Shown here one piece after another: positions 1 to 64,000 of a stretch of DNA of 64,000 bases (the stretch's first letter is position 1; each line of letters opens with the position of its first letter). A program made the position numbers and the translations under genes. This stretch comes from Sphingopyxis sp. H053. Lineage in GTDB: Bacteria > Pseudomonadota > Alphaproteobacteria > Sphingomonadales > Sphingomonadaceae. The notes below the pieces were generated by a model. It was not told where the DNA came from, made no database searches, and saw nothing but the letters and a program-made list of their open reading frames with translations. Where the stretch lies: the NCBI RefSeq assembly GCF_001468225.1, contig NZ_LNRU01000006.1, positions 248,001 to 312,000 of the forward strand. Reading direction: 5' to 3'.

Positions 1-192
1 CTTGCCCTCGGACGGCAGCTCGAACCCTGCGATCATCCGCAGCAGCGTCGTCTTGCCGCACCCCGACGGGCCAAGCAGCACAAAGAATTCGCCGGCATTG
101 ATGTCGAGGGTGACATTGTCGACCGCTGTCACCTTGCCAAAGCGTTTCGAGACGTTCTGGATCTGGATGATCGGGCGTGCGGTTTCGGTCAT
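1..192 (-). CDS. potG: Polyamine ABC transporter ATP-binding protein (PotG/PotA-like), N-terminal part
   Basis: ATPase subunit of a putrescine/spermidine ABC importer, acting on the cytoplasmic face of the inner membrane. Only the first 64 codons are inside the window; the rest lies beyond the left edge. The Walker A motif GPSGCGKTT is at residues 41-49, preceded by the usual N-terminal strand that ends in [15 protein letters not shown]. The ATG follows the potI stop by 2 nt, so the two genes are almost certainly co-transcribed. The pairing with PotF, PotH and PotI homologues upstream gives the substrate class; the exact polyamine cannot be read from this fragment. Confidence 0.9.
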
Positions 193-194
193 GG

Positions 195-1037
195 TCAGTG
201 GGTTTCCGCAATGGCTTTCACGCCCTGAAGCTTGAGCGCGACGAAGGTCAGGGCGACGGTGAGGAGAATGAGCAGCGTCGAGGCGGCGTTGACCTCGGGC
301 GTCACCGAAAAGCGGACCATCGAATAGACTTTCACCGGGAAGGTGATCGTGTCGGGGCCGCTGGTGAAATAGGTGATCACGAAATCGTCGAGGCTCAATG
401 TGAAGGAGAGAAGCGCGCCGGCAACAAGCGCGGGTTTGATGTGCGGGATCAGCACGTCGCGGAACACCTGCCATTCGCTCGCGCCGAGATCCTTGGCCGC
501 TTCCTCCTGCTCGCGGTTGAAGGTCGCGAGCCGCGAGCGCACGACCATCGTCACGAAGGGGAAGCAAAAGGTGATGTGCGCGATGGTGATCGCGCCGAGG
601 TTGAACGGCCAGATGAGGTCGGTTGGCCAGTTCACCGCGGCGAAAAACATCAGGAAGGCGACGCCGAGGCATATTTCGGGGACGATGATCGGCAGCGAGA
701 TCGTGCCGTCGATCGCGCTTTTGAGCGGGAAGCGGAAGCGCCACAGCATCACCGCGGCGACCGCGCCGAGAACGAGACTGACGATCGTTGCGAGCGCCGC
801 GATGGTCAGCGAGTTGAGCAAAGCCTCGACGAGCTGGTCATTGCCCATCGCTTTCTCGTAATATTTGGTCGTGAAACCGCGCCACACGACGTTGCGCTTG
901 CTGTCGTTGAAACTGAAGATCACCAGCACGACGAGCGGCGCATAGAGGAAGATCATCACCGCGCCGACCCAGAGGCGCATCCACAAGGTACGGCTATATT
1001 CGAGCGGCGCTACGGGCGTGCGGGCGAAGAGCGCCAT
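195..1037 (-). CDS. potI: Polyamine ABC transporter permease (PotI/PotC-like)
   Basis: Inner-membrane permease of the binding-protein-dependent transport family, 280 aa. It has about six hydrophobic segments and the cytoplasmic EAA loop that docks the ATPase (EEAAKDLGA, about residues 178-186). Its ATG overlaps the stop of the upstream permease by 1 nt (TGATG on the minus strand). Sequence character is of the PotC/PotI type rather than PotB/PotH. With potH it should form the heterodimeric channel for putrescine or spermidine. Confidence 0.9.
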
Positions 1038-1942
1038 CAGCGAACCTCGGGCACTTTTTTGCGCATCGACTGGATCGCGATCAGCGCGAACATCGCATAG
1101 ATGAGCAGGAAGGAGAGGGCGGCGCCGAATGGCCAGTCGTTCGCTTTCTTGAACTGGCGTTCGATGACGTTGGCGATCATCTGGCTGTCGGTCCCGCCCA
1201 TCAGGTCGGGCGTTAGGTATGCGCCGAGCGCGGGTATCAGCGTGATCATCACGCCCGCGACGATGCCCGGTGCGGCGAGCGGCACGACGATGCGCATGAT
1301 CGTGCGGAAATGCCCGGCACCGAGATCGAGGCTCGCCTCGATCAGGCTGCGGTCAAGCCGGTCGAGCGCGGCGTAGAGCGGCAGGACCATGAAGGGCAGG
1401 TGGACATAGACGAGCCCGAAGACGACCGCGAAATTGTTGAAGAGCAGCTGCACCGGCTCCCATGTCGGGAGCGGCTGGAGCCCGACGAGCGTCTTGATCC
1501 AGCTCGTCCCTTCCCACAGCGCGCCGAGCCCCTTGTTCGCGAACCCCTGCGTCCCGAGGAGCATCATGAGCGCGTAAGTGCGGATGAGGAGGTTCGTCCA
1601 GAAGGGCAGCATGATGCCGAGCAGCAGCCACGGCCGCCATTTCTCGCTGGCGAACGTGATCGCCATTGCAACGGGAAAGCCGATGATCAGGCAGATTAGG
1701 GTGACGAGCGCCGCAACCGCGAAGCTCTTGCCGAAAATGGTCAGGTACAGCCATTCGGTCGCGCGCTTGTAATTGTCGAGCGTCCCCGAAATGTCGATTT
1801 CGGTCAGCCCCTTATTCTCGCCGAAGCTGTAGAGCCAGACGATCGCCATGGGCACGAGGAAGAAGAGGATGATCCAGAACAGCGTCGGTAGCGATACCGC
1901 TGCAAAGACCCCTTTGTTCGTTTTCCAGTCCTGTTCGGCCAT
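1037..1942 (-). CDS. potH: Polyamine ABC transporter permease (PotH/PotB-like)
   Basis: Inner-membrane permease, 301 aa, with a first membrane segment at about residues 14-38 and an EAA-type loop (EASLDLGAG, about 202-210). The N-terminal layout (a cytoplasmic stretch, then a long hydrophobic helix ending in WLYSFGENKG) is typical of PotB/PotH. It lies 23 nt after potF and overlaps potI by 1 nt, so potF-potH-potI-potG reads as one transcription unit. The order differs from the E. coli potFGHI order because the ATPase comes last. Confidence 0.9.
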   Translation of the reverse strand: MAEQDWKTNKGVFAAVSLPTLFWIILFFLVPMAIVWLYSFGENKGLTEIDISGTLDNYKRATEWLYLTIFGKSFAVAALVTLICLIIGFPVAMAITFASEKWRPWLLLGIMLPFWTNLLIRTYALMMLLGTQGFANKGLGALWEGTSWIKTLVGLQPLPTWEPVQLLFNNFAVVFGLVYVHLPFMVLPLYAALDRLDRSLIEASLDLGAGHFRTIMRIVVPLAAPGIVAGVMITLIPALGAYLTPDLMGGTDSQMIANVIERQFKKANDWPFGAALSFLLIYAMFALIAIQSMRKKVPEVR

Positions 1943-1965
1943 CCCCCGATGCCCCCTTCAGACCG

Positions 1966-3072
1966 TTACGCAGCCCGAACCCTTGTAAACGCCTCCTCAT
2001 AGAGTGGCTGAAGCTCGGGATTGAAGCGCGCATATTCGCATTTCGCCAGCGCTTCGGCGGGCGGGAAGATGACAGGGTTGTTCTTGTAGCTGTCAGGCAT
2101 CAGCTTCTTCGCGGCGGCATTGGGTGTCGGGTAGAGGATCGTCTCGGTGATTTCCTTGTCGACATTGGCGTCGAGAATATAGTTGATGAAGGCGTGCGCA
2201 TTCTTCGGATGCGGCGCGCCCTTCGGGATGCACAGATTGTCCGAATTGAGCTGGCTGCCTTCTTTCGGGATGACGAAATCGATATCCTTGTCCTCGAGCA
2301 TCGCCTGCGCGATGTCGCCATTATATTCGAGCACGACGTCGACATCGCCCTTGAGCAGCAAATCCTGCCCGTCGTCCTCGTGGAATTTCTTCACATTGGG
2401 CTTTTGCTTGATCATCATCTTTTCGATCGTCGCAATGTCCGCCGGGGTCAGCGCATTAACCGATTTGCCGAGATATTTGCCATAAAGGCGGAACATGTCG
2501 CCGGCCTCCGACAGCCAGGCGATGCGGCCCGCATATTCGGGGCTGTCGAACAGGACCTTCCAGCTGTCGGGCTTTGCCGACACTTTCGATTTGCGATAGC
2601 CGATGCCGAGCGCGAGCCAGGTGTAGGGCATCGAAAATTTGCGCTGCAGGTCATATTCGACGTTGATGTAGGCCGGATCGATATTCTTCTTGTTCGGGAT
2701 TTGCGCATGGTCGAGCGGCAGCAGCATGCCCGCCTTGCTCATCCGCTCGACGAAGTCGTTCGACGGCACGATCACGTCATAACCGGGATTGCCGGCCTTG
2801 AACTTGGCGAACAGCACGTCGTTGCTGTCGAACAGGTCCATCGTGACGTCGACGCCGGTCGCTTCCTTGAAATTGTCGAGCGTATTCTCGCCGATATAGG
2901 TGTCCCAGTTGTAGAAGTTGAGCTTGGCTTCCTCGCCGTTCGAGAGCTTCTTGCCGCCCTCCTTGCTGCACGCCGCCAGGCCGCCGAAGCTGATGCCGAT
3001 TGCCGCGACCCCCATCGCTTGCAGAAGCGAGCGGCGCCCGCGGGTTTGCTTGATCAGTTCGAACGGGTCCAT
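1966..3072 (-). CDS. potF: Polyamine-binding periplasmic lipoprotein (PotF/PotD-like)
   Basis: Extracytoplasmic solute-binding protein, 368 aa, of the PotD/PotF family; it captures putrescine/spermidine for PotHI. The N-terminus carries twin arginines (RGRRSLLQ, residues 11-18), a hydrophobic core and a lipobox-like GLAAC with Cys35. It may therefore be a lipoprotein that could use Tat, although strict Tat motif positions are not fully met. The mature start (LNFYNWDTYIGENTL) is the hallmark of the family. A 92-bp gap containing a short perfect hairpin (3148-3164) separates it from the upstream ligase gene, so it may have its own promoter. Confidence 0.9.
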   Translation of the reverse strand: MDPFELIKQTRGRRSLLQAMGVAAIGISFGGLAACSKEGGKKLSNGEEAKLNFYNWDTYIGENTLDNFKEATGVDVTMDLFDSNDVLFAKFKAGNPGYDVIVPSNDFVERMSKAGMLLPLDHAQIPNKKNIDPAYINVEYDLQRKFSMPYTWLALGIGYRKSKVSAKPDSWKVLFDSPEYAGRIAWLSEAGDMFRLYGKYLGKSVNALTPADIATIEKMMIKQKPNVKKFHEDDGQDLLLKGDVDVVLEYNGDIAQAMLEDKDIDFVIPKEGSQLNSDNLCIPKGAPHPKNAHAFINYILDANVDKEITETILYPTPNAAAKKLMPDSYKNNPVIFPPAEALAKCEYARFNPELQPLYEEAFTRVRAA

Positions 3073-3147
3073 GTCGCAGCCTCCCTGTATGTGACGTCAA
3101 GCTGACTCAATAAGGTCGGCTTGGGAAGAGCTTTTTTGCGCTGCACC

Positions 3148-3164
3148 AAGTTTCTTTGAAACTT
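3148..3164. repeat. Short perfect hairpin after the glutamine-synthetase-like gene
   Basis: Seven-base arms (AAGTTTC, 3148-3154, and GAAACTT, 3158-3164) with a 3-nt loop lie directly after the stop codon of the 3165-4556 gene. No U-tract follows in the minus-strand RNA, so it does not look like a standard intrinsic terminator. It could set the 3' end or differential stability between the catabolic and transport halves of the cluster. Confidence 0.45.
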
Positions 3165-4556
3165 TCATGCGTTACGCAGATACCAATCGTAATCGAGTGT
3201 CGGGACGACGCTGAAATAGCGATCCTGCTCGACGCGCTTCACGATGCTGAACATGTCGACGAAGCGCGCGCCGAGATAGTCGCGCATCAGCGTCGATGCA
3301 TGGAAGCGGTCGACCGCGGCGAACCAGTTCGACGGCGGCTTGTCGTCGCCGCTGTTGTCGCGGTCATAGCCGTTGCCGACGACCGCCGCGCCGGGATCGA
3401 TCTTGTTCGTCATGCCGTGATGCATGCCCGCAAGAACCGCCGCGACCGCCAGATAGGGGTTCGCGTCGGCGCCGCATGCGCGGTGCTCGACATGGCGGCT
3501 CGGCGGCGGGCCGGCGGGGATACGGAAGGACACGGTGCGGTTGTTGACGCCCCAGGTGGGCGCGACGGGGGCATAGCTGTTCGCCTTGAAGCGGCGATAG
3601 CTGTTTGCGTGCGGCGCGAAGAGCGCAAACGCGTCGCCGACGGTGCCGATCATCCCGCCGATCGCGTGGCGCAGCGCGGGCGTGCCTTCGGGATCGTCGC
3701 TGGCAAAGATGTTGGTATCGCTGCCGTCGTTGACCGACACATGGATATGCATCCCGCTGCCCGCCTGCTCGGCGAAGGGCTTGGCCATGAAGGTCGCCTC
3801 GACGCCCTGTTGCTGCGCGATCGCCTTGACGAGACGCTTGTACATGATCGCATCGTCGCAGGCGCGCAGCGCGTCGGGCTTATGGCGCAATGTCAGTTCG
3901 AACTGGCCGGGCGCGAATTCCGAGATCGCGCTTTCAAGCGGCAAGCCCTGAACGTCGGTCGCGGCGTAAAGCGCGTCGAAGAAGGGGCGGAAGTCGTCGA
4001 GTTCGCGCAGGCCATAGACCTCGACATTGCGCGGGGTGTCCCGGCTGTAGCCGGGCCGCGCGGGGCGGACCCTGCCATCGCGGGCACGGCGCGGGTCGAC
4101 GAGATAGAATTCGAGTTCGACCGCGAGCACCGGGGTCAGCCCGTCGGCGGTGAAGGCGTCGATCACGCCGCCCAGCACATGGCGCGGATCGAGGTCGTGC
4201 GGGGTGCCGTCGAGCTCGTAGAAATCGACGAGGAACTGCGCGGCATGGTCGCCGCCCCATGGGGTGCGGACAAGCGTGCCGGGGATCGGCTTCATGGAGC
4301 GATCGGCGTCGCCATCCTCCCAGACGAGGCCGGTTTCGATCGTGTCCTGCCCGGTGATGTCGACGACAGTGATCGAGCCGGGGAACATGCGGCCGCTTTC
4401 GTAGACGGCAAGCACCTCATGCTGGCGCAGTCGCTTGCCGCGCGGGACGCCGCCAAAGTCGGTGTAGATCATCTCGATCGAATCGACGTCGGGATTGGCC
4501 TTGAAAAAGGCCTCGGCCTCCGAACGCGGCGCGATCACGCCCGATGACTTCGACAT
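3165..4556 (-). CDS. Glutamine-synthetase family ligase, probable gamma-glutamylpolyamine synthetase (paralogue 1)
   Basis: 463 aa, class III/PuuA-like glutamine synthetase fold. It likely couples glutamate to an amine (putrescine in PuuA) with ATP hydrolysis. Family landmarks are present: a metal-binding LEFYLV strand in the N-terminal half, GSGMHIHVSV in the catalytic domain, PTWGVNNRTVSFRIP (ATP/substrate loop), and the GADANPYLA segment. It lies 7 nt downstream of the aminotransferase gene, in the same orientation as a PuuB-like oxidase and a polyamine transporter. Together these support polyamine catabolism rather than ammonia assimilation. The precise amine is inferred from context. A second paralogue is at 7187-8533. 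Confidence 0.85.
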   Translation of the reverse strand: MSKSSGVIAPRSEAEAFFKANPDVDSIEMIYTDFGGVPRGKRLRQHEVLAVYESGRMFPGSITVVDITGQDTIETGLVWEDGDADRSMKPIPGTLVRTPWGGDHAAQFLVDFYELDGTPHDLDPRHVLGGVIDAFTADGLTPVLAVELEFYLVDPRRARDGRVRPARPGYSRDTPRNVEVYGLRELDDFRPFFDALYAATDVQGLPLESAISEFAPGQFELTLRHKPDALRACDDAIMYKRLVKAIAQQQGVEATFMAKPFAEQAGSGMHIHVSVNDGSDTNIFASDDPEGTPALRHAIGGMIGTVGDAFALFAPHANSYRRFKANSYAPVAPTWGVNNRTVSFRIPAGPPPSRHVEHRACGADANPYLAVAAVLAGMHHGMTNKIDPGAAVVGNGYDRDNSGDDKPPSNWFAAVDRFHASTLMRDYLGARFVDMFSIVKRVEQDRYFSVVPTLDYDWYLRNA

Positions 4557-4563
4557 CGCCCCA

Positions 4564-5907
4564 CTACTCCTTCAATGCCCGCACGCAGTCGGCAAATACG
4601 TCGACGAGCCGGTCGATTTGTTCGTCCGACGTGACCGGGCTCACCAACATCATATTGTGAAACGGCGCCAGCAAAATCCCGCGGGTTGCGAGGAACAGGT
4701 GGATCGCCGCCTCCAGCTTGGGATGCATCGCCGCCTTCGCTTCGCCGCCGTTGCGCGGCGGGGTAGGGCAGGTCAGGAATTCGACGCGGGCGCCGACCTG
4801 CATGACGTGCCAGTCGAGATTGGCGGTGGCGATTTCCTGCTCCAGCCCGGCGACGAGCCGCGCCGCTCCGCGCAGCATGTGGTCATAGGCGGCGGGCATG
4901 ATGACGTCGGACAGCATCGCATCCATCGCGGTGATGGCGAGCGCGTTGGCGGACAGCGTGGTGCCGATGCCGCTGTGCCCGGAGGGGCGCGAGGTGTTCA
5001 GTGCCGCCATGCGATCAGCGACCGCCGCCGAAAATCCGTAGACGGCGCAGGGCACGCCGCCGCCGATCGACTTGCCGACGACGATGAGGTCTGGGGTGGG
5101 GCCGTGCGTGACGCCATGGCCGCCATATCCCGAGGAGATGGTGTGCGTTTCGTCGAAGATCAGCAAGGTGCCGGTCTCGTCGCAAAGCCGGCGAAGCGTC
5201 GCCAGAAAGCCGGGTGCATCGCGCACCATGCCGACGTTGGTCATCACCGGCTCGGCGAGTACGCACGCGACGTCGCCGCCGCAGAGCGCCGTCGCCAGCG
5301 CTGCCTCGTCATTGAATTCGATCGCCGTGGTGGTGTCGCGCAAATCGTGAACCTGGCCGACCAGGCTGGCCCGCATAGCGGGCGCGCCGCCCTTCAGATC
5401 GACAAAAGCGTCGTCGACCGCGCCATGATAGGCGCCGTTGAAGGTCAGGATTTTGGGGCGCCCGCTGATCCCGCGGCACCAGCGGATGACCGCGCGATTG
5501 GCCTCACTGGCGGTCGTCGTGACCTGCCATTGCTCAAGGCCGAACATCGCCGCGAGTCGCTGCGACAGCGCCGCACCCCGCTCGGTCGGCAACATATAGC
5601 TCAGCCCTTCGCCGGCCTGCTTCGCCAGCGCGGCGGCGAGGGCCGGCGGCGAATGGCCGAACAGGCTTGCCGTGTCGCCGAGGCAGAAATCGTCGTAGCG
5701 CTGCCCGTCGATGCTGGTCAGCGTCGCGTGTTTCGCCGATGCGGCGACGATCGGCACGGGGCTGGGCCAGTCGCGCATCCAGTGGAACGGAACCGACTGA
5801 AACCAGCCCGTCGCGGCCGCGTGATGCGCGAAGGCTTGGCGGTTGGCGGCGCGGAAACGTTCGGCCTCGCGGCTTGCAACGCGGGCGATAGCAGCATCGG
5901 ATATCAC
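4564..5907 (-). CDS. Class III PLP-dependent aminotransferase (glutamate-1-semialdehyde-mutase-like)
   Basis: About 447 aa from a GTG start at 5907 that overlaps the stop of the upstream oxidase by 4 nt (GTGA). A longer reading from 5970 would run inside that gene and is less likely. Class III features: the PLP-binding IFDETH segment at about residues 250-255 and the Schiff-base lysine in VVGKSIGGGVP at about residue 269. The fold resembles aspartate aminotransferase-family or GSA-aminomutase-type enzymes. In this operon it probably transaminates an omega-amino intermediate (GABA or gamma-glutamyl derivatives) from putrescine breakdown. The substrate is inferred only from context. Confidence 0.85.
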   Translation of the reverse strand: MISDAAIARVASREAERFRAANRQAFAHHAAATGWFQSVPFHWMRDWPSPVPIVAASAKHATLTSIDGQRYDDFCLGDTASLFGHSPPALAAALAKQAGEGLSYMLPTERGAALSQRLAAMFGLEQWQVTTTASEANRAVIRWCRGISGRPKILTFNGAYHGAVDDAFVDLKGGAPAMRASLVGQVHDLRDTTTAIEFNDEAALATALCGGDVACVLAEPVMTNVGMVRDAPGFLATLRRLCDETGTLLIFDETHTISSGYGGHGVTHGPTPDLIVVGKSIGGGVPCAVYGFSAAVADRMAALNTSRPSGHSGIGTTLSANALAITAMDAMLSDVIMPAAYDHMLRGAARLVAGLEQEIATANLDWHVMQVGARVEFLTCPTPPRNGGEAKAAMHPKLEAAIHLFLATRGILLAPFHNMMLVSPVTSDEQIDRLVDVFADCVRALKE

Positions 5908-7172
5908 CCGAGCTTGTCCTTCATCGCATAATAGAGCAGCCCGAGCGTCGCGAGCGGCTGGCGCAGCCATTTGCCGCCGGGGAAGGGTTTCGAAGGAAGG
6001 TTCGCCAGCACGTCGAAGCGTTCGGCGGTGCCCGCCATCGCCTCGGCAATCAATTCGCCCGCGAGCGTCGTGACCAGCGCGCCATGCCCCGAAAAGCCAT
6101 GCGCGTAAAAGACGTTCCCGCGCCGCCCGATGTGCGGCAGCCGATTCATCGTCACCGCGACCGCGCCGCCCCAGCCATAGTCGATCTTCGCATCGGCGAT
6201 CTGCGGAAAGACCTCTGCCATGAACGGGCGAACAAAGGCTGCGATATCGCGTGGCGGCGTCTGCGAATAACGCTCGCCGCCGCCGAAGATCAGACGCTTG
6301 TCGGCCGAGAGGCGGAAATAGTTGAGCACGAAGCGGCTATCGGCAACCGCGGCATCGCTCGGCAGCAGCGCGTCGGCATTTGCGAGCGGCGCGGTTGCGA
6401 TGTTATAGTTCATGATCGGCACGGTGAAGCGGCCGAGGTCCGGTTCGACGTCGCCGACCCAGCTATCGGTTGCGTCGATGACATAGCGCGCGGCGACGTG
6501 CGCGCGATCGGTCATCACGCCCAGTCCATCCGGCGTGTCGGTGATCCTGCGGGCGCGCTGATCTTCCCAGATGCAAACGCCCGCGGCTTCGGCGGCGCGC
6601 GCAAGGCCGATCGCATAGTTCAGCGGATGGAAATGCCCGCCCTGCGGATCGTGGATGCCGCCGTGGTAAAGCGGGCTGGCAATATGCGCGCCCATGTTGT
6701 TCTTCTCGATGACGTGGCTCTGATAGGCAAAGCGCGTCGCCAGAAACTCGGCCTCGCGCTTCATCGCGCCGAAATCTTTCGGCGTCCACGCGGCCTCAAG
6801 ATGCCCGGTCTTGAGATCACAATCGATGCCGTGCTTTTCGATGCGCGCTTTCACCGGATTCGCGCGCCAGCATAGGTTGAACAGCGCCTCGGCGCGCTCG
6901 CGACCGAATTCACCCTCAAGCTCGGACGCCGACCAGCGAAGGCCAGGGATCAACTGCCCGCCGTTTCGGCCCGACGCGCCGAAGCCGACATGTTCGCGCT
7001 CTATCAGGATCACCGAGAAGCCGCGCTCGGCACAGGCGAGGGCAGCGGACTGCCCCGTGAAGCCGCCGCCGATGACTGCGACATCGAACGAAAGCTCTTC
7101 GCCTATTTCATATGCCGAACGCCACCGGTGCGCGGTTGCGGCATAATAGCTGTTGGCGAGCGGATCGGTCAT
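5904..7172 (-). CDS. puuB: FAD-dependent gamma-glutamylputrescine oxidase (PuuB/OrdL-like)
   Basis: 422 aa DAO-superfamily flavoenzyme. The dinucleotide-binding motif VIGGGFTGQSAA is at about residues 32-43, followed by a GFGASGRNGGQL segment typical of PuuB/OrdL oxidases. The C-terminal half has YGWGGAVAVTMNRLPHIG and HGFSGHG, which close the FAD site. It should oxidise gamma-glutamylputrescine to the aldehyde, releasing ammonia and hydrogen peroxide. It lies between a glutamine-synthetase-like ligase (14 nt upstream) and an aminotransferase (4-nt overlap). The aldehyde dehydrogenase (PuuC) and hydrolase (PuuD) steps are not in the window. Confidence 0.88.
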   Translation of the reverse strand: MTDPLANSYYAATAHRWRSAYEIGEELSFDVAVIGGGFTGQSAALACAERGFSVILIEREHVGFGASGRNGGQLIPGLRWSASELEGEFGRERAEALFNLCWRANPVKARIEKHGIDCDLKTGHLEAAWTPKDFGAMKREAEFLATRFAYQSHVIEKNNMGAHIASPLYHGGIHDPQGGHFHPLNYAIGLARAAEAAGVCIWEDQRARRITDTPDGLGVMTDRAHVAARYVIDATDSWVGDVEPDLGRFTVPIMNYNIATAPLANADALLPSDAAVADSRFVLNYFRLSADKRLIFGGGERYSQTPPRDIAAFVRPFMAEVFPQIADAKIDYGWGGAVAVTMNRLPHIGRRGNVFYAHGFSGHGALVTTLAGELIAEAMAGTAERFDVLANLPSKPFPGGKWLRQPLATLGLLYYAMKDKLG

Positions 7173-7186
7173 GGCCGGCGCGCGGG

Positions 7187-8533
7187 TCAGACCCGCATCA
7201 ACAGATGTTCGCGTTCCCAGCTCGACACGACCGACTGATAGTTGAAGAGCTCATAATCCTTCACCGCGAAGAAGATTTCGAAGAAATCGTCGCCGAGCAG
7301 ATTGCGAACCTTCTTGCACGAAGCGAAGCGATCGAGCGCCGCCTCCAGCGTTCGTGGCAGGGTGCGGGCGCGGTTATACGCGCTGCCGGTGATCGGTTTT
7401 GCCGGCACCATGCGGTCGACCATCCCGATATAGCCGCAGATCAGCGAGGCGGAGATTGCGAGATAGGGGTTGCTGTCGGCGCCCGGCAGGCGGTTTTCGA
7501 CGCGGCGGTTGTTTTTGTCCGAGATGGGCACGCGGAACCCGCACGAGCGGTTGTCCTCGCCCCACTGGACGTTGATCGGCGCCGCGCTGTCGGGCCGCAT
7601 GCGGCGGAAACTGTTCACATTGGGCGCCCACAGCGGCGAGATTTGCGGCATATAGCGCACGAGCCCGGCGATATAGCTGCGGAACATCGCGCTATCGCGG
7701 CCGTTGGCGACCGAAAACAGGTTCTTGCCCGTCACCGCATCGACCACCGACTGATGGATATGCATCGCGCTGCCCGGCTGGCCCGCCATCGGGTTCGCCA
7801 TGAAGGTCGCATAGACATTGTGCTGCTTCGCGACGTTGCGCACCACGCGCTTGAACAGGAACACCTCGTCGGCGAGCCGCAGCGGGTCGCCATGCTCGAA
7901 ATTCACTTCGAGCTGCGCGGCGCCCATTTCGTGGATCATTGTGTCGATATCGAGCCCCATCAGCTCGCAATCGTCATAGATATGATCGATGATATCCTCA
8001 TATTCGTTCATCGCCTCGAGCCCATAGGGCTGGCTCGCGGTTTCGCTGCGTCCCGACTGGCCGACCGGCGGGGTCAGCGGGAAATCGGGGTCGGCGTTCT
8101 GCGAGACGAGGTAGAATTCGACCTCGGGCGCGATGATCGGTTTCCAGCCTTTCTCGGCGTAGAGGCCGAGCACTTTTTTCAGGATCGTGCGCGGCGCGAT
8201 GTCGACCTCGCTGCCATCGCCATTATAGGCATCGGCGATCACAAATGCGGTCGGCGAAGTGAACCCCGGCGCGACGCAGATCGTGGTCGGGTCAGCGATC
8301 AATATCTTGTCAGGATCCTTGTCCCAGATATCGTCGATATCCTCGGGATAATGGCCGTCGATCGTGCAGATGAAGACGCTGCCCGGGATGCGGAGCGACT
8401 TGTCCTTGACCGAGGAGAGGAACTTCTTGGCCGGCAGCACCTTGCCGCGCTGGACCCCGTTGATGTCGGGGACGATGCATTCGACTTCGTCGATTTTATG
8501 GTCGCTGATCCATTGTTCCAGATTGACTGACAT
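7187..8533 (-). CDS. puuA: Glutamine-synthetase family ligase, probable gamma-glutamylputrescine synthetase (paralogue 2)
   Basis: 448 aa, first gene of the minus-strand cluster. Landmarks: EVEFYLV, GSAMHIHQSV, QWGEDNRSCGFRVP and LPGADSNPYLA, all diagnostic of the GS catalytic domain. The N-terminus (IDEVECIVPDINGVQRGK) is typical of PuuA-type ligases. It probably makes gamma-glutamylputrescine, the substrate of the oxidase that follows 14 nt later. The 241-bp region upstream is shared with the divergent transaminase at 8775 and is where an operon promoter or operator would be expected; I could not identify a specific site. Confidence 0.87.
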   Translation of the reverse strand: MSVNLEQWISDHKIDEVECIVPDINGVQRGKVLPAKKFLSSVKDKSLRIPGSVFICTIDGHYPEDIDDIWDKDPDKILIADPTTICVAPGFTSPTAFVIADAYNGDGSEVDIAPRTILKKVLGLYAEKGWKPIIAPEVEFYLVSQNADPDFPLTPPVGQSGRSETASQPYGLEAMNEYEDIIDHIYDDCELMGLDIDTMIHEMGAAQLEVNFEHGDPLRLADEVFLFKRVVRNVAKQHNVYATFMANPMAGQPGSAMHIHQSVVDAVTGKNLFSVANGRDSAMFRSYIAGLVRYMPQISPLWAPNVNSFRRMRPDSAAPINVQWGEDNRSCGFRVPISDKNNRRVENRLPGADSNPYLAISASLICGYIGMVDRMVPAKPITGSAYNRARTLPRTLEAALDRFASCKKVRNLLGDDFFEIFFAVKDYELFNYQSVVSSWEREHLLMRV

Positions 8534-8774
8534 GCGCCCCCGATTGGGCCGAGGCTCGACCCGTCTGTGGAATGGGCAGCGTATCGCAAGGTTGAAGGAA
8601 GCGCCAGAGGGGGCCGTTATCCGGCCATCTCGGGTATCATTTCATGCCGGATTCTTTGCTTGCGCGAAATCGGCGCCCCGTCATCTTCGTCATACTGGAC
8701 TTGACCCTGCATCCGCCGCATCCTCGGCGCCGCGCGATAGTCGCATTCGAATATGCTGGAAGGAGATTGAGGCG

Positions 8775-10091
8775 ATGCGGGGAGAAAACGACCATCTAGC
8801 GTCCTTCTGGATGCCGTTTACTGCCAACCGCGCGTATAAGGCGAACCCGCGCCAACTCGTCTCCGCGAGCGGCATGCATTACCAGAGCGCCGATGGGCGG
8901 ACCATCCTCGACGGCACGTCGGGCCTCTGGTGCAGCAACGCGGGGCATTGCCGGCCCGAAATCACCGAGGCGATCGCCAATGCCGCGGCGACGCTCGATT
9001 TTGCGCCGACTTTCCAGCTAGGTCATCCGCTGCCGTTCGAACTGGCGCAGCGACTTGCCGCGCTGATGCCCGATGGGCTCGACCGGATATTCTTTACCAA
9101 CAGCGGATCCGAATCGGTTGATACTGCGCTAAAAATCGCACTCAATATCCAGCGTGCGAAGGGGCAGGGAACGCGGACGCGGCTGATCGGGCGCGAACGT
9201 GGCTATCATGGCACGGGCTTTGGTGGGATCAGCGTCGGCGGCCTTGTGAACAACCGCCGCGCATTCGGCGGCGGGCTGCCCGGGGTCGACCATATTCGTC
9301 ACACGCACGACGTCGAACGCAACGCGTACACGCGCGGCTTTCCGCAGCATGGCGCGGAACTGGCGGGCGACCTCCAGCGGCTCGTCGACCTGCATGGTGC
9401 CGACACCATTGCGGCGGTCATCGTCGAACCGATGGCGGGCTCGACCGGGGTGCTCGTCCCGCCGGTCGGCTATCTTCAGCGCCTGCGCGAAATCTGCGAC
9501 AAACACGGCATTATCCTGATTTTCGACGAGGTTATCACGGCGTTCGGCCGCGTCGGCGGCGCGACCGCGGCGGGAGAATGGGGCGTGACGCCCGACATCA
9601 TCACCATGGCGAAGGGGCTGACCAACGCCGCGGTGCCGATGGGCGCCGTTGCGGTGAAGCGCGAACTCCACGATGCGGTGATCGACAGCGTGCCGGGCGG
9701 GATCGAACTGTTCCACGGCTACACCTATTCGGGCCATCCGCTCGCCAGCGCGGCGGGTCTTGCGACGCTCGATCTTTATGCGCGCGATGGCCTGTTCGAC
9801 CGCGCGAATGAACTCGGCAGCTATTGGGAGGATGCTGCGCACAGCCTGAAAGGCGCGCGCCATGTCATCGATATTCGCACGATTGGTCTGGTCGCGGGCA
9901 TCGAACTTGAGCCGCGTGCGGGAGCACCGACCGCGCGCGCGATGGAATTGTTCCACGCCTGCTTCGACAATGGTTTGCTTGTTCGCGCGACGGGCGACGT
10001 CATTGCGCTGTCGCCGCCGCTGATCGTCGAAAAGGCGCAGATCGACGAGATGTTCGGGAAGATTGCGGAATTGCTGGCCCGCATCGACTGA
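8775..10091 (+). CDS. Omega-amino acid:pyruvate transaminase (beta-alanine:pyruvate type)
   Basis: 438 aa class III aminotransferase. The ATG at 8775 has a good ribosome site (AAGGAG about 10 nt upstream); the longer open frame from 8364 overlaps the divergent gene. Recalled features of Pseudomonas omega-amino acid:pyruvate transaminase are all present: LWCSNAGHC, FFTNSGSE, the long conserved run around MAGSTGVLVPPVGYLQRL, LIFDEVITAFGR (about 248-259) and the PLP lysine K280 (ITMAKGLTN). It would use pyruvate to deaminate beta-alanine or similar omega-amines. Position and divergence suggest co-regulation with the polyamine genes, since 3-aminopropanal/beta-alanine arises from spermidine. Confidence 0.88.
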   Translation: MRGENDHLASFWMPFTANRAYKANPRQLVSASGMHYQSADGRTILDGTSGLWCSNAGHCRPEITEAIANAAATLDFAPTFQLGHPLPFELAQRLAALMPDGLDRIFFTNSGSESVDTALKIALNIQRAKGQGTRTRLIGRERGYHGTGFGGISVGGLVNNRRAFGGGLPGVDHIRHTHDVERNAYTRGFPQHGAELAGDLQRLVDLHGADTIAAVIVEPMAGSTGVLVPPVGYLQRLREICDKHGIILIFDEVITAFGRVGGATAAGEWGVTPDIITMAKGLTNAAVPMGAVAVKRELHDAVIDSVPGGIELFHGYTYSGHPLASAAGLATLDLYARDGLFDRANELGSYWEDAAHSLKGARHVIDIRTIGLVAGIELEPRAGAPTARAMELFHACFDNGLLVRATGDVIALSPPLIVEKAQIDEMFGKIAELLARID

Positions 10092-10103
10092 CGGGAATGC
10101 CCG

Positions 10104-10316
10104 TCAGTCGGCGTCGGCGTTGGCTTCCGCCTTGGCTGCTGCTGCAGCGACCTGCCGCGCGCGCGTGGCTTCGGTCTGGATCAGACGTTCGGCCATTGTG
10201 CGCCACGCCTGTTCGGCGCGCAGATTGCGGTCGCGGACTTGCGACAGCGTGCTTTCCGCCGCGTCGGCCGCGCATTTGTCCGCCTGGATCAGGTAGAAAT
10301 CGCTGGTGTTCGACAT
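10104..10316 (-). CDS. Hypothetical 70-aa helical protein
   Basis: Not recognised. It is 70 aa, Ala-rich and charged, predicted largely helical, with no signal peptide or membrane segment, and ends in KAEANADAD. It starts MSNTSDFYLIQADKCAADA, a pattern seen in small uncharacterised alphaproteobacterial proteins. It is convergent with the transaminase (12 nt apart) and follows another small ORF (10365-10505) and the IF-1/cold-shock pair on the same strand. Confidence 0.6.
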   Translation of the reverse strand: MSNTSDFYLIQADKCAADAAESTLSQVRDRNLRAEQAWRTMAERLIQTEATRARQVAAAAAKAEANADAD

Positions 10317-10364
10317 GGCGGAAATCCTTAGGGTAGAGGTGGTTGAAGGTCTGAACCGGGAAAG

Positions 10365-10505
10365 TCAGTCGACCATTTGGGCGATCAGGCGGCGAAGTTC
10401 GCGCCGCGTCAGCGTCGGCGATCGCCGGGCTGGCTTATCGGCCCGCGCATCGATCGCGGAATAGGGCCGAAGGAGGGAAGGAAATGCATTCAAATTAAAG
10501 TTCAT
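10365..10505 (-). CDS. Small hypothetical ORF, 46 aa
   Basis: Read from the raw sequence. ATG at 10505, TGA at 10365-10367, 46 residues beginning MNFNLNAFPSLLRPYSAID and ending LRRLIAQMVD. An AGGA motif sits about 8 nt upstream of the ATG. GC-rich third positions in the second half resemble neighbouring genes, and the C-terminus is a basic amphipathic helix (TRRELRRLIAQ). It lies 37 nt downstream of the IF-1 gene on the same strand. No function is recognised. Coding status rests on the ribosome site, composition and context only. Confidence 0.5.
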   Translation of the reverse strand: MNFNLNAFPSLLRPYSAIDARADKPARRSPTLTRRELRRLIAQMVD

Positions 10506-10542
10506 AATATCCTGTAATCATTGTTTTATTCTGGTTGGGTAT

Positions 10543-10806
10543 TCAGCGTCGATTGCCCTTGCGGGGTCCGCCTCCGGCCGGACCGGCACCGCGATCGCGA
10601 TAGATGATGCGGCCTTTGGTCAGGTCATAGGGCGTCATTTCGACGCGTACGGCGTCGCCGACGACCGACCGGATGCGAAAACGTCGCATCCGGCCCGCCG
10701 TGTAAGCGATGATCCGATGATCATTTTCCAGAACGACGCCAAAGCGTCCATCGGGAAGGATTTCATCGATCTGGCCGTCGAGGGTCAGTAGTTCCTCTTT
10801 GGCCAA
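10543..10806 (-). CDS. infA: Translation initiation factor IF-1
   Basis: About 87 aa S1-fold protein. The conserved IF-1 start ([12 protein letters not shown]) follows a TTG codon at 10806; the ATG/GTG-type start further upstream would add 21 residues encoded inside the cold-shock gene. The core [20 protein letters not shown] and [19 protein letters not shown] are canonical. It assists start-site selection on the 30S subunit. The TTG lies only 4 nt after the cold-shock stop, with no clear Shine-Dalgarno sequence, so translation is probably coupled to that gene. The C-terminal tail ([15 protein letters not shown]) is longer and more basic than in E. coli IF-1. Confidence 0.9.
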
Positions 10807-10810
10807 AAGA

Positions 10811-11017
10811 TCAGGCCGACTGGATGTTGACGGCGGCGACTTTGCCGCGCTGGTCGGTTTCCAGGTCATAGGAAACGCGCTGATCCTTGTTCAGCGTCGT
10901 CATCCCGGCGCGTTCGAGGGCGGTGATGTGGACGAAATTGTCGCCCGAACCGTCTTCGTTCGCGATGAAGCCATAACCTTTTTCGGTGTTGAAGAATTTT
11001 ACGGTGCCGATCGGCAT
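10811..11017 (-). CDS. Cold-shock domain protein (CspA family)
   Basis: 68 aa single cold-shock domain that binds single-stranded RNA/DNA. RNP-1 appears as KGYGFI and RNP-2 as [12 protein letters not shown] lies about 8 nt upstream of the ATG. It probably acts as an RNA chaperone or antiterminator. The roughly 90 nt between the kinase terminator and this ATG would hold its promoter and leader. It is directly followed by the TTG-started IF-1 gene. Confidence 0.93.
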
Positions 11018-11101
11018 GGGGTCGTTCCTTTCACGGAATCGGATTTACCACCGGCATGTGCCGATGGCGCCAGGTAGCGTGAGGATGGAAGTGTCCGCCA
11101 A

Positions 11102-11139
11102 GCAGGCAAAAAAATCCGTCGTAGGCGACGATAGCCTGC
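11102..11139 (-). terminator. Intrinsic terminator of the PhoR-like kinase gene
   Basis: In minus-strand RNA a small stem (CGTCG, loop CCTA, CGACG; 11117-11130) is followed by a run of seven U (11108-11114). Outer arms GCAGGC/GCCTGC (11102-11107 and 11134-11139) could pair alternatively. It lies about 55 nt after the kinase stop codon and before the cold-shock gene. Confidence 0.65.
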
Positions 11140-11194
11140 CGAAGATGGGGCTTGAGCTATGAAAAGTCAAGGATAGGCTTGGATTCGCGCGCCG

Positions 11195-12427
11195 TCATGC
11201 CTGTGCGAGCAGCGGAAAAGTCACCGAAACGCGGGTGCCTTTGCCGACTTCGCTGTCGATATCGAGCTGTCCTTGATGACGCTCGCTGATGTGCTTGACG
11301 ATGGCGAGGCCGAGGCCGGTGCCGCCGACCGAGCGGCTGCGCGCTTCGTCGACGCGATAGAAACGTTCGGTCAGGCGCGGCAGATGATCGGCGGCGATGC
11401 CGTCGCCCTCGTCGCTGACCGACAGCCGCACGCGGCGGCCCTCGCGCGCCAGCTCGACCGTCACCGGGGTTCCCGCGTGACCGTATTTCATCGCGTTCGA
11501 AATGATATTGTGCGCGAGCTGTCCGAGCTGCGCTTCGTCGCCCAGCACCGGTTGCGGATCGTCGCCCAGCCGCGCGACGATGTCTTTGGTGCGCGGCTGT
11601 TCGCTATCGCGCAGCTGCGCGATCGTCGTCTGGACGATGACGGCAAGGTCGACCGGGGTCGTCGGGCGACGAAAGCGGTCGGCCTCGACGCGTGAAATCG
11701 ACAAAAGGTCGATGACGAGTTGCTGCATCCGCCGCGCCTCGCGATCGATGATCGAAAGGAAGCGATTGCGCGTCGGCGCGTCGGCCTCGCCGTTCATTTC
11801 CTGGAGCGTTTCGACATAGCCGAGGATCGCGGCGAGCGGCGTGCGCAGTTCGTGACTGGCGTTGGCGACGAAGTCGGATCGCATGCGGTCCGCGGCATCG
11901 ATTGCCGACCGGTCGGACAGGAAGATGATATATTCGCTGCCCGACAGCGCGGCGATGCGCATCGTCCAGCGCTGGCCGGGGCGCGGAAAATCGACCAGAT
12001 TGACCGTTTCGAGCGGATCTTGCCCGTCGATCCGCGACAGCCAGTCGGTCGCCGCGGGATGGCGGATCGCGGTGCGGACGTCCGCGCCGACGATATGCCG
12101 GCCCAGCAGCCGGATCGCGGCGTCGTTGGCGATGGTGACGATATTGTCGGCGGTGCCGATCAAAGGCTCCTTTTCCTGATCGACCCAATGGGCAAAATCG
12201 GGATGGCGGAGCAAGGAGACGGGCAGGGCGGCCGCGGGTTCGGGCCCGGCGCCCTTCGTGTCGGGCAAGGCGACGGGAAGCGCGCCGTAGACTGTCGCGG
12301 CGGCGAGGAAGCCCGCGAGCACCATGATGGCGATCGACAGCGGATCGCCGCCCGTCAGCGTGGCGAAAATCGCTGCGATGGCGACCAGCGTCAAAGCGAT
12401 GACCAGGCTGGAAAGGCGATCGAACAT
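11195..12427 (-). CDS. phoR: Membrane sensor histidine kinase, PhoR-like
   Basis: 410 aa from ATG 12427; the frame extends upstream to 12559, but MFDRLSSLVIAL gives a normal membrane start. Two hydrophobic segments lie at about residues 7-25 and 30-50, then a PAS-like region, a HisKA domain with phosphoacceptor His192 in NASHELRTPL, and a HATPase domain with NAMKYGH (N box), DEGDGI (G1), ERFYRVD (F box) and GGTGLGLAIVKH (G2). The architecture matches PhoR of the phosphate regulon, but no response-regulator or pst gene is adjacent, so the partner is unknown from this window. Confidence 0.8.
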   Translation of the reverse strand: MFDRLSSLVIALTLVAIAAIFATLTGGDPLSIAIMVLAGFLAAATVYGALPVALPDTKGAGPEPAAALPVSLLRHPDFAHWVDQEKEPLIGTADNIVTIANDAAIRLLGRHIVGADVRTAIRHPAATDWLSRIDGQDPLETVNLVDFPRPGQRWTMRIAALSGSEYIIFLSDRSAIDAADRMRSDFVANASHELRTPLAAILGYVETLQEMNGEADAPTRNRFLSIIDREARRMQQLVIDLLSISRVEADRFRRPTTPVDLAVIVQTTIAQLRDSEQPRTKDIVARLGDDPQPVLGDEAQLGQLAHNIISNAMKYGHAGTPVTVELAREGRRVRLSVSDEGDGIAADHLPRLTERFYRVDEARSRSVGGTGLGLAIVKHISERHQGQLDIDSEVGKGTRVSVTFPLLAQA

Positions 12428-12576
12428 CGCCGTTGCGCCTCGCACGAAGAGGTGACGATGCGCAAGGATGTTTACGGCAATTAACGTCCTGGCCGCGAAT
12501 GTCCCAAAGCGGGAAGGGCAAGGCGGCGACCCGTCTTTTGCTTTTCCTTGGCGCTTCATTGGGTTATGCGCGCGAC

Positions 12577-12990
12577 ATGGAAAATAGCGACATTCCCGCC
12601 GAAAACGCCATGGAGACGGACGAAGCCATCCCGTCGCGGCGCAAGATGCTCGCGCTCGGTGCCGTTGGCGTTTCCGCCGCGCTGACGATCCGTCCCGCCT
12701 TTGCGCAGACTGCGGTGTCGGTGATGAACTGCCAGATTCCCGTTCCCGGCCCGACGGGCGCCGGCAAATATATCAGCACCGCGGGCAAACTGGTCCCACC
12801 GGGCACCAAGGGCGCGTTTCCGGGCTCGGTCCGCCCCTTCACGGGCGAGGAAGTAAAGCGGGCATTCCGTGGGCAGACGCTGCCCGGTACGACGTACAAC
12901 CAGTCGCAAGCCTATCTCCAATATATCCGGCGCTTGCAGGCGGGGCAGAGCGGCTTTACCTGTTTCGCATCGATCACGATGACGCGCTGA
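12577..12990 (+). CDS. Small Tat-exported protein of unknown function
   Basis: 137 aa from ATG 12577. The N-terminus has a twin-arginine signal (SRRKMLALGAVGVSAALTI, about residues 21-39) and an AFAQ cleavage site. The mature part of about 90 residues has two Cys (in MNCQIPVP and SGFTCFAS), which could form a disulfide, and ends FASITMTR. No domain is recognised. The gene is divergent from the PhoR-like kinase. Tat export together with the tatABC genes in this window suggests a folded periplasmic product, but its role is unknown. Confidence 0.65.
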   Translation: MENSDIPAENAMETDEAIPSRRKMLALGAVGVSAALTIRPAFAQTAVSVMNCQIPVPGPTGAGKYISTAGKLVPPGTKGAFPGSVRPFTGEEVKRAFRGQTLPGTTYNQSQAYLQYIRRLQAGQSGFTCFASITMTR

Positions 12991-13047
12991 TTTTCGCTCC
13001 TTTGAGGCGATGTCGGTTCAGCCGCATCGTCAGCCAAAGGAGTTCCC

Positions 13048-14049
13048 GTGAAACTAGCTTCGCTCAAACAGGGCCGCGACGGACGCCTGGTCGTCGTTTC
13101 GGACGACCTTGCCTGGTACGCCGACGCCGGCCAGATCGTCCCGACGATGCAGGCGGCGCTCGACAATTGGGCCTATGCCGCTCCCCGCCTCGCGGCGCTG
13201 GCAGAGGATCTCAATCACGACGCGATCCCGAAAGACCGCTTTCACGAACATGACGCCGCGTCGCCCCTGCCGCGCGCCTATCAATGGGCCGACGGCAGCG
13301 CCTATGTGAACCATGTCGCGCTGGTGCGGCAGGCGCGCGGCGCCGAAATGCCCGACAGCTTTTGGCACGATCCGCTGATGTATCAGGGCGGCAGCGACGC
13401 GTTTCTGGCTCCGCGCGACGCGATTCCGCTCGGCGATCCCGCCTGGGGCTGCGACATGGAGGCGGAAGTCGTGGTCGTGACGGGCGATGTGCCCAAGGGG
13501 ATCGATGCCACCGCGGCGCGCGAGACGATCCTGCTTGTCGGTCTGACTAACGACGTGTCGCTGCGCGGCCTGATCCCCGCGGAACTCGCCAAGGGCTTCG
13601 GCTTTTTCCAGTCGAAGCCGTCGAGCGCGATGTCGCCCGTGTTCGTGACGCCCGATGCACTGGGTGATCGCTGGAAGGACGGCAAGCTGCACGGCACATT
13701 GTCGGTCGATCTGAACGGCCAGCCGCTCGGCCGCGCCGACGCCGGCGTCGACATGACGTTCGATTTCGGCGCGCTGATCGCCCATGCGGCAAAGACGCGC
13801 GACCTGGGTGCGGGCACGATCATCGGGTCGGGCACGGTGTCGAACCGCGATGCCGATGGCGGGCCGGGCAGGCCGATCGCCGCCGGCGGTCTCGGCTATA
13901 GCTGCCTCGCCGAAGTGCGGACGGTCGAAACGATCCAGCAGGGCGAACCCAAGACTCCGTTCATGCAAAAGGGCGACACGGTTCGCATCTGGATGGATGA
14001 CGACCGGCATCACAGCATCTTCGGCGCAATCGAACAGAGCGTGGGCTGA
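13048..14049 (+). CDS. Fumarylacetoacetate hydrolase-family protein
   Basis: 333 aa with a GTG start preceded by AAAGGAG. The C-terminal FAH fold carries the metal-binding acidic residues around the GCDMEAEVVVV segment, the LRGLIPAE loop and the SGTVSNRD segment. Enzymes of this group hydrolyse C-C bonds of acylpyruvates, such as fumarylacetoacetate in tyrosine breakdown. No other tyrosine-degradation gene is adjacent, so a different acylpyruvase substrate is possible. Confidence 0.82.
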   Translation: MKLASLKQGRDGRLVVVSDDLAWYADAGQIVPTMQAALDNWAYAAPRLAALAEDLNHDAIPKDRFHEHDAASPLPRAYQWADGSAYVNHVALVRQARGAEMPDSFWHDPLMYQGGSDAFLAPRDAIPLGDPAWGCDMEAEVVVVTGDVPKGIDATAARETILLVGLTNDVSLRGLIPAELAKGFGFFQSKPSSAMSPVFVTPDALGDRWKDGKLHGTLSVDLNGQPLGRADAGVDMTFDFGALIAHAAKTRDLGAGTIIGSGTVSNRDADGGPGRPIAAGGLGYSCLAEVRTVETIQQGEPKTPFMQKGDTVRIWMDDDRHHSIFGAIEQSVG

Positions 14050-14057
14050 TAGCAAAA

Positions 14058-14081
14058 GAGGGCGGAATTGCTTCCGCCCTC
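14058..14081 (-). terminator. Intrinsic terminator between converging genes
   Basis: Perfect 10-bp stem GAGGGCGGAA / TTCCGCCCTC with a TTGC loop. In minus-strand RNA it is followed by UUUU, so it best fits the end of the tad operon. On the plus strand it may also attenuate read-through from the FAH-family gene. Confidence 0.75.
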
Positions 14082-14108
14082 TCCCGATTTCGTGCCGGTG
14101 TTGCCGGG

Positions 14109-15152
14109 CTATTTGGCGCCGAGGCTGCCGCCGGCCATGGCGTCGCTCAGCGAACAGGCCGCCGGGCCAAGAATGACGATGAACAGCACCGGCAGAATGA
14201 ACAGAATGAGCGGCACCGTCATGATAGCGGGCAGGCGCGCGGCCTTTTCCTCGGCGCGCATCATGCGCTCGTTGCGGAATTCGGCCGACAGGACACGAAG
14301 CGCGCTGGCGAGCGGCGTGCCGTATTTCTCGGTCTGGATCATGGTCGTGACCACGCCCTTTACCGATTCCAGATTCACGCGATAGGCGAAGTTTTCGAAA
14401 GCCTGGCGGCGTTCGGTCAGAAAGCCGAGCTCGATCGACGTCAGCGCGAATTCTTCGCCGAGTTCGGGATAGGCCCGGCCCAGCTCCTTCGAGACGCGTG
14501 AAAAGGCGGAGTCGACCGTCAAACCGGCTTCGGCGCAGATGACGAGCAGGTCGAGTGCGTCGGGCAAGCCTTTGCGGATTGCGTGGGTACGCTTCTGGCG
14601 CTTATTATCCACAAAAAGGTCGGGTGCCTTGTAGCCGAGTATCAAGGCGCCCATCGTATACATGGACCGCTTGAACGACGTCAGGTCGGGCCACATATCG
14701 ACCCAATAGATCAGGAAAAGAGCGAGGCCGCCGAAGAGGATCGGCAGGACCATGCGGCCGAAAATGACCGCCACGGCGAGATCCTTCGACCGGATACCGG
14801 CCTGCGCCAGCTTTTGCTGAACCTCCTTGACCTGTTCTTCCTGCAGCACCTGGAGCCGGCCAAGGAACGTCCGCATCTTGTCGGCGGTCTGGTTCTTGCG
14901 GACGAGCCGTGCGCGGCGTTTCGCGGTCGAGGCGGTGATGCCTGCCTTCAACTGCTCGCGCCGATCGTTCAGCGCCTTGACGCGCTTGGTCATCGGATTG
15001 CGAACGGTCAACGCGTTGTAGATCGCGAACAGGACGGCAAAGACGCCGACCGCCGCGAGCATTGTACCGGCCCATACGACGTCGATACCAAGGATTTTCG
15101 GTCCGGCTTGTGCGCCAGAGAAAGCCGAAGAGAGAAGGAGGCCGCTGTTCAT
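14109..15152 (-). CDS. tadC: Tad pilus inner-membrane platform protein TadC
   Basis: 347 aa type II secretion F-domain protein. The N-terminal hydrophobic segment (about 25-48), a charged cytoplasmic part with KRRARLVRKN, and a C-terminal T2SSF domain (LPDALDLLVICAEAGLTVDSA) flanked by membrane helices are typical. With TadB it forms the inner-membrane assembly platform for Flp pili. It is 13 nt downstream of tadB and ends the operon before a strong terminator at 14058-14081. Confidence 0.92.
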   Translation of the reverse strand: MNSGLLLSSAFSGAQAGPKILGIDVVWAGTMLAAVGVFAVLFAIYNALTVRNPMTKRVKALNDRREQLKAGITASTAKRRARLVRKNQTADKMRTFLGRLQVLQEEQVKEVQQKLAQAGIRSKDLAVAVIFGRMVLPILFGGLALFLIYWVDMWPDLTSFKRSMYTMGALILGYKAPDLFVDNKRQKRTHAIRKGLPDALDLLVICAEAGLTVDSAFSRVSKELGRAYPELGEEFALTSIELGFLTERRQAFENFAYRVNLESVKGVVTTMIQTEKYGTPLASALRVLSAEFRNERMMRAEEKAARLPAIMTVPLILFILPVLFIVILGPAACSLSDAMAGGSLGAK

Positions 15153-15165
15153 TTCTATGCCCCCG

Positions 15166-16134
15166 TCAGATTTCGAAGTTGACCATTTTGGCCATGATGC
15201 CGGCGCCGATGCTCATCCAGATCAGGCCGCCTATCCCCGCAATGATGAGGCGCTCTTCGACAAAAAAGCCCGCCAGATAACCGGGGTTCACTGTCCAGAC
15301 GACGCCGAACACAAAGAAGGGCAGTGCGCCGACAATATAGGCGGAAGCTTTTGCTTCGGACGACATCGCGCGGATCTTGAGCTTCATTTGCGCGCGCTTG
15401 CGCAGAACGTCGGACAGATTGGCCAGCGTTTCCGCGAGGTTGCCACCCGTTTCGCGCTGGATCTGGATCGTGATGCAGAAGAATTGGAATTCGGGCGTGC
15501 CGAGCATTTCCGCCGTTTCCTGCAACGCCGCTTCCATCGTGTTGCCGATACGGATGCGTTCGACGACGCCCTTGAATTCCTCCCCGACCGGCCCGGGAAG
15601 TTCCTGGCTCACCACTTGAAAGGTTTCGGTGACCGGCAGACCGGATTTCAGGCCACGTACCAGCAAATCGATAGCATCGGGAAAGCGGGCGTTGAACGCC
15701 TTGACACGCCTGTTGATCGTCATGCCGACGACAAGATAGGGCAAGCCGAGCCCGAGGAGCAATCCAACCAACGCGGCCATCAGGAACGGCGCGCGCACGA
15801 TGAGCATGCCGCCGGTTGCCACGACGAACACGATCATCGACGCGAACATATATTGTGTAAGCGTCCAGTTTTTGCCGGTCCGGCGGATGCGCTTTTCCAG
15901 CTCGTCCCGGCGCGGCAACAAAGCGATCAGCGATGAATCGCCGTTGCGGCCCGACTGGATCGTCTTGCGCATCTGTGCTGCCACCACCGCTTCGGTCGAG
16001 GCCGCGTGGCGGTCCTTGACCATTGCCAGTCGCCGCGTCTTTGCCTTGCCGGACGAAGGCCCGCCAAGCAGGATCACGAGGATCGAAAAGGCCAGGAAAG
16101 CTCCGGCGATGATAAGGATGACTGGCAGATTCAT
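15166..16134 (-). CDS. tadB: Tad pilus inner-membrane platform protein TadB
   Basis: 322 aa with an N-terminal membrane helix, a basic linker, further helices and a T2SSF domain with FPDAIDLLVRGLKSGLPVTE and the RETGGNLAETLANL segment. It is the partner of TadC. It starts 57 nt downstream of cpaE. In related alphaproteobacteria the CpaF/TadA secretion ATPase gene lies between these two; here there is no room for it. Confidence 0.92.
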   Translation of the reverse strand: MNLPVILIIAGAFLAFSILVILLGGPSSGKAKTRRLAMVKDRHAASTEAVVAAQMRKTIQSGRNGDSSLIALLPRRDELEKRIRRTGKNWTLTQYMFASMIVFVVATGGMLIVRAPFLMAALVGLLLGLGLPYLVVGMTINRRVKAFNARFPDAIDLLVRGLKSGLPVTETFQVVSQELPGPVGEEFKGVVERIRIGNTMEAALQETAEMLGTPEFQFFCITIQIQRETGGNLAETLANLSDVLRKRAQMKLKIRAMSSEAKASAYIVGALPFFVFGVVWTVNPGYLAGFFVEERLIIAGIGGLIWMSIGAGIMAKMVNFEI

Positions 16135-16169
16135 GGTCAGCTGATGTCCGCTTCTATCGCTGGAGGTGA

Positions 16170-16194
16170 TGACGGCCCGTCAGGCGCGCCGTCA
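16170..16194. repeat. Intercistronic stem-loop at the cpaE-tadB junction
   Basis: Arms TGACGGC (16170-16176) and GCCGTCA (16188-16194) can pair with an 11-nt loop; the right arm includes the cpaE stop codon. No U-tract follows. It occupies the position where cpaF is normally found and may mark a processing or stability site, or the scar of a gene loss. Confidence 0.4.
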
Positions 16195-17463
16195 CGCTGC
16201 CTGTTTCACACCCTTTTTCGTCAGCCCGAGCTTGCCGAGCAGCGAGCCGCCCGATTTGCTCTTCGCGGCGACGATCTGCGCTTCCTCGGCTTCGACATCG
16301 GCGCCGTCGAGGATGATGCGCATCAGGTTGCTCCACACCTGCGCCGACTTGGTGCCCTTGCAGGTTTCGGCATAGGATTTGCCAAGCTTTGCCGATTGGG
16401 CGACCAGCTTCGGGTCGAACGGGATGACGATGTCGATCGGTCGTTCGATCGACGATTCGAATTCCTTGCGCGACAGCTCGCCGATGGCGTTCTGGAACTT
16501 GTTCGCGACGAGCACGACACGCGCGCCCGGGATGTTCTGCTTGAACCAGGACAGCAGGCGGATCGTGTCGCGCGCCGCGGCGAGCGTCACATCGCTGACG
16601 AGCAGGATTGTACCGGCTTCCGACACGAGGTGCGGGAAGGGGATCAGCACCTGGCGCGGGATGTCGACGATCGTCATCTCGAAGGCGGAACGCAGCTCTT
16701 CTTCCAGCTGGAAAAAGGCCGAACCGTCGGTCATCACCGGCTGATGGATCGGCGCTTCGGCCGACAGCAGGCTAAGCTTGTCCGACGCTCGCACCATCGC
16801 GCGTTCGATGAACAGCCCGTCGATGCGGCTGGGATTGTCGATCGCGTCGATCAGGCCGCGCCCCGGTTCGAGGTCGAGCGTCAGCGCGCCCGTGCCGAAA
16901 TGGATGTCGAGATCGAGCAGCGCCGTCTGGCGGCCCGCCTGTTCGCTGATCGCCCAGGCGAGCGAGGTCGCCACCAGCGACGCCCCGACGCCGCCGCGTA
17001 CACCGACAACCCCCATCATATGATGCGGCTTGTCGTCGTGCATGTCGGCATGTTTCGGCGCCGACAGCATGGCCTGCGCCATGGTGAACGATTCGCGGAC
17101 TTGGTCGAGCGACAGCGGCTTTAGCAGATAATCCTGGATGCCGCTGGACAGAAGGTCGCGGTACAGGCGAACGTCGTTCACCTGGCCCGCGGCGATCACG
17201 ACCGTGCCGGGTTCGCAGACTTCGGCCAGCGCATTGATGTCGTTGATCGGATCGCCCGATTCCGACATGTCGACGAACAGGATGTTCGGGCTGGCGGAGA
17301 CCGAAAGCGATTGCACAGCGTTGCGCAGTCCGCCCTTGTTACATTTTTCGATCGGCCAGCCCATGTCGTTGACCGCGGCGCGGATCAGCTCCAGCGTATC
17401 GTCGTCGCAAACGAAGGCGTTGAAGGGATCACGCGCGCCTGCTGATTTGAAAGGAGCGTTCAC
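16192..17463 (-). CDS. cpaE: Pilus assembly protein CpaE/TadZ (MinD-like, receiver-like N-terminus)
   Basis: 423 aa from GTG 17463, which overlaps the cpaD stop (GTGA) and has GGAGG upstream. The longer open frame to 18084 runs through cpaD and is not used. The N-terminal about 130 residues look like an atypical receiver with K115 in DYLLKPLSLDQV. The rest is a MinD/ParA-type ATPase with a degenerate Walker A, RGGVGAS (about 156-162), lacking the usual lysines as in many TadZ proteins. It positions the pilus machine at the pole in known systems. Confidence 0.9.
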   Translation of the reverse strand: MNAPFKSAGARDPFNAFVCDDDTLELIRAAVNDMGWPIEKCNKGGLRNAVQSLSVSASPNILFVDMSESGDPINDINALAEVCEPGTVVIAAGQVNDVRLYRDLLSSGIQDYLLKPLSLDQVRESFTMAQAMLSAPKHADMHDDKPHHMMGVVGVRGGVGASLVATSLAWAISEQAGRQTALLDLDIHFGTGALTLDLEPGRGLIDAIDNPSRIDGLFIERAMVRASDKLSLLSAEAPIHQPVMTDGSAFFQLEEELRSAFEMTIVDIPRQVLIPFPHLVSEAGTILLVSDVTLAAARDTIRLLSWFKQNIPGARVVLVANKFQNAIGELSRKEFESSIERPIDIVIPFDPKLVAQSAKLGKSYAETCKGTKSAQVWSNLMRIILDGADVEAEEAQIVAAKSKSGGSLLGKLGLTKKGVKQAA

Positions 17464-18101
17464 TGGCTGCCTCCGCTGGTAGGTGCCTTGGTCAATTCGC
17501 CTGCACCGGTTTGGGGTTTGGTACGATAGGTCTGGATCGCACGCGTCGCCGCCGTCGGATCGCTGCCCGTGTTGCTGGCGCCCTTGATCAGGTCGTTCGG
17601 ATCGGCGACCATCGAGGCGAGATTGCTGTTGACCGCGCAGCCATAATTCGACGACGTCGAGTTGGTCGGGTTGATCGACGATTTGCTTTCCCAATTGGGG
17701 CAGCCGGGTACGGATGCCGTCGCCCGCGTCACGACGACGCGCAGGTGGTCCTGCGGCACGGCACCGGTCGTTACCGGGACATCCCTGCTGAGCAGCAGCC
17801 CGCGGCGTTCGACCATCGACCGAACGGTCGCCAGCGCTGAGCCGGCGCCATAGGCCGACGGATCCTCGATCGCGACGCGGTCGCCATAGCGGACCCCCAT
17901 CGAATCGAGCCAGCCTTGCAGGCGGCCCTGTTCGCTGGGCGGCAACTCGCCGTTCGAAGCGGCAACATCGAATTGATAGATGGCGTTGCGCACGACGGGC
18001 TGGTGGACCGAATCGAGGCTGCGGTTGCTGACCGCCGCGCCAGTGCAGCCGGCGAGCGACGTGGCCAGAGCCAGGATCGTCCAAGTTGCGATTTTTTTCA
18101 T
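17460..18101 (-). CDS. cpaD: Pilus assembly lipoprotein CpaD
   Basis: 213 aa from ATG 18101 (AGGAG 7 nt upstream; a GTG one codon earlier is too close). The lipoprotein signal ends in a LAGC lipobox. The mature domain matches CpaD in length and in the segment VPGCPNWESKSSINPTNSTSSN with the NYGCAVNSNLA motif that follows it. CpaD is an outer-membrane-associated component that helps the CpaC secretin. It is 25 nt downstream of cpaC and overlaps cpaE. Confidence 0.9.
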   Translation of the reverse strand: MKKIATWTILALATSLAGCTGAAVSNRSLDSVHQPVVRNAIYQFDVAASNGELPPSEQGRLQGWLDSMGVRYGDRVAIEDPSAYGAGSALATVRSMVERRGLLLSRDVPVTTGAVPQDHLRVVVTRATASVPGCPNWESKSSINPTNSTSSNYGCAVNSNLASMVADPNDLIKGASNTGSDPTAATRAIQTYRTKPQTGAGELTKAPTSGGSQ

Positions 18102-18126
18102 CACTTTGCTCCTGAAATCCAGCGCG

Positions 18127-19689
18127 TCACTTGATGCTGAAGCCGGGCGACGCGTCGCCGCTGCCCCGCGGGCGATCGGCGTCGCCGACCGAGGTGTCGA
18201 GCCGCGGTTTCGGCCGGTCCCCGCCCGTCACGCCGTTGCTCGTCTGGTTGAGCAGAATCCGCTGCAGGTCGTCGGAATCCTGAAAGGCGTCGGTGGGCAG
18301 TTTGATGTCGTTCGCCGACACCGGCTGGACCAGATAGGGGGTCACGACGATGACGAGTTCGGTTTCGCCGCGGCGGAAGCTGTCCGATTTGAACAGCATG
18401 CCGAGCAGCGGAACGTCGCCGAGACCGGGCATCTTGTCGATCGCGCCGATCGAACGATTGTTCATCAGCCCGGCGATCATGAAGCTTTCGCCCGAGCCGA
18501 GTTCGACCGTCGTTTCGGCGCGGCGGATCGTCAACGCGGGAACCTGGAACCCCTGCATCACGATCGCGCCTTCGGTCGACAGTTCGGATACTTCGGGGCG
18601 AACGCGCAGGCTGATCCTACCATTCGACAGCACGGTCGGCGTGTACGCGAGGCTGACGCCATATTTGCGATACTCGATCGTCGTACCGGCAAAATTGCCG
18701 GGGACCGGAACCGGGAACTCGCCGCCGGCAAGGAAGTCGGCGGTTTCGCCGGAAATGGCGGTCAAATTGGGCTGCGCCAGCGTCGCGACCAGACCCGATC
18801 GCTCGCCGATGTCGAGCGAAGCCATCAGGTCGAGCCCGAACAGGCGGCCGGCACCGGCCAGGCTCCGCTTGCCGGCGGGCGTATCGAACCGGTAATTGGT
18901 GCCCAGCGTTGTCTGGCCAGGGGGAAGCGGCAGGCCGGTCGAAGGATCGTAAGGCCGCGCAGCCGGGCTTCCCGGGAAAACCGCGGTCGGGGCAGGGATG
19001 CTGGTGATCTCACCCGGGCTGCGGCCGCCGAACACGCCGCCGAGGAAGCCGTTGCCCAGCGGGCCATCGGTATCGCGCGTCAGCAGGTTGCCGCTGATTT
19101 CCTTGACCAGCGAGCGGTTTACTTCGGCGATGCGGACCTGCAGGTTGACCTGTAGCGGCGTGGCCGTGCGAAGACGCGACAAGACCTTGGTCGGCTCGCC
19201 GACGAATGCCTGGACGAGCCGTTCGGCTTCGGCGGCATCGTCGGGTGACTGGACCGTACCAGTGAGCAGCACGAAGCCGTTCATCGTGTTTGCCGAAATG
19301 CTGGCGTCGGGCATGGCGAGCGACAGCATCTGGTCGATCGTCTCGATATTGTTGCCGACGCGGGCGACGGTCGAGAAAACGACACGGCCGCTGGCGTCGG
19401 TGGCATAGATGCTGGTTTCGCCCGGCTTCTTGCCAAAGATATAGAGCTGGCGGCCCGAACGCACCTGGACGTCGGCGACTTCGTCGTTGGCGACAAAGAC
19501 GTCGGACATCGAGGCCGGAAGGCTGACCAGGCGGCCACGGCCCACCGAGAGTTCGATGCTGCTGCTGGCATTCTGGACGGCCTGGGCGATGGCGGGCGCC
19601 GAAGGTGCCGCTGCCAGCGTGGCTGCCACCAGGCCGATGGCCAGGGTGCGGGCCAGAGCCGCCGCCTTGAATTTGGCTGTGCTATTCAT
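18127..19689 (-). CDS. cpaC: Type II/IV secretin CpaC (RcpA-like)
   Basis: 520 aa from ATG 19689, 1 nt after the cpaB stop. Signal peptide to about residue 36 (APAIAQA), N-terminal pilus/secretin domain (GRGRLVSLPASMSDVFVAN), a BON-like segment (NGFVLLTGTVQSPDDAAEAE), and a C-terminal secretin core ending in RRGETELVIVVTPYLVQP. It forms the outer-membrane channel for Flp pili. The C-terminal tail after the secretin domain is rich in Asp, Arg and Gly. Confidence 0.93.
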   Translation of the reverse strand: MNSTAKFKAAALARTLAIGLVAATLAAAPSAPAIAQAVQNASSSIELSVGRGRLVSLPASMSDVFVANDEVADVQVRSGRQLYIFGKKPGETSIYATDASGRVVFSTVARVGNNIETIDQMLSLAMPDASISANTMNGFVLLTGTVQSPDDAAEAERLVQAFVGEPTKVLSRLRTATPLQVNLQVRIAEVNRSLVKEISGNLLTRDTDGPLGNGFLGGVFGGRSPGEITSIPAPTAVFPGSPAARPYDPSTGLPLPPGQTTLGTNYRFDTPAGKRSLAGAGRLFGLDLMASLDIGERSGLVATLAQPNLTAISGETADFLAGGEFPVPVPGNFAGTTIEYRKYGVSLAYTPTVLSNGRISLRVRPEVSELSTEGAIVMQGFQVPALTIRRAETTVELGSGESFMIAGLMNNRSIGAIDKMPGLGDVPLLGMLFKSDSFRRGETELVIVVTPYLVQPVSANDIKLPTDAFQDSDDLQRILLNQTSNGVTGGDRPKPRLDTSVGDADRPRGSGDASPGFSIK

Positions 19690-19690
19690 C

Positions 19691-20728
19691 TTACTTACCC
19701 CCAACCGGAACTTCGGTCATCTTGTCGCCGCGGGTCACGCGCACGACCGGACCGGTCGGAACGGACACGGCGCCCCCATTAGACGGCATGAAGCCGCCGC
19801 CATTCGTCGCAGCCTGCGGCGCCCGCGAGGAGTTCACGCGGCCGCGTACCGGGATCCAGAAGCGCGACACGTCGCCGCCCGTGGTCACTGTCGAGCGGCT
19901 GGCGACCGGACGTGCGGCGGCTTCGGCCAGCATCCGTTTTTCCGCCGCGGAGCCGCCCTTGGCCGGCACATTGATGTCGCCCGACGCGATGGCCGCATCG
20001 AGTTCGCCGGCGCTTTCGGCCAGCGGACGCAGTGCGAGCGACAATTTGCCCATGTCCTGCGCGACGGCGATCTTCTCGGCAATTTCCGGCGTGGCTTCGA
20101 GCGTTACCGAGCCAAAGGTGCGAACCGGGGTCTTCCCGGTTTCATCCTCGGCGTCATAACGCTGATCGGTCGCCAATATGCGGACATTGCGAACGATCGT
20201 CTCGGCCGTGAATATCTGCTTGTCGGGATAGCTGCTGCCTTCCTCGACCGAGATCGTCTGAGCCAGCACCACATCGACGCGGTCGCCCGGAAAGACGAAA
20301 CCGGCGACGCCCTGTTCTTGGCTGACCTTGACGGTAACGGCACGCATGCCCGGGCCAAGCGCCGCGGCGAGGAAGCCGCGATCATCGGGATGGACGAGTG
20401 CGCCTTGCGTCAGCGGCTGGCCGGCGGTGATCGGATAGCGCACGACAGTGCCGACCAACGTGTTCACGTCGGTCTTGTCCTTCATGAAATAGGCCTTTTC
20501 GACCAATTCCTTGGGCCAGGGCTGGAAACGGAAGCTGTCCGGGCCGACAATCGTGCCGACGGGCAGTTGCCGCGTCGCGACAAGGATCATCGGACCGGTA
20601 ATGTCCGGCGCCGCGGCTGCACGCGCTTGCGGAGTGGCTGCTCCGCGCATCATCTGGTTGACCCCGAACGCTGCGCTGATGGCAATCACCAACGCGCCGA
20701 CGATCAGCATAATCTTTCGCGTATCCAT
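19691..20728 (-). CDS. cpaB: Pilus assembly protein CpaB (RcpC-like)
   Basis: 345 aa from ATG 20728, with AGGAGG about 12 nt upstream. N-terminal signal anchor (KIMLIVGALVIAISAAFG), then an SAF domain (ILVATRQLPVGTIVGPD) and the CpaB core (PGMRAVTVKVSQEQGVAGFVFPGDRVDVVL). It is thought to bind peptidoglycan or stabilise the secretin. The C-terminal about 60 residues are Gly/Ser/Pro-rich. It is 54 nt downstream of cpaA. Confidence 0.92.
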   Translation of the reverse strand: MDTRKIMLIVGALVIAISAAFGVNQMMRGAATPQARAAAAPDITGPMILVATRQLPVGTIVGPDSFRFQPWPKELVEKAYFMKDKTDVNTLVGTVVRYPITAGQPLTQGALVHPDDRGFLAAALGPGMRAVTVKVSQEQGVAGFVFPGDRVDVVLAQTISVEEGSSYPDKQIFTAETIVRNVRILATDQRYDAEDETGKTPVRTFGSVTLEATPEIAEKIAVAQDMGKLSLALRPLAESAGELDAAIASGDINVPAKGGSAAEKRMLAEAAARPVASRSTVTTGGDVSRFWIPVRGRVNSSRAPQAATNGGGFMPSNGGAVSVPTGPVVRVTRGDKMTEVPVGGK

Positions 20729-20782
20729 GACGATTTGTCGCCCTCCTGCACCCACCAGAGACGGTCGTGCTTTTCCCTCAGG

Positions 20783-21265
20783 TCATCCGATAACCTGAAA
20801 CTGGTTAAGATATTGTTGGTGAAGCGCCCAAAGGCCCGCAGCGGCGATGGCAACCCCATAGGGAACCTCGACCGGTTTGTCCGAAGGGCGCAATTTCATA
20901 TGGATAAGCATCACCGCCGACAGAACGCCACCCCCAATGGCCATGACCATCAGGGTCGGCATGAACAGCGGAAGCGGAATCCACAGCATCACCGCGCCGA
21001 TCATTTTGACATCGCCGCCGCCCATCGCGCCGATCGCGAACAGGCCGGCAAAGACGAGAAAGACCGCGAAGGCGGCGCCGAACTGAAGCAGCACATCGGG
21101 CCAGAGCGCGAGACCGCTCGCAATCCAGAAGGGAATTGCGAGCAGCGCCATCGCGGCGTTGAGCTCGTTGGAAATGGTGCGCGACCGGACGTCGCTGATC
21201 GCCGCGGCAATCATCAGCAGGCCGAGTAAGGCCATCAGGCCGAGCGAGATTGTGCCGTTATCCAT
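20783..21265 (-). CDS. cpaA: Prepilin peptidase CpaA (TadV-like)
   Basis: 160 aa polytopic aspartyl protease that cleaves Flp prepilin leaders. The ATG at 21265 is preceded by TAGGAG. The two catalytic aspartates are visible: one in SDVRSRTISN near the N-terminus, the other in the GGGDVKM motif. It is the first gene of the tad operon and is divergent from the DauA-like gene. No flp/pilA pilin gene is found next to it, so the substrate is encoded elsewhere. Confidence 0.9.
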   Translation of the reverse strand: MDNGTISLGLMALLGLLMIAAAISDVRSRTISNELNAAMALLAIPFWIASGLALWPDVLLQFGAAFAVFLVFAGLFAIGAMGGGDVKMIGAVMLWIPLPLFMPTLMVMAIGGGVLSAVMLIHMKLRPSDKPVEVPYGVAIAAAGLWALHQQYLNQFQVIG

Positions 21266-21361
21266 CGGTTTTCTCCTACGCAACATGGCTTACCAAAGCG
21301 TAACCATGTCGGCGGGGACGCTGCGGCTTGCATTCCGCGGTCCAACCGATATGCGGCGGGC

Positions 21362-22492
21362 ATGACCGACGCGCCGCCTTCCGCCACCGATGTGCTGATT
21401 GTCGGCGCCGGAATCGCGGGTGCAAGCCTCGCGGCGGCGCTGGCGCCCTGGCGCCGCGTCCTGCTGGTCGAGGCGGAGGACGCGCCCGGCTATCACGCGA
21501 CGGGCCGGTCAGCGGCCTTCTGGCACGAAAGCTATGGCGGGGTGGGGGTTCAGCCGCTGACCCACGCATCGCTGGAGATGTTGAACAGTCCGCCGCCCGA
21601 ATTCTCGGATCATGGCTTCCTGTCGCCGCGCGGCGCATTGACGCTGGGCCAGAGGTCCGAGGCCGCGGCGGTCGACGCCTTCGTTGCCGAATTCGCGGCG
21701 CAGGGCGTCGATGTTGCAAGAATGTCGGGCGAGGCGGTTTCGCGCATGGTTCCGGGTCTTCGTCCCGAATGGAGCGAAGCCGCCTATGAGGCGGCGTGCC
21801 GCGACATCGATGTCGGCGGCCTGCATGCGGCCTATCTTCGCGCGGCAAAGCGCGCCGGCGCAACATTGGTCACGCGCGCGCCGGTGCGGGGGGCGCGCCG
21901 TGTCAGCGACGGCTGGGACGTCGAACTGGGCAGCGGGCAGGTCCGCGCGGCGCTGATCGTCAATGCCGCCGGGGCATGGGCGGACGAGGTCGCGGCCGCG
22001 TGCGGCATCGCGCCGGTCGGCATCCAGCCCTATCGCCGCACGGTGATGCAGGTTCGGCTGGGCGTTCCGGTTCCCGCCGACCTTCCGCTCGTTATCCACG
22101 TCGGCGGCGAATTCTATTTCAAGGGTCAGAGCGAGGGGCGCGTCTGGCTGACCCCTCACGACGAGACGCCGACCGCACCGCACGACGCGGCGCCGGAAGA
22201 GCTGGACGTCGCACTCGCGATCGACCGGATGCAGTCGGTGGTCGACTGGCCGGTCGTTGCGGTTGAGCGCAAATGGGCGGGGCTGCGCAGCTTCGCGCCC
22301 GATCGCATCCCGGTTTTTGGCGCCGATCGGCATGAGCGCGCCTTCATCTGGTGCGCAGGGCAGGGGGGCTTCGGGATTCAGACTTCGCCGGCGATCGCCG
22401 CTTTGCTTGCGGCTGAGCTTGGCGCCCCGCCGCCCGGCGGCGCCATTGGCCGCGTCGATCCGACGCCCTTCGCGCCATCGCGCTTCGCCTGA
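21362..22492 (+). CDS. FAD-dependent D-amino-acid dehydrogenase (DauA-like)
   Basis: 376 aa. The FAD motif VGAGIAGASLA is at about residues 15-25. The protein resembles Pseudomonas DauA (catabolic D-arginine dehydrogenase) along its length: GYHATGRSAAF, the VNAAGAWADEVA segment, GIQPYRR, WAGLRSFAPD and GQGGFGIQTSPA. It should oxidatively deaminate D-amino acids without using oxygen as acceptor. Substrate preference cannot be fixed by reading. The gene is divergent from cpaA, with 96 bp between. Confidence 0.82.
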   Translation: MTDAPPSATDVLIVGAGIAGASLAAALAPWRRVLLVEAEDAPGYHATGRSAAFWHESYGGVGVQPLTHASLEMLNSPPPEFSDHGFLSPRGALTLGQRSEAAAVDAFVAEFAAQGVDVARMSGEAVSRMVPGLRPEWSEAAYEAACRDIDVGGLHAAYLRAAKRAGATLVTRAPVRGARRVSDGWDVELGSGQVRAALIVNAAGAWADEVAAACGIAPVGIQPYRRTVMQVRLGVPVPADLPLVIHVGGEFYFKGQSEGRVWLTPHDETPTAPHDAAPEELDVALAIDRMQSVVDWPVVAVERKWAGLRSFAPDRIPVFGADRHERAFIWCAGQGGFGIQTSPAIAALLAAELGAPPPGGAIGRVDPTPFAPSRFA

Positions 22493-22581
22493 GCCATCTA
22501 GCCGCTTGCACAGCGAAACGACCGCATTAACATGGGCTTGGCCGTACCACCCCCGGCACGGCCCGACCTGTGGAGGATGGC

Positions 22582-22758
22582 ATGGCCCATTATTTCGAGA
22601 TCAAGAAGAACAAGGCCGGCGAATTTGTCGCCTATTTCAAATATAATAGCGAACCCATCTTCTGGACCGAAGGCTATAGCAGCAAGGCCTCCGCACAGAA
22701 TGCCATCGACTCAATCCTGAAGAACGGCCCGGGCGCCGAAGTCCGCGAAGCCGAGTGA
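22582..22758 (+). CDS. DUF1508 (YegP-like) small protein
   Basis: 58 aa from ATG 22582 with GGAGGA a few bases upstream; a GTG at 22570 would add four residues. It carries one DUF1508 unit: FEIKKNKAGEFVAYFKYN, then EGYSSKASAQNAIDSI. This family is soluble and widespread, with no firm biochemical function. It stands alone, followed 5 nt after the stop by the inverted-repeat element at 22764-23029. Confidence 0.85.
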   Translation: MAHYFEIKKNKAGEFVAYFKYNSEPIFWTEGYSSKASAQNAIDSILKNGPGAEVREAE

Positions 22759-22763
22759 TGCCC

Positions 22764-23029
22764 AGGGTCGGGACCTACTAATTGCGCGATCGAGGCGTCG
22801 AAATGGCGAAGATATCGGGTTCGGGTGGCCGCCGCGGGTAGCATCGCTACCCGCAAGGTCACGCGGACACGAGATCGAAGCCATTTCGGCGTCCCTTCGG
22901 GATTTGACCGATTTTGTCCATTGCGTCGTCGGCAAGTCTGGAAATATCGACATATTCCTGCGCCTTGCCTCCTCGCACTGAACAAAATCGCTTCAAACCT
23001 CGATCGCGCAATTAGTAGGTCTCGACCCT
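22764..23029. mobile_element. MITE-like element with 32-bp terminal inverted repeats
   Basis: Left arm 22764-22795 and right arm 22998-23029 are inverted copies matching at 31 of 32 bases; both share the core CTACTAATTGCGCGATCG. The 202-bp interior has no credible ORF. Its left half folds into a long imperfect hairpin (about 22799-22890) around a perfect 9-bp stem GCGGGTAGC/GCTACCCGC with an ATC loop. The right arm ends within the rnhA stop codon (23028-23030). Size and structure fit a non-autonomous miniature transposable element, or a dispersed structured repeat acting as a terminator between converging genes. No target duplication is clear. Confidence 0.65.
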
Positions 23030-23501
23030 AACGCGCGGGTGCCCTGCGCGCCCGCGCGACTTCGAGGGCGGCGTCGCTCGCCAGCTGGTCGGCGAGTTCA
23101 TTGTCGCCGTGACCCGCGTGACCCTTGACCCAAATCCATTCGACCTTGTGCCGTGCGTTTTCCTTGACGAGACGCTGCCACAGATCGGCATTGGCGACCG
23201 GCTTTTTCGCCGCGGTTTTCCAGCCGTTCTTTTGCCAGCCGAAAATCCATTTGGTGATGCCGTCGCGGACATAGACGCTGTCGGTCGACAACTCGACGTT
23301 GCAGCTGCGCTTGAGCGCGGCGAGCGCTTCGATCGCGGCCATCAATTCCATGCGGTTGTTCGTCGTGTCGGGTTCGCCCCCCGACAGCTTTTTCACGACG
23401 TCGCCCCAGCGCAGCACGGCGCCCCAGCCGCCGGGGCCGGGGTTGCCCTTGCACGCGCCGTCGGTGGCGACGATCACGGTCTTGCCGGTGTTTTCGCTCA
23501 T
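23028..23501 (-). CDS. rnhA: Ribonuclease HI
   Basis: 157 aa; degrades the RNA strand of RNA-DNA hybrids. The DEDD active site is intact: D14 (ATDGAC), E52 (RMELMAA), D74 (STDSVYV) and D138 (NELADQLA), each offset by four from E. coli. The ATG overlaps the thrB stop (ATGA). The TAG stop shares two bases with the adjacent inverted-repeat element, so the element may have reshaped the extreme C-terminus or supplied the stop. Confidence 0.95.
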
Positions 23502-24460
23502 CCGGCTGCGAACAGGCTGGCGGCGTCGGGAGCGCTGTAGCGCTGCAACCGGGCAAGGAACGGCGACGGATCCTTGCGCGTGACGAGCGCGTCGGCGGGT
23601 GTGTGCACCCAGTCGTGCGCGCGCGTCAGCAGGAAGCGCAGCGACGCGCCGCGCGCCAGCAGCGGCAACGCAGCAACCTCAGCGTCCGACAGCGTGATTT
23701 CGCGCGCATAGCCGCGCATCAGTGCTTCCGCGCGCGCGGGGTCGCATTGCTTTCCGTCGGCGGAAAAGGCCCAGGACGCATGCGTGATGACCAGGTCATA
23801 GGCGCGGAAGTCGCTCGCGGCGAAATAGAAGTCGATAAGGCCGGTGACCCGGTCGCCGAGCATCAGCACATTGTCGGGAAACAGGTCGGCGTGGATGACA
23901 TGCGCGGGCAGGTCATCGGGCCAATGCGCGTCGAGAAATGCCAGTTCGTCATCGACGATCGATTGCAGCCCCGGCAACACGACATCAAGGTCGCCGGTCG
24001 CTTCGGCAACGGCGCGCCAGTGAGTATGGCCCATGCTGTTCGCGCGCGCACCAGTATAGCCCTCGAGCGCACGGTGCATCGCGCCGAGTGCGGCGCCTGC
24101 GGCTTCGCACTGGGCCGGGGTCGGCTGCGTCAGCGAAATGCCGGGCAGGAACTGGATGACGCACGCCGCGCGGCCAGAGATCTGCTGTATCGCGACGCCG
24201 CCCCGGTCGCGGATCATCGCCGGGACCGGGCAGTTCTGGCTGGCGAGATGGTTGAGCAGGTCGACAAAGAAGGGCAGGTCACCCTCGCTCACGCGCTTTT
24301 CGTAAAGCGTCAGGATGAAACGTCCGCCCGTCGTTTCGAGCAGGAAGTTGCTGTTCTCGACGCCTTCGGCGATCCCCTTGCACGACACGACGGTGCCGAT
24401 GTCGTATCGGGCGACGAGAGCGGCAAGATCGTCGGGCTCGACGTGCGTGTAGACAGCCAT
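23498..24460 (-). CDS. thrB: Homoserine kinase (APH-type ThrB)
   Basis: 320 aa from ATG 24460. It belongs to the aminoglycoside-phosphotransferase-like ThrB group (Pseudomonas/Rhizobium type), not the GHMP type of E. coli. The catalytic loop [12 protein letters not shown] and the metal aspartate in [10 protein letters not shown] are present. It phosphorylates homoserine on the way to threonine. It overlaps ispH by 1 nt (TGATG) and rnhA by 4 nt, forming a compact ispH-thrB-rnhA operon. Confidence 0.92.
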
Positions 24461-25440
24461 CAGGCGGCTTCGAGCCCGCGCGGCAGTTTGAAGACCATAT
24501 TCTCTTCGGCGGTGACGACCACGTCTTCGATGATGGGACGAACCGAAGCGACGGCGTCGATCACCTCGCGGACCAGTGTTTCCGGCGCGCTCGCGCCGGC
24601 GGTGATCCCGAGTGTCGCGATGTCGTGCAGCCACGCCGGGTCGATGTCCGTGCCGCGCTGGACGAGATGCGCCGGGGTCCCCAGCCGCTCGGCGACTTCG
24701 ACAAGCCGCAGGCTGTTCGAGCTGTTGGGTGCACCGATCACGATCATGCGATCGCATTCGCCTGCGATCGCTTTCACGGCATCCTGACGGTTCGACGTCG
24801 CGTAACAAATATCCTCGCCGCGCGGGCCCGTGATCGCCGGAAAACGATGCTGGAGCGCCGCGATGATGTCGCGCGTGTCGTCGACCGACAGGGTGGTCTG
24901 GGTCAGGAAGGACAGCATCTCGGGATCGGGCGGCGACAGCGCCGCGACGTCGTCGACCGATTCGACCAGCGTCATCGCGCCCTCGGGCAATTGACCCAGC
25001 GTGCCGATCACTTCGGGATGGCCGGCATGGCCGACAAAGACGATATGGCGTCCCGTCTCGTGCGCGCGCTCGGCCTGTCGGTGGACTTTCGACACCAGCG
25101 GGCAGGTCGCGTCGATATAGTCGAGCCCGCGCATCTCGGCTTTCGCCGGCACCGCTTTGGGCACGCCGTGTGCGCTGAACACGACGGGCACGCCATCGGG
25201 AACCTGGTCGAGCGATTCGACGAAAATCGCGCCCTTGGCCTTCAACGAGTCGACGACATAGCGGTTGTGGACGATTTCATGCCGGACATAGACCGGCGCG
25301 CCATATTTCTGCAGCGCCAGTTCGACGATGCGGATCGCGCGATCGACCCCGGCGCAGAACCCGCGCGGCGCCGCGATCAAAACCTTGAGTTCTGCCGCTT
25401 CGCTGCCTTCAGCTTGCGTCATCGGATGGGGAGCGTTCAT
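24460..25440 (-). CDS. ispH: 4-hydroxy-3-methylbut-2-enyl diphosphate reductase
   Basis: 326 aa iron-sulfur enzyme, last step of the MEP isoprenoid pathway. The three cluster cysteines are C29 ([11 protein letters not shown]), C113 ([11 protein letters not shown]) and C212 ([11 protein letters not shown]). It has the conserved [12 protein letters not shown] and SAHGVP segments. The N-terminal 18 residues before the core are an extension. First gene of the ispH-thrB-rnhA unit. Confidence 0.95.
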
Positions 25441-25614
25441 GATGCGCGCGCTCTAGCGCAGCAAGCCATCCGGGGTAAAGCCGCTTCGTCCCCCTTCGCA
25501 TTCTTGTTCTCTTTGTTGCGCCGCGTTCATCGCACCGATAAGAAGCGGCGCGCATGAAGCGGGATCAACTGTCCCGACGCCTGTCAAAGCGCTTGTTTGG
25601 AAAGCCCGTTTATC

Positions 25615-26286
25615 ATGATGCCCATTTCGTTTCCGTCCCGTAAGTTCCTGACCGTGCTGTGCGGCACGGCGGCCATGGCGACGGTGGCGGGCTGCGCGAA
25701 GGACAATGAAATCGACCTCGCAGGCGGCGTCGGCATCACCTCCACCCGCACCGCATGTCCTGCGGTCGCGGTGCCGCTGCACACCGGCGACATCACGCTG
25801 TTCGACCCCGCAACGAGCCGTGATGCGCGCGCTGTCGATGTCGTCGCCGCGATCACCAATGTGACGCCGGTATGCAACGACGCCGCGGAAAAGGTCTACC
25901 AGCTCGCAAGCTTCGACGTGGTCGCGACGCGCCGCGATGCCGGACCCGCGCGCACCGTGACCTTGCCCTATTACGCCACCGTGCTGCAGGGCGGCACCGC
26001 GGTTGTCGCGAAACGGCTGGGCAATGTCGCAGTGACCTTTGCCGAAGGGCAGGTGCGCGGCACTGGTCGTGCGCAGGCTTCGGCCTATGTCGATCGCGCC
26101 GCGGCAACGCTGCCCGCCGACATTCAGGAACGCATCACGCGCAAGCGCAAGGCGGGCGACCAGGACGCGGCGGTCGATCCGCTGAGCCTTCCCGAAGTGC
26201 GCGCCGCGGTGCAGCGGTCGAGCTTCGAACTGCTCGTGGGCTTCCAGCTGACGCAGGAACAGCTCGAATATAACGTCCGACGATAG
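25615..26286 (+). CDS. Uncharacterised lipoprotein
   Basis: 223 aa from ATG 25615 (a second ATG follows directly). The signal peptide ends in a VAGC lipobox at about residue 27. The mature protein has two further Cys (TRTACPAVAV and VTPVCNDAAEK), a predicted beta-rich domain (ARTVTLPYYATVLQGGT), and a charged C-terminal helical part. No known domain is recognised. It is divergent from ispH and stands before argS. Periplasmic or outer-membrane location is inferred from the lipobox. Confidence 0.75.
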   Translation: MMPISFPSRKFLTVLCGTAAMATVAGCAKDNEIDLAGGVGITSTRTACPAVAVPLHTGDITLFDPATSRDARAVDVVAAITNVTPVCNDAAEKVYQLASFDVVATRRDAGPARTVTLPYYATVLQGGTAVVAKRLGNVAVTFAEGQVRGTGRAQASAYVDRAAATLPADIQERITRKRKAGDQDAAVDPLSLPEVRAAVQRSSFELLVGFQLTQEQLEYNVRR

Positions 26287-26418
26287 GGCCGCGGCGGCGC
26301 TGCGGCGCCGTTCGCATCTTCACGCCCCGCGCGCCGATCGGCGACGCGGGGCTTTTCGCGCCCGCCCAGCTGCTATAGGGCGCGCGCAAGACTTTCCTGA
26401 TCGAAGATAGGCCAGCCC

Positions 26419-28146
26419 GTGACCCTGTTCAGCCGCTTTTCCGACCATATCGGCGCCGCGCTCGACGCGCTTGCCGCCCGCGATGCCCTGCCGGGCGGCC
26501 TCGACCGCGGCGCGATCAGCGTCGAGCCGCCGCGCGACCCCGCGCATGGCGACGTCGCGACCAACGCCGCGATGGTGCTCGCGAAACCCGCAGGCATGAA
26601 TCCTCGCGCGCTCGCCGATTTGCTCGTTGCCGAACTCGGCGCGCTGGGCGAAGTGACCGAGGCGAGCGTCGCGGGGCCGGGCTTCATCAACCTGCGTCTC
26701 GTCGATGACAGCTGGCGCGACGAGCTCGCGCTGATCTTCAGCGAGGGCGGCGACTATGGCCGTTCGACGATCGGGCAGGGACGGCGCGTCAACGTCGAAT
26801 ATGTCTCGGCGAACCCGACCGGCCCGATGCATGTCGGCCACTGCCGCGGCGCGGTCGTCGGCGATGCGCTCGCCGCGCTGCTCGAATATGCCGGGCATGA
26901 AGTGATCCGCGAATATTATATCAACGACGCGGGCGCGCAGGTCGATGTGCTCGCGCGCTCGGTGCACATGCGGTATCGTGAAGCGCTCGGCGAGGATATC
27001 GGCGCGATCCCCGAGGGGCTGTATCCGGGCGACTATCTGATGCCGATCGCGGGCAAGCTCGCGGCCGAATATGGCGAGCGCTTCGTCGGCGCGCCCGAAA
27101 GCGCGTGGCTCGGCCTGTTCCGCGCGGAGGCGGTCAGCGCGATGATGGACATGATCCGCGCCGACCTCGCCAAGCTCGGCATCCATCACGACCTGTTCTC
27201 GTCCGAAGCCGAATTGCAGGCCGAGGGCAAACCCGCCGCCGCCGAAAAATGGCTGCGCGATCATGATCTCGTCTACGATGGCCAGCTCGAAGCGCCGAAG
27301 GGCGAAACGCCTGAGGATTGGGAGCCAGTCGAATTGCCACTGTTCCGCTCGACGCAATTCGGCGACGATCAGGACCGCCCGATCAAGAAGTCGGACGGCA
27401 GCTGGACCTATTTCGGCGCCGACCTCGCCTATCATTTCCAGAAGAGCCGGAATGCCGACGAACTGATCGACATCTGGGGCGCCGACCACGCCGGGACGGT
27501 CAAGCGGATCAAGGCCGCGGTCGCCGCGCTTACCGGCGGCAAGACGCGTTTCGACGTCAAACTGGTGCAGATGGTGCGGCTGCTCAAAAATGGCGAGCCG
27601 TTCAAAATGTCGAAGCGCGCGGGCAATTTCGTCACGCTCGCCGATGTCGTCGACGAGGTCGGCAAGGATGCGGTGCGCTTCACGATGCTGACGCGCAAGG
27701 CCGACGCGCAGATGGATTTCGACTTCGCCAAGGTCGTCGAGGCGTCGCGCGACAACCCCGTCTGGTATCTGCAATATGCCAATGCCCGGATTTCGCGGCT
27801 GCGCAAAAAAGCCGCAGATGCAGGGATCGTGCTGCCGGAGCCCGCTCCCGCGCGCCTCAATGCGCATGAATTGGGGCTGGTGAAACTGCTCGCGCAGTTC
27901 CCGCGGATCGTCGAAGCCGCCGCGTCGGCGCGCGAACCGCACCGGATCGCCTTTTACCTTGCCGATGTCGCGGCGGCGTTCCACGCCTGGTACAATCTCG
28001 GCAACGATGACCCCAGTTTGCGCATCGTTCTCGACAATGACCCCGAATTGACCGCGACGCGCCTTTATTTGGCCGACGGAATCGGGCAAGTCATCCGTAA
28101 CGGGCTGTCCCTGATGGGGGTAGAGGCGCTCGAGGAGATGAACTGA
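26419..28146 (+). CDS. argS: Arginyl-tRNA synthetase
   Basis: 575 aa with a GTG start. The class I signature HVGH (about 138-141) sits inside NPTGPMHVGHCRG, and the KMSKR loop is at about 396-400 (FKMSKRAGNFV). The C-terminal DALR domain ends in NGLSLMGVEALEEMN. The stop overlaps the ATG of the SPOR gene by 1 nt. Charges tRNA-Arg. It is the first gene of a long plus-strand run ending with tatC. Confidence 0.96.
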   Translation: MTLFSRFSDHIGAALDALAARDALPGGLDRGAISVEPPRDPAHGDVATNAAMVLAKPAGMNPRALADLLVAELGALGEVTEASVAGPGFINLRLVDDSWRDELALIFSEGGDYGRSTIGQGRRVNVEYVSANPTGPMHVGHCRGAVVGDALAALLEYAGHEVIREYYINDAGAQVDVLARSVHMRYREALGEDIGAIPEGLYPGDYLMPIAGKLAAEYGERFVGAPESAWLGLFRAEAVSAMMDMIRADLAKLGIHHDLFSSEAELQAEGKPAAAEKWLRDHDLVYDGQLEAPKGETPEDWEPVELPLFRSTQFGDDQDRPIKKSDGSWTYFGADLAYHFQKSRNADELIDIWGADHAGTVKRIKAAVAALTGGKTRFDVKLVQMVRLLKNGEPFKMSKRAGNFVTLADVVDEVGKDAVRFTMLTRKADAQMDFDFAKVVEASRDNPVWYLQYANARISRLRKKAADAGIVLPEPAPARLNAHELGLVKLLAQFPRIVEAAASAREPHRIAFYLADVAAAFHAWYNLGNDDPSLRIVLDNDPELTATRLYLADGIGQVIRNGLSLMGVEALEEMN

Positions 28147-28913
28147 TGGCCGGCGACAAGAACGCAGAGCAGGGGGATGCAGGTCTCGGTCTCGATGACG
28201 AGGATCGTCTGCCCTGGCTCGAAGCCGCCGACGGATTCGAGGAGGATGGCGAGGTTTCGCCCGCCCGTCTGCTCGTGATGGTGCTCGGCGGGCTCTTGCT
28301 GATCGGGGTGGTCCTCGGCGGTCTGTGGTGGGTTCAGAATGGCGGCACGCGCAGCGACGGCGAACTGATCGCGGCGCAGGACGGCGACTATAAGGTCGCG
28401 CCGAAGAATGACGGCGCCAAGGCGTTCGAGGGCGAAGGCGATGCCAGCTTCTCCGCCAGCGAAGGCGCCGAACCCGCGGGCAAGGTCGACCCGACGCGCA
28501 TGCCCGAAGAGCCCGCTGTAACGGCTCAAGAACGCGAGGCCGCGGTAAAGAAGGTCGCAGCAGACAAGGCCGCCGCCACGAAAGCCGCTGCCACTAAGGG
28601 GGTGCCGGCGGACAAGGCGAAGCCCGCCGCAGCGCCGGTGAAGACCGCCGACGCTCCCAAGGCCGCTCCGGCATCGGGGGCGGCGATGATCCAGCTCGGC
28701 GCGTTCAGCAGCGACGCCGCGGCGGCGAAGGCATGGACGAACCTGTCGAAGCGCTTTGCCTATCTTGCCGAACTCAACAAATCGGTTTCGCCCGCGAAAG
28801 TCGGCGACGGCACCGTCTATCGGCTGCGCGTCTCGGCAGGGACAGCCGCCAATGCCAAGAATTTGTGCGGAAAATTGCGCGTTGCCGGTGAAAATTGCGT
28901 CGTCGTTCGCTGA
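28146..28913 (+). CDS. SPOR-domain membrane protein
   Basis: 255 aa. Cytoplasmic acidic N-terminus, one membrane helix (about 41-63), a long Ala/Lys/Pro-rich periplasmic linker (around 100-175), and a C-terminal SPOR domain (AMIQLGAFSSDAAAAKAW to the end) that binds denuded septal glycan. This architecture is typical of division proteins such as FtsN or DedD. Overlap with argS and the nagZ gene downstream support a cell-envelope role. Which FtsN-like function it has is not clear. Confidence 0.85.
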   Translation: MAGDKNAEQGDAGLGLDDEDRLPWLEAADGFEEDGEVSPARLLVMVLGGLLLIGVVLGGLWWVQNGGTRSDGELIAAQDGDYKVAPKNDGAKAFEGEGDASFSASEGAEPAGKVDPTRMPEEPAVTAQEREAAVKKVAADKAAATKAAATKGVPADKAKPAAAPVKTADAPKAAPASGAAMIQLGAFSSDAAAAKAWTNLSKRFAYLAELNKSVSPAKVGDGTVYRLRVSAGTAANAKNLCGKLRVAGENCVVVR

Positions 28914-29020
28914 TTCGGCCCGCTTGGCCGCAGACTCTGTTGGTGCAAATCCGTCGCCATGGCATGGTTGCCGCTTGGTCATCGCCTGAGGGGTCGGCGA
29001 TCGATGGAGTTTGATGCACG

Positions 29021-30028
29021 ATGATACCGGCAATTTTCGGCCTGTCGGGCCTGACCCTCACCGACGACGAGCGCGCTTTCTTTCGCGATAGCGATCCCGC
29101 GGGCTATATCCTGTTCGGGCGCAATATCGAAAATCGGGAGCAGCTGCGGCGGCTGACCGATGAACTGCGCGATCTCGACGGGCGCGCCAATCTGCCGATT
29201 CTGATCGATCAGGAGGGCGGGCGCGTGGCGCGCATGCGATCGCCCGAATGGCCGCTTTTCCCGAGCGGTGCGGCGTTCGACGCGCTGTACGATCGCGCGC
29301 CCGCAAGTGCGATCGAAGCCGCCCGGCTCAACGCAATGGCGCTTGCTGCCATGCTGTCCGAGGTTGGGATTACGGTCGACTGCCTGCCGCTGCTCGACGT
29401 GCGTCAGCCGGGTGCGAGCGATGTCATCGGCGACCGCGCGCTCGGCAGCGAGCCGATGCGTGTTGCCGCGCTTGGCCGCGCGATCCTCGGCGGTTTGCAG
29501 GCCGGCGGCGTCGTCGGCATCGTCAAGCATATCCCGGGCCACGGCCGCGCGCTGCTCGACACGCATGAAGCGTTGCCGATCGTCGCCGCGCCCGACCGCG
29601 ATCTCCAGACCGATCTCGCGCCCTTTGCGGCATTGCGCGATGCGGCGATGGCGATGACGTGCCACGTCATCTTCGAGGCGTGGGACCCCGACCGGCCCGC
29701 GACGCTGTCGCCGATCGTCATCGACAGCGTCATCCGCCAGCGTATCGGATTTCACGGGCTGCTGATGACCGACGATCTCGACATGAAGGCACTCTCGGGC
29801 GACGTGCCTTCGCGCGCCGCCGATGCAATTGCTGCAGGGTGTGACATCGCGCTCAACTGCTGGGCGAAGATGGACGATATGGTCGGCATCGCCAATGCGC
29901 TCGACCCGATCAGCACCGTGTCGCGCGCGCGCCTCGAAGGCGCGATGGACCGGATTTCGGGCGACAGCGACGCGCGCGCGTTCGCGACGTTGGTCGACCA
30001 GCGCGACGCGCTGTTGGCGACGGCCTGA
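29021..30028 (+). CDS. nagZ: Beta-N-acetylhexosaminidase NagZ
   Basis: 335 aa glycoside hydrolase family 3 enzyme for peptidoglycan recycling. The conserved KHIPGHGRALLDTHEALP (K169-H170 onward) holds the catalytic His, and the nucleophile Asp lies in MTDDLDMKAL. It removes GlcNAc from anhydromuropeptides in the cytoplasm. It lies 107 bp after the SPOR gene and 6 nt before scpA. Confidence 0.93.
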   Translation: MIPAIFGLSGLTLTDDERAFFRDSDPAGYILFGRNIENREQLRRLTDELRDLDGRANLPILIDQEGGRVARMRSPEWPLFPSGAAFDALYDRAPASAIEAARLNAMALAAMLSEVGITVDCLPLLDVRQPGASDVIGDRALGSEPMRVAALGRAILGGLQAGGVVGIVKHIPGHGRALLDTHEALPIVAAPDRDLQTDLAPFAALRDAAMAMTCHVIFEAWDPDRPATLSPIVIDSVIRQRIGFHGLLMTDDLDMKALSGDVPSRAADAIAAGCDIALNCWAKMDDMVGIANALDPISTVSRARLEGAMDRISGDSDARAFATLVDQRDALLATA

Positions 30029-30034
30029 TCGCCG

Positions 30035-30808
30035 ATGGAGGAATTGCCGCTCGATTTCGAAATCGTACCGGCAGCGCCCGAGCGCGACGACGCCTTGCAG
30101 CTTTCGTTCGAAAGCTGGGAAGGGCCGCTCGACCTTTTGCTCACGCTCGCGCGCAGCCAGAAGGTCGATCTCAAGCAGATTTCGATCCTGGGACTGGTAG
30201 AGCAATATCTGACCTTCATCGCCGAGGCGCGCGAGCTGAAGCTCGAAGTCGCGGCCGATTATCTCGTCATGGCGGCGTGGCTCGCTTATCTTAAATCGGC
30301 GCTGCTGCTTCCCAAGGACCCGCTTGAGGACCCGTCGCCCGACGAACTCGCGTTGCGCCTGCAATTGCGGCTGCAGCGGCTGGCCGCGATGCGCGAGGCG
30401 GCGGCACGGCTGCTCGCGCGCGACCGCGTCGGCCGCGACGTCTTTCTGCGCGCGAAGCCCGAGGGGCTGCGCGACATCAAGGTGCGGCGCTGGGACGCCA
30501 GCCTTTACGATCTCCTTTCGGCCTACGGCCAGGTCAAGCTGCGCTCCGAGCCCGTCGTGCATATGGTGTCGCGGCGCCCGGTGATCACGCTCGACGCGGC
30601 GCTCCATCATCTGCAGAGGATGATCGGCGTAAAGCTCGACTGGGCCGAACTGTCGGATTTCCTGCCGCCCGATTATGACGGCCCGCTGCGCCGCTCGGCG
30701 ATCGCGTCGAGTTTTGTCGCCGCGCTCGAACTGGCGCGGCAGGGGCGCGTCGACCTGAAACAGGAAGGCGCGTTCGAACCTCTTTATCTGAAGGCATCCG
30801 GGGCATGA
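30035..30808 (+). CDS. scpA: Segregation and condensation protein A
   Basis: 257 aa kleisin of the SMC complex. The N-terminal signature SFESWEGPLDLLLTLARSQKVDL is followed by ILGLVEQYL, and the C-terminal winged helix includes ALELARQGRVDLKQEGAFEPLYL. It bridges SMC heads for chromosome compaction. It overlaps scpB by 4 nt (ATGA). Confidence 0.94.
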   Translation: MEELPLDFEIVPAAPERDDALQLSFESWEGPLDLLLTLARSQKVDLKQISILGLVEQYLTFIAEARELKLEVAADYLVMAAWLAYLKSALLLPKDPLEDPSPDELALRLQLRLQRLAAMREAAARLLARDRVGRDVFLRAKPEGLRDIKVRRWDASLYDLLSAYGQVKLRSEPVVHMVSRRPVITLDAALHHLQRMIGVKLDWAELSDFLPPDYDGPLRRSAIASSFVAALELARQGRVDLKQEGAFEPLYLKASGA

Positions 30809-31398
30809 TCGACGATCTCGAACGCGCGATTGAGGCGATGCTGTTCGCGAGCGACACGCCGCTCGACGCGCGGCAGGTTGCGGGGCGGCTGGGCGATGAA
30901 ATGACGCCGGGCGAGGTTCGCGCGATCATCCAGACGATCGCCGCACGCCATGCGGGAAGCGGGATCGAACTCGTCGAGCGCGGCGGGCATTGGCATTTCC
31001 AGACACCTGCCGATCTCGCGCACCTGCTCCGCCGCGAACGCGACGATCCGCGCAAATTATCGCGCGCGGCGGCCGAAGTGCTCGCCATCGTCGCCTATCA
31101 CGAGCCCGTCAGCCGCGCCGAAATCGAGGCGATCCGCGGCGTTCAGACATCGAAGGGCACGCTCGACGTGCTGATGGAGGCCGAATGGGTCGCGCCCGCG
31201 GGGCGGCGCGAGGTGCCGGGACGGCCCCTGATTTACAAGACGACCGACGCGTTCCTGCAACATTTCGGCCTCACGAGCCGCAAGGACCTGCCGGGAATCG
31301 AGGATTTGCGTGCGGCGGGACTGCTCGACCCGGTCGATCTCGCTTTCGAGGAAGCGATGGGCGAACTGGACCTAGTAAAAGACGGCGAAGAGGCTTAG
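30805..31398 (+). CDS. scpB: Segregation and condensation protein B
   Basis: 197 aa; two winged-helix domains with the family segments LFASDTPLDARQVA, EVLAIVAYHEPVSRAEIEAI and RGVQTSKGTLDVLMEAEWV. It binds ScpA in the SMC complex. It overlaps scpA by 4 nt and is followed by tatA after 25 nt. Confidence 0.94.
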   Translation: MIDDLERAIEAMLFASDTPLDARQVAGRLGDEMTPGEVRAIIQTIAARHAGSGIELVERGGHWHFQTPADLAHLLRRERDDPRKLSRAAAEVLAIVAYHEPVSRAEIEAIRGVQTSKGTLDVLMEAEWVAPAGRREVPGRPLIYKTTDAFLQHFGLTSRKDLPGIEDLRAAGLLDPVDLAFEEAMGELDLVKDGEEA

Positions 31399-31423
31399 AT
31401 GACGGCCTCAAGGAGAATTTAAG

Positions 31424-31660
31424 ATGGGTAGCTTCAGCATCTGGCACTGGCTCGTGGTCGGGATTCTTGTCCTGCTGCTGTTCGGCAAGGGCCGTTTTTC
31501 GGACATGATGGGCGATGTCGCCAAAGGCATCAAAAGCTTCAAGAAGGGTATGTCGGAAGACGACGCGCCGACGACGCCCGCACCCAAGCACATCGAGGGC
31601 CAGCGCGCGCCCGATGCCACCCCGATTTCGACCCCGACTGCCGAGCACGACAAGCTCTGA
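31424..31660 (+). CDS. tatA: Twin-arginine translocase subunit TatA
   Basis: 78 aa. N-terminal membrane helix ([14 protein letters not shown]), then [20 protein letters not shown], the TatA amphipathic helix, and an acidic/Pro-rich tail. GGAG lies before the ATG. It forms the pore-like part of the Tat translocon. Start of tatABC, and it may be co-transcribed with scpAB. Confidence 0.95.
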
Positions 31661-31692
31661 TCGCCGTCTGCCTGCGGGGGAAGTTTTAGGTC

Positions 31693-32091
31693 ATGTTTGA
31701 CGTCGCGCCGACCGAGTTGCTGCTCGTCGTGTTGGTGGCCTTGGTGGTTATCGGCCCCAAGGATCTGCCCAAGGCGATGCGTTTTGTCGGCAAATGGATG
31801 GCGAAAGCGCGCGGCATGGCGCGCCATTTCCGCTCCGGGCTCGACACGATGATGCGCGAAGCCGAACTCGAAGAGCTTGAAAAGCAATGGCGCGAGCAGA
31901 ATGACGCGATCATGCGCGAATTCCCGCGCATCGACGATGTGAACGCATCGTCCGCGACGTCGTCGGCGAACGCAGAATCGACCGAACCGACGAAGACCGA
32001 ACCCGCGACAGAGGCCGAGATCGACGAGGCCGCGGCTACCAATCCGCCCGAAACGCATGCGATACCGCCGAAGGACGGCCCGCTGCCGTGA
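31693..32091 (+). CDS. tatB: Twin-arginine translocase subunit TatB
   Basis: 132 aa. The N-terminus has the TatB signature ELLLVVLVALVVIGPKDLP and a long amphipathic helix (GMARHFRSGLDTMMREAELEELE), then an acidic Thr/Pro-rich tail. It forms the substrate receptor with TatC. Overlaps tatC by 4 nt. Confidence 0.95.
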   Translation: MFDVAPTELLLVVLVALVVIGPKDLPKAMRFVGKWMAKARGMARHFRSGLDTMMREAELEELEKQWREQNDAIMREFPRIDDVNASSATSSANAESTEPTKTEPATEAEIDEAAATNPPETHAIPPKDGPLP

Positions 32092-32888
32092 CCGAAGAAA
32101 CCGCGACAGATGAGGATGGCGCCGGCGGCAAGATGCCGCTGCTCGATCATCTGATCGAACTGCGTTCGCGCTTGCTGAAATCGCTGATCGCGATCGGCCT
32201 CGCCTTTGGCGTGTGCCTCTATTTTGCCAAGCCGATTTTCGGCATTCTCGTCCAGCCGCTCGTTCGTGCGGGGCAGGGGAAGCTAATCTATACCCAGCTG
32301 TTCGAGGCGTTTTTCGTCGAGATCAAGGTCGCGCTGTTCGCGGCAATGATGATCGCCTTTCCGGTGATCGCGAACCAGCTGTGGAAATTTGTCGCGCCGG
32401 GGCTGTTCAAGCAGGAAAAGCGCGCGCTGCTGCCCTTCCTGCTCGCAACACCGGTGTTGTTCGCAATCGGCGCCAGCTTCGCCTATTTCATCACCATCCC
32501 GATCGCGCTCAAATTCCTGCTCGGATATCAGGGTGACATTGGCGGGATTACGCAGGAAGCGCTGCCTTCGGTCGGCAATTATCTGAGCTTCACGATGCAA
32601 TTCATCATGGCGTTCGGCATCGCGTTCCTGCTGCCGATCCTGTTGATGCTGATCGAGCGGTCGGGGCTGGTCACGCGCGAGCAACTGGTTTCGGCGCGGC
32701 GCTATATGATCGTTGCGGCCTTTGCGATCGCCGCGGTGTTCACGCCGCCCGATATTTTGAGCCAGCTGCTGCTCGCGGTGCCTTTGGTGTTCCTGTACGA
32801 AATGTCGCTGCTCGCGATCTGGTTTACTCAGCGCCGACGCAAAACAGGCGCCGAAGAGGCGCCTGTCGAGCCTCTCGAAGAGGCTTAG
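32088..32888 (+). CDS. tatC: Twin-arginine translocase subunit TatC
   Basis: 266 aa with a GTG start overlapping tatB (GTGA). Six membrane helices; family marks include PLLDHLIELRSRLLKS, FVAPGLFKQEKRALLPF and an FTPPDILSQLLLAVPLVFLYE stretch near helix 6. It recognises twin-arginine signals such as those on the 12577 and 48082 products. Two hairpins fall in its last 45 bases (32844-32884). Confidence 0.95.
   Translation: MTEETATDEDGAGGKMPLLDHLIELRSRLLKSLIAIGLAFGVCLYFAKPIFGILVQPLVRAGQGKLIYTQLFEAFFVEIKVALFAAMMIAFPVIANQLWKFVAPGLFKQEKRALLPFLLATPVLFAIGASFAYFITIPIALKFLLGYQGDIGGITQEALPSVGNYLSFTMQFIMAFGIAFLLPILLMLIERSGLVTREQLVSARRYMIVAAFAIAAVFTPPDILSQLLLAVPLVFLYEMSLLAIWFTQRRRKTGAEEAPVEPLEEA
32844..32884. 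repeat. Tandem hairpins at the tatC 3' end
   Basis: Perfect 9-bp stem ACAGGCGCC/GGCGCCTGT (32844-32852, 32858-32866; 5-nt loop), then a 6-bp stem GCCTCT/AGAGGC (32870-32875, 32879-32884; CGA loop) just before the stop codon. No long U-run follows. They may protect or end the tat mRNA before the opposing entericidin-like gene. Confidence 0.5.
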
Positions 32889-32910
32889 GGTAAGTTAGTC
32901 TCAGTCCCGA

Positions 32911-33039
32911 TTAGTCGATGGCATCGCTGCCAGCTTGACCGACAGATTCGATGTCGCGACCGGCACCCTTTACCGTGTTACAGCCAGCGACCAGAAAGCT
33001 TGCCATCAGGGCGAGAAGGATTGCGCGGTAACTCGTCAT
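32911..33039 (-). CDS. Entericidin A/B-type small lipoprotein
   Basis: Read from the raw sequence: 42 aa, ATG at 33039, TAA at 32911-32913. Signal peptide with VAGC lipobox (Cys20), followed by NTVKGAGRDIESVGQAGSD, the pattern of the entericidin (EcnA/EcnB) family. GAGAGG lies about 9 nt upstream. Such peptides are small membrane lipoproteins tied to stress or programmed-lysis roles in enterobacteria; in alphaproteobacteria the role is unclear. The gene is convergent with tatC. Confidence 0.85.
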   Translation of the reverse strand: MTSYRAILLALMASFLVAGCNTVKGAGRDIESVGQAGSDAID

Positions 33040-33190
33040 ATTTCTACCTCTCAGGATTTGTTGCAAAATGGCCCGGCACGCTTTCGAGGGGGGGGAGGGA
33101 ATGCGGGCCGGGCCAATGTTGCTGAGCAGCGCTGCGGGGGGGCGATGACCGCTGCTCGAAATGGGAAACGACCAAAGCGGCGGATAAGTT

Positions 33191-33225
33191 CCGAAAAAAA
33201 ATTGCGATAATGAATTTTTTTTCGG
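33191..33225. repeat. AT-rich perfect palindrome downstream of mgtE
   Basis: Arms of 13 nt (33191-33203: CCG, eight A, TT; 33213-33225 is the exact inverse) with a 9-nt loop. This is a striking AT-rich island in GC-rich DNA. It is 37 bp after the mgtE stop, so it may be the mgtE terminator. It could also be a protein-binding site upstream of the entericidin-like gene. Confidence 0.55.
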
Positions 33226-33261
33226 GTCTTTTTGAATCGCTTGAATTTCAGCGACTTGCCT

Positions 33262-34713
33262 TCAGAGAGAGGTCAATCCGCTGAGCACGGCGAGGCCCAG
33301 GAAGGCCAAAAATCCCATGGAATCGGTCGTCATCGTGACAAAAATGGAACTCGCAACCGCGGGATCCTGATCAAGTCGATCGAGCAGCAGGGGGATCGCG
33401 ACCCCGGCGACACCGGCAACGAAGATATTCACGACCATCGCCGCGGCGATGACGGCGCCAAGCTGCGGATTGGCGAACCATAGCGCAGTCGCGGTCCCCG
33501 CGATTAGGGCTATCGTCCCGCCGTTGAGCAACGCGATCTTCATTTCGCGCCAGATCGCACGCCAGCTGTTCGAGTCGGTGAGCTGGTTCATCGCGAGTGC
33601 ACGCACGGTGACCGCCAGCGTCTGCGTGCCCGCATTGCCGCCGACGCCCGCGACGATCGGCATCAATGCCGCCAGCGCGACCATATGCTCGATCGCGCCG
33701 CCGAAAAATCCGACGATCGACGAAGCGAGCAGCGCGGTGCCAAGGTTGGCGATCAGCCAGCGCACCCGCGCGCTGTATGTCTCGCGGATCGGTTCGTTGA
33801 TGTCGCCGTCGCCCGCGCCCGACAGGCGCAAAATGTCCTCGCCCGCCTCTTCCTGAATGATGTGGACGACGTCGTCGACCGTGATCATGCCGACGAGCCT
33901 GCCGCCCTTGTCGACCACCGCGGCGGAGATCAGCGCATATTTCTGGAAGCGCAGCGCAACCTCTTCCTGATCCATGTCGACCGGGATCAGCGTCTGCTCG
34001 CGTTTCATCACGTCGCTGATCGCGATGTCGCGCGGGGTACGGAGGATCCAGCTCAGCTGGCACGTGCCGACCGGGCGGTGCCGCGGGTCGACGACGTAAA
34101 TTTCCCAGAAGTCGCTGGTGAGGTCTGCATCTTCGCGTAGCCGGTCGATCACGTCGCCGACGGTCACATGTTCGGGCACCGCGACCAGATCGCGCTGCAT
34201 CAGGCGCCCGGCGGATTCCTCGGGGAAGGAGAGGGCATCCTCGATCGCGGCGCGATCTTCGGGCTCCATCGCCTGGAGAACGGCCTGCTGCTCGTCCTCC
34301 TCCATATCCTCGATGATTGCGACGGCGTCGTCGGTATCGAGTTCGGACGCGAGTTCGGCGACTTGCTCCGGCGCGAGAAGATCGATCAGTTCCTCGCGGA
34401 CATAATCGTTCATTTCCGCCAGCACGTCGGCGGACAGCATGTCGCCGAGCACCGCGGCGAGCATTGGGCGCTCGTCGGCGCGCGCGAGTTCGAACAGGTC
34501 GGCGATGTCGGCGGGGTGGAGGCGGCCGATCCGTTCGCGCGCCGCTTCACCTTCGCCGGCTTCGGCCAACTCGATCACGTCGCGCACGAATTCGGGCCTC
34601 AGCCGGTCGTCTTCGTCGAGTTCGGTGTCGGTTTCGCGTGCCGGTTGTTCGCGGTCGCGGTCATCGGCGATGACAACATCTTCCGGCGGCAGGGATTCTT
34701 CGCGTTTATCCAT
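33262..34713 (-). CDS. mgtE: Magnesium transporter MgtE
   Basis: 483 aa. N-terminal superhelical domain (LHPADIADLFE, about 65-75), two CBS domains (about 175-300), and a C-terminal five-helix channel domain with the conserved LMPIVAGVGGNAGTQTLAVTVRALA stretch. It is a Mg2+-gated Mg2+ channel in the inner membrane. The acidic N-terminal tail (about 40 residues) is longer than in Thermus MgtE. Probably monocistronic. Confidence 0.94.
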   Translation of the reverse strand: MDKREESLPPEDVVIADDRDREQPARETDTELDEDDRLRPEFVRDVIELAEAGEGEAARERIGRLHPADIADLFELARADERPMLAAVLGDMLSADVLAEMNDYVREELIDLLAPEQVAELASELDTDDAVAIIEDMEEDEQQAVLQAMEPEDRAAIEDALSFPEESAGRLMQRDLVAVPEHVTVGDVIDRLREDADLTSDFWEIYVVDPRHRPVGTCQLSWILRTPRDIAISDVMKREQTLIPVDMDQEEVALRFQKYALISAAVVDKGGRLVGMITVDDVVHIIQEEAGEDILRLSGAGDGDINEPIRETYSARVRWLIANLGTALLASSIVGFFGGAIEHMVALAALMPIVAGVGGNAGTQTLAVTVRALAMNQLTDSNSWRAIWREMKIALLNGGTIALIAGTATALWFANPQLGAVIAAAMVVNIFVAGVAGVAIPLLLDRLDQDPAVASSIFVTMTTDSMGFLAFLGLAVLSGLTSL

Positions 34714-34869
34714 CGCGCGGTCCTCCCTGAAAGTTGCGGCGTTCGAGCTTTCCCCTAGTGCTGCGGCCCGCGGATAGCAACGCCGCGAACGCCTTTTCGC
34801 GATTTAATGCGTGGCTTTGGCCGCCGCCCCGGCTATGGGACCGCCAACATAGACCGCAGGAGTTCTACC

Positions 34870-35316
34870 ATGTCCGACACTCTCACCCTTTCGCTGTCGA
34901 CCGGCGATGTTGTCATTCGCCTTCGTCCCGATCTCGCGCCGCAGCATGTCGAGCGCATCGCCGGTCTTGCCAGCGAAGGCTTTTACGACGGCGTCGTGTT
35001 TCACCGCGTGATTCCGGGCTTCATGGCGCAGGGCGGCGACCCGACGGGCACCGGCATGGGCGGCAGCGAGCTTCCCGACCTGCCGCAGGAATTCAGCAGC
35101 GAACCGCATGTCCGCGGCGTTTGCTCGATGGCGCGCGCGCAGAACCCGAACAGCGCCAACAGCCAGTTCTTTATCTGCTTCGATGACGCGCGCTTCCTCG
35201 ACAAGCAGTACACCGTCTGGGGCGAAGTGATCGAAGGCATGGAAAATGTCGACGCGCTGCCCAAGGGCGAGCCGCCGCGCGAGCCCGGCAAGATCGTCAA
35301 GGCGACCGTCAGCTGA
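34870..35316 (+). CDS. ppiB: Peptidyl-prolyl cis-trans isomerase (cyclophilin type)
   Basis: 148 aa cytoplasmic cyclophilin from ATG 34870, with AGGAG upstream; an earlier in-frame ATG at 34807 lacks support. Active-site segments FHRVIPGFMAQGGDPTGTG and NSANSQFFIC are intact. No signal peptide. Followed by a strong terminator at 35323. Confidence 0.93.
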   Translation: MSDTLTLSLSTGDVVIRLRPDLAPQHVERIAGLASEGFYDGVVFHRVIPGFMAQGGDPTGTGMGGSELPDLPQEFSSEPHVRGVCSMARAQNPNSANSQFFICFDDARFLDKQYTVWGEVIEGMENVDALPKGEPPREPGKIVKATVS

Positions 35317-35322
35317 TCTACG

Positions 35323-35351
35323 AAAATCCCCGCTTCGGCGGGGATTTTTTT
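35323..35351. terminator. Bidirectional intrinsic terminator between ppiB and the nitronate-monooxygenase-like gene
   Basis: 11-bp stem AAAATCCCCGC / GCGGGGATTTT with a TTCG tetraloop, followed by a T-run on the plus strand and by UUUU on the minus-strand RNA. It sits between two converging genes, 7 nt after the ppiB stop. Confidence 0.9.
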
Positions 35352-35353
35352 GC

Positions 35354-36490
35354 CTAGTCGCCGATAAAGCCATTAAGCCGCTCGCAGGCCGCGACCCAGT
35401 CCTGCTTGAACTCCTGCACGACCTGCCCGGCGCCCATCGCCTCGTTCATCAGGCCGACGCCCTGGCCGACCCAATAGGTCGCGAGCGCTTTCGCGCCTTC
35501 GTGGCCGCCTTCGGACAATTTATCGACCTTGCGCAGCGCCGGTTCGCTGACCAGCGATTGCAACGGCATCGGCAGCGGTTTCGGCGCGTCTTCGGCTTCC
35601 CATGCGTCGGTCCATGGCGAGCGGAGCTGGCGCGAGGGTTTGCCGGTGCGGCTCTTCGATCGCACGGTGTCGCGCGACGACGCGGCGAGCATCTTTTCCT
35701 TCACAACCGGATTGGTTTCGGCCTCGGCGGTGGTGAGCCACACCGAACCCGTCCAGGCGCCATGCGCGCCCATCGCCATCGCTGCCGCCATCTGGCGTCC
35801 GGTGACGATGCCGCCCGCGGCGAGGATCGGCGTGCTAGCGCCGACGGCTTCGACCGCCGCGGCGACTTCGGGGACGAGCACCATCGTTGCGACTTCGCCG
35901 CAATGCCCGCCCGCTTCGCCGCCCGCGACGACGAGGATATCGACCCCGGCGCGGACCTGGGTCAGCGCATGGTCGCGCGTCCCGACGAGCGCCGCGACGG
36001 GCACGCCGTGACGCCTGCCGAGTTCGAGCATCAACGGCGGGGGCACGCCGAGCGCGTTGGCGATCAGCGCGATCGGGTGACGAAAGGCGACCTCGAGCAA
36101 TTTGGCGGCGCCGTCCTCATGCATATTGTCGCCGAAGCTCTGCCGACCCGCCATCGCCTCGGACAAGCCCGCTGGATCGACGCCATGTTTTTCGAGCAAA
36201 CCGGCGGCAAAGTTCAGATGCGTCTCGGGCACTTTCGCGATGGCGGAGGAAGGCGCCTCACCCTTGCCGACGAAGCTGTTGGGGACGATCAGGTCGACGC
36301 CATAGGGGCGCCCACCAATATGCTCGTCGATCCACGCGAGCTCTTCCTCAAGCCGCTCGGGGGGCAGTGATGCGGCGCCGAACACGCCCATGCCCCCGGC
36401 TTTCGACACCGCGACGACGACGTCGCGACAGTGCGAGAAGGCGAGCAACGGAAATTCGATGCCGAGCATTGCGCAGATCGGGGATTGCAT
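35354..36490 (-). CDS. Nitronate monooxygenase-family flavoprotein
   Basis: 378 aa from ATG 36490 (GAGG upstream); the open frame continues to 37567 only as an antisense reading across nadC. A TIM-barrel FMN enzyme of the 2-nitropropane dioxygenase/NMO group: GGMGVFGAAS near the start, AGGEAGGHCGEVATMVLVPEV and ILAAGGIVTGRQMAAAMAMGA for FMN binding, and WTGSVWL. It may oxidise alkyl nitronates or act as an enoyl-reductase-like enzyme; the substrate is not known. Confidence 0.8.
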   Translation of the reverse strand: MQSPICAMLGIEFPLLAFSHCRDVVVAVSKAGGMGVFGAASLPPERLEEELAWIDEHIGGRPYGVDLIVPNSFVGKGEAPSSAIAKVPETHLNFAAGLLEKHGVDPAGLSEAMAGRQSFGDNMHEDGAAKLLEVAFRHPIALIANALGVPPPLMLELGRRHGVPVAALVGTRDHALTQVRAGVDILVVAGGEAGGHCGEVATMVLVPEVAAAVEAVGASTPILAAGGIVTGRQMAAAMAMGAHGAWTGSVWLTTAEAETNPVVKEKMLAASSRDTVRSKSRTGKPSRQLRSPWTDAWEAEDAPKPLPMPLQSLVSEPALRKVDKLSEGGHEGAKALATYWVGQGVGLMNEAMGAGQVVQEFKQDWVAACERLNGFIGD

Positions 36491-36586
36491 GGGGGACCTC
36501 TCCATTTGTCTATTTGCACCCATGTCAGCGTCAGTTGACGTAAACGTCAAGTTGATTTGCTGGGCAGGCGGATTATCGCGGGGTTC

Positions 36587-37435
36587 ATGACCCAATTTTC
36601 CCTGCCCGATTTCGACCTCGATGCCTTCGTCCGCGCCACATTGGCCGAGGATCTGGGGGCGGGGGGCGATATCACCTCGATGGCGACGATTCCCGCCGAT
36701 GCACGCTTTGGCGGAGTGATGGACAGCCGCGACGCGATCACCGTTGCAGGCTTGCCGATTGCCGAGCGATTCTTTCGTGCGCTCGAACCCGCCATGGAGA
36801 TCGAGATACTGGTCGAGGAGGGCGCGCAGGTCGCGCCTGGCAGCGACCTGATGCGCCTGGCGGGCAATGCGCGCGCGATGCTGACAGCGGAACGGTCGGC
36901 GCTCAACACCGTCCAGCATCTGTCGGGTATCGCGACGATGACACGCCAATATGTCGACGCACTCGCCGGAACCGGCGCGACCTTGCTCGATACGCGCAAG
37001 ACGATCCCGGGCCTGCGTGTGCTGGAGAAATATGCGACGCGGATGGGCGGCGCGACCAACCACCGCATGGGCTTGTGGGACGCGGCGATGATCAAGGACA
37101 ATCATGTCGCGGTTGCGGGATCGGTCGAGGAAGCCGTGCGCCGCGCGGTTGCCGCGGGAATCGCGGACATCATCGTCGAGGTCGATCGCGTCGCGCAGGT
37201 CGAGCCCGCGCTGAGCGCCGGAGCGACGCACCTGCTGCTCGACAATATGGATCTTGCCGAGCTTCGCGAATGTGTCGCGCTGGTCGGCGGCAAGGTGCCG
37301 ACTGAAGCGTCGGGCGGCGTACGACTCGATACGATCCGCGCAATCGGCGAAACCGGCGTGACCTATGCCTCGGTCGGACGGCTGACCCAGTCGGCGCCGG
37401 CTGCGGACATCGGGCTCGATTTTGCGCTGGCTTAG
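36587..37435 (+). CDS. nadC: Quinolinate phosphoribosyltransferase (nicotinate-nucleotide pyrophosphorylase)
   Basis: 282 aa from ATG 36587. Converts quinolinate and PRPP to nicotinate mononucleotide in NAD synthesis. Conserved LAEDLGAGGDITS, the ERSALNTVQHLSGIAT helix, LDTRKTIPGLRVLEKYA, GGATNHRMGLWDAAMIKDNH and the EASGGV phosphate-binding turn. nadA and nadB are not adjacent. It overlaps the RNase T2 gene by 14 nt. Confidence 0.94.
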   Translation: MTQFSLPDFDLDAFVRATLAEDLGAGGDITSMATIPADARFGGVMDSRDAITVAGLPIAERFFRALEPAMEIEILVEEGAQVAPGSDLMRLAGNARAMLTAERSALNTVQHLSGIATMTRQYVDALAGTGATLLDTRKTIPGLRVLEKYATRMGGATNHRMGLWDAAMIKDNHVAVAGSVEEAVRRAVAAGIADIIVEVDRVAQVEPALSAGATHLLLDNMDLAELRECVALVGGKVPTEASGGVRLDTIRAIGETGVTYASVGRLTQSAPAADIGLDFALA

Positions 37436-38138
37436 CGCCGCCGCGCTGGCGTTGATGCCGGTCGCGGCGCAGGCACAAGCTCTGGCATGCAGCATTCCCG
37501 ACCGGATTCCGGTTCCGCGCCTTGAACAGCCCAAGCGCGGCGAACCTGTCCGCAATCCAGCAATCACCGGCTATCTGCTCAGTATGAGCTGGTCGCCGCA
37601 GCATTGCGCCGATGTTCGCAATCCGCGCGATGCGCGCGACCGCTTTCAATGTTCGGGCGCGAATGACCGTTTCGGCTGGGTGTTGCACGGGCTGTGGCCC
37701 GAAACCGATAGCCCGGGCTACCCGCAATGGTGCCGCCCGGCGAAGATCGTGCCGCAGCCGGTGCTGAAAAAGCATATGTGCATGACGCCGTCGGCGCAGC
37801 TGCTCCAGCACGAATGGGCGAAGCACGGCACCTGCATGAGCCCGAACCCCGCGGCCTATTTTCGCTCGGCCGAAATCCTGTTCCGCGCCGTCCGCTTTCC
37901 CGACATGAAGGCGCTCGCCGCCAAACCGCAAACCGCCGCCAGCGTCCGCCGCGCTTTTTCCGCTGTCAATCCGGGCGTGGCCGCGCCGATGATCGCCGTG
38001 TCGGTCGACCGGCAGGGATGGCTGAACGAGGTGCGGCTGTGCCTGGGGCCGCGCATGAAGCCGACAAGGTGCAAGCCATTCCAGAGCGGAGCGAAAGACG
38101 GCCGCCAGATCCGCGTTCGACCGATGCCCGCGCGTTAG
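37422..38138 (+). CDS. Ribonuclease T2-family secreted nuclease
   Basis: 238 aa. A TTG at 37422 gives a normal signal peptide (MRWLSAAALALMPVAAQAQA); the next ATG would cut it. Both catalytic blocks are present: CAS1 LHGLWPE with H89 and CAS2 HEWAKHGTC with H130, E131 and H135. Several cysteines for disulfides support periplasmic or secreted use. It cleaves RNA with little base specificity. It overlaps nadC by 14 nt and is likely translated by coupling. Confidence 0.88.
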   Translation: MRWLSAAALALMPVAAQAQALACSIPDRIPVPRLEQPKRGEPVRNPAITGYLLSMSWSPQHCADVRNPRDARDRFQCSGANDRFGWVLHGLWPETDSPGYPQWCRPAKIVPQPVLKKHMCMTPSAQLLQHEWAKHGTCMSPNPAAYFRSAEILFRAVRFPDMKALAAKPQTAASVRRAFSAVNPGVAAPMIAVSVDRQGWLNEVRLCLGPRMKPTRCKPFQSGAKDGRQIRVRPMPAR

Positions 38139-38179
38139 GGCGAATCCCGAAAAGCGTGCCAGTGCGGGACGGCGCCGCG

Positions 38180-38195
38180 TTAACTCTCTTTTAAC
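38180..38195 (+). promoter_or_regulatory. CtrA-type binding site (TTAA-N7-TTAAC)
   Basis: TTAA (38180-38183), seven bases, TTAAC (38191-38195): an exact match to the recalled alphaproteobacterial CtrA consensus. A further GTTAAC half-site is at 38207-38212. It lies 36 bp before the ATG of the 74-aa membrane protein, in an otherwise short intergenic gap. Recognition by CtrA is inferred from the motif only. Confidence 0.5.
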
Positions 38196-38231
38196 CTTAT
38201 CGACTCGTTAACATGGCCCTAGCTTCCCTGC

Positions 38232-38456
38232 ATGGACTCGAGCGATCAGATCGACATTCGCGGCCGCGTTCGCGATCATGGCAAGCGGCAGCTGGTCATC
38301 GCGCGGCTCAGCGCGCCGGCGGACTGGCAGGGCGAGCTCCGCGCCGCGCTCGCAGCCCATCGCGAGCCCGTCACAATCTTTTCAGCCAATGATTTCCGTC
38401 TATTTCTTCAGAGCTTCGCGATCTTCTTCACCGCGACGATGATGTTCCTGCTCTGA
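38232..38456 (+). CDS. 74-aa hypothetical membrane protein
   Basis: Not recognised. Charged N-terminal half (DIRGRVRDHGKRQLVIARL), then FSANDFRLFLQSFAIFFTATMMFLL, a single C-terminal hydrophobic segment of about 18 residues. This looks like a tail-anchored or small integral inner-membrane protein. The gene stands alone, convergent with the MFS gene (6 nt apart), behind an exact CtrA-type box. The motif hints at cell-cycle or motility-linked expression, without telling the function. Confidence 0.65.
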   Translation: MDSSDQIDIRGRVRDHGKRQLVIARLSAPADWQGELRAALAAHREPVTIFSANDFRLFLQSFAIFFTATMMFLL

Positions 38457-38462
38457 ATTCGA

Positions 38463-39758
38463 TCAATCGCAGGCGCGGTGCAGCTTCTGCGCGAGCCACG
38501 CCGACACCAGACACATCGCGGCGCTCATCAGCAACTGGTCGACGACGCCGACGCCGGCGAATCCCAGGCCCATCGCGAGCAGCGATCCCGCGACCATCGC
38601 GCCCGAATTAACGATATTGTTCGCGGCGACGGTGCGTGCAGTCTGGTCCTTGGGCACGGTCGTTGTCAGGAAGGCGTAGAGCGGCACGACAAACATGCCG
38701 CCGCTGATCGCGATGCCGAGCAGGCTGGCGAGCAGGGGGTAGACGTCGGCATGGTTCAAAAATCCGCTGATACCGTACATCGCGCCCGACGGATCATGTT
38801 CCCAGTTGCGGCAGACCCAATAGAAGGCGACGACGAATACGCCCATGACGATAACGCTGGCGGGGCTGTAGCGCGCCGAAACCTGCCCCTTCAGCAATCG
38901 GTTCACCGCGACCGAGCCGATCGCGATGCCGATCGAGAAGATCGCGAGGAACAGGCTGGCGACACTCTTGTCGGCGTGCAGGATATTCTTCACCAGCGGC
39001 GGGAACTGGATGAACAGCACCGCGCCGATCGTCCAGAAAAAGCTGATCGACAGGATCGCGAGATAGAGGCGCGGGATGTGCATCGTACCGCGAACGAGCG
39101 TGATCGACGAGCGGACGATGTGCCAGTCGATGCCGGTTTCTTCATGTTCGGGCGGCGCCGGGGGCACCTTTCGACCGGTCCAGTAACCGAGCGCGGCGAC
39201 CAGCACGACGCCGAGTGCGGCCCATTCGACATCGATGACCCCGGCCAGGATCGTGCCGGCGAGGATCGCGATATAGGTTCCGGCCTCGACCAGCCCCGTC
39301 CCTGCGAGCACTTCGTCGCTTTTCAGATGCTGCGGCAGGATCGCATATTTGATCGGGCCGAAGAAAGTCGAGTGGATGCCCATGGCGAACAACGCGAGCA
39401 TCATCAGGGGGATCGCGATCAAATGGACCGCGAAACCCAGCCACGCGAGGACCAGCCCGGCGCCGCCGACGAGCATGATCAATATTTCGCAGAATTTGAC
39501 GATACGGATGATCCGCGCCTTGTCGCGCGTGTCGGCGAGCTGTCCGGCGAGCGCCGAGAGCAGGAAGAAGGGCAGGATGAACAGGCCGGTCGCGACCGCG
39601 CTGAACAATGTTTCGGACGCTTCGTCGTTGAATACGCCGTAAACGACGAACAGCACCATCGCGTTCTTGAACAGATTGTCGTTGAAGGCGCCGAGGAGCT
39701 GCGTGACAAAGAGCGGAAGGAACCTGCGTTGTTTCAGCAGCGCAAAGGAACCGGTCAT
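38463..39758 (-). CDS. MFS transporter, lysophospholipid-transporter (LplT)-like
   Basis: 431 aa from ATG 39758 (39785 and 39812 are upstream alternatives). About twelve membrane helices. The start FLPLFVTQLLGAFNDNLFKNAMVLF and FFGPIKYAILPQHL are hallmarks of the LplT/Aas MFS branch, which flips lysophospholipids across the inner membrane for re-acylation. No acyltransferase domain is fused. The nearby pgsA gene also serves phospholipid metabolism. Confidence 0.78.
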   Translation of the reverse strand: MTGSFALLKQRRFLPLFVTQLLGAFNDNLFKNAMVLFVVYGVFNDEASETLFSAVATGLFILPFFLLSALAGQLADTRDKARIIRIVKFCEILIMLVGGAGLVLAWLGFAVHLIAIPLMMLALFAMGIHSTFFGPIKYAILPQHLKSDEVLAGTGLVEAGTYIAILAGTILAGVIDVEWAALGVVLVAALGYWTGRKVPPAPPEHEETGIDWHIVRSSITLVRGTMHIPRLYLAILSISFFWTIGAVLFIQFPPLVKNILHADKSVASLFLAIFSIGIAIGSVAVNRLLKGQVSARYSPASVIVMGVFVVAFYWVCRNWEHDPSGAMYGISGFLNHADVYPLLASLLGIAISGGMFVVPLYAFLTTTVPKDQTARTVAANNIVNSGAMVAGSLLAMGLGFAGVGVVDQLLMSAAMCLVSAWLAQKLHRACD

Positions 39759-39875
39759 TGAAAATCCATTTTTACAGCCCGACATGTCAACACCGGCTGC
39801 CGCCTCAGGCAATTCGGTTGTCGCCGGGGGGGCTTATCGGTTAGGGCATTCGGGGTCAAAGCCCATTTGAAGGAC

Positions 39876-40463
39876 ATGCCGACAGCGATCATGCTCAGCC
39901 TTCCCAACATCCTGACATTGTCGCGTATCCTGGCGGTGCCGATCCTGCTGTTCCTGCTGTGGCCGGGGGTGGTCGAAGGGTCGCACCAGCCGAAGCCGAT
40001 CGACTATGCGCTCGCCTTTGGCCTGTACTGCCTGATGGGCATTACCGATTATTTTGACGGCTATGTTGCACGCTCACGCGGCATCGTGTCGCGGCTGGGG
40101 GCTTTTCTCGACCCGATCGCCGACAAGATCATGATCGCGGCGGTGATCCTGCTGCTGGTTTTCACCCGCGACATTTCGGGCTATCATGTCATCGCCGCGC
40201 TGATGATCCTGCTGCGCGAAATCATCGTATCGGGCCTCCGCGAATTCCTCGCGACGCTGCAGGTGTCGATGCCGGTGACGCAGCTCGCCAAATGGAAGAC
40301 GACGTTCCAGCTGGTCGCGTTCGGGGCGCTGATCCTGGCGGGGGCGCTGCCGCAAATGGCGTGGATCAAGACCGTCGGGCTTGCCTCCTTGTGGGGCGCC
40401 GCGGTGCTGACGCTGATCACCGGCTGGGACTATCTGCGCGTCGGCCTGAAGCATATGGATTGA
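39876..40463 (+). CDS. pgsA: CDP-diacylglycerol-glycerol-3-phosphate 3-phosphatidyltransferase
   Basis: 195 aa from ATG 39876; ATG 39891 (MLSLPNILTL) and TTG 39867 are alternatives, none with a clean ribosome site. A polytopic CDP-alcohol phosphotransferase with the catalytic motif ITDYFDGYVARSRGIVSRLGAFLDPIADK (D-x2-D-G-x2-A-R-x8-G-x3-D-x3-D). It makes phosphatidylglycerophosphate. It is 7 nt upstream of moaD. Confidence 0.92.
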   Translation: MPTAIMLSLPNILTLSRILAVPILLFLLWPGVVEGSHQPKPIDYALAFGLYCLMGITDYFDGYVARSRGIVSRLGAFLDPIADKIMIAAVILLLVFTRDISGYHVIAALMILLREIIVSGLREFLATLQVSMPVTQLAKWKTTFQLVAFGALILAGALPQMAWIKTVGLASLWGAAVLTLITGWDYLRVGLKHMD

Positions 40464-40470
40464 ACATCGG

Positions 40471-40728
40471 ATGCCGCTGGAGATCGCCTATTTCGCCTGG
40501 GTGCGCGAACGCATGGGAGTGGCCGATGAGACGGTCGACCTCCCCGCTAGCGTAAGCAATGTGAGCAGCCTGGTTGCATGGCTTGCAGCGCGCGATGCGC
40601 GCGGGCAAATCGCTTTTGCCGAACCGCAGCTTATCCGCGCCGCAATCGACGGCGTGATGATGGGCCTCGACGCGCCGCTTGCCGGGGCGCGCGAGGTCGC
40701 GCTGTTTCCGCCGGTGACGGGCGGATGA
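40471..40728 (+). CDS. moaD: Molybdopterin synthase small subunit MoaD
   Basis: 85 aa ubiquitin-like sulfur carrier, ending in the diagnostic GG (FPPVTGG) that is thiocarboxylated. AYFAWVRERMG is a typical N-terminal segment. The stop overlaps the moaE ATG (ATGA). With MoaE it converts precursor Z to molybdopterin. Confidence 0.92.
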   Translation: MPLEIAYFAWVRERMGVADETVDLPASVSNVSSLVAWLAARDARGQIAFAEPQLIRAAIDGVMMGLDAPLAGAREVALFPPVTGG

Positions 40729-41165
40729 TCCGCGTGGCGGTCCAGCCGGCGGCGATCGACATCGCCGCCGAACTCGACCTGCACGACGCGGGCGGGCATG
40801 GCGCGAGCGCCAGTTTTATCGGGCGGGTGCGCGGTGACGGCGACCTGACCGAGCTGTTCCTCGACCATCATCCCGCGATGACCGGGGCGGGGCTGGCCGA
40901 TCTGGCGCACGCCGCAGCTGATCGCTGGCACCTTTCGGCGCTGACCTTGATCCACCGCGTCGGCGCGATGGTGCCGGGCGAGACGATCGTGTTCATCCTC
41001 GCCAGCAGTCCGCACCGCGCCGAGGCGCTGGCGGCGTGCGAGTTTCTGATCGACCGGCTGAAAACCGACGTCATGCTGTGGAAGCGCGAGAGTTTTGCCG
41101 ACGGGCGCGTTCAGTGGGTCGAACCGCGCGAAGGCGATAACGCGCGCGCGGATCGCTGGAGTTGA
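40725..41165 (+). CDS. moaE: Molybdopterin synthase catalytic subunit MoaE
   Basis: 146 aa from ATG 40725, overlapping moaD; the longer frame from 40578 is a shadow inside moaD. Conserved ASASFIGRVRG near the N-terminus, HRVGAMVPGE in the middle and the catalytic lysine region KTDVMLWKRES. Cytoplasmic partner of MoaD. moeA, the later molybdenum-inserting enzyme, is at the far right of this window. Confidence 0.92.
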   Translation: MIRVAVQPAAIDIAAELDLHDAGGHGASASFIGRVRGDGDLTELFLDHHPAMTGAGLADLAHAAADRWHLSALTLIHRVGAMVPGETIVFILASSPHRAEALAACEFLIDRLKTDVMLWKRESFADGRVQWVEPREGDNARADRWS

Positions 41166-41174
41166 CTTCAATTT

Positions 41175-41255
41175 CCGTTCGCGTCGAGCGAAGTCGAGAC
41201 ACCCATCGGATAGCGCGCGGCCGAGGGGCATCTCGACTGCGCTCGATGCGAACGG
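41175..41255. repeat. REP-like inverted repeat between moaE and oxyR
   Basis: Arms 41175-41199 and 41231-41255 are inverted copies matching at 23 of 25 bases, separated by 31 nt. The core TCGAGCGAAGTCGAGA is the type of dispersed palindrome common in sphingomonad genomes. It sits between converging genes and may end both transcripts. Confidence 0.6.
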
Positions 41256-41267
41256 GTTTGGTTGGTT

Positions 41268-42173
41268 TTAATCCGCCTGATGTTTGCGAAAAATGTCCGC
41301 GAGCATCCGGAATTCCTCGGCGCGCGGGCTTCCCTTGCGCCACACCAGCGCGATCGTACGCCAGTCATGCTCCGAATCGAGCGGGCGGGTGTCGATGTCG
41401 GTGTGGTCGAGGATGCCCGCCTCGATAGCCATTTGCGGCAGCATCGTGATGCCAAGGCCATTGTCGACCATCTGCACCAGCGTGTGGAGCGAGGTTCCCA
41501 TCATCCGGGCGCCGGCGCGTAGTTCGGGGCGGTTGCACGCGGCGAGGACGTGGTCTTTCAGGCAATGGCCGTCCTCGAGCATCAGCATCTGCGCGGGATC
41601 GATCTGGTCGGCGCTGACCATCGCGGGCAGATCCTCCGACTGGTCGCCCGGGAAAGCGACGAACAAAGCGTCGTCGAACAAATTCTCGGCTTCGACGTCG
41701 CCGCACGCGTAGGGGAGCGCGAGCAGGACGCAATCGACGGTGCCGTGGTGCAGCGATTCGCACGCCTGCGCGCTCGGTTCTTCGCGCAGGAACAGCTTGA
41801 GCGACGGGCGCTCCTTGCGGAGCCGCGGCAGCAGGCCGGGGAGGAGGAAGGGGGCGATCGTCGGAATGACGCTCATCCTGAGTTCGCCGACGAGCGGCGC
41901 GGCGGCGGCGGCGGCCATGTCGGCGAGTTCCTCGGCCTCGCGCAGCACGCGGTGCGCCTTTTCGACGATCGCGTTGCCGAGCCCGGTGAAGCGGACGACG
42001 CGGCGGGTGCGTTCGACGAGCGTCTGGCCAAGCAGCGTTTCAAGCTCGCGGATGCCCGCCGACAGCGTCGACTGGGTGACGTTGCAGCCGTCGGCGGCGC
42101 GGCCGAAATGGCCGTGTTCGTGCAATGCGACGAGATATTGCATCTGTTTCAACGAGGGGAGGTAATTGTGCAT
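41268..42173 (-). CDS. oxyR: Hydrogen-peroxide-sensing LysR-type regulator OxyR
   Basis: 301 aa. LysR helix-turn-helix at about residues 20-45 (FGRAADGCNVTQSTLSAGI). The redox pair is conserved as C204 and C213 in EDGHCLKDHVLAAC, matching E. coli C199/C208 spacing and sequence, which separates OxyR from other LysR proteins. No katG or ahp gene is adjacent. The 136-bp region shared with the divergent EF-hand gene could hold its own operator. Confidence 0.9.
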   Translation of the reverse strand: MHNYLPSLKQMQYLVALHEHGHFGRAADGCNVTQSTLSAGIRELETLLGQTLVERTRRVVRFTGLGNAIVEKAHRVLREAEELADMAAAAAAPLVGELRMSVIPTIAPFLLPGLLPRLRKERPSLKLFLREEPSAQACESLHHGTVDCVLLALPYACGDVEAENLFDDALFVAFPGDQSEDLPAMVSADQIDPAQMLMLEDGHCLKDHVLAACNRPELRAGARMMGTSLHTLVQMVDNGLGITMLPQMAIEAGILDHTDIDTRPLDSEHDWRTIALVWRKGSPRAEEFRMLADIFRKHQAD

Positions 42174-42309
42174 TGATCGAATGTAGCAATTATTGAGGGG
42201 ATTTTGAACAAGTTTGCCGATTAAAATTCGTGGCCATAATGGCGGCGTTTATTGTCGTTTTCCGCGCCGCCGTGATAGCAATCCCCGATCAACCGGCGCG
42301 GAGGGGCGT

Positions 42310-42777
42310 ATGGCAGTTTCCCGTTTTCTGATTGGCGGCGTCGCGAGCGCGCTGTTGCTGACCGGCGGGCTCTTCATGTGGAAGGGCTATACGCAGATTG
42401 CAGAGGAAGAGGTGCTGCCCGATCCGCCGCCCGCCTTGCCGGCGATTCCGGTCGTGGCAGCGGGGGCACCCAAGCGCGGGCCCGCGCCGCCGGCGCTGCC
42501 CGCCGCCAAGGAGGCGTCGCGCGAAGAGCGGCGTTTCAACCGCTTCGACCGCGACCGCAACGACCGGATCAGCCGCGTCGAGCTGATGTCGTCGCGCACC
42601 GCGGCGTTCCGCAAGCTCGATAAGGACGGCAATAATCTGCTGACCTTCGAGGAATGGGCCACGGCGACGGGGCAGCGTTTTGCGGGCGCCGATGGCGACA
42701 AGTCGGGCGATCTGACGCGCGCGGAGTTTTCGACGACGGCGCCAAAGCAGGCGGCGAAACCGAAGTGTAGTTGCTAG
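42310..42777 (+). CDS. EF-hand-domain membrane-anchored or secreted protein
   Basis: 155 aa from ATG 42310 (GGAGGGG upstream). N-terminal signal anchor ([19 protein letters not shown]), a Pro/Ala-rich linker, then three EF-hand-like loops: [24 protein letters not shown] and [12 protein letters not shown]. It probably binds Ca2+ in the periplasm. The tail ends PKCSC, an unusual Cys-Ser-Cys end. It overlaps the convergent trmFO by 4 bp (CTAG). Function unknown. Confidence 0.78.
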
Positions 42778-44120
42778 GCAGCGACCCCGTCGGCCTGCTC
42801 GATCCACGTCGCGAGTGAAGCACCGGCGCGCGCGGTATAGCCGAGCTTGCGGTCCTTTTTGCGCACATCCTCGGCAAGTGGCGGGAAGAGGCCGAAATTA
42901 ACGTTCATCGGCTGGTAGCTCGCGGCATCAGCGCCGCCGGTGATGTGGCCAAGCAGCGCACCGAGTGCGGTTTCGGGCGGCGGCGGTGCGAGGTCGCGTC
43001 CGGCGAGTTCCGCGGCGGCAAAGCGCGCGGCGATCAGGCCGATGGCCGCGCTTTCGACATAGCCTTCGCAGCCGGTGATCTGCCCCGCGAAGCGGATGTG
43101 CGGCGCCGATTTGAGGCGGAGCTGCGCGTCGAGCAATTCGGGCGAGCGGATGAAGCTGTTCCGGTGGAGGCCGCCGAGGCGCGCGAACTCGGCCTTTTCA
43201 AGCCCCGGAATCGTCCGGAACAATTCGACCTGCGCGGCGTGCTTCAGCTTGGTCTGGAAACCGACCATGTTCCACAGCGTGCCGAGCGCATTGTCCTGAC
43301 GCAGCTGGACGACCGCATAGGGCCAGCGCCCGGTGCGCGGATTGTCGAGACCGACGCCTTTCATGGGGCCGAAGCGCAAGGTTTCGGGGCCGCGTTCGGC
43401 CATCACTTCGATCGGCATACAGCCTTCGAAATAGGGGGTGTCCTTTTCCCAATCCTTGAACTCGGTCTTGTCGCCATCGACGAGCCCCTGGACGAAGGCG
43501 TGATACTGATCCTTGTCCATCGGGCAGTTGATATAGTCCTTGCCGTCGCCGATCGGGCCGACCTTGTCCCAGCGGCTCGCCATCCACGCGACATCCATGT
43601 CGATGCTGTCGCGGTAGACGATCGGCGCGATCGCGTCGAAGAAGGCGAGGGCATCCTTGCCCGTCGCGGTGCCGATACTCGAGGCGAGGCCGGCGGCGGT
43701 AAGCGGGCCCGTGGCGACGATCGTCAGGCCTTCTGACGGCAGCGTATCGATGCGTTCGCGTACGATGGTGACGTTCGGGTGATTTTCGAGCGCGTGCGTG
43801 ACACCGCCCGAGAAAAGGTCACGATCGACCGCGAGCGCCGATCCTGCGGGCACCTTGTGGACATCGGCCTCGCGCATGATGATCGAGCCGAGCGTGCGCA
43901 TTTCGCGGTGGAGCAGGCCGACCGCGTTGCTGTCGCCATCGTCGCTGCGAAAGCTGTTCGAGCAGACCATTTCGGCGAGTGCGTCGCCCTGATGCGCCGG
44001 GGTCATGTCGCCGCCGCCACGCATCTCCGATAAACGCACGCGAAAACCCGCCTCGGCGAGCTGCCACGCGGCTTCGGATCCGGCGAGGCCGCCGCCGATG
44101 ATGTGAATGTCGTAGCTCAT
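42774..44120 (-). CDS. trmFO: Methylenetetrahydrofolate-tRNA-(uracil-5-)-methyltransferase
   Basis: 448 aa. FAD motif [17 protein letters not shown] (about 7-23), [10 protein letters not shown] with the active-site Cys, [15 protein letters not shown], and the C-terminal GLFPP segment are family hallmarks. It makes m5U54 in tRNA using folate and FAD. Present in many alphaproteobacteria that lack TrmA. It ends inside the last codons of the EF-hand gene. Confidence 0.95.
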
Positions 44121-44208
44121 TTACGCGCTTTCCAGTTAACCTTGGCCGTTGACTTGCACTTGATCCGCCGCGCACTAGGCCCGTTGAAGACAAGATGCAA
44201 AGGGACGG

Positions 44209-44877
44209 ATGATGAGCGGGGAGCAAGGCTGGGATCGCGCGCGCTGGTTGTGGCTGTTGGCACTGGCCGGCGGGATCAGCTTTTTCGCTGCGGTCTATCT
44301 GCGGCTCGACGGGCCGGCGATCTGGGCGTGGAAGACGAGCGGCGTCGGCTTGCTGGCGGTTTGGGCGGCGGCGAATGCACGCGACAAGAACGGCTGGCTG
44401 ATCGCGGCCGTCCTGGGTTTCGGCGCGCTCGGCGATTACCTGCTCGATGCGAAGGGGCTTGAGGTCGGGGCGGTGGCGTTCGTGGTCGGACATATCATCG
44501 CGATCACGCTCTATCTGATGAACCGGCGCGCGCAGACGACGCCGTCGCAGCGCCTGCTGGGCTGGTTGACCATGCCCGCCACGCTGGTGATCGTCTGGGC
44601 TATGCTGAGCCCCGCGCCGGGCTGGTGGCACGCCGCCGTCTATTCGCTGTTCGTCGCCGCAATGGCGGCGGCCGCATGGACCAGCCGCTTTCCGCGCTAT
44701 CGCACCGGGATGGGCGCGATGATGTTCCTGGCCAGCGATCTCTTCATCTTTGCGGGCGAGGGCGCGGTGCTGTCCAAGGACGTGACGATGTGGCTCGTCT
44801 GGCCGCTCTATTTCGCGGGGCAGGCGTTGATCGCATGGGGCGTGGTGGGCACCCTCGCGAAGGAAGCGCGCGGCTGA
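44209..44877 (+). CDS. Lysoplasmalogenase (YhhN/TMEM86 family)
   Basis: 222 aa (a second ATG at codon 2). About eight membrane helices. Family landmarks: LGFGALGDYLLDAKG, the FVVGHIIAITLYL segment and MMFLASDLFIFA. It hydrolyses lysoplasmalogens or related ether lipids in known members; bacterial substrates are unsure. Convergent with the host-attachment gene, whose stop follows directly. Confidence 0.82.
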   Translation: MMSGEQGWDRARWLWLLALAGGISFFAAVYLRLDGPAIWAWKTSGVGLLAVWAAANARDKNGWLIAAVLGFGALGDYLLDAKGLEVGAVAFVVGHIIAITLYLMNRRAQTTPSQRLLGWLTMPATLVIVWAMLSPAPGWWHAAVYSLFVAAMAAAAWTSRFPRYRTGMGAMMFLASDLFIFAGEGAVLSKDVTMWLVWPLYFAGQALIAWGVVGTLAKEARG

Positions 44878-45339
44878 TCAGGAAGGCGGCGCCGCTTCGC
44901 CGACGAGCAGCGCCTCGATGTCCGAAACCGGGCGGTCGGTCATGGCCTTGACATGCTCGCCGACGAGGCGCGCGCTCACCTCCTTGTGCCAGAGCGGGCG
45001 CAGTTCGCCCATCGTGCGCGCGGGCGCGATCACGACCAGCGCGTCGAACTTGCCCGCGAGCGCCATCGCGTTGATCTTTTCGGCGAGGTCGCGTGCGAAG
45101 CGATCTTCCTCCTGCTGGTGGAAATCGGGTTCGCCCATCGTGCCGCCGCTAAGGCCGGTCCCGGCGGGGGCGGGCGATTGGCCCGAGGCATCGGTCTTGA
45201 TGTCGCTATCCTTGCGATCGTCGCGTTCCTGATGTGACGTGGTGCGCAGATCGATCTGCCGCGCGTCGCCTTGATTGCGCAGAAACAGGGCTTTTCGGCC
45301 ATCGGCGACAAGAACGAGGGTGTTGGGGGCGAGAGTCAT
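44878..45339 (-). CDS. Host attachment protein-family (BaeRF-like) protein
   Basis: 153 aa soluble protein. The start NTLVLVADGRKALFL and the C-terminal LVVIAPARTMGELRP with HKEVSARLVGEHVKAMT match the family first named from a plant-attachment locus. It is related to translation-factor-like folds; the real biochemical role is unknown. The middle (residues 45-75) is a low-complexity, likely disordered insertion. Confidence 0.8.
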   Translation of the reverse strand: MTLAPNTLVLVADGRKALFLRNQGDARQIDLRTTSHQERDDRKDSDIKTDASGQSPAPAGTGLSGGTMGEPDFHQQEEDRFARDLAEKINAMALAGKFDALVVIAPARTMGELRPLWHKEVSARLVGEHVKAMTDRPVSDIEALLVGEAAPPS

Positions 45340-45390
45340 GATGTTGCTCCTTCTGCGGCAAGCAACGCATGGGCTATCGCCGAAGTTTCT

Positions 45391-46233
45391 CTATCCGTCC
45401 CACGCGGCTATCGTCGTACGGTGCAGCAGGCGGTCGTAGCCGTCGTAGCCCCCGGTCGCGCGGTGGAGGACCGAGCGATTGTCCCACATGATCAGCATGT
45501 CGGGTTCCCATATGTGGCTGTACCGAAATTCCTCGCGCCCCTGCCACTGGATCATTTCGTACAGGAGCGGCAGACCTTCGCTATCGTCGAGGCCGTCGAA
45601 GCCGATGATATAGCCCGCGCAGCCGAACAGGCCGGGGCGACCCGTTTCCGGATGTGCGCGGACGAACGGGTGAAGCTGCGTATCGAGCGCCTCTTCACCC
45701 GAGCGTATGTCCATGCTCCGATCCTTGTCGTTCGCTCCGTACATACCCGAGGGGGCGTAGCCGGCGCGGGCGCTGTGGATCGCCTGCAGCCCCTCGATTC
45801 GCGCGCGAAGGTCGGCGGGCATCGCGTCGAGCGCGGCGTGCTGGTTCGAAAATTCGGTGTTGCCGCCGACGGGCGGGATGGTGATGCCGAACAGGCAGGT
45901 GCCCGCGGGCGGCCGCGCCTGAAAGCTCCAGTCGCTGTGCCAGTTCTCGGCGAAGAGCGGTGCGGTCTCGTCGGCCTTTCGTTTCACCGCGATGATATGC
46001 TCGTGGCCCGGGATCGGGCGGATGAACGGATCGTCGCCGAAGCCGCCGAAATAGCCGGTGAAACGCTCAAGATCGTCCTCGCTCATCTTCTGATCGGGAA
46101 AGGCCAGGACATGATGGTCGAGCCACGCCGAACGGATTTCGGCAATGGTTTCGGGCGTGAGCGGCTGCGTCAGGTCGACGCCGGTCACGCGCGCGCCGCA
46201 CGCCTGACCGCTGGGAGTGATGATGAGCGTCAT
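45391..46233 (-). CDS. TauD/TfdA-family Fe(II)/2-oxoglutarate dioxygenase
   Basis: 280 aa from ATG 46233; the longer frame to 46689 crosses the DUF885 gene. The iron triad H99-x-D101 (NWHSDWSF) and H257 (VLHRATGG) is intact, followed by the Arg for 2-oxoglutarate in LLHRTT. Such enzymes hydroxylate taurine, alkylsulfates or aryloxy acids. Genomic context does not reveal the substrate. Confidence 0.85.
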   Translation of the reverse strand: MTLIITPSGQACGARVTGVDLTQPLTPETIAEIRSAWLDHHVLAFPDQKMSEDDLERFTGYFGGFGDDPFIRPIPGHEHIIAVKRKADETAPLFAENWHSDWSFQARPPAGTCLFGITIPPVGGNTEFSNQHAALDAMPADLRARIEGLQAIHSARAGYAPSGMYGANDKDRSMDIRSGEEALDTQLHPFVRAHPETGRPGLFGCAGYIIGFDGLDDSEGLPLLYEMIQWQGREEFRYSHIWEPDMLIMWDNRSVLHRATGGYDGYDRLLHRTTIAAWDG

Positions 46234-46264
46234 CGTCAGATGCTGCGCCGATCGGGGCGCGGGG

Positions 46265-48082
46265 TCAATCGGGCGCGGCGATCCAGCGGTCGATCTGCGC
46301 TTCGAGCACCGGCAGCGGCACCGAGCCCCGGCCGAGGATGATCTCGTGAAACATGCGCTGGTCGTATCGTGGGCCCAGTGCCGTCCGCGCCCGGTCGCGC
46401 AGCGCGAGGATGTGCTGCATGCCGACCTTGTACGAGGTCGCCTGACCCGGGGTGACGAAATAGCGGCGAATTTCGGAGCGGATCTTGGCGATCGGCTGCG
46501 GCGAATTGGCGGTGTAAAAGGCCAGCGCCTCCGCCTCGCTCCATCCCTTGGCGTGGATTCCCGTGTCGACCACCAGGCGTATGGCGCGCCAGATCTCGCG
46601 ACCCAGCCGTCCGAAATCGCTGTAGGGATCGGTGTAGAAACCCATCTCCTTCGCAAGCCGTTCGACATAGAGCGCCCAGCCCTCGCCATAGGCGCCGTAG
46701 AAATAATTCTTCCGGAACTCGGGCGTACCGGTCATTTCCTGCGCGAGCGCGATCTGCATATGATGGCCGGGGTGGCCTTCGTGGTAGACGGTGCCTTCGA
46801 TTTCATAGGTCGGCGTCGCGCGCGTGTCCGCGAGATGGACATAGAAGATGCCCGGCCGTGACCCGTCGAGCGCCGCGGGCGAATAATGCGCCGCGCCGCC
46901 CGGTTCCTCGCGAAACGCCTCGACGCGCTTGACGATCAGGTCGGCCTTGGGCAGCCGCCCGAATTGTTCGGGCAGCCGCGCGCGCATGCCGGCGAGATAA
47001 TCCTCCGACTTCTTGAGATAGATCGCGCGGCCCGCGTCGTCATTCGCGACATAGAAGCGGTCGTCGCTGCGCAGGAAGACAAAGAAATCCTCGAGCTTTC
47101 CTTCAAATCCGATCTTCGCCTTCAGCGCCTCCATCTCGGCGCGGATGCGCGCGACTTCGGACAGGCCGAGCGCGTGGATTTCGTCGGCGGTCATGTCGGT
47201 CGTCGTTTGAAGGCGCAGCATCGCGTTATAATAAGCCACGCCATCAGGGAGCGACCCCGCGCCCCGCGGCTCGGCCGACGCCTTGGACCGGTCGGCGGTG
47301 AGCCATGCGCGCAGCCGGTCGTAAGCGGGCTTCATCGACCCGGTCATCGCCGCGGCCGCCTGCGCGATGTAGCGATCGGCCGCGGCGGTGTCGATCTTTC
47401 CGGCGGTCACGAGGCCGGTCGCCTTCGTCTTGGCATCGGCGAACAGCGCATTGTCCGCACCAGCGCCGAACGGCGCCCCGGCGATAAGACGCCCGACGAG
47501 TTCGATCGACTGGTCATAGGCGAAGCCGGGCATGCGCACGCCCTTCGCCGCCGACGCCTTGGCGCGTTCGAGATAGGCGTCGAGCGTCGGGCCGAGCGCG
47601 GTGACCCGCGCGATATAGGCCTCCATATCGGCCGTCGTGTCGACGCGGTGCTGGTTGATCAGGAAATTGGGCAGACCGGTATGCGGCCCGTTGCGGTCGA
47701 AGATGTAATTATGCCCGCGCCATTTCGTCGACGCCTCGGCGCGCTCGAGCTCGAGCACCCACATGTCGTAGGAGACCCGCGCGTCCTCGCCGAGTTTCGC
47801 GCGATCGAATTGCCGCTTCATCGCGGCAACATTATCCCGGCGCCACTTGAGCCGCGCCGTCGCCGCCGCATCGCTGGGGTCCGTGAGCCGGTCCTGCTGT
47901 TCCTTGCGGCCGAGCTGGGTCAGCTGTTCGGGATCGAGCGCCAGCTCGGCCTCGAAGGCCGCGTCGAGAAAGGCGGTGAGCGCCGCGTCGCCCGTGCCGC
48001 TCTGGATCGCCGCGCGTGCCGCCGGTGCCGCAACCAGGCTGGCCCCCAACGCCCATGAGAATTCCCGTCGTGATAGCCGCAC
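46265..48082 (-). CDS. Secreted DUF885 zinc hydrolase
   Basis: 605 aa. The N-terminus is Tat-like (SRREFSWALGASLVAAPAARA). Helical DUF885 fold with the zinc motif HEGHPGHH (about 434-441) and GEGWALYVERL, like M3/M32-type gluzincin relatives. Probably a periplasmic metallopeptidase. It is 31 nt upstream of the dioxygenase gene and divergent from the peroxiredoxin gene. Confidence 0.85.
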   Translation of the reverse strand: MRLSRREFSWALGASLVAAPAARAAIQSGTGDAALTAFLDAAFEAELALDPEQLTQLGRKEQQDRLTDPSDAAATARLKWRRDNVAAMKRQFDRAKLGEDARVSYDMWVLELERAEASTKWRGHNYIFDRNGPHTGLPNFLINQHRVDTTADMEAYIARVTALGPTLDAYLERAKASAAKGVRMPGFAYDQSIELVGRLIAGAPFGAGADNALFADAKTKATGLVTAGKIDTAAADRYIAQAAAAMTGSMKPAYDRLRAWLTADRSKASAEPRGAGSLPDGVAYYNAMLRLQTTTDMTADEIHALGLSEVARIRAEMEALKAKIGFEGKLEDFFVFLRSDDRFYVANDDAGRAIYLKKSEDYLAGMRARLPEQFGRLPKADLIVKRVEAFREEPGGAAHYSPAALDGSRPGIFYVHLADTRATPTYEIEGTVYHEGHPGHHMQIALAQEMTGTPEFRKNYFYGAYGEGWALYVERLAKEMGFYTDPYSDFGRLGREIWRAIRLVVDTGIHAKGWSEAEALAFYTANSPQPIAKIRSEIRRYFVTPGQATSYKVGMQHILALRDRARTALGPRYDQRMFHEIILGRGSVPLPVLEAQIDRWIAAPD

Positions 48083-48308
48083 CGGACCCCTTTCTCTGTT
48101 ATTTTCAGAATCATCGGTAACGCGATTGGCGTCGCACGGCCAAGGCTAAATTGGCCAGTCGCGGGCAGGCCGCTCATGGTGCGGCCGCGCAGCGCGGACG
48201 ATCGATGTAGACGCCGCCACTTTTTTTCATCATCTTGATCCGGCGCCGCGATCTTGCCCCATGCCGGCGAATATGGACATGCGCTATGTCCAAGCTGGAG
48301 AACCGCAG

Positions 48309-48869
48309 ATGAAAACCGTGATGAAGATTGCGATGTCGTTTGGCCTTGGCCTGTCGCTCGCGGCTATTCCGGCGCAGGGCATTGCTGCCCTCAAGCAGGG
48401 CGCGAAGGCGCCCGACTTCACCCTGAACGCTGCGCAGGGTGGCAAACCCTTCGTCCTGTCATTGAAGCAGACGCTGAAGAAGGGACCCGTCGTGCTCTAT
48501 TTCTTCCCTGCTGCCTTTACGCCGGGGTGTACGATGGAAGCGCACCTGTTTGCCGAATCGAGCGACGACTTCAACCGGCTGGGCGCCCGCGTCGTTGGCG
48601 TCACCGCCGGTAACATCGAGCGCGTCGCGGAATTTTCCAAATCCGAATGCCGCGACAAATTCGCCGTCGCCGCCGATCCGGGGGCGAAGATCGCCGCGAA
48701 ATATGATTCAACGATGCAGCGCCCCGACGGTACGACGCTCTCCAACCGGACATCCTATGTCATAGCGCCGAACGGAACGATCCTGCTGAGCTACACCGAC
48801 AGCAAGCCGCAGGCGCATGTCGAAAAGACGATGGCGGCGGTTCGTGCGTGGAAGGCCCGGCAGCGCTGA
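48309..48869 (+). CDS. Exported peroxiredoxin (PrxQ/BCP-like)
   Basis: 186 aa from ATG 48309. Signal peptide to about residue 26 (LSLAAIPAQGIAA), so it acts in the periplasm. The P67-x3-T71-x2-C74 active site (FPAAFTPGCTMEAH) is intact. A possible resolving Cys is in SKSECRDKF. It reduces peroxides at the cost of thiols. Divergent from the DUF885 gene and convergent with the amidohydrolase. Confidence 0.88.
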   Translation: MKTVMKIAMSFGLGLSLAAIPAQGIAALKQGAKAPDFTLNAAQGGKPFVLSLKQTLKKGPVVLYFFPAAFTPGCTMEAHLFAESSDDFNRLGARVVGVTAGNIERVAEFSKSECRDKFAVAADPGAKIAAKYDSTMQRPDGTTLSNRTSYVIAPNGTILLSYTDSKPQAHVEKTMAAVRAWKARQR

Positions 48870-48900
48870 TTTGGGTTCGGGCGTCGATAGCGGTCAACCG

Positions 48901-50970
48901 CTACTTCGGCGTGCCGCTGTAACCCGCGGCTTTCCGCAGTTCGTTTGCGTCCATCACATATCCGTCGCTCACGACCGTCACCACGCGGCGGAGCGCGCCG
49001 AGGTCGGTCGAGGGGTCGCCGTCGACTAAAACCAGATCGGCTTCCTTGCCCACCGCGATCGAGCCGGTGCGCTTGTCGGCGCCCACGACGCGCGCGGGGA
49101 CGATGGTGGCGCTCTGGATGGCTTCGGCGGGGCTGAAGCCGGCCTGCTGGTAGATTTCGAGTTCGCGGATCAGCTCGATCCCCCAGCCGTCGGTGCCGGC
49201 GACGATGGGCACGCCCGCCTTGTGCAGCTTTCCGACCAACTGGACCATTTTCGCATAGCTCTTGCGGTAATCGTCGCGCGTCAGCCCTTCGACCAGCGGA
49301 TAACCGCCGGCGGTGAACACCGAGCGTTCGAGGACGGGGGAGATGATGCCCATATAGGGGGCGTAGGCGGGTTGGGGTTTCCCGCCGTCCTGCGTCAGCA
49401 TGCCTTCGAAGATAACGATCGTCGGATCGACGAGCGTTTTCTTGGCGGCAAGGTCGGCGATGAAACGCGACATCACGGGTCCGTCGAGATCGACATCCTT
49501 GAAATAGCGTGCGGGTCCTTCCACGCGTTGCCGCGTGTTCGCCTTGTCGATCACTTCGCGCGGCATCGATTCCATCACCACGAAATTGAGATGGGTGAGT
49601 TCGTCATAGCCCGCGGCGACGGCTTCGCTGGGCTTCATCGTCGCGGGGACATGGCCGTGGACGTGGAGGCCGAGCTTGTGTGCCTCGGCGGCGGCGGGCG
49701 CGATCCACGCCGGATTCATCGAGGTGTAGAATTTGACGCCCCACAGGCCCGCGGCCTTGACGCGCCGCACCGCAGCGATGGCCTCCTCGGCGCTGCTGAC
49801 CACCTCGGCGCCCTGCGCGGCCAGCGGATCCTTCTTGTCGATGATGACCGAGATGAAGGGCTCGCCCATCAGCAGGCTGCCGTCGGCGCGGCGCCTGGTC
49901 GCCTCGACCGCACGGTCGAAGGTCGTCCCGGGGCTGCGGAAGCTGGTGATCCCGTTGGCCATGTTCGAGAGTACGTCCCAATCGTCGCCGATGTGAAGAT
50001 GGCTGTCCCAGATGCCCGGCACCAGCGTCTTGCCGCGCCCGTCGATGATCTGTGCCCCCGCCGGTGCCTTCAGCGATCCCGCCGCGCCGATGGCGGCAAT
50101 CTTGCCGCCCTGCGCGAGCACCGCGCGAGCGGGAAGAAACACGCCCTTGTCGGCGTCGAACAACTGGACATTGTCGAAGAGCACGGGGGCTTTTGCGGCG
50201 GGGGAAAGGAAGCGCTTGGCGATGCCGGCGACGGCTTCGGCGGTCGCCGCTTCCTGTGCGTTGCGCAGCTGTTTCAGCGCCCCCTCATATCCCGCCGGGA
50301 TCACCGATATGTAGCTGATGTCGGCGAAATAACGCTTGTTCTCGTCGAGCCAGACGGGAAGCGGCGAGGGCAGGATACCGCTGACGAAGGCGAGCTGGAC
50401 CTTCTTGGGACCGCCGGGCCCCTGGATCACCTGTGTCGGGCCGAAAGTCATCCGACCCTTGCCGCCCGGCAGGAAATTCAGCCCGGCGTCGCCCGCCGCG
50501 GCGAGCGCGTCCATCAACGGGGCATTCGCGATGCCGACCCCGCCGGCTGGGATGTACCAGCCACCGGCAGTTGCTTCGCCCGAGTCATTCGCCGTTTTCC
50601 AGGTTGCGCGGCCATTCGCGATGCGAAACTCCTCGGCGGCGTCGCCCGACGTCGTGACGCCGCGGACGGTGAGTGCCTCGATCGCCCCGCCGGGGCCGAA
50701 GGTCGTCACCTGATCCATCTCGGTGATCCAGCCGCGCAGTTCCTGCGACCAGCGATAGGCGGTGCGGCCGTCGGGCATCTGCCAGCGCCACTGGCTGCCA
50801 TGCTGGCCGGCTTCGGACACGACCACATATTGCACCGCGTCGGCGGGCGGCTTCAGCAGCTGTTCCTTGGGGACGGGCTTCGATTGCGCCACCGGTGCTG
50901 CCGTTTCATGCGCATAAACCGGACCGGATGCGGCCGAGGCCAGCAGGGCGGCAATCAAGACGAGGCGCAT
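48901..50970 (-). CDS. Exported amidohydrolase-family protein
   Basis: 689 aa. Signal peptide MRLVLIAALLASAASGPVYA. An N-terminal about 260-residue domain without recognised homology precedes the amidohydrolase TIM barrel: H324-x-H326 in WDSHLHIG, GVKFYTSMNP (bridging Lys), HVHGHVPA, VAGTDGWG (metal Asp) and the IAVGKEADLVLVDGDPS C-terminal strand. Similar secreted proteins are imidazolonepropionase- or Xaa-Pro-dipeptidase-like; the substrate is unknown. Confidence 0.82.
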   Translation of the reverse strand: MRLVLIAALLASAASGPVYAHETAAPVAQSKPVPKEQLLKPPADAVQYVVVSEAGQHGSQWRWQMPDGRTAYRWSQELRGWITEMDQVTTFGPGGAIEALTVRGVTTSGDAAEEFRIANGRATWKTANDSGEATAGGWYIPAGGVGIANAPLMDALAAAGDAGLNFLPGGKGRMTFGPTQVIQGPGGPKKVQLAFVSGILPSPLPVWLDENKRYFADISYISVIPAGYEGALKQLRNAQEAATAEAVAGIAKRFLSPAAKAPVLFDNVQLFDADKGVFLPARAVLAQGGKIAAIGAAGSLKAPAGAQIIDGRGKTLVPGIWDSHLHIGDDWDVLSNMANGITSFRSPGTTFDRAVEATRRRADGSLLMGEPFISVIIDKKDPLAAQGAEVVSSAEEAIAAVRRVKAAGLWGVKFYTSMNPAWIAPAAAEAHKLGLHVHGHVPATMKPSEAVAAGYDELTHLNFVVMESMPREVIDKANTRQRVEGPARYFKDVDLDGPVMSRFIADLAAKKTLVDPTIVIFEGMLTQDGGKPQPAYAPYMGIISPVLERSVFTAGGYPLVEGLTRDDYRKSYAKMVQLVGKLHKAGVPIVAGTDGWGIELIRELEIYQQAGFSPAEAIQSATIVPARVVGADKRTGSIAVGKEADLVLVDGDPSTDLGALRRVVTVVSDGYVMDANELRKAAGYSGTPK

Positions 50971-51122
50971 CTTCTATCTCCCCCATGCACGGACGGTGCA
51001 AAGCCCGACAATGGTAGGAGTATTTCCGTGCGCGAAGCAAGATGCGACCAACGCCGACGAGCGTTCGATTAAAAAGGCCTCGCTCGCGTGTTAGCAGTCG
51101 TCCCTCTTCGCGGGGGCGGCGA

Positions 51123-51434
51123 TTATTGGTCGCGTTTCTGCAACCCCACGACCGCGTGGATCGGCAGCTCCGCGTAAATGTGCGGGAACAGTTCGCCGCC
51201 ACGCGCCGGCTCCCAGCGGATCGCGTCGCCGAGGCAGGTCAGGTCCACCTCGGCGATCATCAGGCAGCTTTGCCCGGCGAAATATTTGGCGATCGTCGTT
51301 TCAAGCTGCTCCGCGGTCGACAGGTGGATATAGCCATCGGCGATATCCACCGGAGCGCCGCGAAACACGCGTTCGCGCTCGAAATCGGCCCATTGCTGCT
51401 GGGTCAGCACCTTGAAGGCCGTCGCAGCGGTCAT
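51123..51434 (-). CDS. DUF952 protein
   Basis: 103 aa; GYIHLSTAEQLETTIAKYF and LFPHIYAELPIHAVVGL are typical of DUF952. The fold is related to ADP-ribosyltransferase-like or RES-type folds, but no activity is established. The ATG overlaps the gyrA stop by 4 nt (ATGA), so it is translated from the gyrA message. Confidence 0.82.
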   Translation of the reverse strand: MTAATAFKVLTQQQWADFERERVFRGAPVDIADGYIHLSTAEQLETTIAKYFAGQSCLMIAEVDLTCLGDAIRWEPARGGELFPHIYAELPIHAVVGLQKRDQ

Positions 51435-54175
51435 TCGGGCGCCGTCTCGGTCGGGGTCTCGGCCTCGGGCGTTGCTTCGCCTTCGGTGCCTTCGACCTCT
51501 TCCTCGTCGCTTTCCTCGATGAGCGCCGCCGAGACGACATGCTCGTCCTTGGCGACGTCGAACAGGCGTACGCCCGCCGACCCGCGGCCGATGACGCGCA
51601 TCGAATCGAGGCCCATACGGATCAGCTTCGCCTGATCGGTCACCAGCATCAGCTGATGCACCTTGGTTGCGGGGAAGCTGGCGACGACCAGGCCGTTGCG
51701 CGCGATATTATCGATATTGGTGATGCCCTGACCGCCGCGGCCCGTGCGCCGATATTCATAGGCGGACGAGAGCTTGCCATAGCCGTTGGCACAGATGGTC
51801 AGGATGAACTGTTCGCGCGCGGCCAGCTCGGCCATGCGCTCGCCATCGAGCGTCGGTTCATTTTCATTATCTTTCCACGGTGCGGCGCGCAGATAGGCTT
51901 CGCGCTCGTCGCCGGTGGTGCCGACGCGGTGCAGGATCGAGAGCGAGATCACCTCGTCGCCCTCGGCGAGGCGCATGCCGCGCACACCGGTCGAATTGCG
52001 GCTCTGGAATTCGCGCACGTCGTCGCCGGCGAAGCGGATCGCCTTGCCCTGGCGCGTCGCGAGCAGCACATCGTCGCTTTCGTCGAGCAGGGCGACGCCG
52101 ATCAGGCGATCATCCTCATCCTCGCCCTCGAACTTCATCGCGATCTTGCCGTTCGAGGGCACATTGGTGAACGCGTCCATGCTGTTACGACGCACGCTGC
52201 CCTTCGCGGTTGCGAACATGACGTGCAGCTTGCCCCATTCGGCCTCGTCCTCGGGAAGCGGCAGCACGGTCGAGATCGTCTCGCCCTGTGCAAGCGGCAG
52301 CAGGTTGATCATCGGGCGGCCGCGCGTCGCGGGCCCGCCTTCGGGCAGGCGCCATACCTTCATGCGGTACACCTTGCCCGCGGTCGAGAAGAAGAGCACC
52401 GGCGTGTGCGTCGAGGTGACGAACAATTCGGTGACGACATCCTCATCCTTCGTCGCCATGCCGGCGCGGCCCTTGCCGCCGCGGCGCTGGGCGCGGAAGG
52501 TGTCGAGCGGGGTGCGCTTGATATAGCCGTCGAGGGTGACGGTGACGACCATCTCCTCGCGCTCGATCAGATCCTCGTCGTCGATGCCGTCGGCGGCGGG
52601 GGCGAGCAGCGTGCGGCGCGGCGTCGCGAATTCTTCACGCACCGCAACAAGCTCTTCGCGCATCACGCCATAGAGTTTGACGCGGTCGGCGAGGATCGAA
52701 AGCAGTTCCTCAATCTCGGTCGCCAACTCACCGAGTTCCTTGCCAATTTCATCGCGGCCGAGCGCGGTCAGGCGGTGGAGGCGCAGGTCGAGGATCGCCT
52801 TCACCTGTACTTCGGAAAGGCGATAAGTGGCGCTTTCCTCCATCTCGCCCTCGATCGCTTCGACCAGGCGGATGTATGGCGCGATTTCACCGATCGGCCA
52901 TTCGCGCAAGAGCAGCGCTTCGCGGGCGGCGGCGGGCGAGTTCGAGCCGCGGATAATGCGGACGACTTCGTCGAGATTGCTGACCGCGACGACGAGGCCG
53001 AGCAAGATATGCGCGCGGTCGCGCGCCTTCGCGAGTTCGAACTTGCAGCGGCGGGTGATCACTTCCTCGCGGAAGGTGATGAAGGCCGACAATATGTCCT
53101 TCAGCCCCATCATTTCGGGGCGGCCGCCGCGGATCGCGAGCATGTTCGCGGGGAAGCTCGACTGCGCCGGGGTGTGGCGCCAGAGCTGATTGAGCACGAC
53201 CTCGGCGGTCGCGTCGCGCTTCAGCTCGATGACGACGCGCACGCCCTCGCGGTTCGATTCGTCACGAATGTCGGCGACACCCTCGATGCGCTTGTCGCGC
53301 GCCGCTTCGGCGATCTTCTCGACGAGGCCCGACTTGCCGACCTGGAAAGGAATCGACGTCAGAACAATCGATTGGCGGTCGTTCCGGCCTTCCTCGATGA
53401 TGTGCGTCGCGCGCATCATGATTGAACCACGGCCCGTGGCATAGGCGTTGCGCGCGCCGCCCTGGCCGAGCATCATCGCGCCGGTCGGGAAATCGGGACC
53501 GGGGACGATCGCCATCAACCCCTCGAGCGTGACGGGTTCGCCACCTTCGAGTTGTCGGTCGATCATCGCGAGCGTCGCGTCGATGATTTCACCGAGGTTG
53601 TGCGGCGGGATATTGGTCGCCATGCCGACCGCGATGCCGCCGGCGCCGTTAACGAGCAGGTTCGGGAAGCGCGCCGGAAGCACGGTGGGCTCTTCGCGGC
53701 TCGCGTCATAGTTGGGCTGGAAGTCGACCGTATCCTTGTCGAGATCGTTCAGCAGCACCATCGCGGTCTTGGCGAGGCGCGCTTCGGTGTAACGCATCGA
53801 TGCTGGCGGATCGGGGTCCATCGAGCCGAAATTGCCCTGACCGTCGATCAGCGGCACGCGCAGCGACCAGTCCTGCGTCATGCGCGCGAGCGCGTCGTAG
53901 ATCGCGCTGTCGCCGTGCGGGTGATAGTTACCCATCACGTCGCCGACGATCTTCGCCGATTTCTTGTACGGGCGGCCCGGGATGAAGCCGCCTTCCTGCG
54001 CCGCGTAAAGGATGCGGCGATGCACCGGCTTCAGCCCGTCGCGCACGTCGGGGAGCGCGCGGCTGACGATCACGCTCATCGCGTAATCGAGGTATGACGT
54101 CTTCATTTCGTCGACGATGTTGATCGGCGAAACGCCATCCTCGGACGGCGGCGTAGGCGTATTTTCTTCGGTCAA
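51431..54175 (-). CDS. gyrA: DNA gyrase subunit A
   Basis: 914 aa. Catalytic Tyr129 in MRYTEARL; the quinolone-resistance region reads [11 protein letters not shown] with S90 and D94, equivalent to E. coli S83/D87, so no classic resistance change is seen. The GyrA box QRRGGKG is present before the beta-pinwheel. The C-terminal about 40 residues are Glu/Thr/Pro-rich and acidic. Introduces negative supercoils with GyrB. Upstream 235 bp hold a palindrome at 54252-54306. Confidence 0.96.
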
Positions 54176-54251
54176 GACCCGGCCTTTTTTCTGCTTTTCG
54201 GGAGATGATTTTTTCCTAGCCGATGGTGGGTGGAAAGGCCAGCGATTCGGT

Positions 54252-54306
54252 CATTTTTTCGCTATTTTTTTGCGCGCAGAAATGGCGCGTAACGTGCGAA
54301 AAAATG
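54252..54306. repeat. Two-level palindrome in the gyrA upstream region
   Basis: Perfect 11-bp inverted arms CATTTTTTCGC (54252-54262) and GCGAAAAAATG (54296-54306). Inside lies a second near-palindrome, TTGCGCGC with GCGCGTAA around AGAAATG. No gene ends here, since gyrA and the 54411 gene diverge, so a terminator is unlikely. It could be an operator, a curved-DNA or supercoil-sensing element for gyrA, or a leader structure. Confidence 0.5.
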
Positions 54307-54410
54307 GGGTGAAGGCGTGACGTCATCGGGCTCCATCGCGGGGCTTGCCAATCGCTTCGTCGTCCCTAAAGCTGCGCGCCGATGACCGCTGCAGAGAAAC
54401 CCCGGCGCCG

Positions 54411-55625
54411 ATGGCCCTGATTGCGCTGGTCGGCGCTTCCGAAACGCTGGCCGACGGGTCGCTCCGCGCGCTCGTCACCGTGGCGGGCGAGACGCTGATC
54501 GAGCGGCAGGCGGCGCGCCTTTCCGACGTCGGCGTGACGCATATCGCGGTAGCGGTCGGCGCGGTCCCGGCCGAATTGCTGACGACGTGCGACCGTATCC
54601 GCCGCCGCGGACTGAAGGTGACCGCGGTCCGGGCCGCCGCAGACCTGATGGGGCTGGTCGAGCCCGACGACCGTATCATCCTGGTCGCCGACGGCCTGCG
54701 TGCGGGCGGGACGCATTATGCGGCGATCGCCCGGCCCGGGTCGCCGGCGATCCTCGTCACCGGCGATACCCCGCTGACGCAGGGGTTCGAGCGCATCGAC
54801 GCGACCCGCCGCTGGGGCGGACTTGCGTGCATTTCGGAGCCGATGGTCGCCGAACTCGCCGCGATGCCCGGCGAATGGGACATGATGCTGACGCTGCTGC
54901 GCCTCGCGGTGCAATCGGGCGCGCGGCGGCTCTATTGCGAGCCCGCGCTGTTCGAACAGGGCGAGATCGCGATCGTCGCCGATCGCCCCACCGCGGCGCT
55001 GATCGAGCAGTCGAGCCTGCAACAGGTCGAATATGGCGGCATGGGGCTCGGCCGTTCGGCGATCATGATGCCGCTGATCCGGCTTGTCGGACCCTTGCTG
55101 GTCAAATCGCCCGCCACCGCACGCTATCTGCCCTATGTCACCGCGTTGCTGTGGGTGATCGTTGGGTTGCTGGCGGCGACCGGGCTTGCCGCCGCAGGCG
55201 CTTTGGTGGCGATCTTCGGCGGGCTTGGCCTGGCCGCGATGCGCTTCCTGTCGGCCTTTCGCGCCGAAAGCGCGGCGCAGGACCGGACCCGCGAGGTGAT
55301 CCGCACCTTTGCCTGGGTGCTGCTCGCCATTTTCCCGTGGCTCCTGTCGCTCGCCGGTCCGGAGCACAAAATGCCGCTGTTTTCGGAGGCCGCGATGGCG
55401 CCGTGCCTCGCCGCGACGATCCTGCTCGCGCGCTGGCTTTACGAGGATTCGGGCGAGCGCCGGCGATTCCATTGGCTGCTTCCCGACGCCGATCAGGCGT
55501 GGATCATGCTCGCCCCCGCGCTGTTGTTCGGCTTCGCACCGCTGATGTTTGCGATCCTGCCTCTGCTCGCGCTGTTCCAGATCCTGCTCTGGCTGCGCCT
55601 CGCGCGGCGCCCGGAAACACGTTAA
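54411..55625 (+). CDS. Hypothetical protein: nucleotidyltransferase-like N-terminus, membrane C-terminus
   Basis: 404 aa from ATG 54411. The N-terminal about 200 residues (ALIALVGASETLADGS, VAGETLIERQAARLSDVGVTHIAVAV, DDRIILVADGL) resemble a sugar-phosphate/NTP-transferase Rossmann fold. The C-terminal about 180 residues have four or five hydrophobic helices. It lacks the D-x2-D-G CDP-alcohol motif, so it is not a typical IPCT-DIPPS fusion. The likely substrate is unknown. It is followed after 59 bp by the 55685 gene. Confidence 0.6.
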   Translation: MALIALVGASETLADGSLRALVTVAGETLIERQAARLSDVGVTHIAVAVGAVPAELLTTCDRIRRRGLKVTAVRAAADLMGLVEPDDRIILVADGLRAGGTHYAAIARPGSPAILVTGDTPLTQGFERIDATRRWGGLACISEPMVAELAAMPGEWDMMLTLLRLAVQSGARRLYCEPALFEQGEIAIVADRPTAALIEQSSLQQVEYGGMGLGRSAIMMPLIRLVGPLLVKSPATARYLPYVTALLWVIVGLLAATGLAAAGALVAIFGGLGLAAMRFLSAFRAESAAQDRTREVIRTFAWVLLAIFPWLLSLAGPEHKMPLFSEAAMAPCLAATILLARWLYEDSGERRRFHWLLPDADQAWIMLAPALLFGFAPLMFAILPLLALFQILLWLRLARRPETR

Positions 55626-55644
55626 AACATATGCGTTTGAAGGT

Positions 55645-55659
55645 TTAACGCCTATTAAC
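55645..55659 (+). promoter_or_regulatory. Possible CtrA-like site (TTAA-N6-TTAAC)
   Basis: TTAA, six bases, TTAAC, in the short gap before the 55685 gene; the spacer is one base shorter than the usual seven. Another GTTAA is at 55621. A weak candidate on its own, of interest because of the His-less kinase downstream. Confidence 0.25.
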
Positions 55660-55684
55660 GCTATGCTGTTATTGGCGGATACGC

Positions 55685-56584
55685 ATGAGTGAATCCGTCT
55701 CCTCTCCCGGCACCGAGACGCCGTCGCCGACGCTGTCTGCGCGCCTGCGCGAACTGGCGGGCTATCTGGCCGCGCCGGCTGCCGGGCGGCTCACCGAGGA
55801 GCAGCGCGCGCTGTCCTTGGGCGTCGCGCGCCGACTGGTCGTCGATGTCGCGGCAAGGCTCGATCCCCGTATCGATCCGGGCCTCCTGTGGAACGAGTGG
55901 CTGCGCGGCGGATTGCCATGCGCCGCGCGGCTGGCGGGCGTTTGTTTCGCGCGCGCCGAGGAGCATCGCTGGCGCGAGCAATCGGGGCAACGAACCAGCC
56001 CGCCGCCGGTTCTGTCCGAACCCGAAACAGCCCACGCCGATGCGCCAGCGGAGAGCGTGCCGCTGTCCGATATCGACCGCGCTTATCTCGCGCTGCAGAT
56101 CGCCGACCGCCGCCGCTTCGACGCGCTGGGCAATCCCGCGCTTGCGATCGCCGATCTCGACGGCGAAACTTTCCGCGCGCTGTTGCTCGATATCGCCGCG
56201 TGGCGGCTGGCCGAGGTGAGCGGCGACAAGCGACGGGCCGCCGATCTGGGCGATGCGGTCCGCATCGCGATCGAACGGCAGGCCGACGAAACCGGTATGG
56301 CGGACGCCGGACATGCCTATTACGAGGTTTTGGGTGCTGCATTGCCCGCCGCGGCGGCCGCGGCGATCGCACGCCACAATTGGCCGACGCTGATCGCTCT
56401 CGCCGCGTCGGCGCACCGCCGCGCCTATGACGACATGGCGATCACGCTCCTGACAGCCGAAACCGCCGCGCTGCCTTCGCTGCTCGCTCCGCTGCGTCTC
56501 GATCACGCGGTGCTGGCGCCACTCGAGGCGTCGCTGGTTATGCTGCCCGCGCGGGCGGTGAGCGATGTGAACGACGGTGAGTGA
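55685..56584 (+). CDS. Hypothetical helical protein preceding the kinase-like gene
   Basis: 299 aa, soluble, Ala/Leu/Arg-rich, predicted almost all helical, with no signal peptide. Stretches such as RRLVVDVAARLDPRID and HNWPTLIALAASAHRRAYDD suggest a repeat-like helical scaffold. No domain is recognised with confidence. It overlaps the downstream kinase-like gene by 8 nt, implying coupled translation and perhaps a physical partnership. Confidence 0.6.
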   Translation: MSESVSSPGTETPSPTLSARLRELAGYLAAPAAGRLTEEQRALSLGVARRLVVDVAARLDPRIDPGLLWNEWLRGGLPCAARLAGVCFARAEEHRWREQSGQRTSPPPVLSEPETAHADAPAESVPLSDIDRAYLALQIADRRRFDALGNPALAIADLDGETFRALLLDIAAWRLAEVSGDKRRAADLGDAVRIAIERQADETGMADAGHAYYEVLGAALPAAAAAAIARHNWPTLIALAASAHRRAYDDMAITLLTAETAALPSLLAPLRLDHAVLAPLEASLVMLPARAVSDVNDGE

Positions 56585-57944
56585 GCGCATCATCCGGGGC
56601 CGGGTCGACCGGTCGGGGGCGCTGGTCAGCGCCGATACGCCGTTGTTGCGTCTGCAGCAGCGTGCGGGCGCGGGGCTCGATAAGCCGCTCGCGCTGCCGC
56701 ATCTCGCGCGGCTCGTCGCGCTGGCACAGCGGCTTCAGCGCGACATCAGCCGGCCCCTATACGCCGCCGACGACCATAGCGACATCCACGCGCTCGTCCG
56801 CATCACGCCCGATGCCGACGGCGCGAGTCTCGAGATCAGCGACTGGCGTACACGCCCGGTGATGCAGCCGCAGGTGCCTGTGATTGCCGACAGCGCCGCC
56901 GTACCGCAAAGCTGGACGTGGGAATGCGACCAACAGCTGCGCCTGGTAGCGCTGCACGCCGCGCCCGATGCGCCCGCCATTCCGGGCGGTTGGGAAGGCC
57001 GCTCGCTGTCGGAATTGTTCGAGCTCCAGCCCGACGAAGACGGGCGTTTTCCTGTGTTGCGCGCGCTCGCGCGCCAGTCGCGCTTTGAAAGCCAGCGCGT
57101 GCAGGCGGCGGGGATCGCGATGACTTTGTCGGGCGAAGCCTTGTTCGACGCCACGGGGCGTTTCACGGGTTTTCGTGGGCTTGCGGTCGTCGCCGAAGAT
57201 CAGGTGCCCGCCGAACCGAAGGGGGGCGGGGCGCTCGTCGATCCGGCGTTCGGATCGCTCCCGCTGTCCGATCCGCAGTTCGGCCGCCGCATCGATGGCG
57301 CGCTGCGCGGCCCGCTGAGCCGCATCATCGCGACGGCGGAGACGATTTCGGGACAGTTCGACGGCCCGATCCGCGCCGATTATGCGCGCTATGCCGGCGA
57401 TATTGCGCATGCGGGGCGCCATCTGCTGGGCCTCGTCGACGATCTGGCCGATCTTCAGAATATCGAGCGGCCCGGGTTCAAGGCCGCGCGCGACGAAATC
57501 GACCTGGGGGATCTCGCGCGCCGCGCGGTCGGCCTGCTCGGCATGAAGGCCGAGGAAAAGGGCATCCGCATCGATGCGCCGCGCACCGACGACCGGGCGC
57601 CGGCCACCGGCGAGTTTCGCCGCGTTTTGCAGGTGCTGCTCAACCTGCTCGGCAATGCCATCCGCTATTCACCCGACAACTCGCAAATCTGGATCCGCGT
57701 CGACCGCGAAGGCGACCGCGCGATGGTTACCGTCGCCGACCAGGGGCAGGGGATCGACGCCGAGCAGCAGGCCGTGGTGTTCGAGAAGTTCGAGCGGCTC
57801 GGCCGCACCGACAGCGGCGGTTCGGGCCTCGGCCTCTATATCGCCCGCCGCCTGGCGCGCGCGATGGACGGCGAACTGACCGTCGATAGTGCGCCGGGCC
57901 AGGGCGCGCGCTTTACGCTGAGCCTGCCGGCGCGCGACGCCTGA
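56577..57944 (+). CDS. Histidine-kinase-like protein lacking the phosphoacceptor histidine
   Basis: 455 aa with a GTG start, overlapping the previous gene by 8 nt. PAS-like region at about 105-215; no membrane helix. The dimerisation helix reads RRIDGALRGPLSRIIATAETI, where the usual SHELRTPL would put His at position 241; here it is Gly. The ATPase domain looks active: NLLGNAIRYSP (N), DQGQGID (G1), FEKFER (F), GGSGLGLYIA (G2). This recalls DivL of Caulobacter, which has Tyr in place of His, but it is not clearly DivL. Confidence 0.8.
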   Translation: MSERIIRGRVDRSGALVSADTPLLRLQQRAGAGLDKPLALPHLARLVALAQRLQRDISRPLYAADDHSDIHALVRITPDADGASLEISDWRTRPVMQPQVPVIADSAAVPQSWTWECDQQLRLVALHAAPDAPAIPGGWEGRSLSELFELQPDEDGRFPVLRALARQSRFESQRVQAAGIAMTLSGEALFDATGRFTGFRGLAVVAEDQVPAEPKGGGALVDPAFGSLPLSDPQFGRRIDGALRGPLSRIIATAETISGQFDGPIRADYARYAGDIAHAGRHLLGLVDDLADLQNIERPGFKAARDEIDLGDLARRAVGLLGMKAEEKGIRIDAPRTDDRAPATGEFRRVLQVLLNLLGNAIRYSPDNSQIWIRVDREGDRAMVTVADQGQGIDAEQQAVVFEKFERLGRTDSGGSGLGLYIARRLARAMDGELTVDSAPGQGARFTLSLPARDA

Positions 57945-57945
57945 A

Positions 57946-57982
57946 TCGAAACGGCGGCACAGTCGCCTGCGCCGCCGCTCGA
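57946..57982. terminator. Possible hairpin terminator between the kinase-like gene and gltA
   Basis: Seven-base arms CGGCGGC (57952-57958) and GCCGCCG (57971-57977) with outer TCGA/TCGA pairs, between two converging genes. U-tracts are weak on both sides, so termination strength is uncertain. Confidence 0.4.
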
Positions 57983-58002
57983 AATTTCCGATCTTTGAGC
58001 GC

Positions 58003-59286
58003 TTAACGCTTGTCCACCGGGACGAACGGACGATGCGCCGCGCCAGTGTAGAGCTGACGCGGGCGGCCGATCTTCTGCGCGGGGTCTGAAATCATTTCGT
58101 TCCACTGCGCGACCCAGCCGACGGTGCGGGCGAGCGCGAAGAGCGCGGTGAACATCGTCGTCGGGAAACCGATCGCCGACAGGATCACGCCCGAATAGAA
58201 GTCGACGTTCGGGAAAAGCTTCTTCTCGATGAAATAGGGATCGTTGAGCGCCATTTCCTCAAGCTGCAACGCGACTTCGAAGACGGGGTCGTTGACCTTC
58301 AGTGCTTCGAACACTTCGCGCACCGTCTTCTGCATCACGGTCGCGCGCGGATCGTAGTTTTTATAGACGCGGTGACCGAAGCCCATCAGGCGGAACGGAT
58401 CGTCCTTGTCCTTCGCGCGCGCGATATATTCGGGAATGCGTTCCGGGCGGCCGATTTCGCGCAGCATGTTGAGCGCGGCTTCGTTTGCACCGCCATGCGC
58501 GGGGCCCCACAGGCAGGCGATGCCCGCCGCGATGCACGCGAAGGGATTGGCGCCCGACGAGCCGGCGAGGCGGACGGTCGAGGTCGACGCATTCTGTTCG
58601 TGATCGGCGTGGAGGATGAAGATGCGGTCGAGCGCGCGTTCGACGACCGGGTTCACCTCATAGGGCTCCGCGGGCACGCCGAAGGTCATGCGCAGGAAAT
58701 TGCCGGTATAGCTCAGCGAATTGTCGGGATAGACGAAGGGCTGGCCGACCGAATATTTGTAAGCCATCGCGGCGATCGTCGGCATTTTTGCGATCAGGCG
58801 GTGGCTGGCGATCATCCGCTGGTGCGGATCGTGGATCTCGGTCGAGTCGTGATAAAAAGCGCTGAGCGCGCCGACGACGCCGCACATGACGGCCATCGGG
58901 TGCGCGTCGCGGCGAAAACCGCGATAGAAGGTCGCGAGCTGTTCGTGCAGCATCGTGTGGCGCGTGATCGTCGTGTCGAAATCGGCCAGTTCCTGCGCAT
59001 TCGGCAGTTCGCCGTTGAGCAGCAGATAGCAGGTTTCCATGAAGCTCGAATGTTCGGCGAGATCGCCGATCGCATAACCGCGGTGGAGCAGCACGCCCTC
59101 GTCGCCATCGATATAGGTGATCTGCGATTCGCAGCTCGCGGTCGAGGTGAAGCCGGGATCGTAAGTGAAGGCGCCGGTCTGGGCGTAGAATTTGCGGATA
59201 TCGACGACGTCGGGGCCGACGGTGCCCGACAGGACAGGGCTGTCGACGGTCGTGTCGCCCAGCGTGATTTTCGCGGTGTCGGTCAT
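58003..59286 (-). CDS. gltA: Citrate synthase
   Basis: 427 aa type II (hexameric) form. Catalytic residues sit in [32 protein letters not shown] and [14 protein letters not shown]. The N-terminal beta-domain ([19 protein letters not shown]) marks the Gram-negative NADH-sensitive type. Condenses acetyl-CoA with oxaloacetate. It is 38 nt downstream of gltX. Confidence 0.96.
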
Positions 59287-59324
59287 ATTTTGTTCCCTGT
59301 ACTGACAGCGGGGAGAGAGAGTGG

Positions 59325-60791
59325 CTACGCCCCTGCCGGATAATGTTGCGCTGCGTCAAGTCGGGCCAGACTGACATCTCGTCCGAGCAACAGCAGCACG
59401 TCGAAAATTCCTGGGGAAATGGTTCGGCCGGTTAGTGCAGCGCGTAGGGGTTGCGCGAGTTTTCCGAGCCCCAGTTCGGCGGCTTCGGCTTCGGCGCGCA
59501 CGGCCGCATCCAGCTCTTCTATCGTCCAGTCGTTCAGCCCGCGCAGCCGCTCTGTCACCGCGGCAAGCAGGCCTTCGGGCGAGGCCCTTAGCACCTCGGC
59601 CGCCTTTTCGTCCACCGGCAACGGGTCGGGTTGGAACAGGAAAATTGCGCCATCGGCGATTTCGTCGAGCGTCTTGGCGCGGGGTTTCAGCGACTCCATT
59701 GCGCGCGTCAGCAGTTCGCGATCGGCGCCGTCCAGCGCGCGGCCGACCAGCTTTTCGACCCGCGGCGCCACCAGATCGGCGAGCCGGGCATCGCCGGCCT
59801 CGCGGAGATAATGGCCGTTCAGATTCTCGAGCTTTTTGAAATCGAAACGCGACGGCGAGCGGCCGACGTGCGCGAGGTCGAACCATTCGGTCGCCTGTTC
59901 GCGGCTGATGATTTCATTGTCGCCATGTCCCCAGCCGAGGCGGAGGAGGTAATTGTTCACCGCTTCGGGCAGATAGCCCATTTCATCGCGATACGCGTCG
60001 ACCCCGAGCGCCCCATGGCGTTTCGACAGCTTCGCGCCGTCGGCGCCGTGAATAAGCGGAACATGCGCATAGACCGGCTCGCGCCAGTTCATCGAGCGGA
60101 TCAGTGCGAGCTGGCGGAAGGCGTTGTTGAGGTGGTCGTCGCCCCGGATAACGTGCGTCACGCCCATATCATTATCGTCGACGACGACGCTGAGCATATA
60201 GGTCGGGGTTCCATCGCTGCGCAGCAGGACAAAATCGTCGAGTTCGGCGTTCTGGACGGTGACATCGCCCTGAACCTTGTCGGCGATGGTTGCCGCGCCA
60301 TCCTGCGGCGCACGCAGGCGGATGACATGCGGCACCGACGGATCGCCGTCGTTCCGATCACGCCACGGGCTGCGGACGCGGAAGGGCAGGCGCTTTTCCT
60401 GCGCCTCGGCGCGCATCGCGGCGAGTTCGTCCTGCGTCAGGTAGCAGCGATAGGCTTCGCCTTTCGCGAGCAGTTCCGCCGCAACCTCGGCATGGCGCGG
60501 CGCGCGCGCGAACTGGAACACCGTCTCGCCATCCCAGTCGAGGTCGAGCCACTGCATCCCGTCGATGATCGCGTCGATCGCCGCGTCGGTCGAACGCGCA
60601 CGATCGGTATCCTCGACGCGAAGCAGGAATTTCCCGCCATGATGCCGCGCGAACAGCCAGTTGAACAAGGCGGTGCGCGCGCCGCCGATGTGCAGGAAAC
60701 CGGTCGGCGAGGGCGCAAAACGCGTCACCACGTCGGCGCCGCTTGCCTCGGGATTCGCTTCTGCCACTTTGGTTTGGTTTTCGGTTGCCAC
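59325..60791 (-). CDS. gltX: Glutamyl-tRNA synthetase
   Basis: 488 aa from GTG 60791, chosen because GAGG lies about 7 nt upstream; GTG 60806 would add five residues with a poorer site. Class I motifs [13 protein letters not shown] and AKLSKRHGA are present. Charges tRNA-Glu (and possibly tRNA-Gln in alphaproteobacteria). Divergent from comEC, with 59 bp between starts. Confidence 0.95.
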
Positions 60792-60850
60792 TATGGCCTC
60801 TTTCACTCAATTTGCCGCTCTTCTGGGCGGGGATCGGGGGAGCCCCTAGC

Positions 60851-63010
60851 ATGGCGACAAGGCAGCTTCAAACGCCCATTGCCGCGCGCTGGACAAGTAT
60901 CCGGCGCGGTGCGGGTAACGCGCTCGAAACGCGGCTGGAGGCGGAGCGCGAACGGATCGGGCTCTGGCTGCCGGTCGCGCTCGGCGCCGGTATTGCTGCC
61001 TGGTTTGCGCTACCCGCCAAGGCGCACTGGATCGGGTTGTTGCTCTTGCTCGCGGGCGGCTTGTGCGGGGGGCTGCTGATCGGCTGGCAAGGCCGCCTCG
61101 GACGGGTTGTTGTCGTGGGTTGCAGCGTGATGGCGGCGGGCGTGCTGCTCATCTGGACACGCGCCGTCTGGGTCGCGGCGCCGGTTCTGGCGGGACCGGT
61201 GGTGACCGAATTTTCCGCGATCGTCGAGCGCGCCGAGCCGCTGCCCGCCAAGGGCCAAATTCGCATTCTCGCTCTGCCGCAGAACCGTTCCGACCTGCCG
61301 CCGCGCGTGCGATTGACCCTGCGCAGCGAGCAGGCGGCAACCCTTACCGACGGCGAAACGATTGGGGTCAGGGCGCGTCTGATGCCGCCACCGACCGCGA
61401 GCCTGCCGGGCGGATATGATTTTGCGCAGCGAGCTTGGTTCGACCGGATCGGGGCCGTCGGGACAGTGCTGGGCGAAGTTTCGCGCGTACCGGCGAAAGG
61501 CGCCGTAACCCCGCCGCTGCGAGCGCGGCTTAGCGCGCATATCCACGACCAGATCGACGGATCTCCAGGAGGCATTGCTGCGGCGCTGGTGACAGGCGAT
61601 CGCGGCGCTATCAGCGAAGCGGACGAGGAGGCCATGCGCCGCAGCGGACTGGCGCATCTCCTGTCGATCAGCGGGTTGCATGTGACCGCCGTGGTCGGTT
61701 TTGCGATGTTGCTCACGATGCGGCTCCTCGCGCTCAGCCGGAGGCTCGCACTGGCGGGCTATGTCCTGCCCCTCGCCGCGGCCGCCGGGGCGCTCGCCGG
61801 CGGCGACTATACGTTGCTTGCCGGGGCCGAGGTACCGACCCTGCGCTCGTTCATCGCCGCGCTGCTCGTGCTCATCGCTTTTCTTATGGGCCGTGAGGCG
61901 CTGACGCTGCGGCTGGTGGCCGCGGGCGCGTTGATCGTATTGATCTGGCGCCCCGAGTCGCTCGCCGGGCCAAGCTTCCAGCTGAGCTTTGCAGCGGTCA
62001 CCGCGATCATTGCGCTGCATGAAAGTCGGCCGATGCACGCCTTCCTCGCCCGGCGGGATGAGGCAATGGTGATCCGCTTGGGACGCGGCGTGGCGGGATT
62101 GCTCCTTACCGGCCTTGTCGTCGAAGTCGCGCTCGCGCCGATCGCGCTGTTCCATTTCCACAAGGCGGGGCTGTACGGCGCGCTCGCCAATGTGGTCGCG
62201 ATACCGCTGACAACCTTTGTCATCATGCCCGCCGAGGCGCTCGCCTTGCTGTTCGACAGCGTGGGGCTCGGCGCGCCCTTCTGGTGGATTACCGAACAGG
62301 CTCTGCTCGCACTGATCGGGTTGGCGCACGGTGTCGCCGATGCGCCGGGTGCGGTCGCCATGATGCCGAGCTTTCCGCGCTGGGGTTTTGCCTTGGCGGT
62401 ATTCGGAGGGCTTTGGTTGCTGCTTTGGAAGACAGGGTGGCGCCGCATCGGCGCGGTGCCGCTGGCGATCGGCATGGCGGCGCTGCTTGTCCAGCCGCGC
62501 CCCGACCTGCTTGTCACCGGCGACGGCCGCCATATCGCCGCCGCGATGCCCGGTGGCAGCTATGCGCTGCTCCGCGACAAGGCGGGCGACTATGTGCGCG
62601 ACAGCATGGCCGAAGCCGCCGGGGTCGATGCTCCGCTCGCCGCCCTCACCGAACTCGATCATGTCGAGTGCAATCGCGATTTCTGCCGCTGGAACCAGGG
62701 CGAGGGCGCTGCGCGGCGCATCATCCTCGCCTCGCGTGGCCGCGATCGGATCGAGGGTGCGGAAATGGCGGCGGCCTGCGCAGCCGCCGACGTCGTGATC
62801 AGCGACCGCTGGTTACCGCACGAGTGCGCGGGGCGCTGGATGACGATCGATCGCGACAGCCTCGCGACAAGCGGCGGGCTGGCGCTCTATCTGGGCGAAA
62901 AACCCGAAGCCGTCGCCACGCTCAAAGCGGGCGACGGGCATCCTTGGCGCTTGCCGCAGCAGCTTAGTGGTAACGACGAAGCAATCCCGACAGGCGCCCT
63001 TGCACGATGA
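60851..63010 (+). CDS. comEC: ComEC/Rec2-family DNA-uptake channel protein
   Basis: 719 aa from ATG 60851; the frame to 60743 overlaps gltX. N-terminal membrane pair, DUF4131-like OB domain, then the competence core with [19 protein letters not shown] and [20 protein letters not shown] and many helices. The last about 200 residues lack the metal-binding HxHxDH of the beta-lactamase-like domain found in Bacillus ComEC. It would move single-stranded DNA into the cytoplasm. It overlaps lexA at the 3' ends by 47 bp. Confidence 0.88.
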
Positions 63011-63644
63011 CGCGGTCGGCGGGGTAGCGCTGCGGTTCATAGGCAGCGTTCGCCGGGTCGAGGCGGATCATCTGCCCTTCGCGGCGGAAATATTTGAGCG
63101 TTGCGTCCTGCCCGTCGACCAGCGCGACGACGATATCGCCCTCGCGCGCGGTGCTGGCTTTCTGGATCAGCGCATAATCGCCGTCGAAAATGCCCGCCTC
63201 GACCATCGAGTCGCCCGACACTTCGAGCGCATAATGTTCGCCCGAACCGAGCAACGCGGCGGGAACAGCGAGATTGTTGTGATCCTCGAACGCCTCGATC
63301 GGGACGCCTGCTGCGATCTTGCCGTGCAGCGGAACCTCGATGATGTCGTTGGCCGCGATCGGCTTGAGTGCCGGGGGCGCCTTGCGGAGCGGGACGACAT
63401 TTTCACGTACCGGCGTCGTGGCTTTCGCGGCCTCGGGCACCTTGAGCACCTCGAGCGCGCGTGCGCGGTTGGGCAGGCGGCGGAGAAAGCCCCTTTCTTC
63501 CAAGGCGCTTATCAGGCGATGTATGCCCGATTTCGACTTCAGGCCCAGCGCCTCCTTCATCTCCTCGAACGAGGGCGAGATGCCGCTCGTGTCGAGACGT
63601 TCCTGGATGAAGTGGAGCAGCTCATGCTGCTTTGCGGTCAACAT
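62964..63644 (-). CDS. lexA: SOS repressor LexA
   Basis: 226 aa from ATG 63644 (GGAG upstream). N-terminal winged helix ([23 protein letters not shown]), self-cleavage site A112-G113 in KIAAGVP, catalytic Ser146 (SGDSM) and Lys184 (ATLKYF). The alphaproteobacterial linker (about 70-100) is long and Pro/Ala-rich. It represses SOS genes and itself through the GAAC-N7-GAAC box at 63682. Confidence 0.95.
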
Positions 63645-63681
63645 CGGTCGTTCTCCATGATGCCAGTTCCGGACATATTGA

Positions 63682-63696
63682 GAACGATAGTGGAAC
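63682..63696 (-). promoter_or_regulatory. LexA (SOS) box upstream of lexA
   Basis: GAAC-GATAGTG-GAAC on the plus strand, that is GTTC-N7-GTTC reading with lexA: the known alphaproteobacterial SOS consensus. A third GAAC at 63703-63706 is six bases further on, possibly a second overlapping half-site. The box is 38 bp before the lexA start and 14 bp from the moeA stop. Confidence 0.88.
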
Positions 63697-63709
63697 AAAG
63701 CGGAACTTG

Positions 63710-64000
63710 TCAAGCGATGACGATATAGTCCGCCATGTCGCCTGCCGCGCGCGCCGCCGCGCCAATGTCGCGGATCAACAAGGCATTGGCCGATGCAAGC
63801 GGCAGCGTGAGCCCGCTTTCCTGCCCGAAGCGCGGAGTCAGCTGTCCGCCCTCGAGTCGCGCGCGAAGATAGTCGCGGCGCGTCCCACCCGCGGCCAGCG
63901 CCGCGGCGAGCGGCGCCCGGTGCACGGCGGGAAAAGGATCGCGCGCGCCGGCAAGGTGGCGGACGAGCGGGAGGAGGAACAATGTCGCGGTGACGTAGGC
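63710..64000 (-). CDS. moeA: Molybdopterin molybdenumtransferase MoeA, C-terminal part
   Basis: Only the last 96 codons are in the window; the rest lies past the right edge. [18 protein letters not shown] followed by the C-terminal beta-barrel ([27 protein letters not shown]) matches MoeA domain IV. It inserts molybdate into adenylylated molybdopterin. It ends 14 nt from the SOS box and 65 nt before lexA, in the same direction, so moeA transcripts may read into lexA. Confidence 0.88.

Follow-up and report, generated by a model that had tools for sequence, protein, structure and literature searches.

ERIC, the Correia elements and RUP are short, non-coding, dispersed repeats with long inverted repeats and a conserved fold, and both Correia and RUP also use TA. 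The element described here differs from all three in hosts, sequence and partner, and in that it holds two internal hairpins of ~100 nt and regenerates stop codons. Its closest autonomous counterparts are IS5-family insertion sequences of the IS427 group (IS1248, ISKpn12 and relatives), which are common in Alphaproteobacteria and share with it the terminal GGGTCAGGACCC/GGGTCAGGACTC and a TA duplication, mostly in CTAG; in contrast to them, it has no transposase and an unrelated interior. IS1248 is listed as an IS5/IS427 element of 832 bp with a 2-bp duplication in PMC3281130, and ISKpn12 would fall into the same group, judging from its likeness to IS1248A-type elements. MITEPye1 of Paracoccus yeei is, like our element, alphaproteobacterial and non-autonomous, with inverted ends and predicted long stem-loops; however, its ends match IS1182-family elements rather than IS427, and it occurs in 1 to 3 copies per chromosome (PMC11578231). 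REPINs and CGTC-tagged REPs resemble the element as paired hairpin repeats and in the CGTC next to a stem, but here the hairpins are ~100 nt long and lie inside a miniature inverted-repeat element (MITE) that has inverted ends and duplicates TA, and no Y1 transposase was found in this genome. Among the matches listed in a literature search that left most subscription journals and ISfinder outside, we found no description of this MITE family.

The window, that is, the whole stretch of 64,000 nucleotides from Sphingopyxis sp. H053 that was analyzed, carries the element on its plus strand at positions 22764 to 23029, with ends set by empty sites and recent copies. It lies between two convergent genes that both read into it: a short putative DUF1508 gene from the left (22582 to 22758, plus strand) and rnhA, named by resemblance and encoding 157 aa (23028 to 23501, minus strand). 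The earlier note had described a 266-bp element with two inverted 32-bp arms matching at 31 of 32 positions. An inverted-repeat search recovered exactly these arms (22764 to 22795 and 22998 to 23029, 97% complementary, 202 nt apart), which are the left and right strands of an outer stem, P1. The outermost bases, A22764 and T23029, belong instead to TA target duplications, and the element proper, GGGTC...GACCC, spans 264 bp (22765 to 23028). The right duplication (23029 to 23030) still reads TA, and the left one (22763 to 22764) is now CA, decayed from TA, as judged from the sequence and the comparison with empty sites.

Between the arms, where a long internal hairpin had been noticed previously, lie two internal hairpins. 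The left one, P2 (22796 to 22891, plus strand), has its arms at 22796-22830 and 22857-22891, and the right one, P4 (22903 to 22997, minus strand), has them at 22900-22925 and 22974-22999; a small central hairpin, P3 (TCCCTTCGGGA), occupies 22892 to 22902 on the plus strand. P4 is a conserved module, of which P2 is possibly a diverged inverted copy. It scores 113.6 bits with R2, a model of P4 alone that was built with the window copy included; on the minus strand its family motif is CGCAGGAAUAU...UUCMAG...CGACGAAGC, and the window copy reads CGACGACGC. The RNA fold of positions 22750 to 23045 reaches −170.8 kcal/mol, compared to a mean of −105.2 for shuffled sequences (z = −12.8), and none of 200 shuffles was as good. 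The cargo of the element is a long hairpin, with P1 as its outer stem enclosing the internal hairpins P2 and P4 and the tiny P3. The interior had been described as free of open reading frames, which holds insofar as no frame remains free of stops in more than 20 of the 72 relatives aligned and no conserved one exists, although mechanical open reading frames of 68, 80 and 103 aa overlap the element.

The element is mobile. Apart from its small size (264 to 266 bp) and the lack of a transposase gene, it behaves as expected of a MITE in its dispersal: the Sphingopyxis genome from which the window derives holds 14 full copies, 75 to 100% identical to the window copy (its remaining matches being self-matches of the arms or the antisense strand), and matches were found in 65 of 80 congeneric genomes and, within the family, in 52 of 397 genomes (26 of 96 genera), each count including the own genome. 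The family figure is a lower bound, because only two candidates per genome were scored. Copies are also present on six plasmid records of Sphingopyxis, Sphingobium and Novosphingobium, among them the F plasmid of S. alaskensis RB2256, and the phage search gave no match. Plasmid pF1 of Sphingobium yanoikuyae bears two copies ~1.8 kb apart; the second (L422:944-1215) is diverged, and the first is adjoined by an IS5 transposase with GAGCCC ends.

Recent transposition is most evident in S. alaskensis (genome G001) and in genome G010, in each of which the nine copies sampled sit at different sites and are 97.0 to 99.6% and 96.6 to 99.2% identical, respectively; both genomes hold further copies beyond these 18. 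TA flanks the element on both sides in 16 of the 18, and 15 of these 16 fit YTAR, whereas among 43 mostly older copies both TAs are intact in only 17. Two shortened derivatives (L459:8172-8328 and L455:1002-1131), one without P2 and the other without P4, have kept both arms paired.

The rnhA locus itself provides the corresponding empty sites. Among 30 rnhA loci, one is the window and one (L135) does not have both genes side by side; the element is absent from all 28 others of the genus, 26 of which are clean and two of which bear a 12-bp remnant. In L124 and L125, which encode an identical RnhA protein, the site reads CGCGC-TA-AGAAT, compared to CGCGT-TA-(element)-TG-GGCAT on the same strand of the window. 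The nearest relatives shown (L124, L125 and L127 to L130) all end rnhA with TAA, and the nearest have an empty CTAA site, so that the original stop codon at this locus was TAA. The alignment of the empty sites therefore identifies the TA of the rnhA TAA stop as the target and shows that one duplicate has since decayed. This is the exact gene border that the insertion had been suspected of choosing; dispersal among sphingomonads, empty sites in the gap between DUF1508 and rnhA, and target duplications had all been proposed as checks, and all were found.

L150, L153 and L045 (the last with the same reading as L153) show TA-GGGTCCTGACCC-TA or a variant at the rnhA spot. Remnants of this kind, TA-GGGTC(AG or CT)GACCC-TA, occur at several other sites in G001 and G010 (e.g., L462:860, L466:1001 and L468:1001). 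Such a remnant is what one would expect to be left if the stretch between short direct repeats of the arms (GGGTC or GACCC) were deleted.

As an alternative to a mobile element, the earlier note had considered a large structured bidirectional terminator, that is, an RNA or terminator structure fixed at this one locus between convergent genes. The position between two such genes, the very stable fold and a strong covariation all agree with this idea: across 39 copies, 51 of 100 base pairs have changed on both sides with pairing kept, and the covariation score of 0.260 was reached in none of 500 shuffles, a test that related rows can inflate, and fell to 0.058 or less with slid partners. Yet the element is found at many sites and is missing from all 28 related loci, positions 22764 to 23029 contain no terminator-like site (a GC-rich hairpin followed by a T run), and the covariance models of Rfam 15 gave no match in positions 22500 to 23300 of the window up to an E value of 1, nor in six loci at gathering scores. 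Dispersal, absence from relatives and the missing terminator signal leave this alternative with next to no probability. Restriction to a single locus together with covarying stems had been named as what would favor it; only the covarying stems were observed, which argues that a conserved fold and mobility coexist in this element.

How, then, does the element move? The first 15 bp of the family consensus (GGGTCAGGACCCATT) are identical to the ends of IS5-family, IS427-group elements of ~840 bp that duplicate TA, and the left end of the window copy agrees with them at 12 of these 15 positions. Two contigs of G010 begin inside a repeat that terminates in GGGTCAGGACCCATT and encodes the first part of an IS5-type transposase, the close partner in this genome being visible only as these two truncated contig ends. 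The repeat matches IS5-family elements, many of them labeled ISKpn12, on 276 plasmid records; the partners are annotated as IS5 family, ISKpn12 or IS1248A, and ends of the GGGTC or GGCTC type were clear in five of seven plasmid loci examined. Of 30 transposase loci within the genus, 21 have a pair of such ends at a distance of 831 to 925 bp, which typically read TAGGGTCAGGACCCATTGATTTG and TAGGGTCAGGACTCATTGATCAG; CTA stands before the pair in 15 of the 21, and TAG stands after it in 18. The 5′ end of one of them, L507 (TAGGCTCAGGACCTATTAATTGC), is a single base off the arm of the element copy L016, and in S. alaskensis, where recent copies occur, TA-flanked elements of 895 bp end in GGGTCGAGACTCAATC/GGGTCCAAACTCAATC. 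The interior of the element shows no similarity to these insertion sequences (best E value, 0.08).

These data point to a MITE as a non-autonomous DNA transposon that is mobilized in trans by IS5-family transposases of the IS427 group, a reading to which we assign a probability of roughly 0.88. Mobilization by this group is suggested because both the ends and the target are shared. The transposase would recognize GGGTC-type ends, join them to a TA (mostly within YTAR, often CTAG) and duplicate the TA. A transposase with matching terminal repeats was the remaining check proposed at the outset, and the insertion sequences that carry the family consensus ends, together with dispersal, empty sites and target duplication, strengthen the MITE interpretation offered there. 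OrfA of the partner has matches in 54 of 80 genomes of the genus, many of them distant, compared to none at an E value of 1e-10 in the own genome (G000); the 14 copies there are hence probably orphaned. In the genomes with recent copies, the OrfA matches are likewise only distant (at most 47% in G001 and 26% in G010).

Other candidate partners were considered and rejected. The single PF01609 gene of the own genome encodes another IS5-type transposase, with no matching end at up to five substitutions in its 3.35-kb locus. Three further IS5-type elements of S. alaskensis, L513, L514 and L515, are 842 to 851 bp long and have perfect 16-bp ends next to TA, but these ends read GGCTGTAGTGACAATT (L513 and L514) and GGCGCTGTCTGCATTC (L515). 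The transposase locus L516 of G010 yielded no end pair.

TA duplications also fit IS630, and a stem with CGTC beside it, as in P4, could suggest that a Y1 (RAYT) transposase moves the element, which would then be REPIN-like or of the IS200/IS605 type, or else that it is an IS630/Tc1-like MITE. CGTC-tagged palindromes predominate in Alphaproteobacteria and have stems of 8 to 9 bp, according to PMC3733652. A REP or REPIN of this kind would have such a stem beginning with AT after the CGTC, a short loop and a CCA tail; in P4, the stem after the CGTC is GGCAAG or similar and is interrupted by internal loops. Neither a Y1_Tnp (PF01797) nor a DDE_3 (PF13358) match is present in the own genome, the two being found in 15 and 17 of 80 genomes of the genus, respectively. 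Paired ends could be recognized in 12 of 26 DDE_3 loci, none of them with GGGTC, and it is the ends of the IS427 group that match the family consensus. Mobilization by either of these enzymes is thus highly improbable.

We then turn from the ends to the cargo. In a search that scored six candidates per genome, three genomes outside the family matched, and R2 gave 60.2 bits (L235), 48.8 bits (L236) and 40.6 bits (L234) for elements from three other alphaproteobacterial families. The background did not exceed 17.6 bits over viral loci totaling 715 kb, 14.6 bits over rnhA loci totaling 576 kb with true elements excluded, and 17.9 bits with filters off. L234 has GGGTC ends, and the other two have different ones: L236 is shorter, lacks P2 and has different yet paired arms (TAGAGCATAATCC), and L235 ends in TAGGCTGTATCGACAG, in which, by eye, 12 of the 16 bases after the TA agree with the S. 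alaskensis insertion sequence L513. In these elements the unpaired loop letters of P4 (CGCAGGAA, CAAG and CGACGAAGC) are largely kept, and we regard 41 to 60 bits together with shared loop letters as convincing. A degenerate P4 pattern was of little use, as it hit 75 of 385 genomes of the class, by eye mostly by chance, with only the own genome and G682 recognized, the latter already known from the search outside the family; the hits listed for it in viral contigs supplied the viral background loci.

S. alaskensis harbors a second MITE of ~270 bp (L457:1517-1787), which has ends TAGAGCGCGATGAC and arms of 34 bp (TAGAGCGCGATGACMTGATATTGACCC) and folds in a similar way overall. Its copies in L455, L463 and L513 are 96 to 99% identical, and no match to it was found on plasmids. 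Two of its hairpins match R2 in inverted orientation with 33.9 and 27.4 bits, compared to 10 to 11 bits on the wrong strands. Since the wrong strand of a true P4 gives 18 to 37 bits, hairpin shape alone reaches such scores, and the match is only suggestive of a shared P4 hairpin.

Whether a single module, once inverted, gave rise to both P2 and P4 is a related question, and such a descent is possible, although not shown. When the P2 consensus was aligned globally with reversed P4, the score was 32, compared to a mean of 28 and a maximum of 54 for shuffled sequences, which lends it no support. When R2 was run with filters off on 11 loci, 9 of 10 elements with P2 gave an inverted-strand match there (8.7 to 29.4 bits), the exception being L234, and two elements also gave a weaker match on the same strand. 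Only L235 (29.4 bits), L195 (20.1 bits) and L203 (19.2 bits) exceeded the best background of 17.9 bits; P2 of the window copy, at 10.6 bits, lies within it.

Given a module that recurs behind different ends, it is tempting to speculate that the hairpin cargo, and not the transposon ends, is the mobile unit under selection, a conserved module of ~100 nt, paired head to head, that several MITE families with different inverted repeats have taken up. We put this forward tentatively, at less than even odds. Under this reading, a structured RNA or single-stranded DNA cargo would hitchhike on several DDE transposases, and the module would have dispersed across the Alphaproteobacteria and come to lie in stop codons, where it is read in the transcripts of neighboring genes. 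Alternatively, the fold could be that of a MITE without any function, the covariation reflecting homogenization at the DNA level by template switching or hairpin-mediated conversion. The outer stem speaks for such copying: over bases 7 to 25, the P1 arms match at 94.5% within a copy but at 66.7% between copies (37 of 43 loci), and G-U mismatches in P1 are not in excess over A-C ones (32 versus 28 cells), just as DNA-level copying predicts. Because of these two observations, we infer that copying of DNA from one arm to the other helps to keep them complementary. Across the 72 copies aligned, G-U and A-C cells number 146 to 11 in P2 and 12 to 36 in P4, as if each hairpin were an RNA on its own strand; pair-level sign tests were not significant (p = 0.19 and 0.30), and we therefore do not claim an RNA-strand reading for P2 and P4. 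Arm copying does not, however, explain the P4 loop letters kept in the elements of other families, nor does a fold without function sit easily with an element length that is nearly constant across genera at 68 to 75% identity. On balance, we consider the functionless fold a doubtful explanation.

The position of the copies relative to genes offers another view of the same element. The rnhA stop codon, TAG (23028 to 23030, minus strand), combines the duplicated TA with the element's first G, so that the right arm does share bases with it, as claimed before, namely C23028 and T23029. Both strands of the element begin with G, so that a TAA or TAG stop codon hit in its TA is re-formed in place as TAG, and the neighboring protein thereby keeps its length; at rnhA, the insertion turned TAA into TAG. 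Using gene predictions by codon score, trained on the window, for 42 copies, we found the duplicated TA within the stop codon of an adjacent gene in 15 of them, always as TAG; among non-coding sites, the share is 7.1% for TA and 15.7% for YTAR. With a shared site removed, the count is 14 of 41 (p = 0.003 against the YTAR background). An in-frame TA inside a gene would likewise give TAG, but an origin within genes would make the other two frames about twice as common, and these are in fact rarer. None of the 42 copies is spanned by a predicted gene, a count that a gene cut in two would escape, and five predicted genes run 18 to 37 bp into a copy. Judged by our own gene predictions, copies are thus in excess at stop codons. 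One may guess that the hairpins are read as RNA at the 3′ ends of genes and that this makes insertion there tolerable.

In a sample of 41 copies (loci L001 to L043), transcription entered from the right end of the element at 17 of the 22 sites with co-directional neighbors and from the other end at 5 (p = 0.017, one test among several).

In conclusion, the element belongs to a MITE family of a known kind, with IS427-group ends, that carries an unusual conserved cargo. A family widely spread among sphingomonads thereby gains a probable partner, a target rule and an anatomy, and the regeneration of stop codons explains how such elements can take up residence at the ends of genes while the protein pays no price. 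A hairpin conserved across elements with different ends suggests that some bacterial MITEs may carry a selected RNA or single-stranded DNA cargo instead of being mere deletion remnants, and the family described here provides a testable case.
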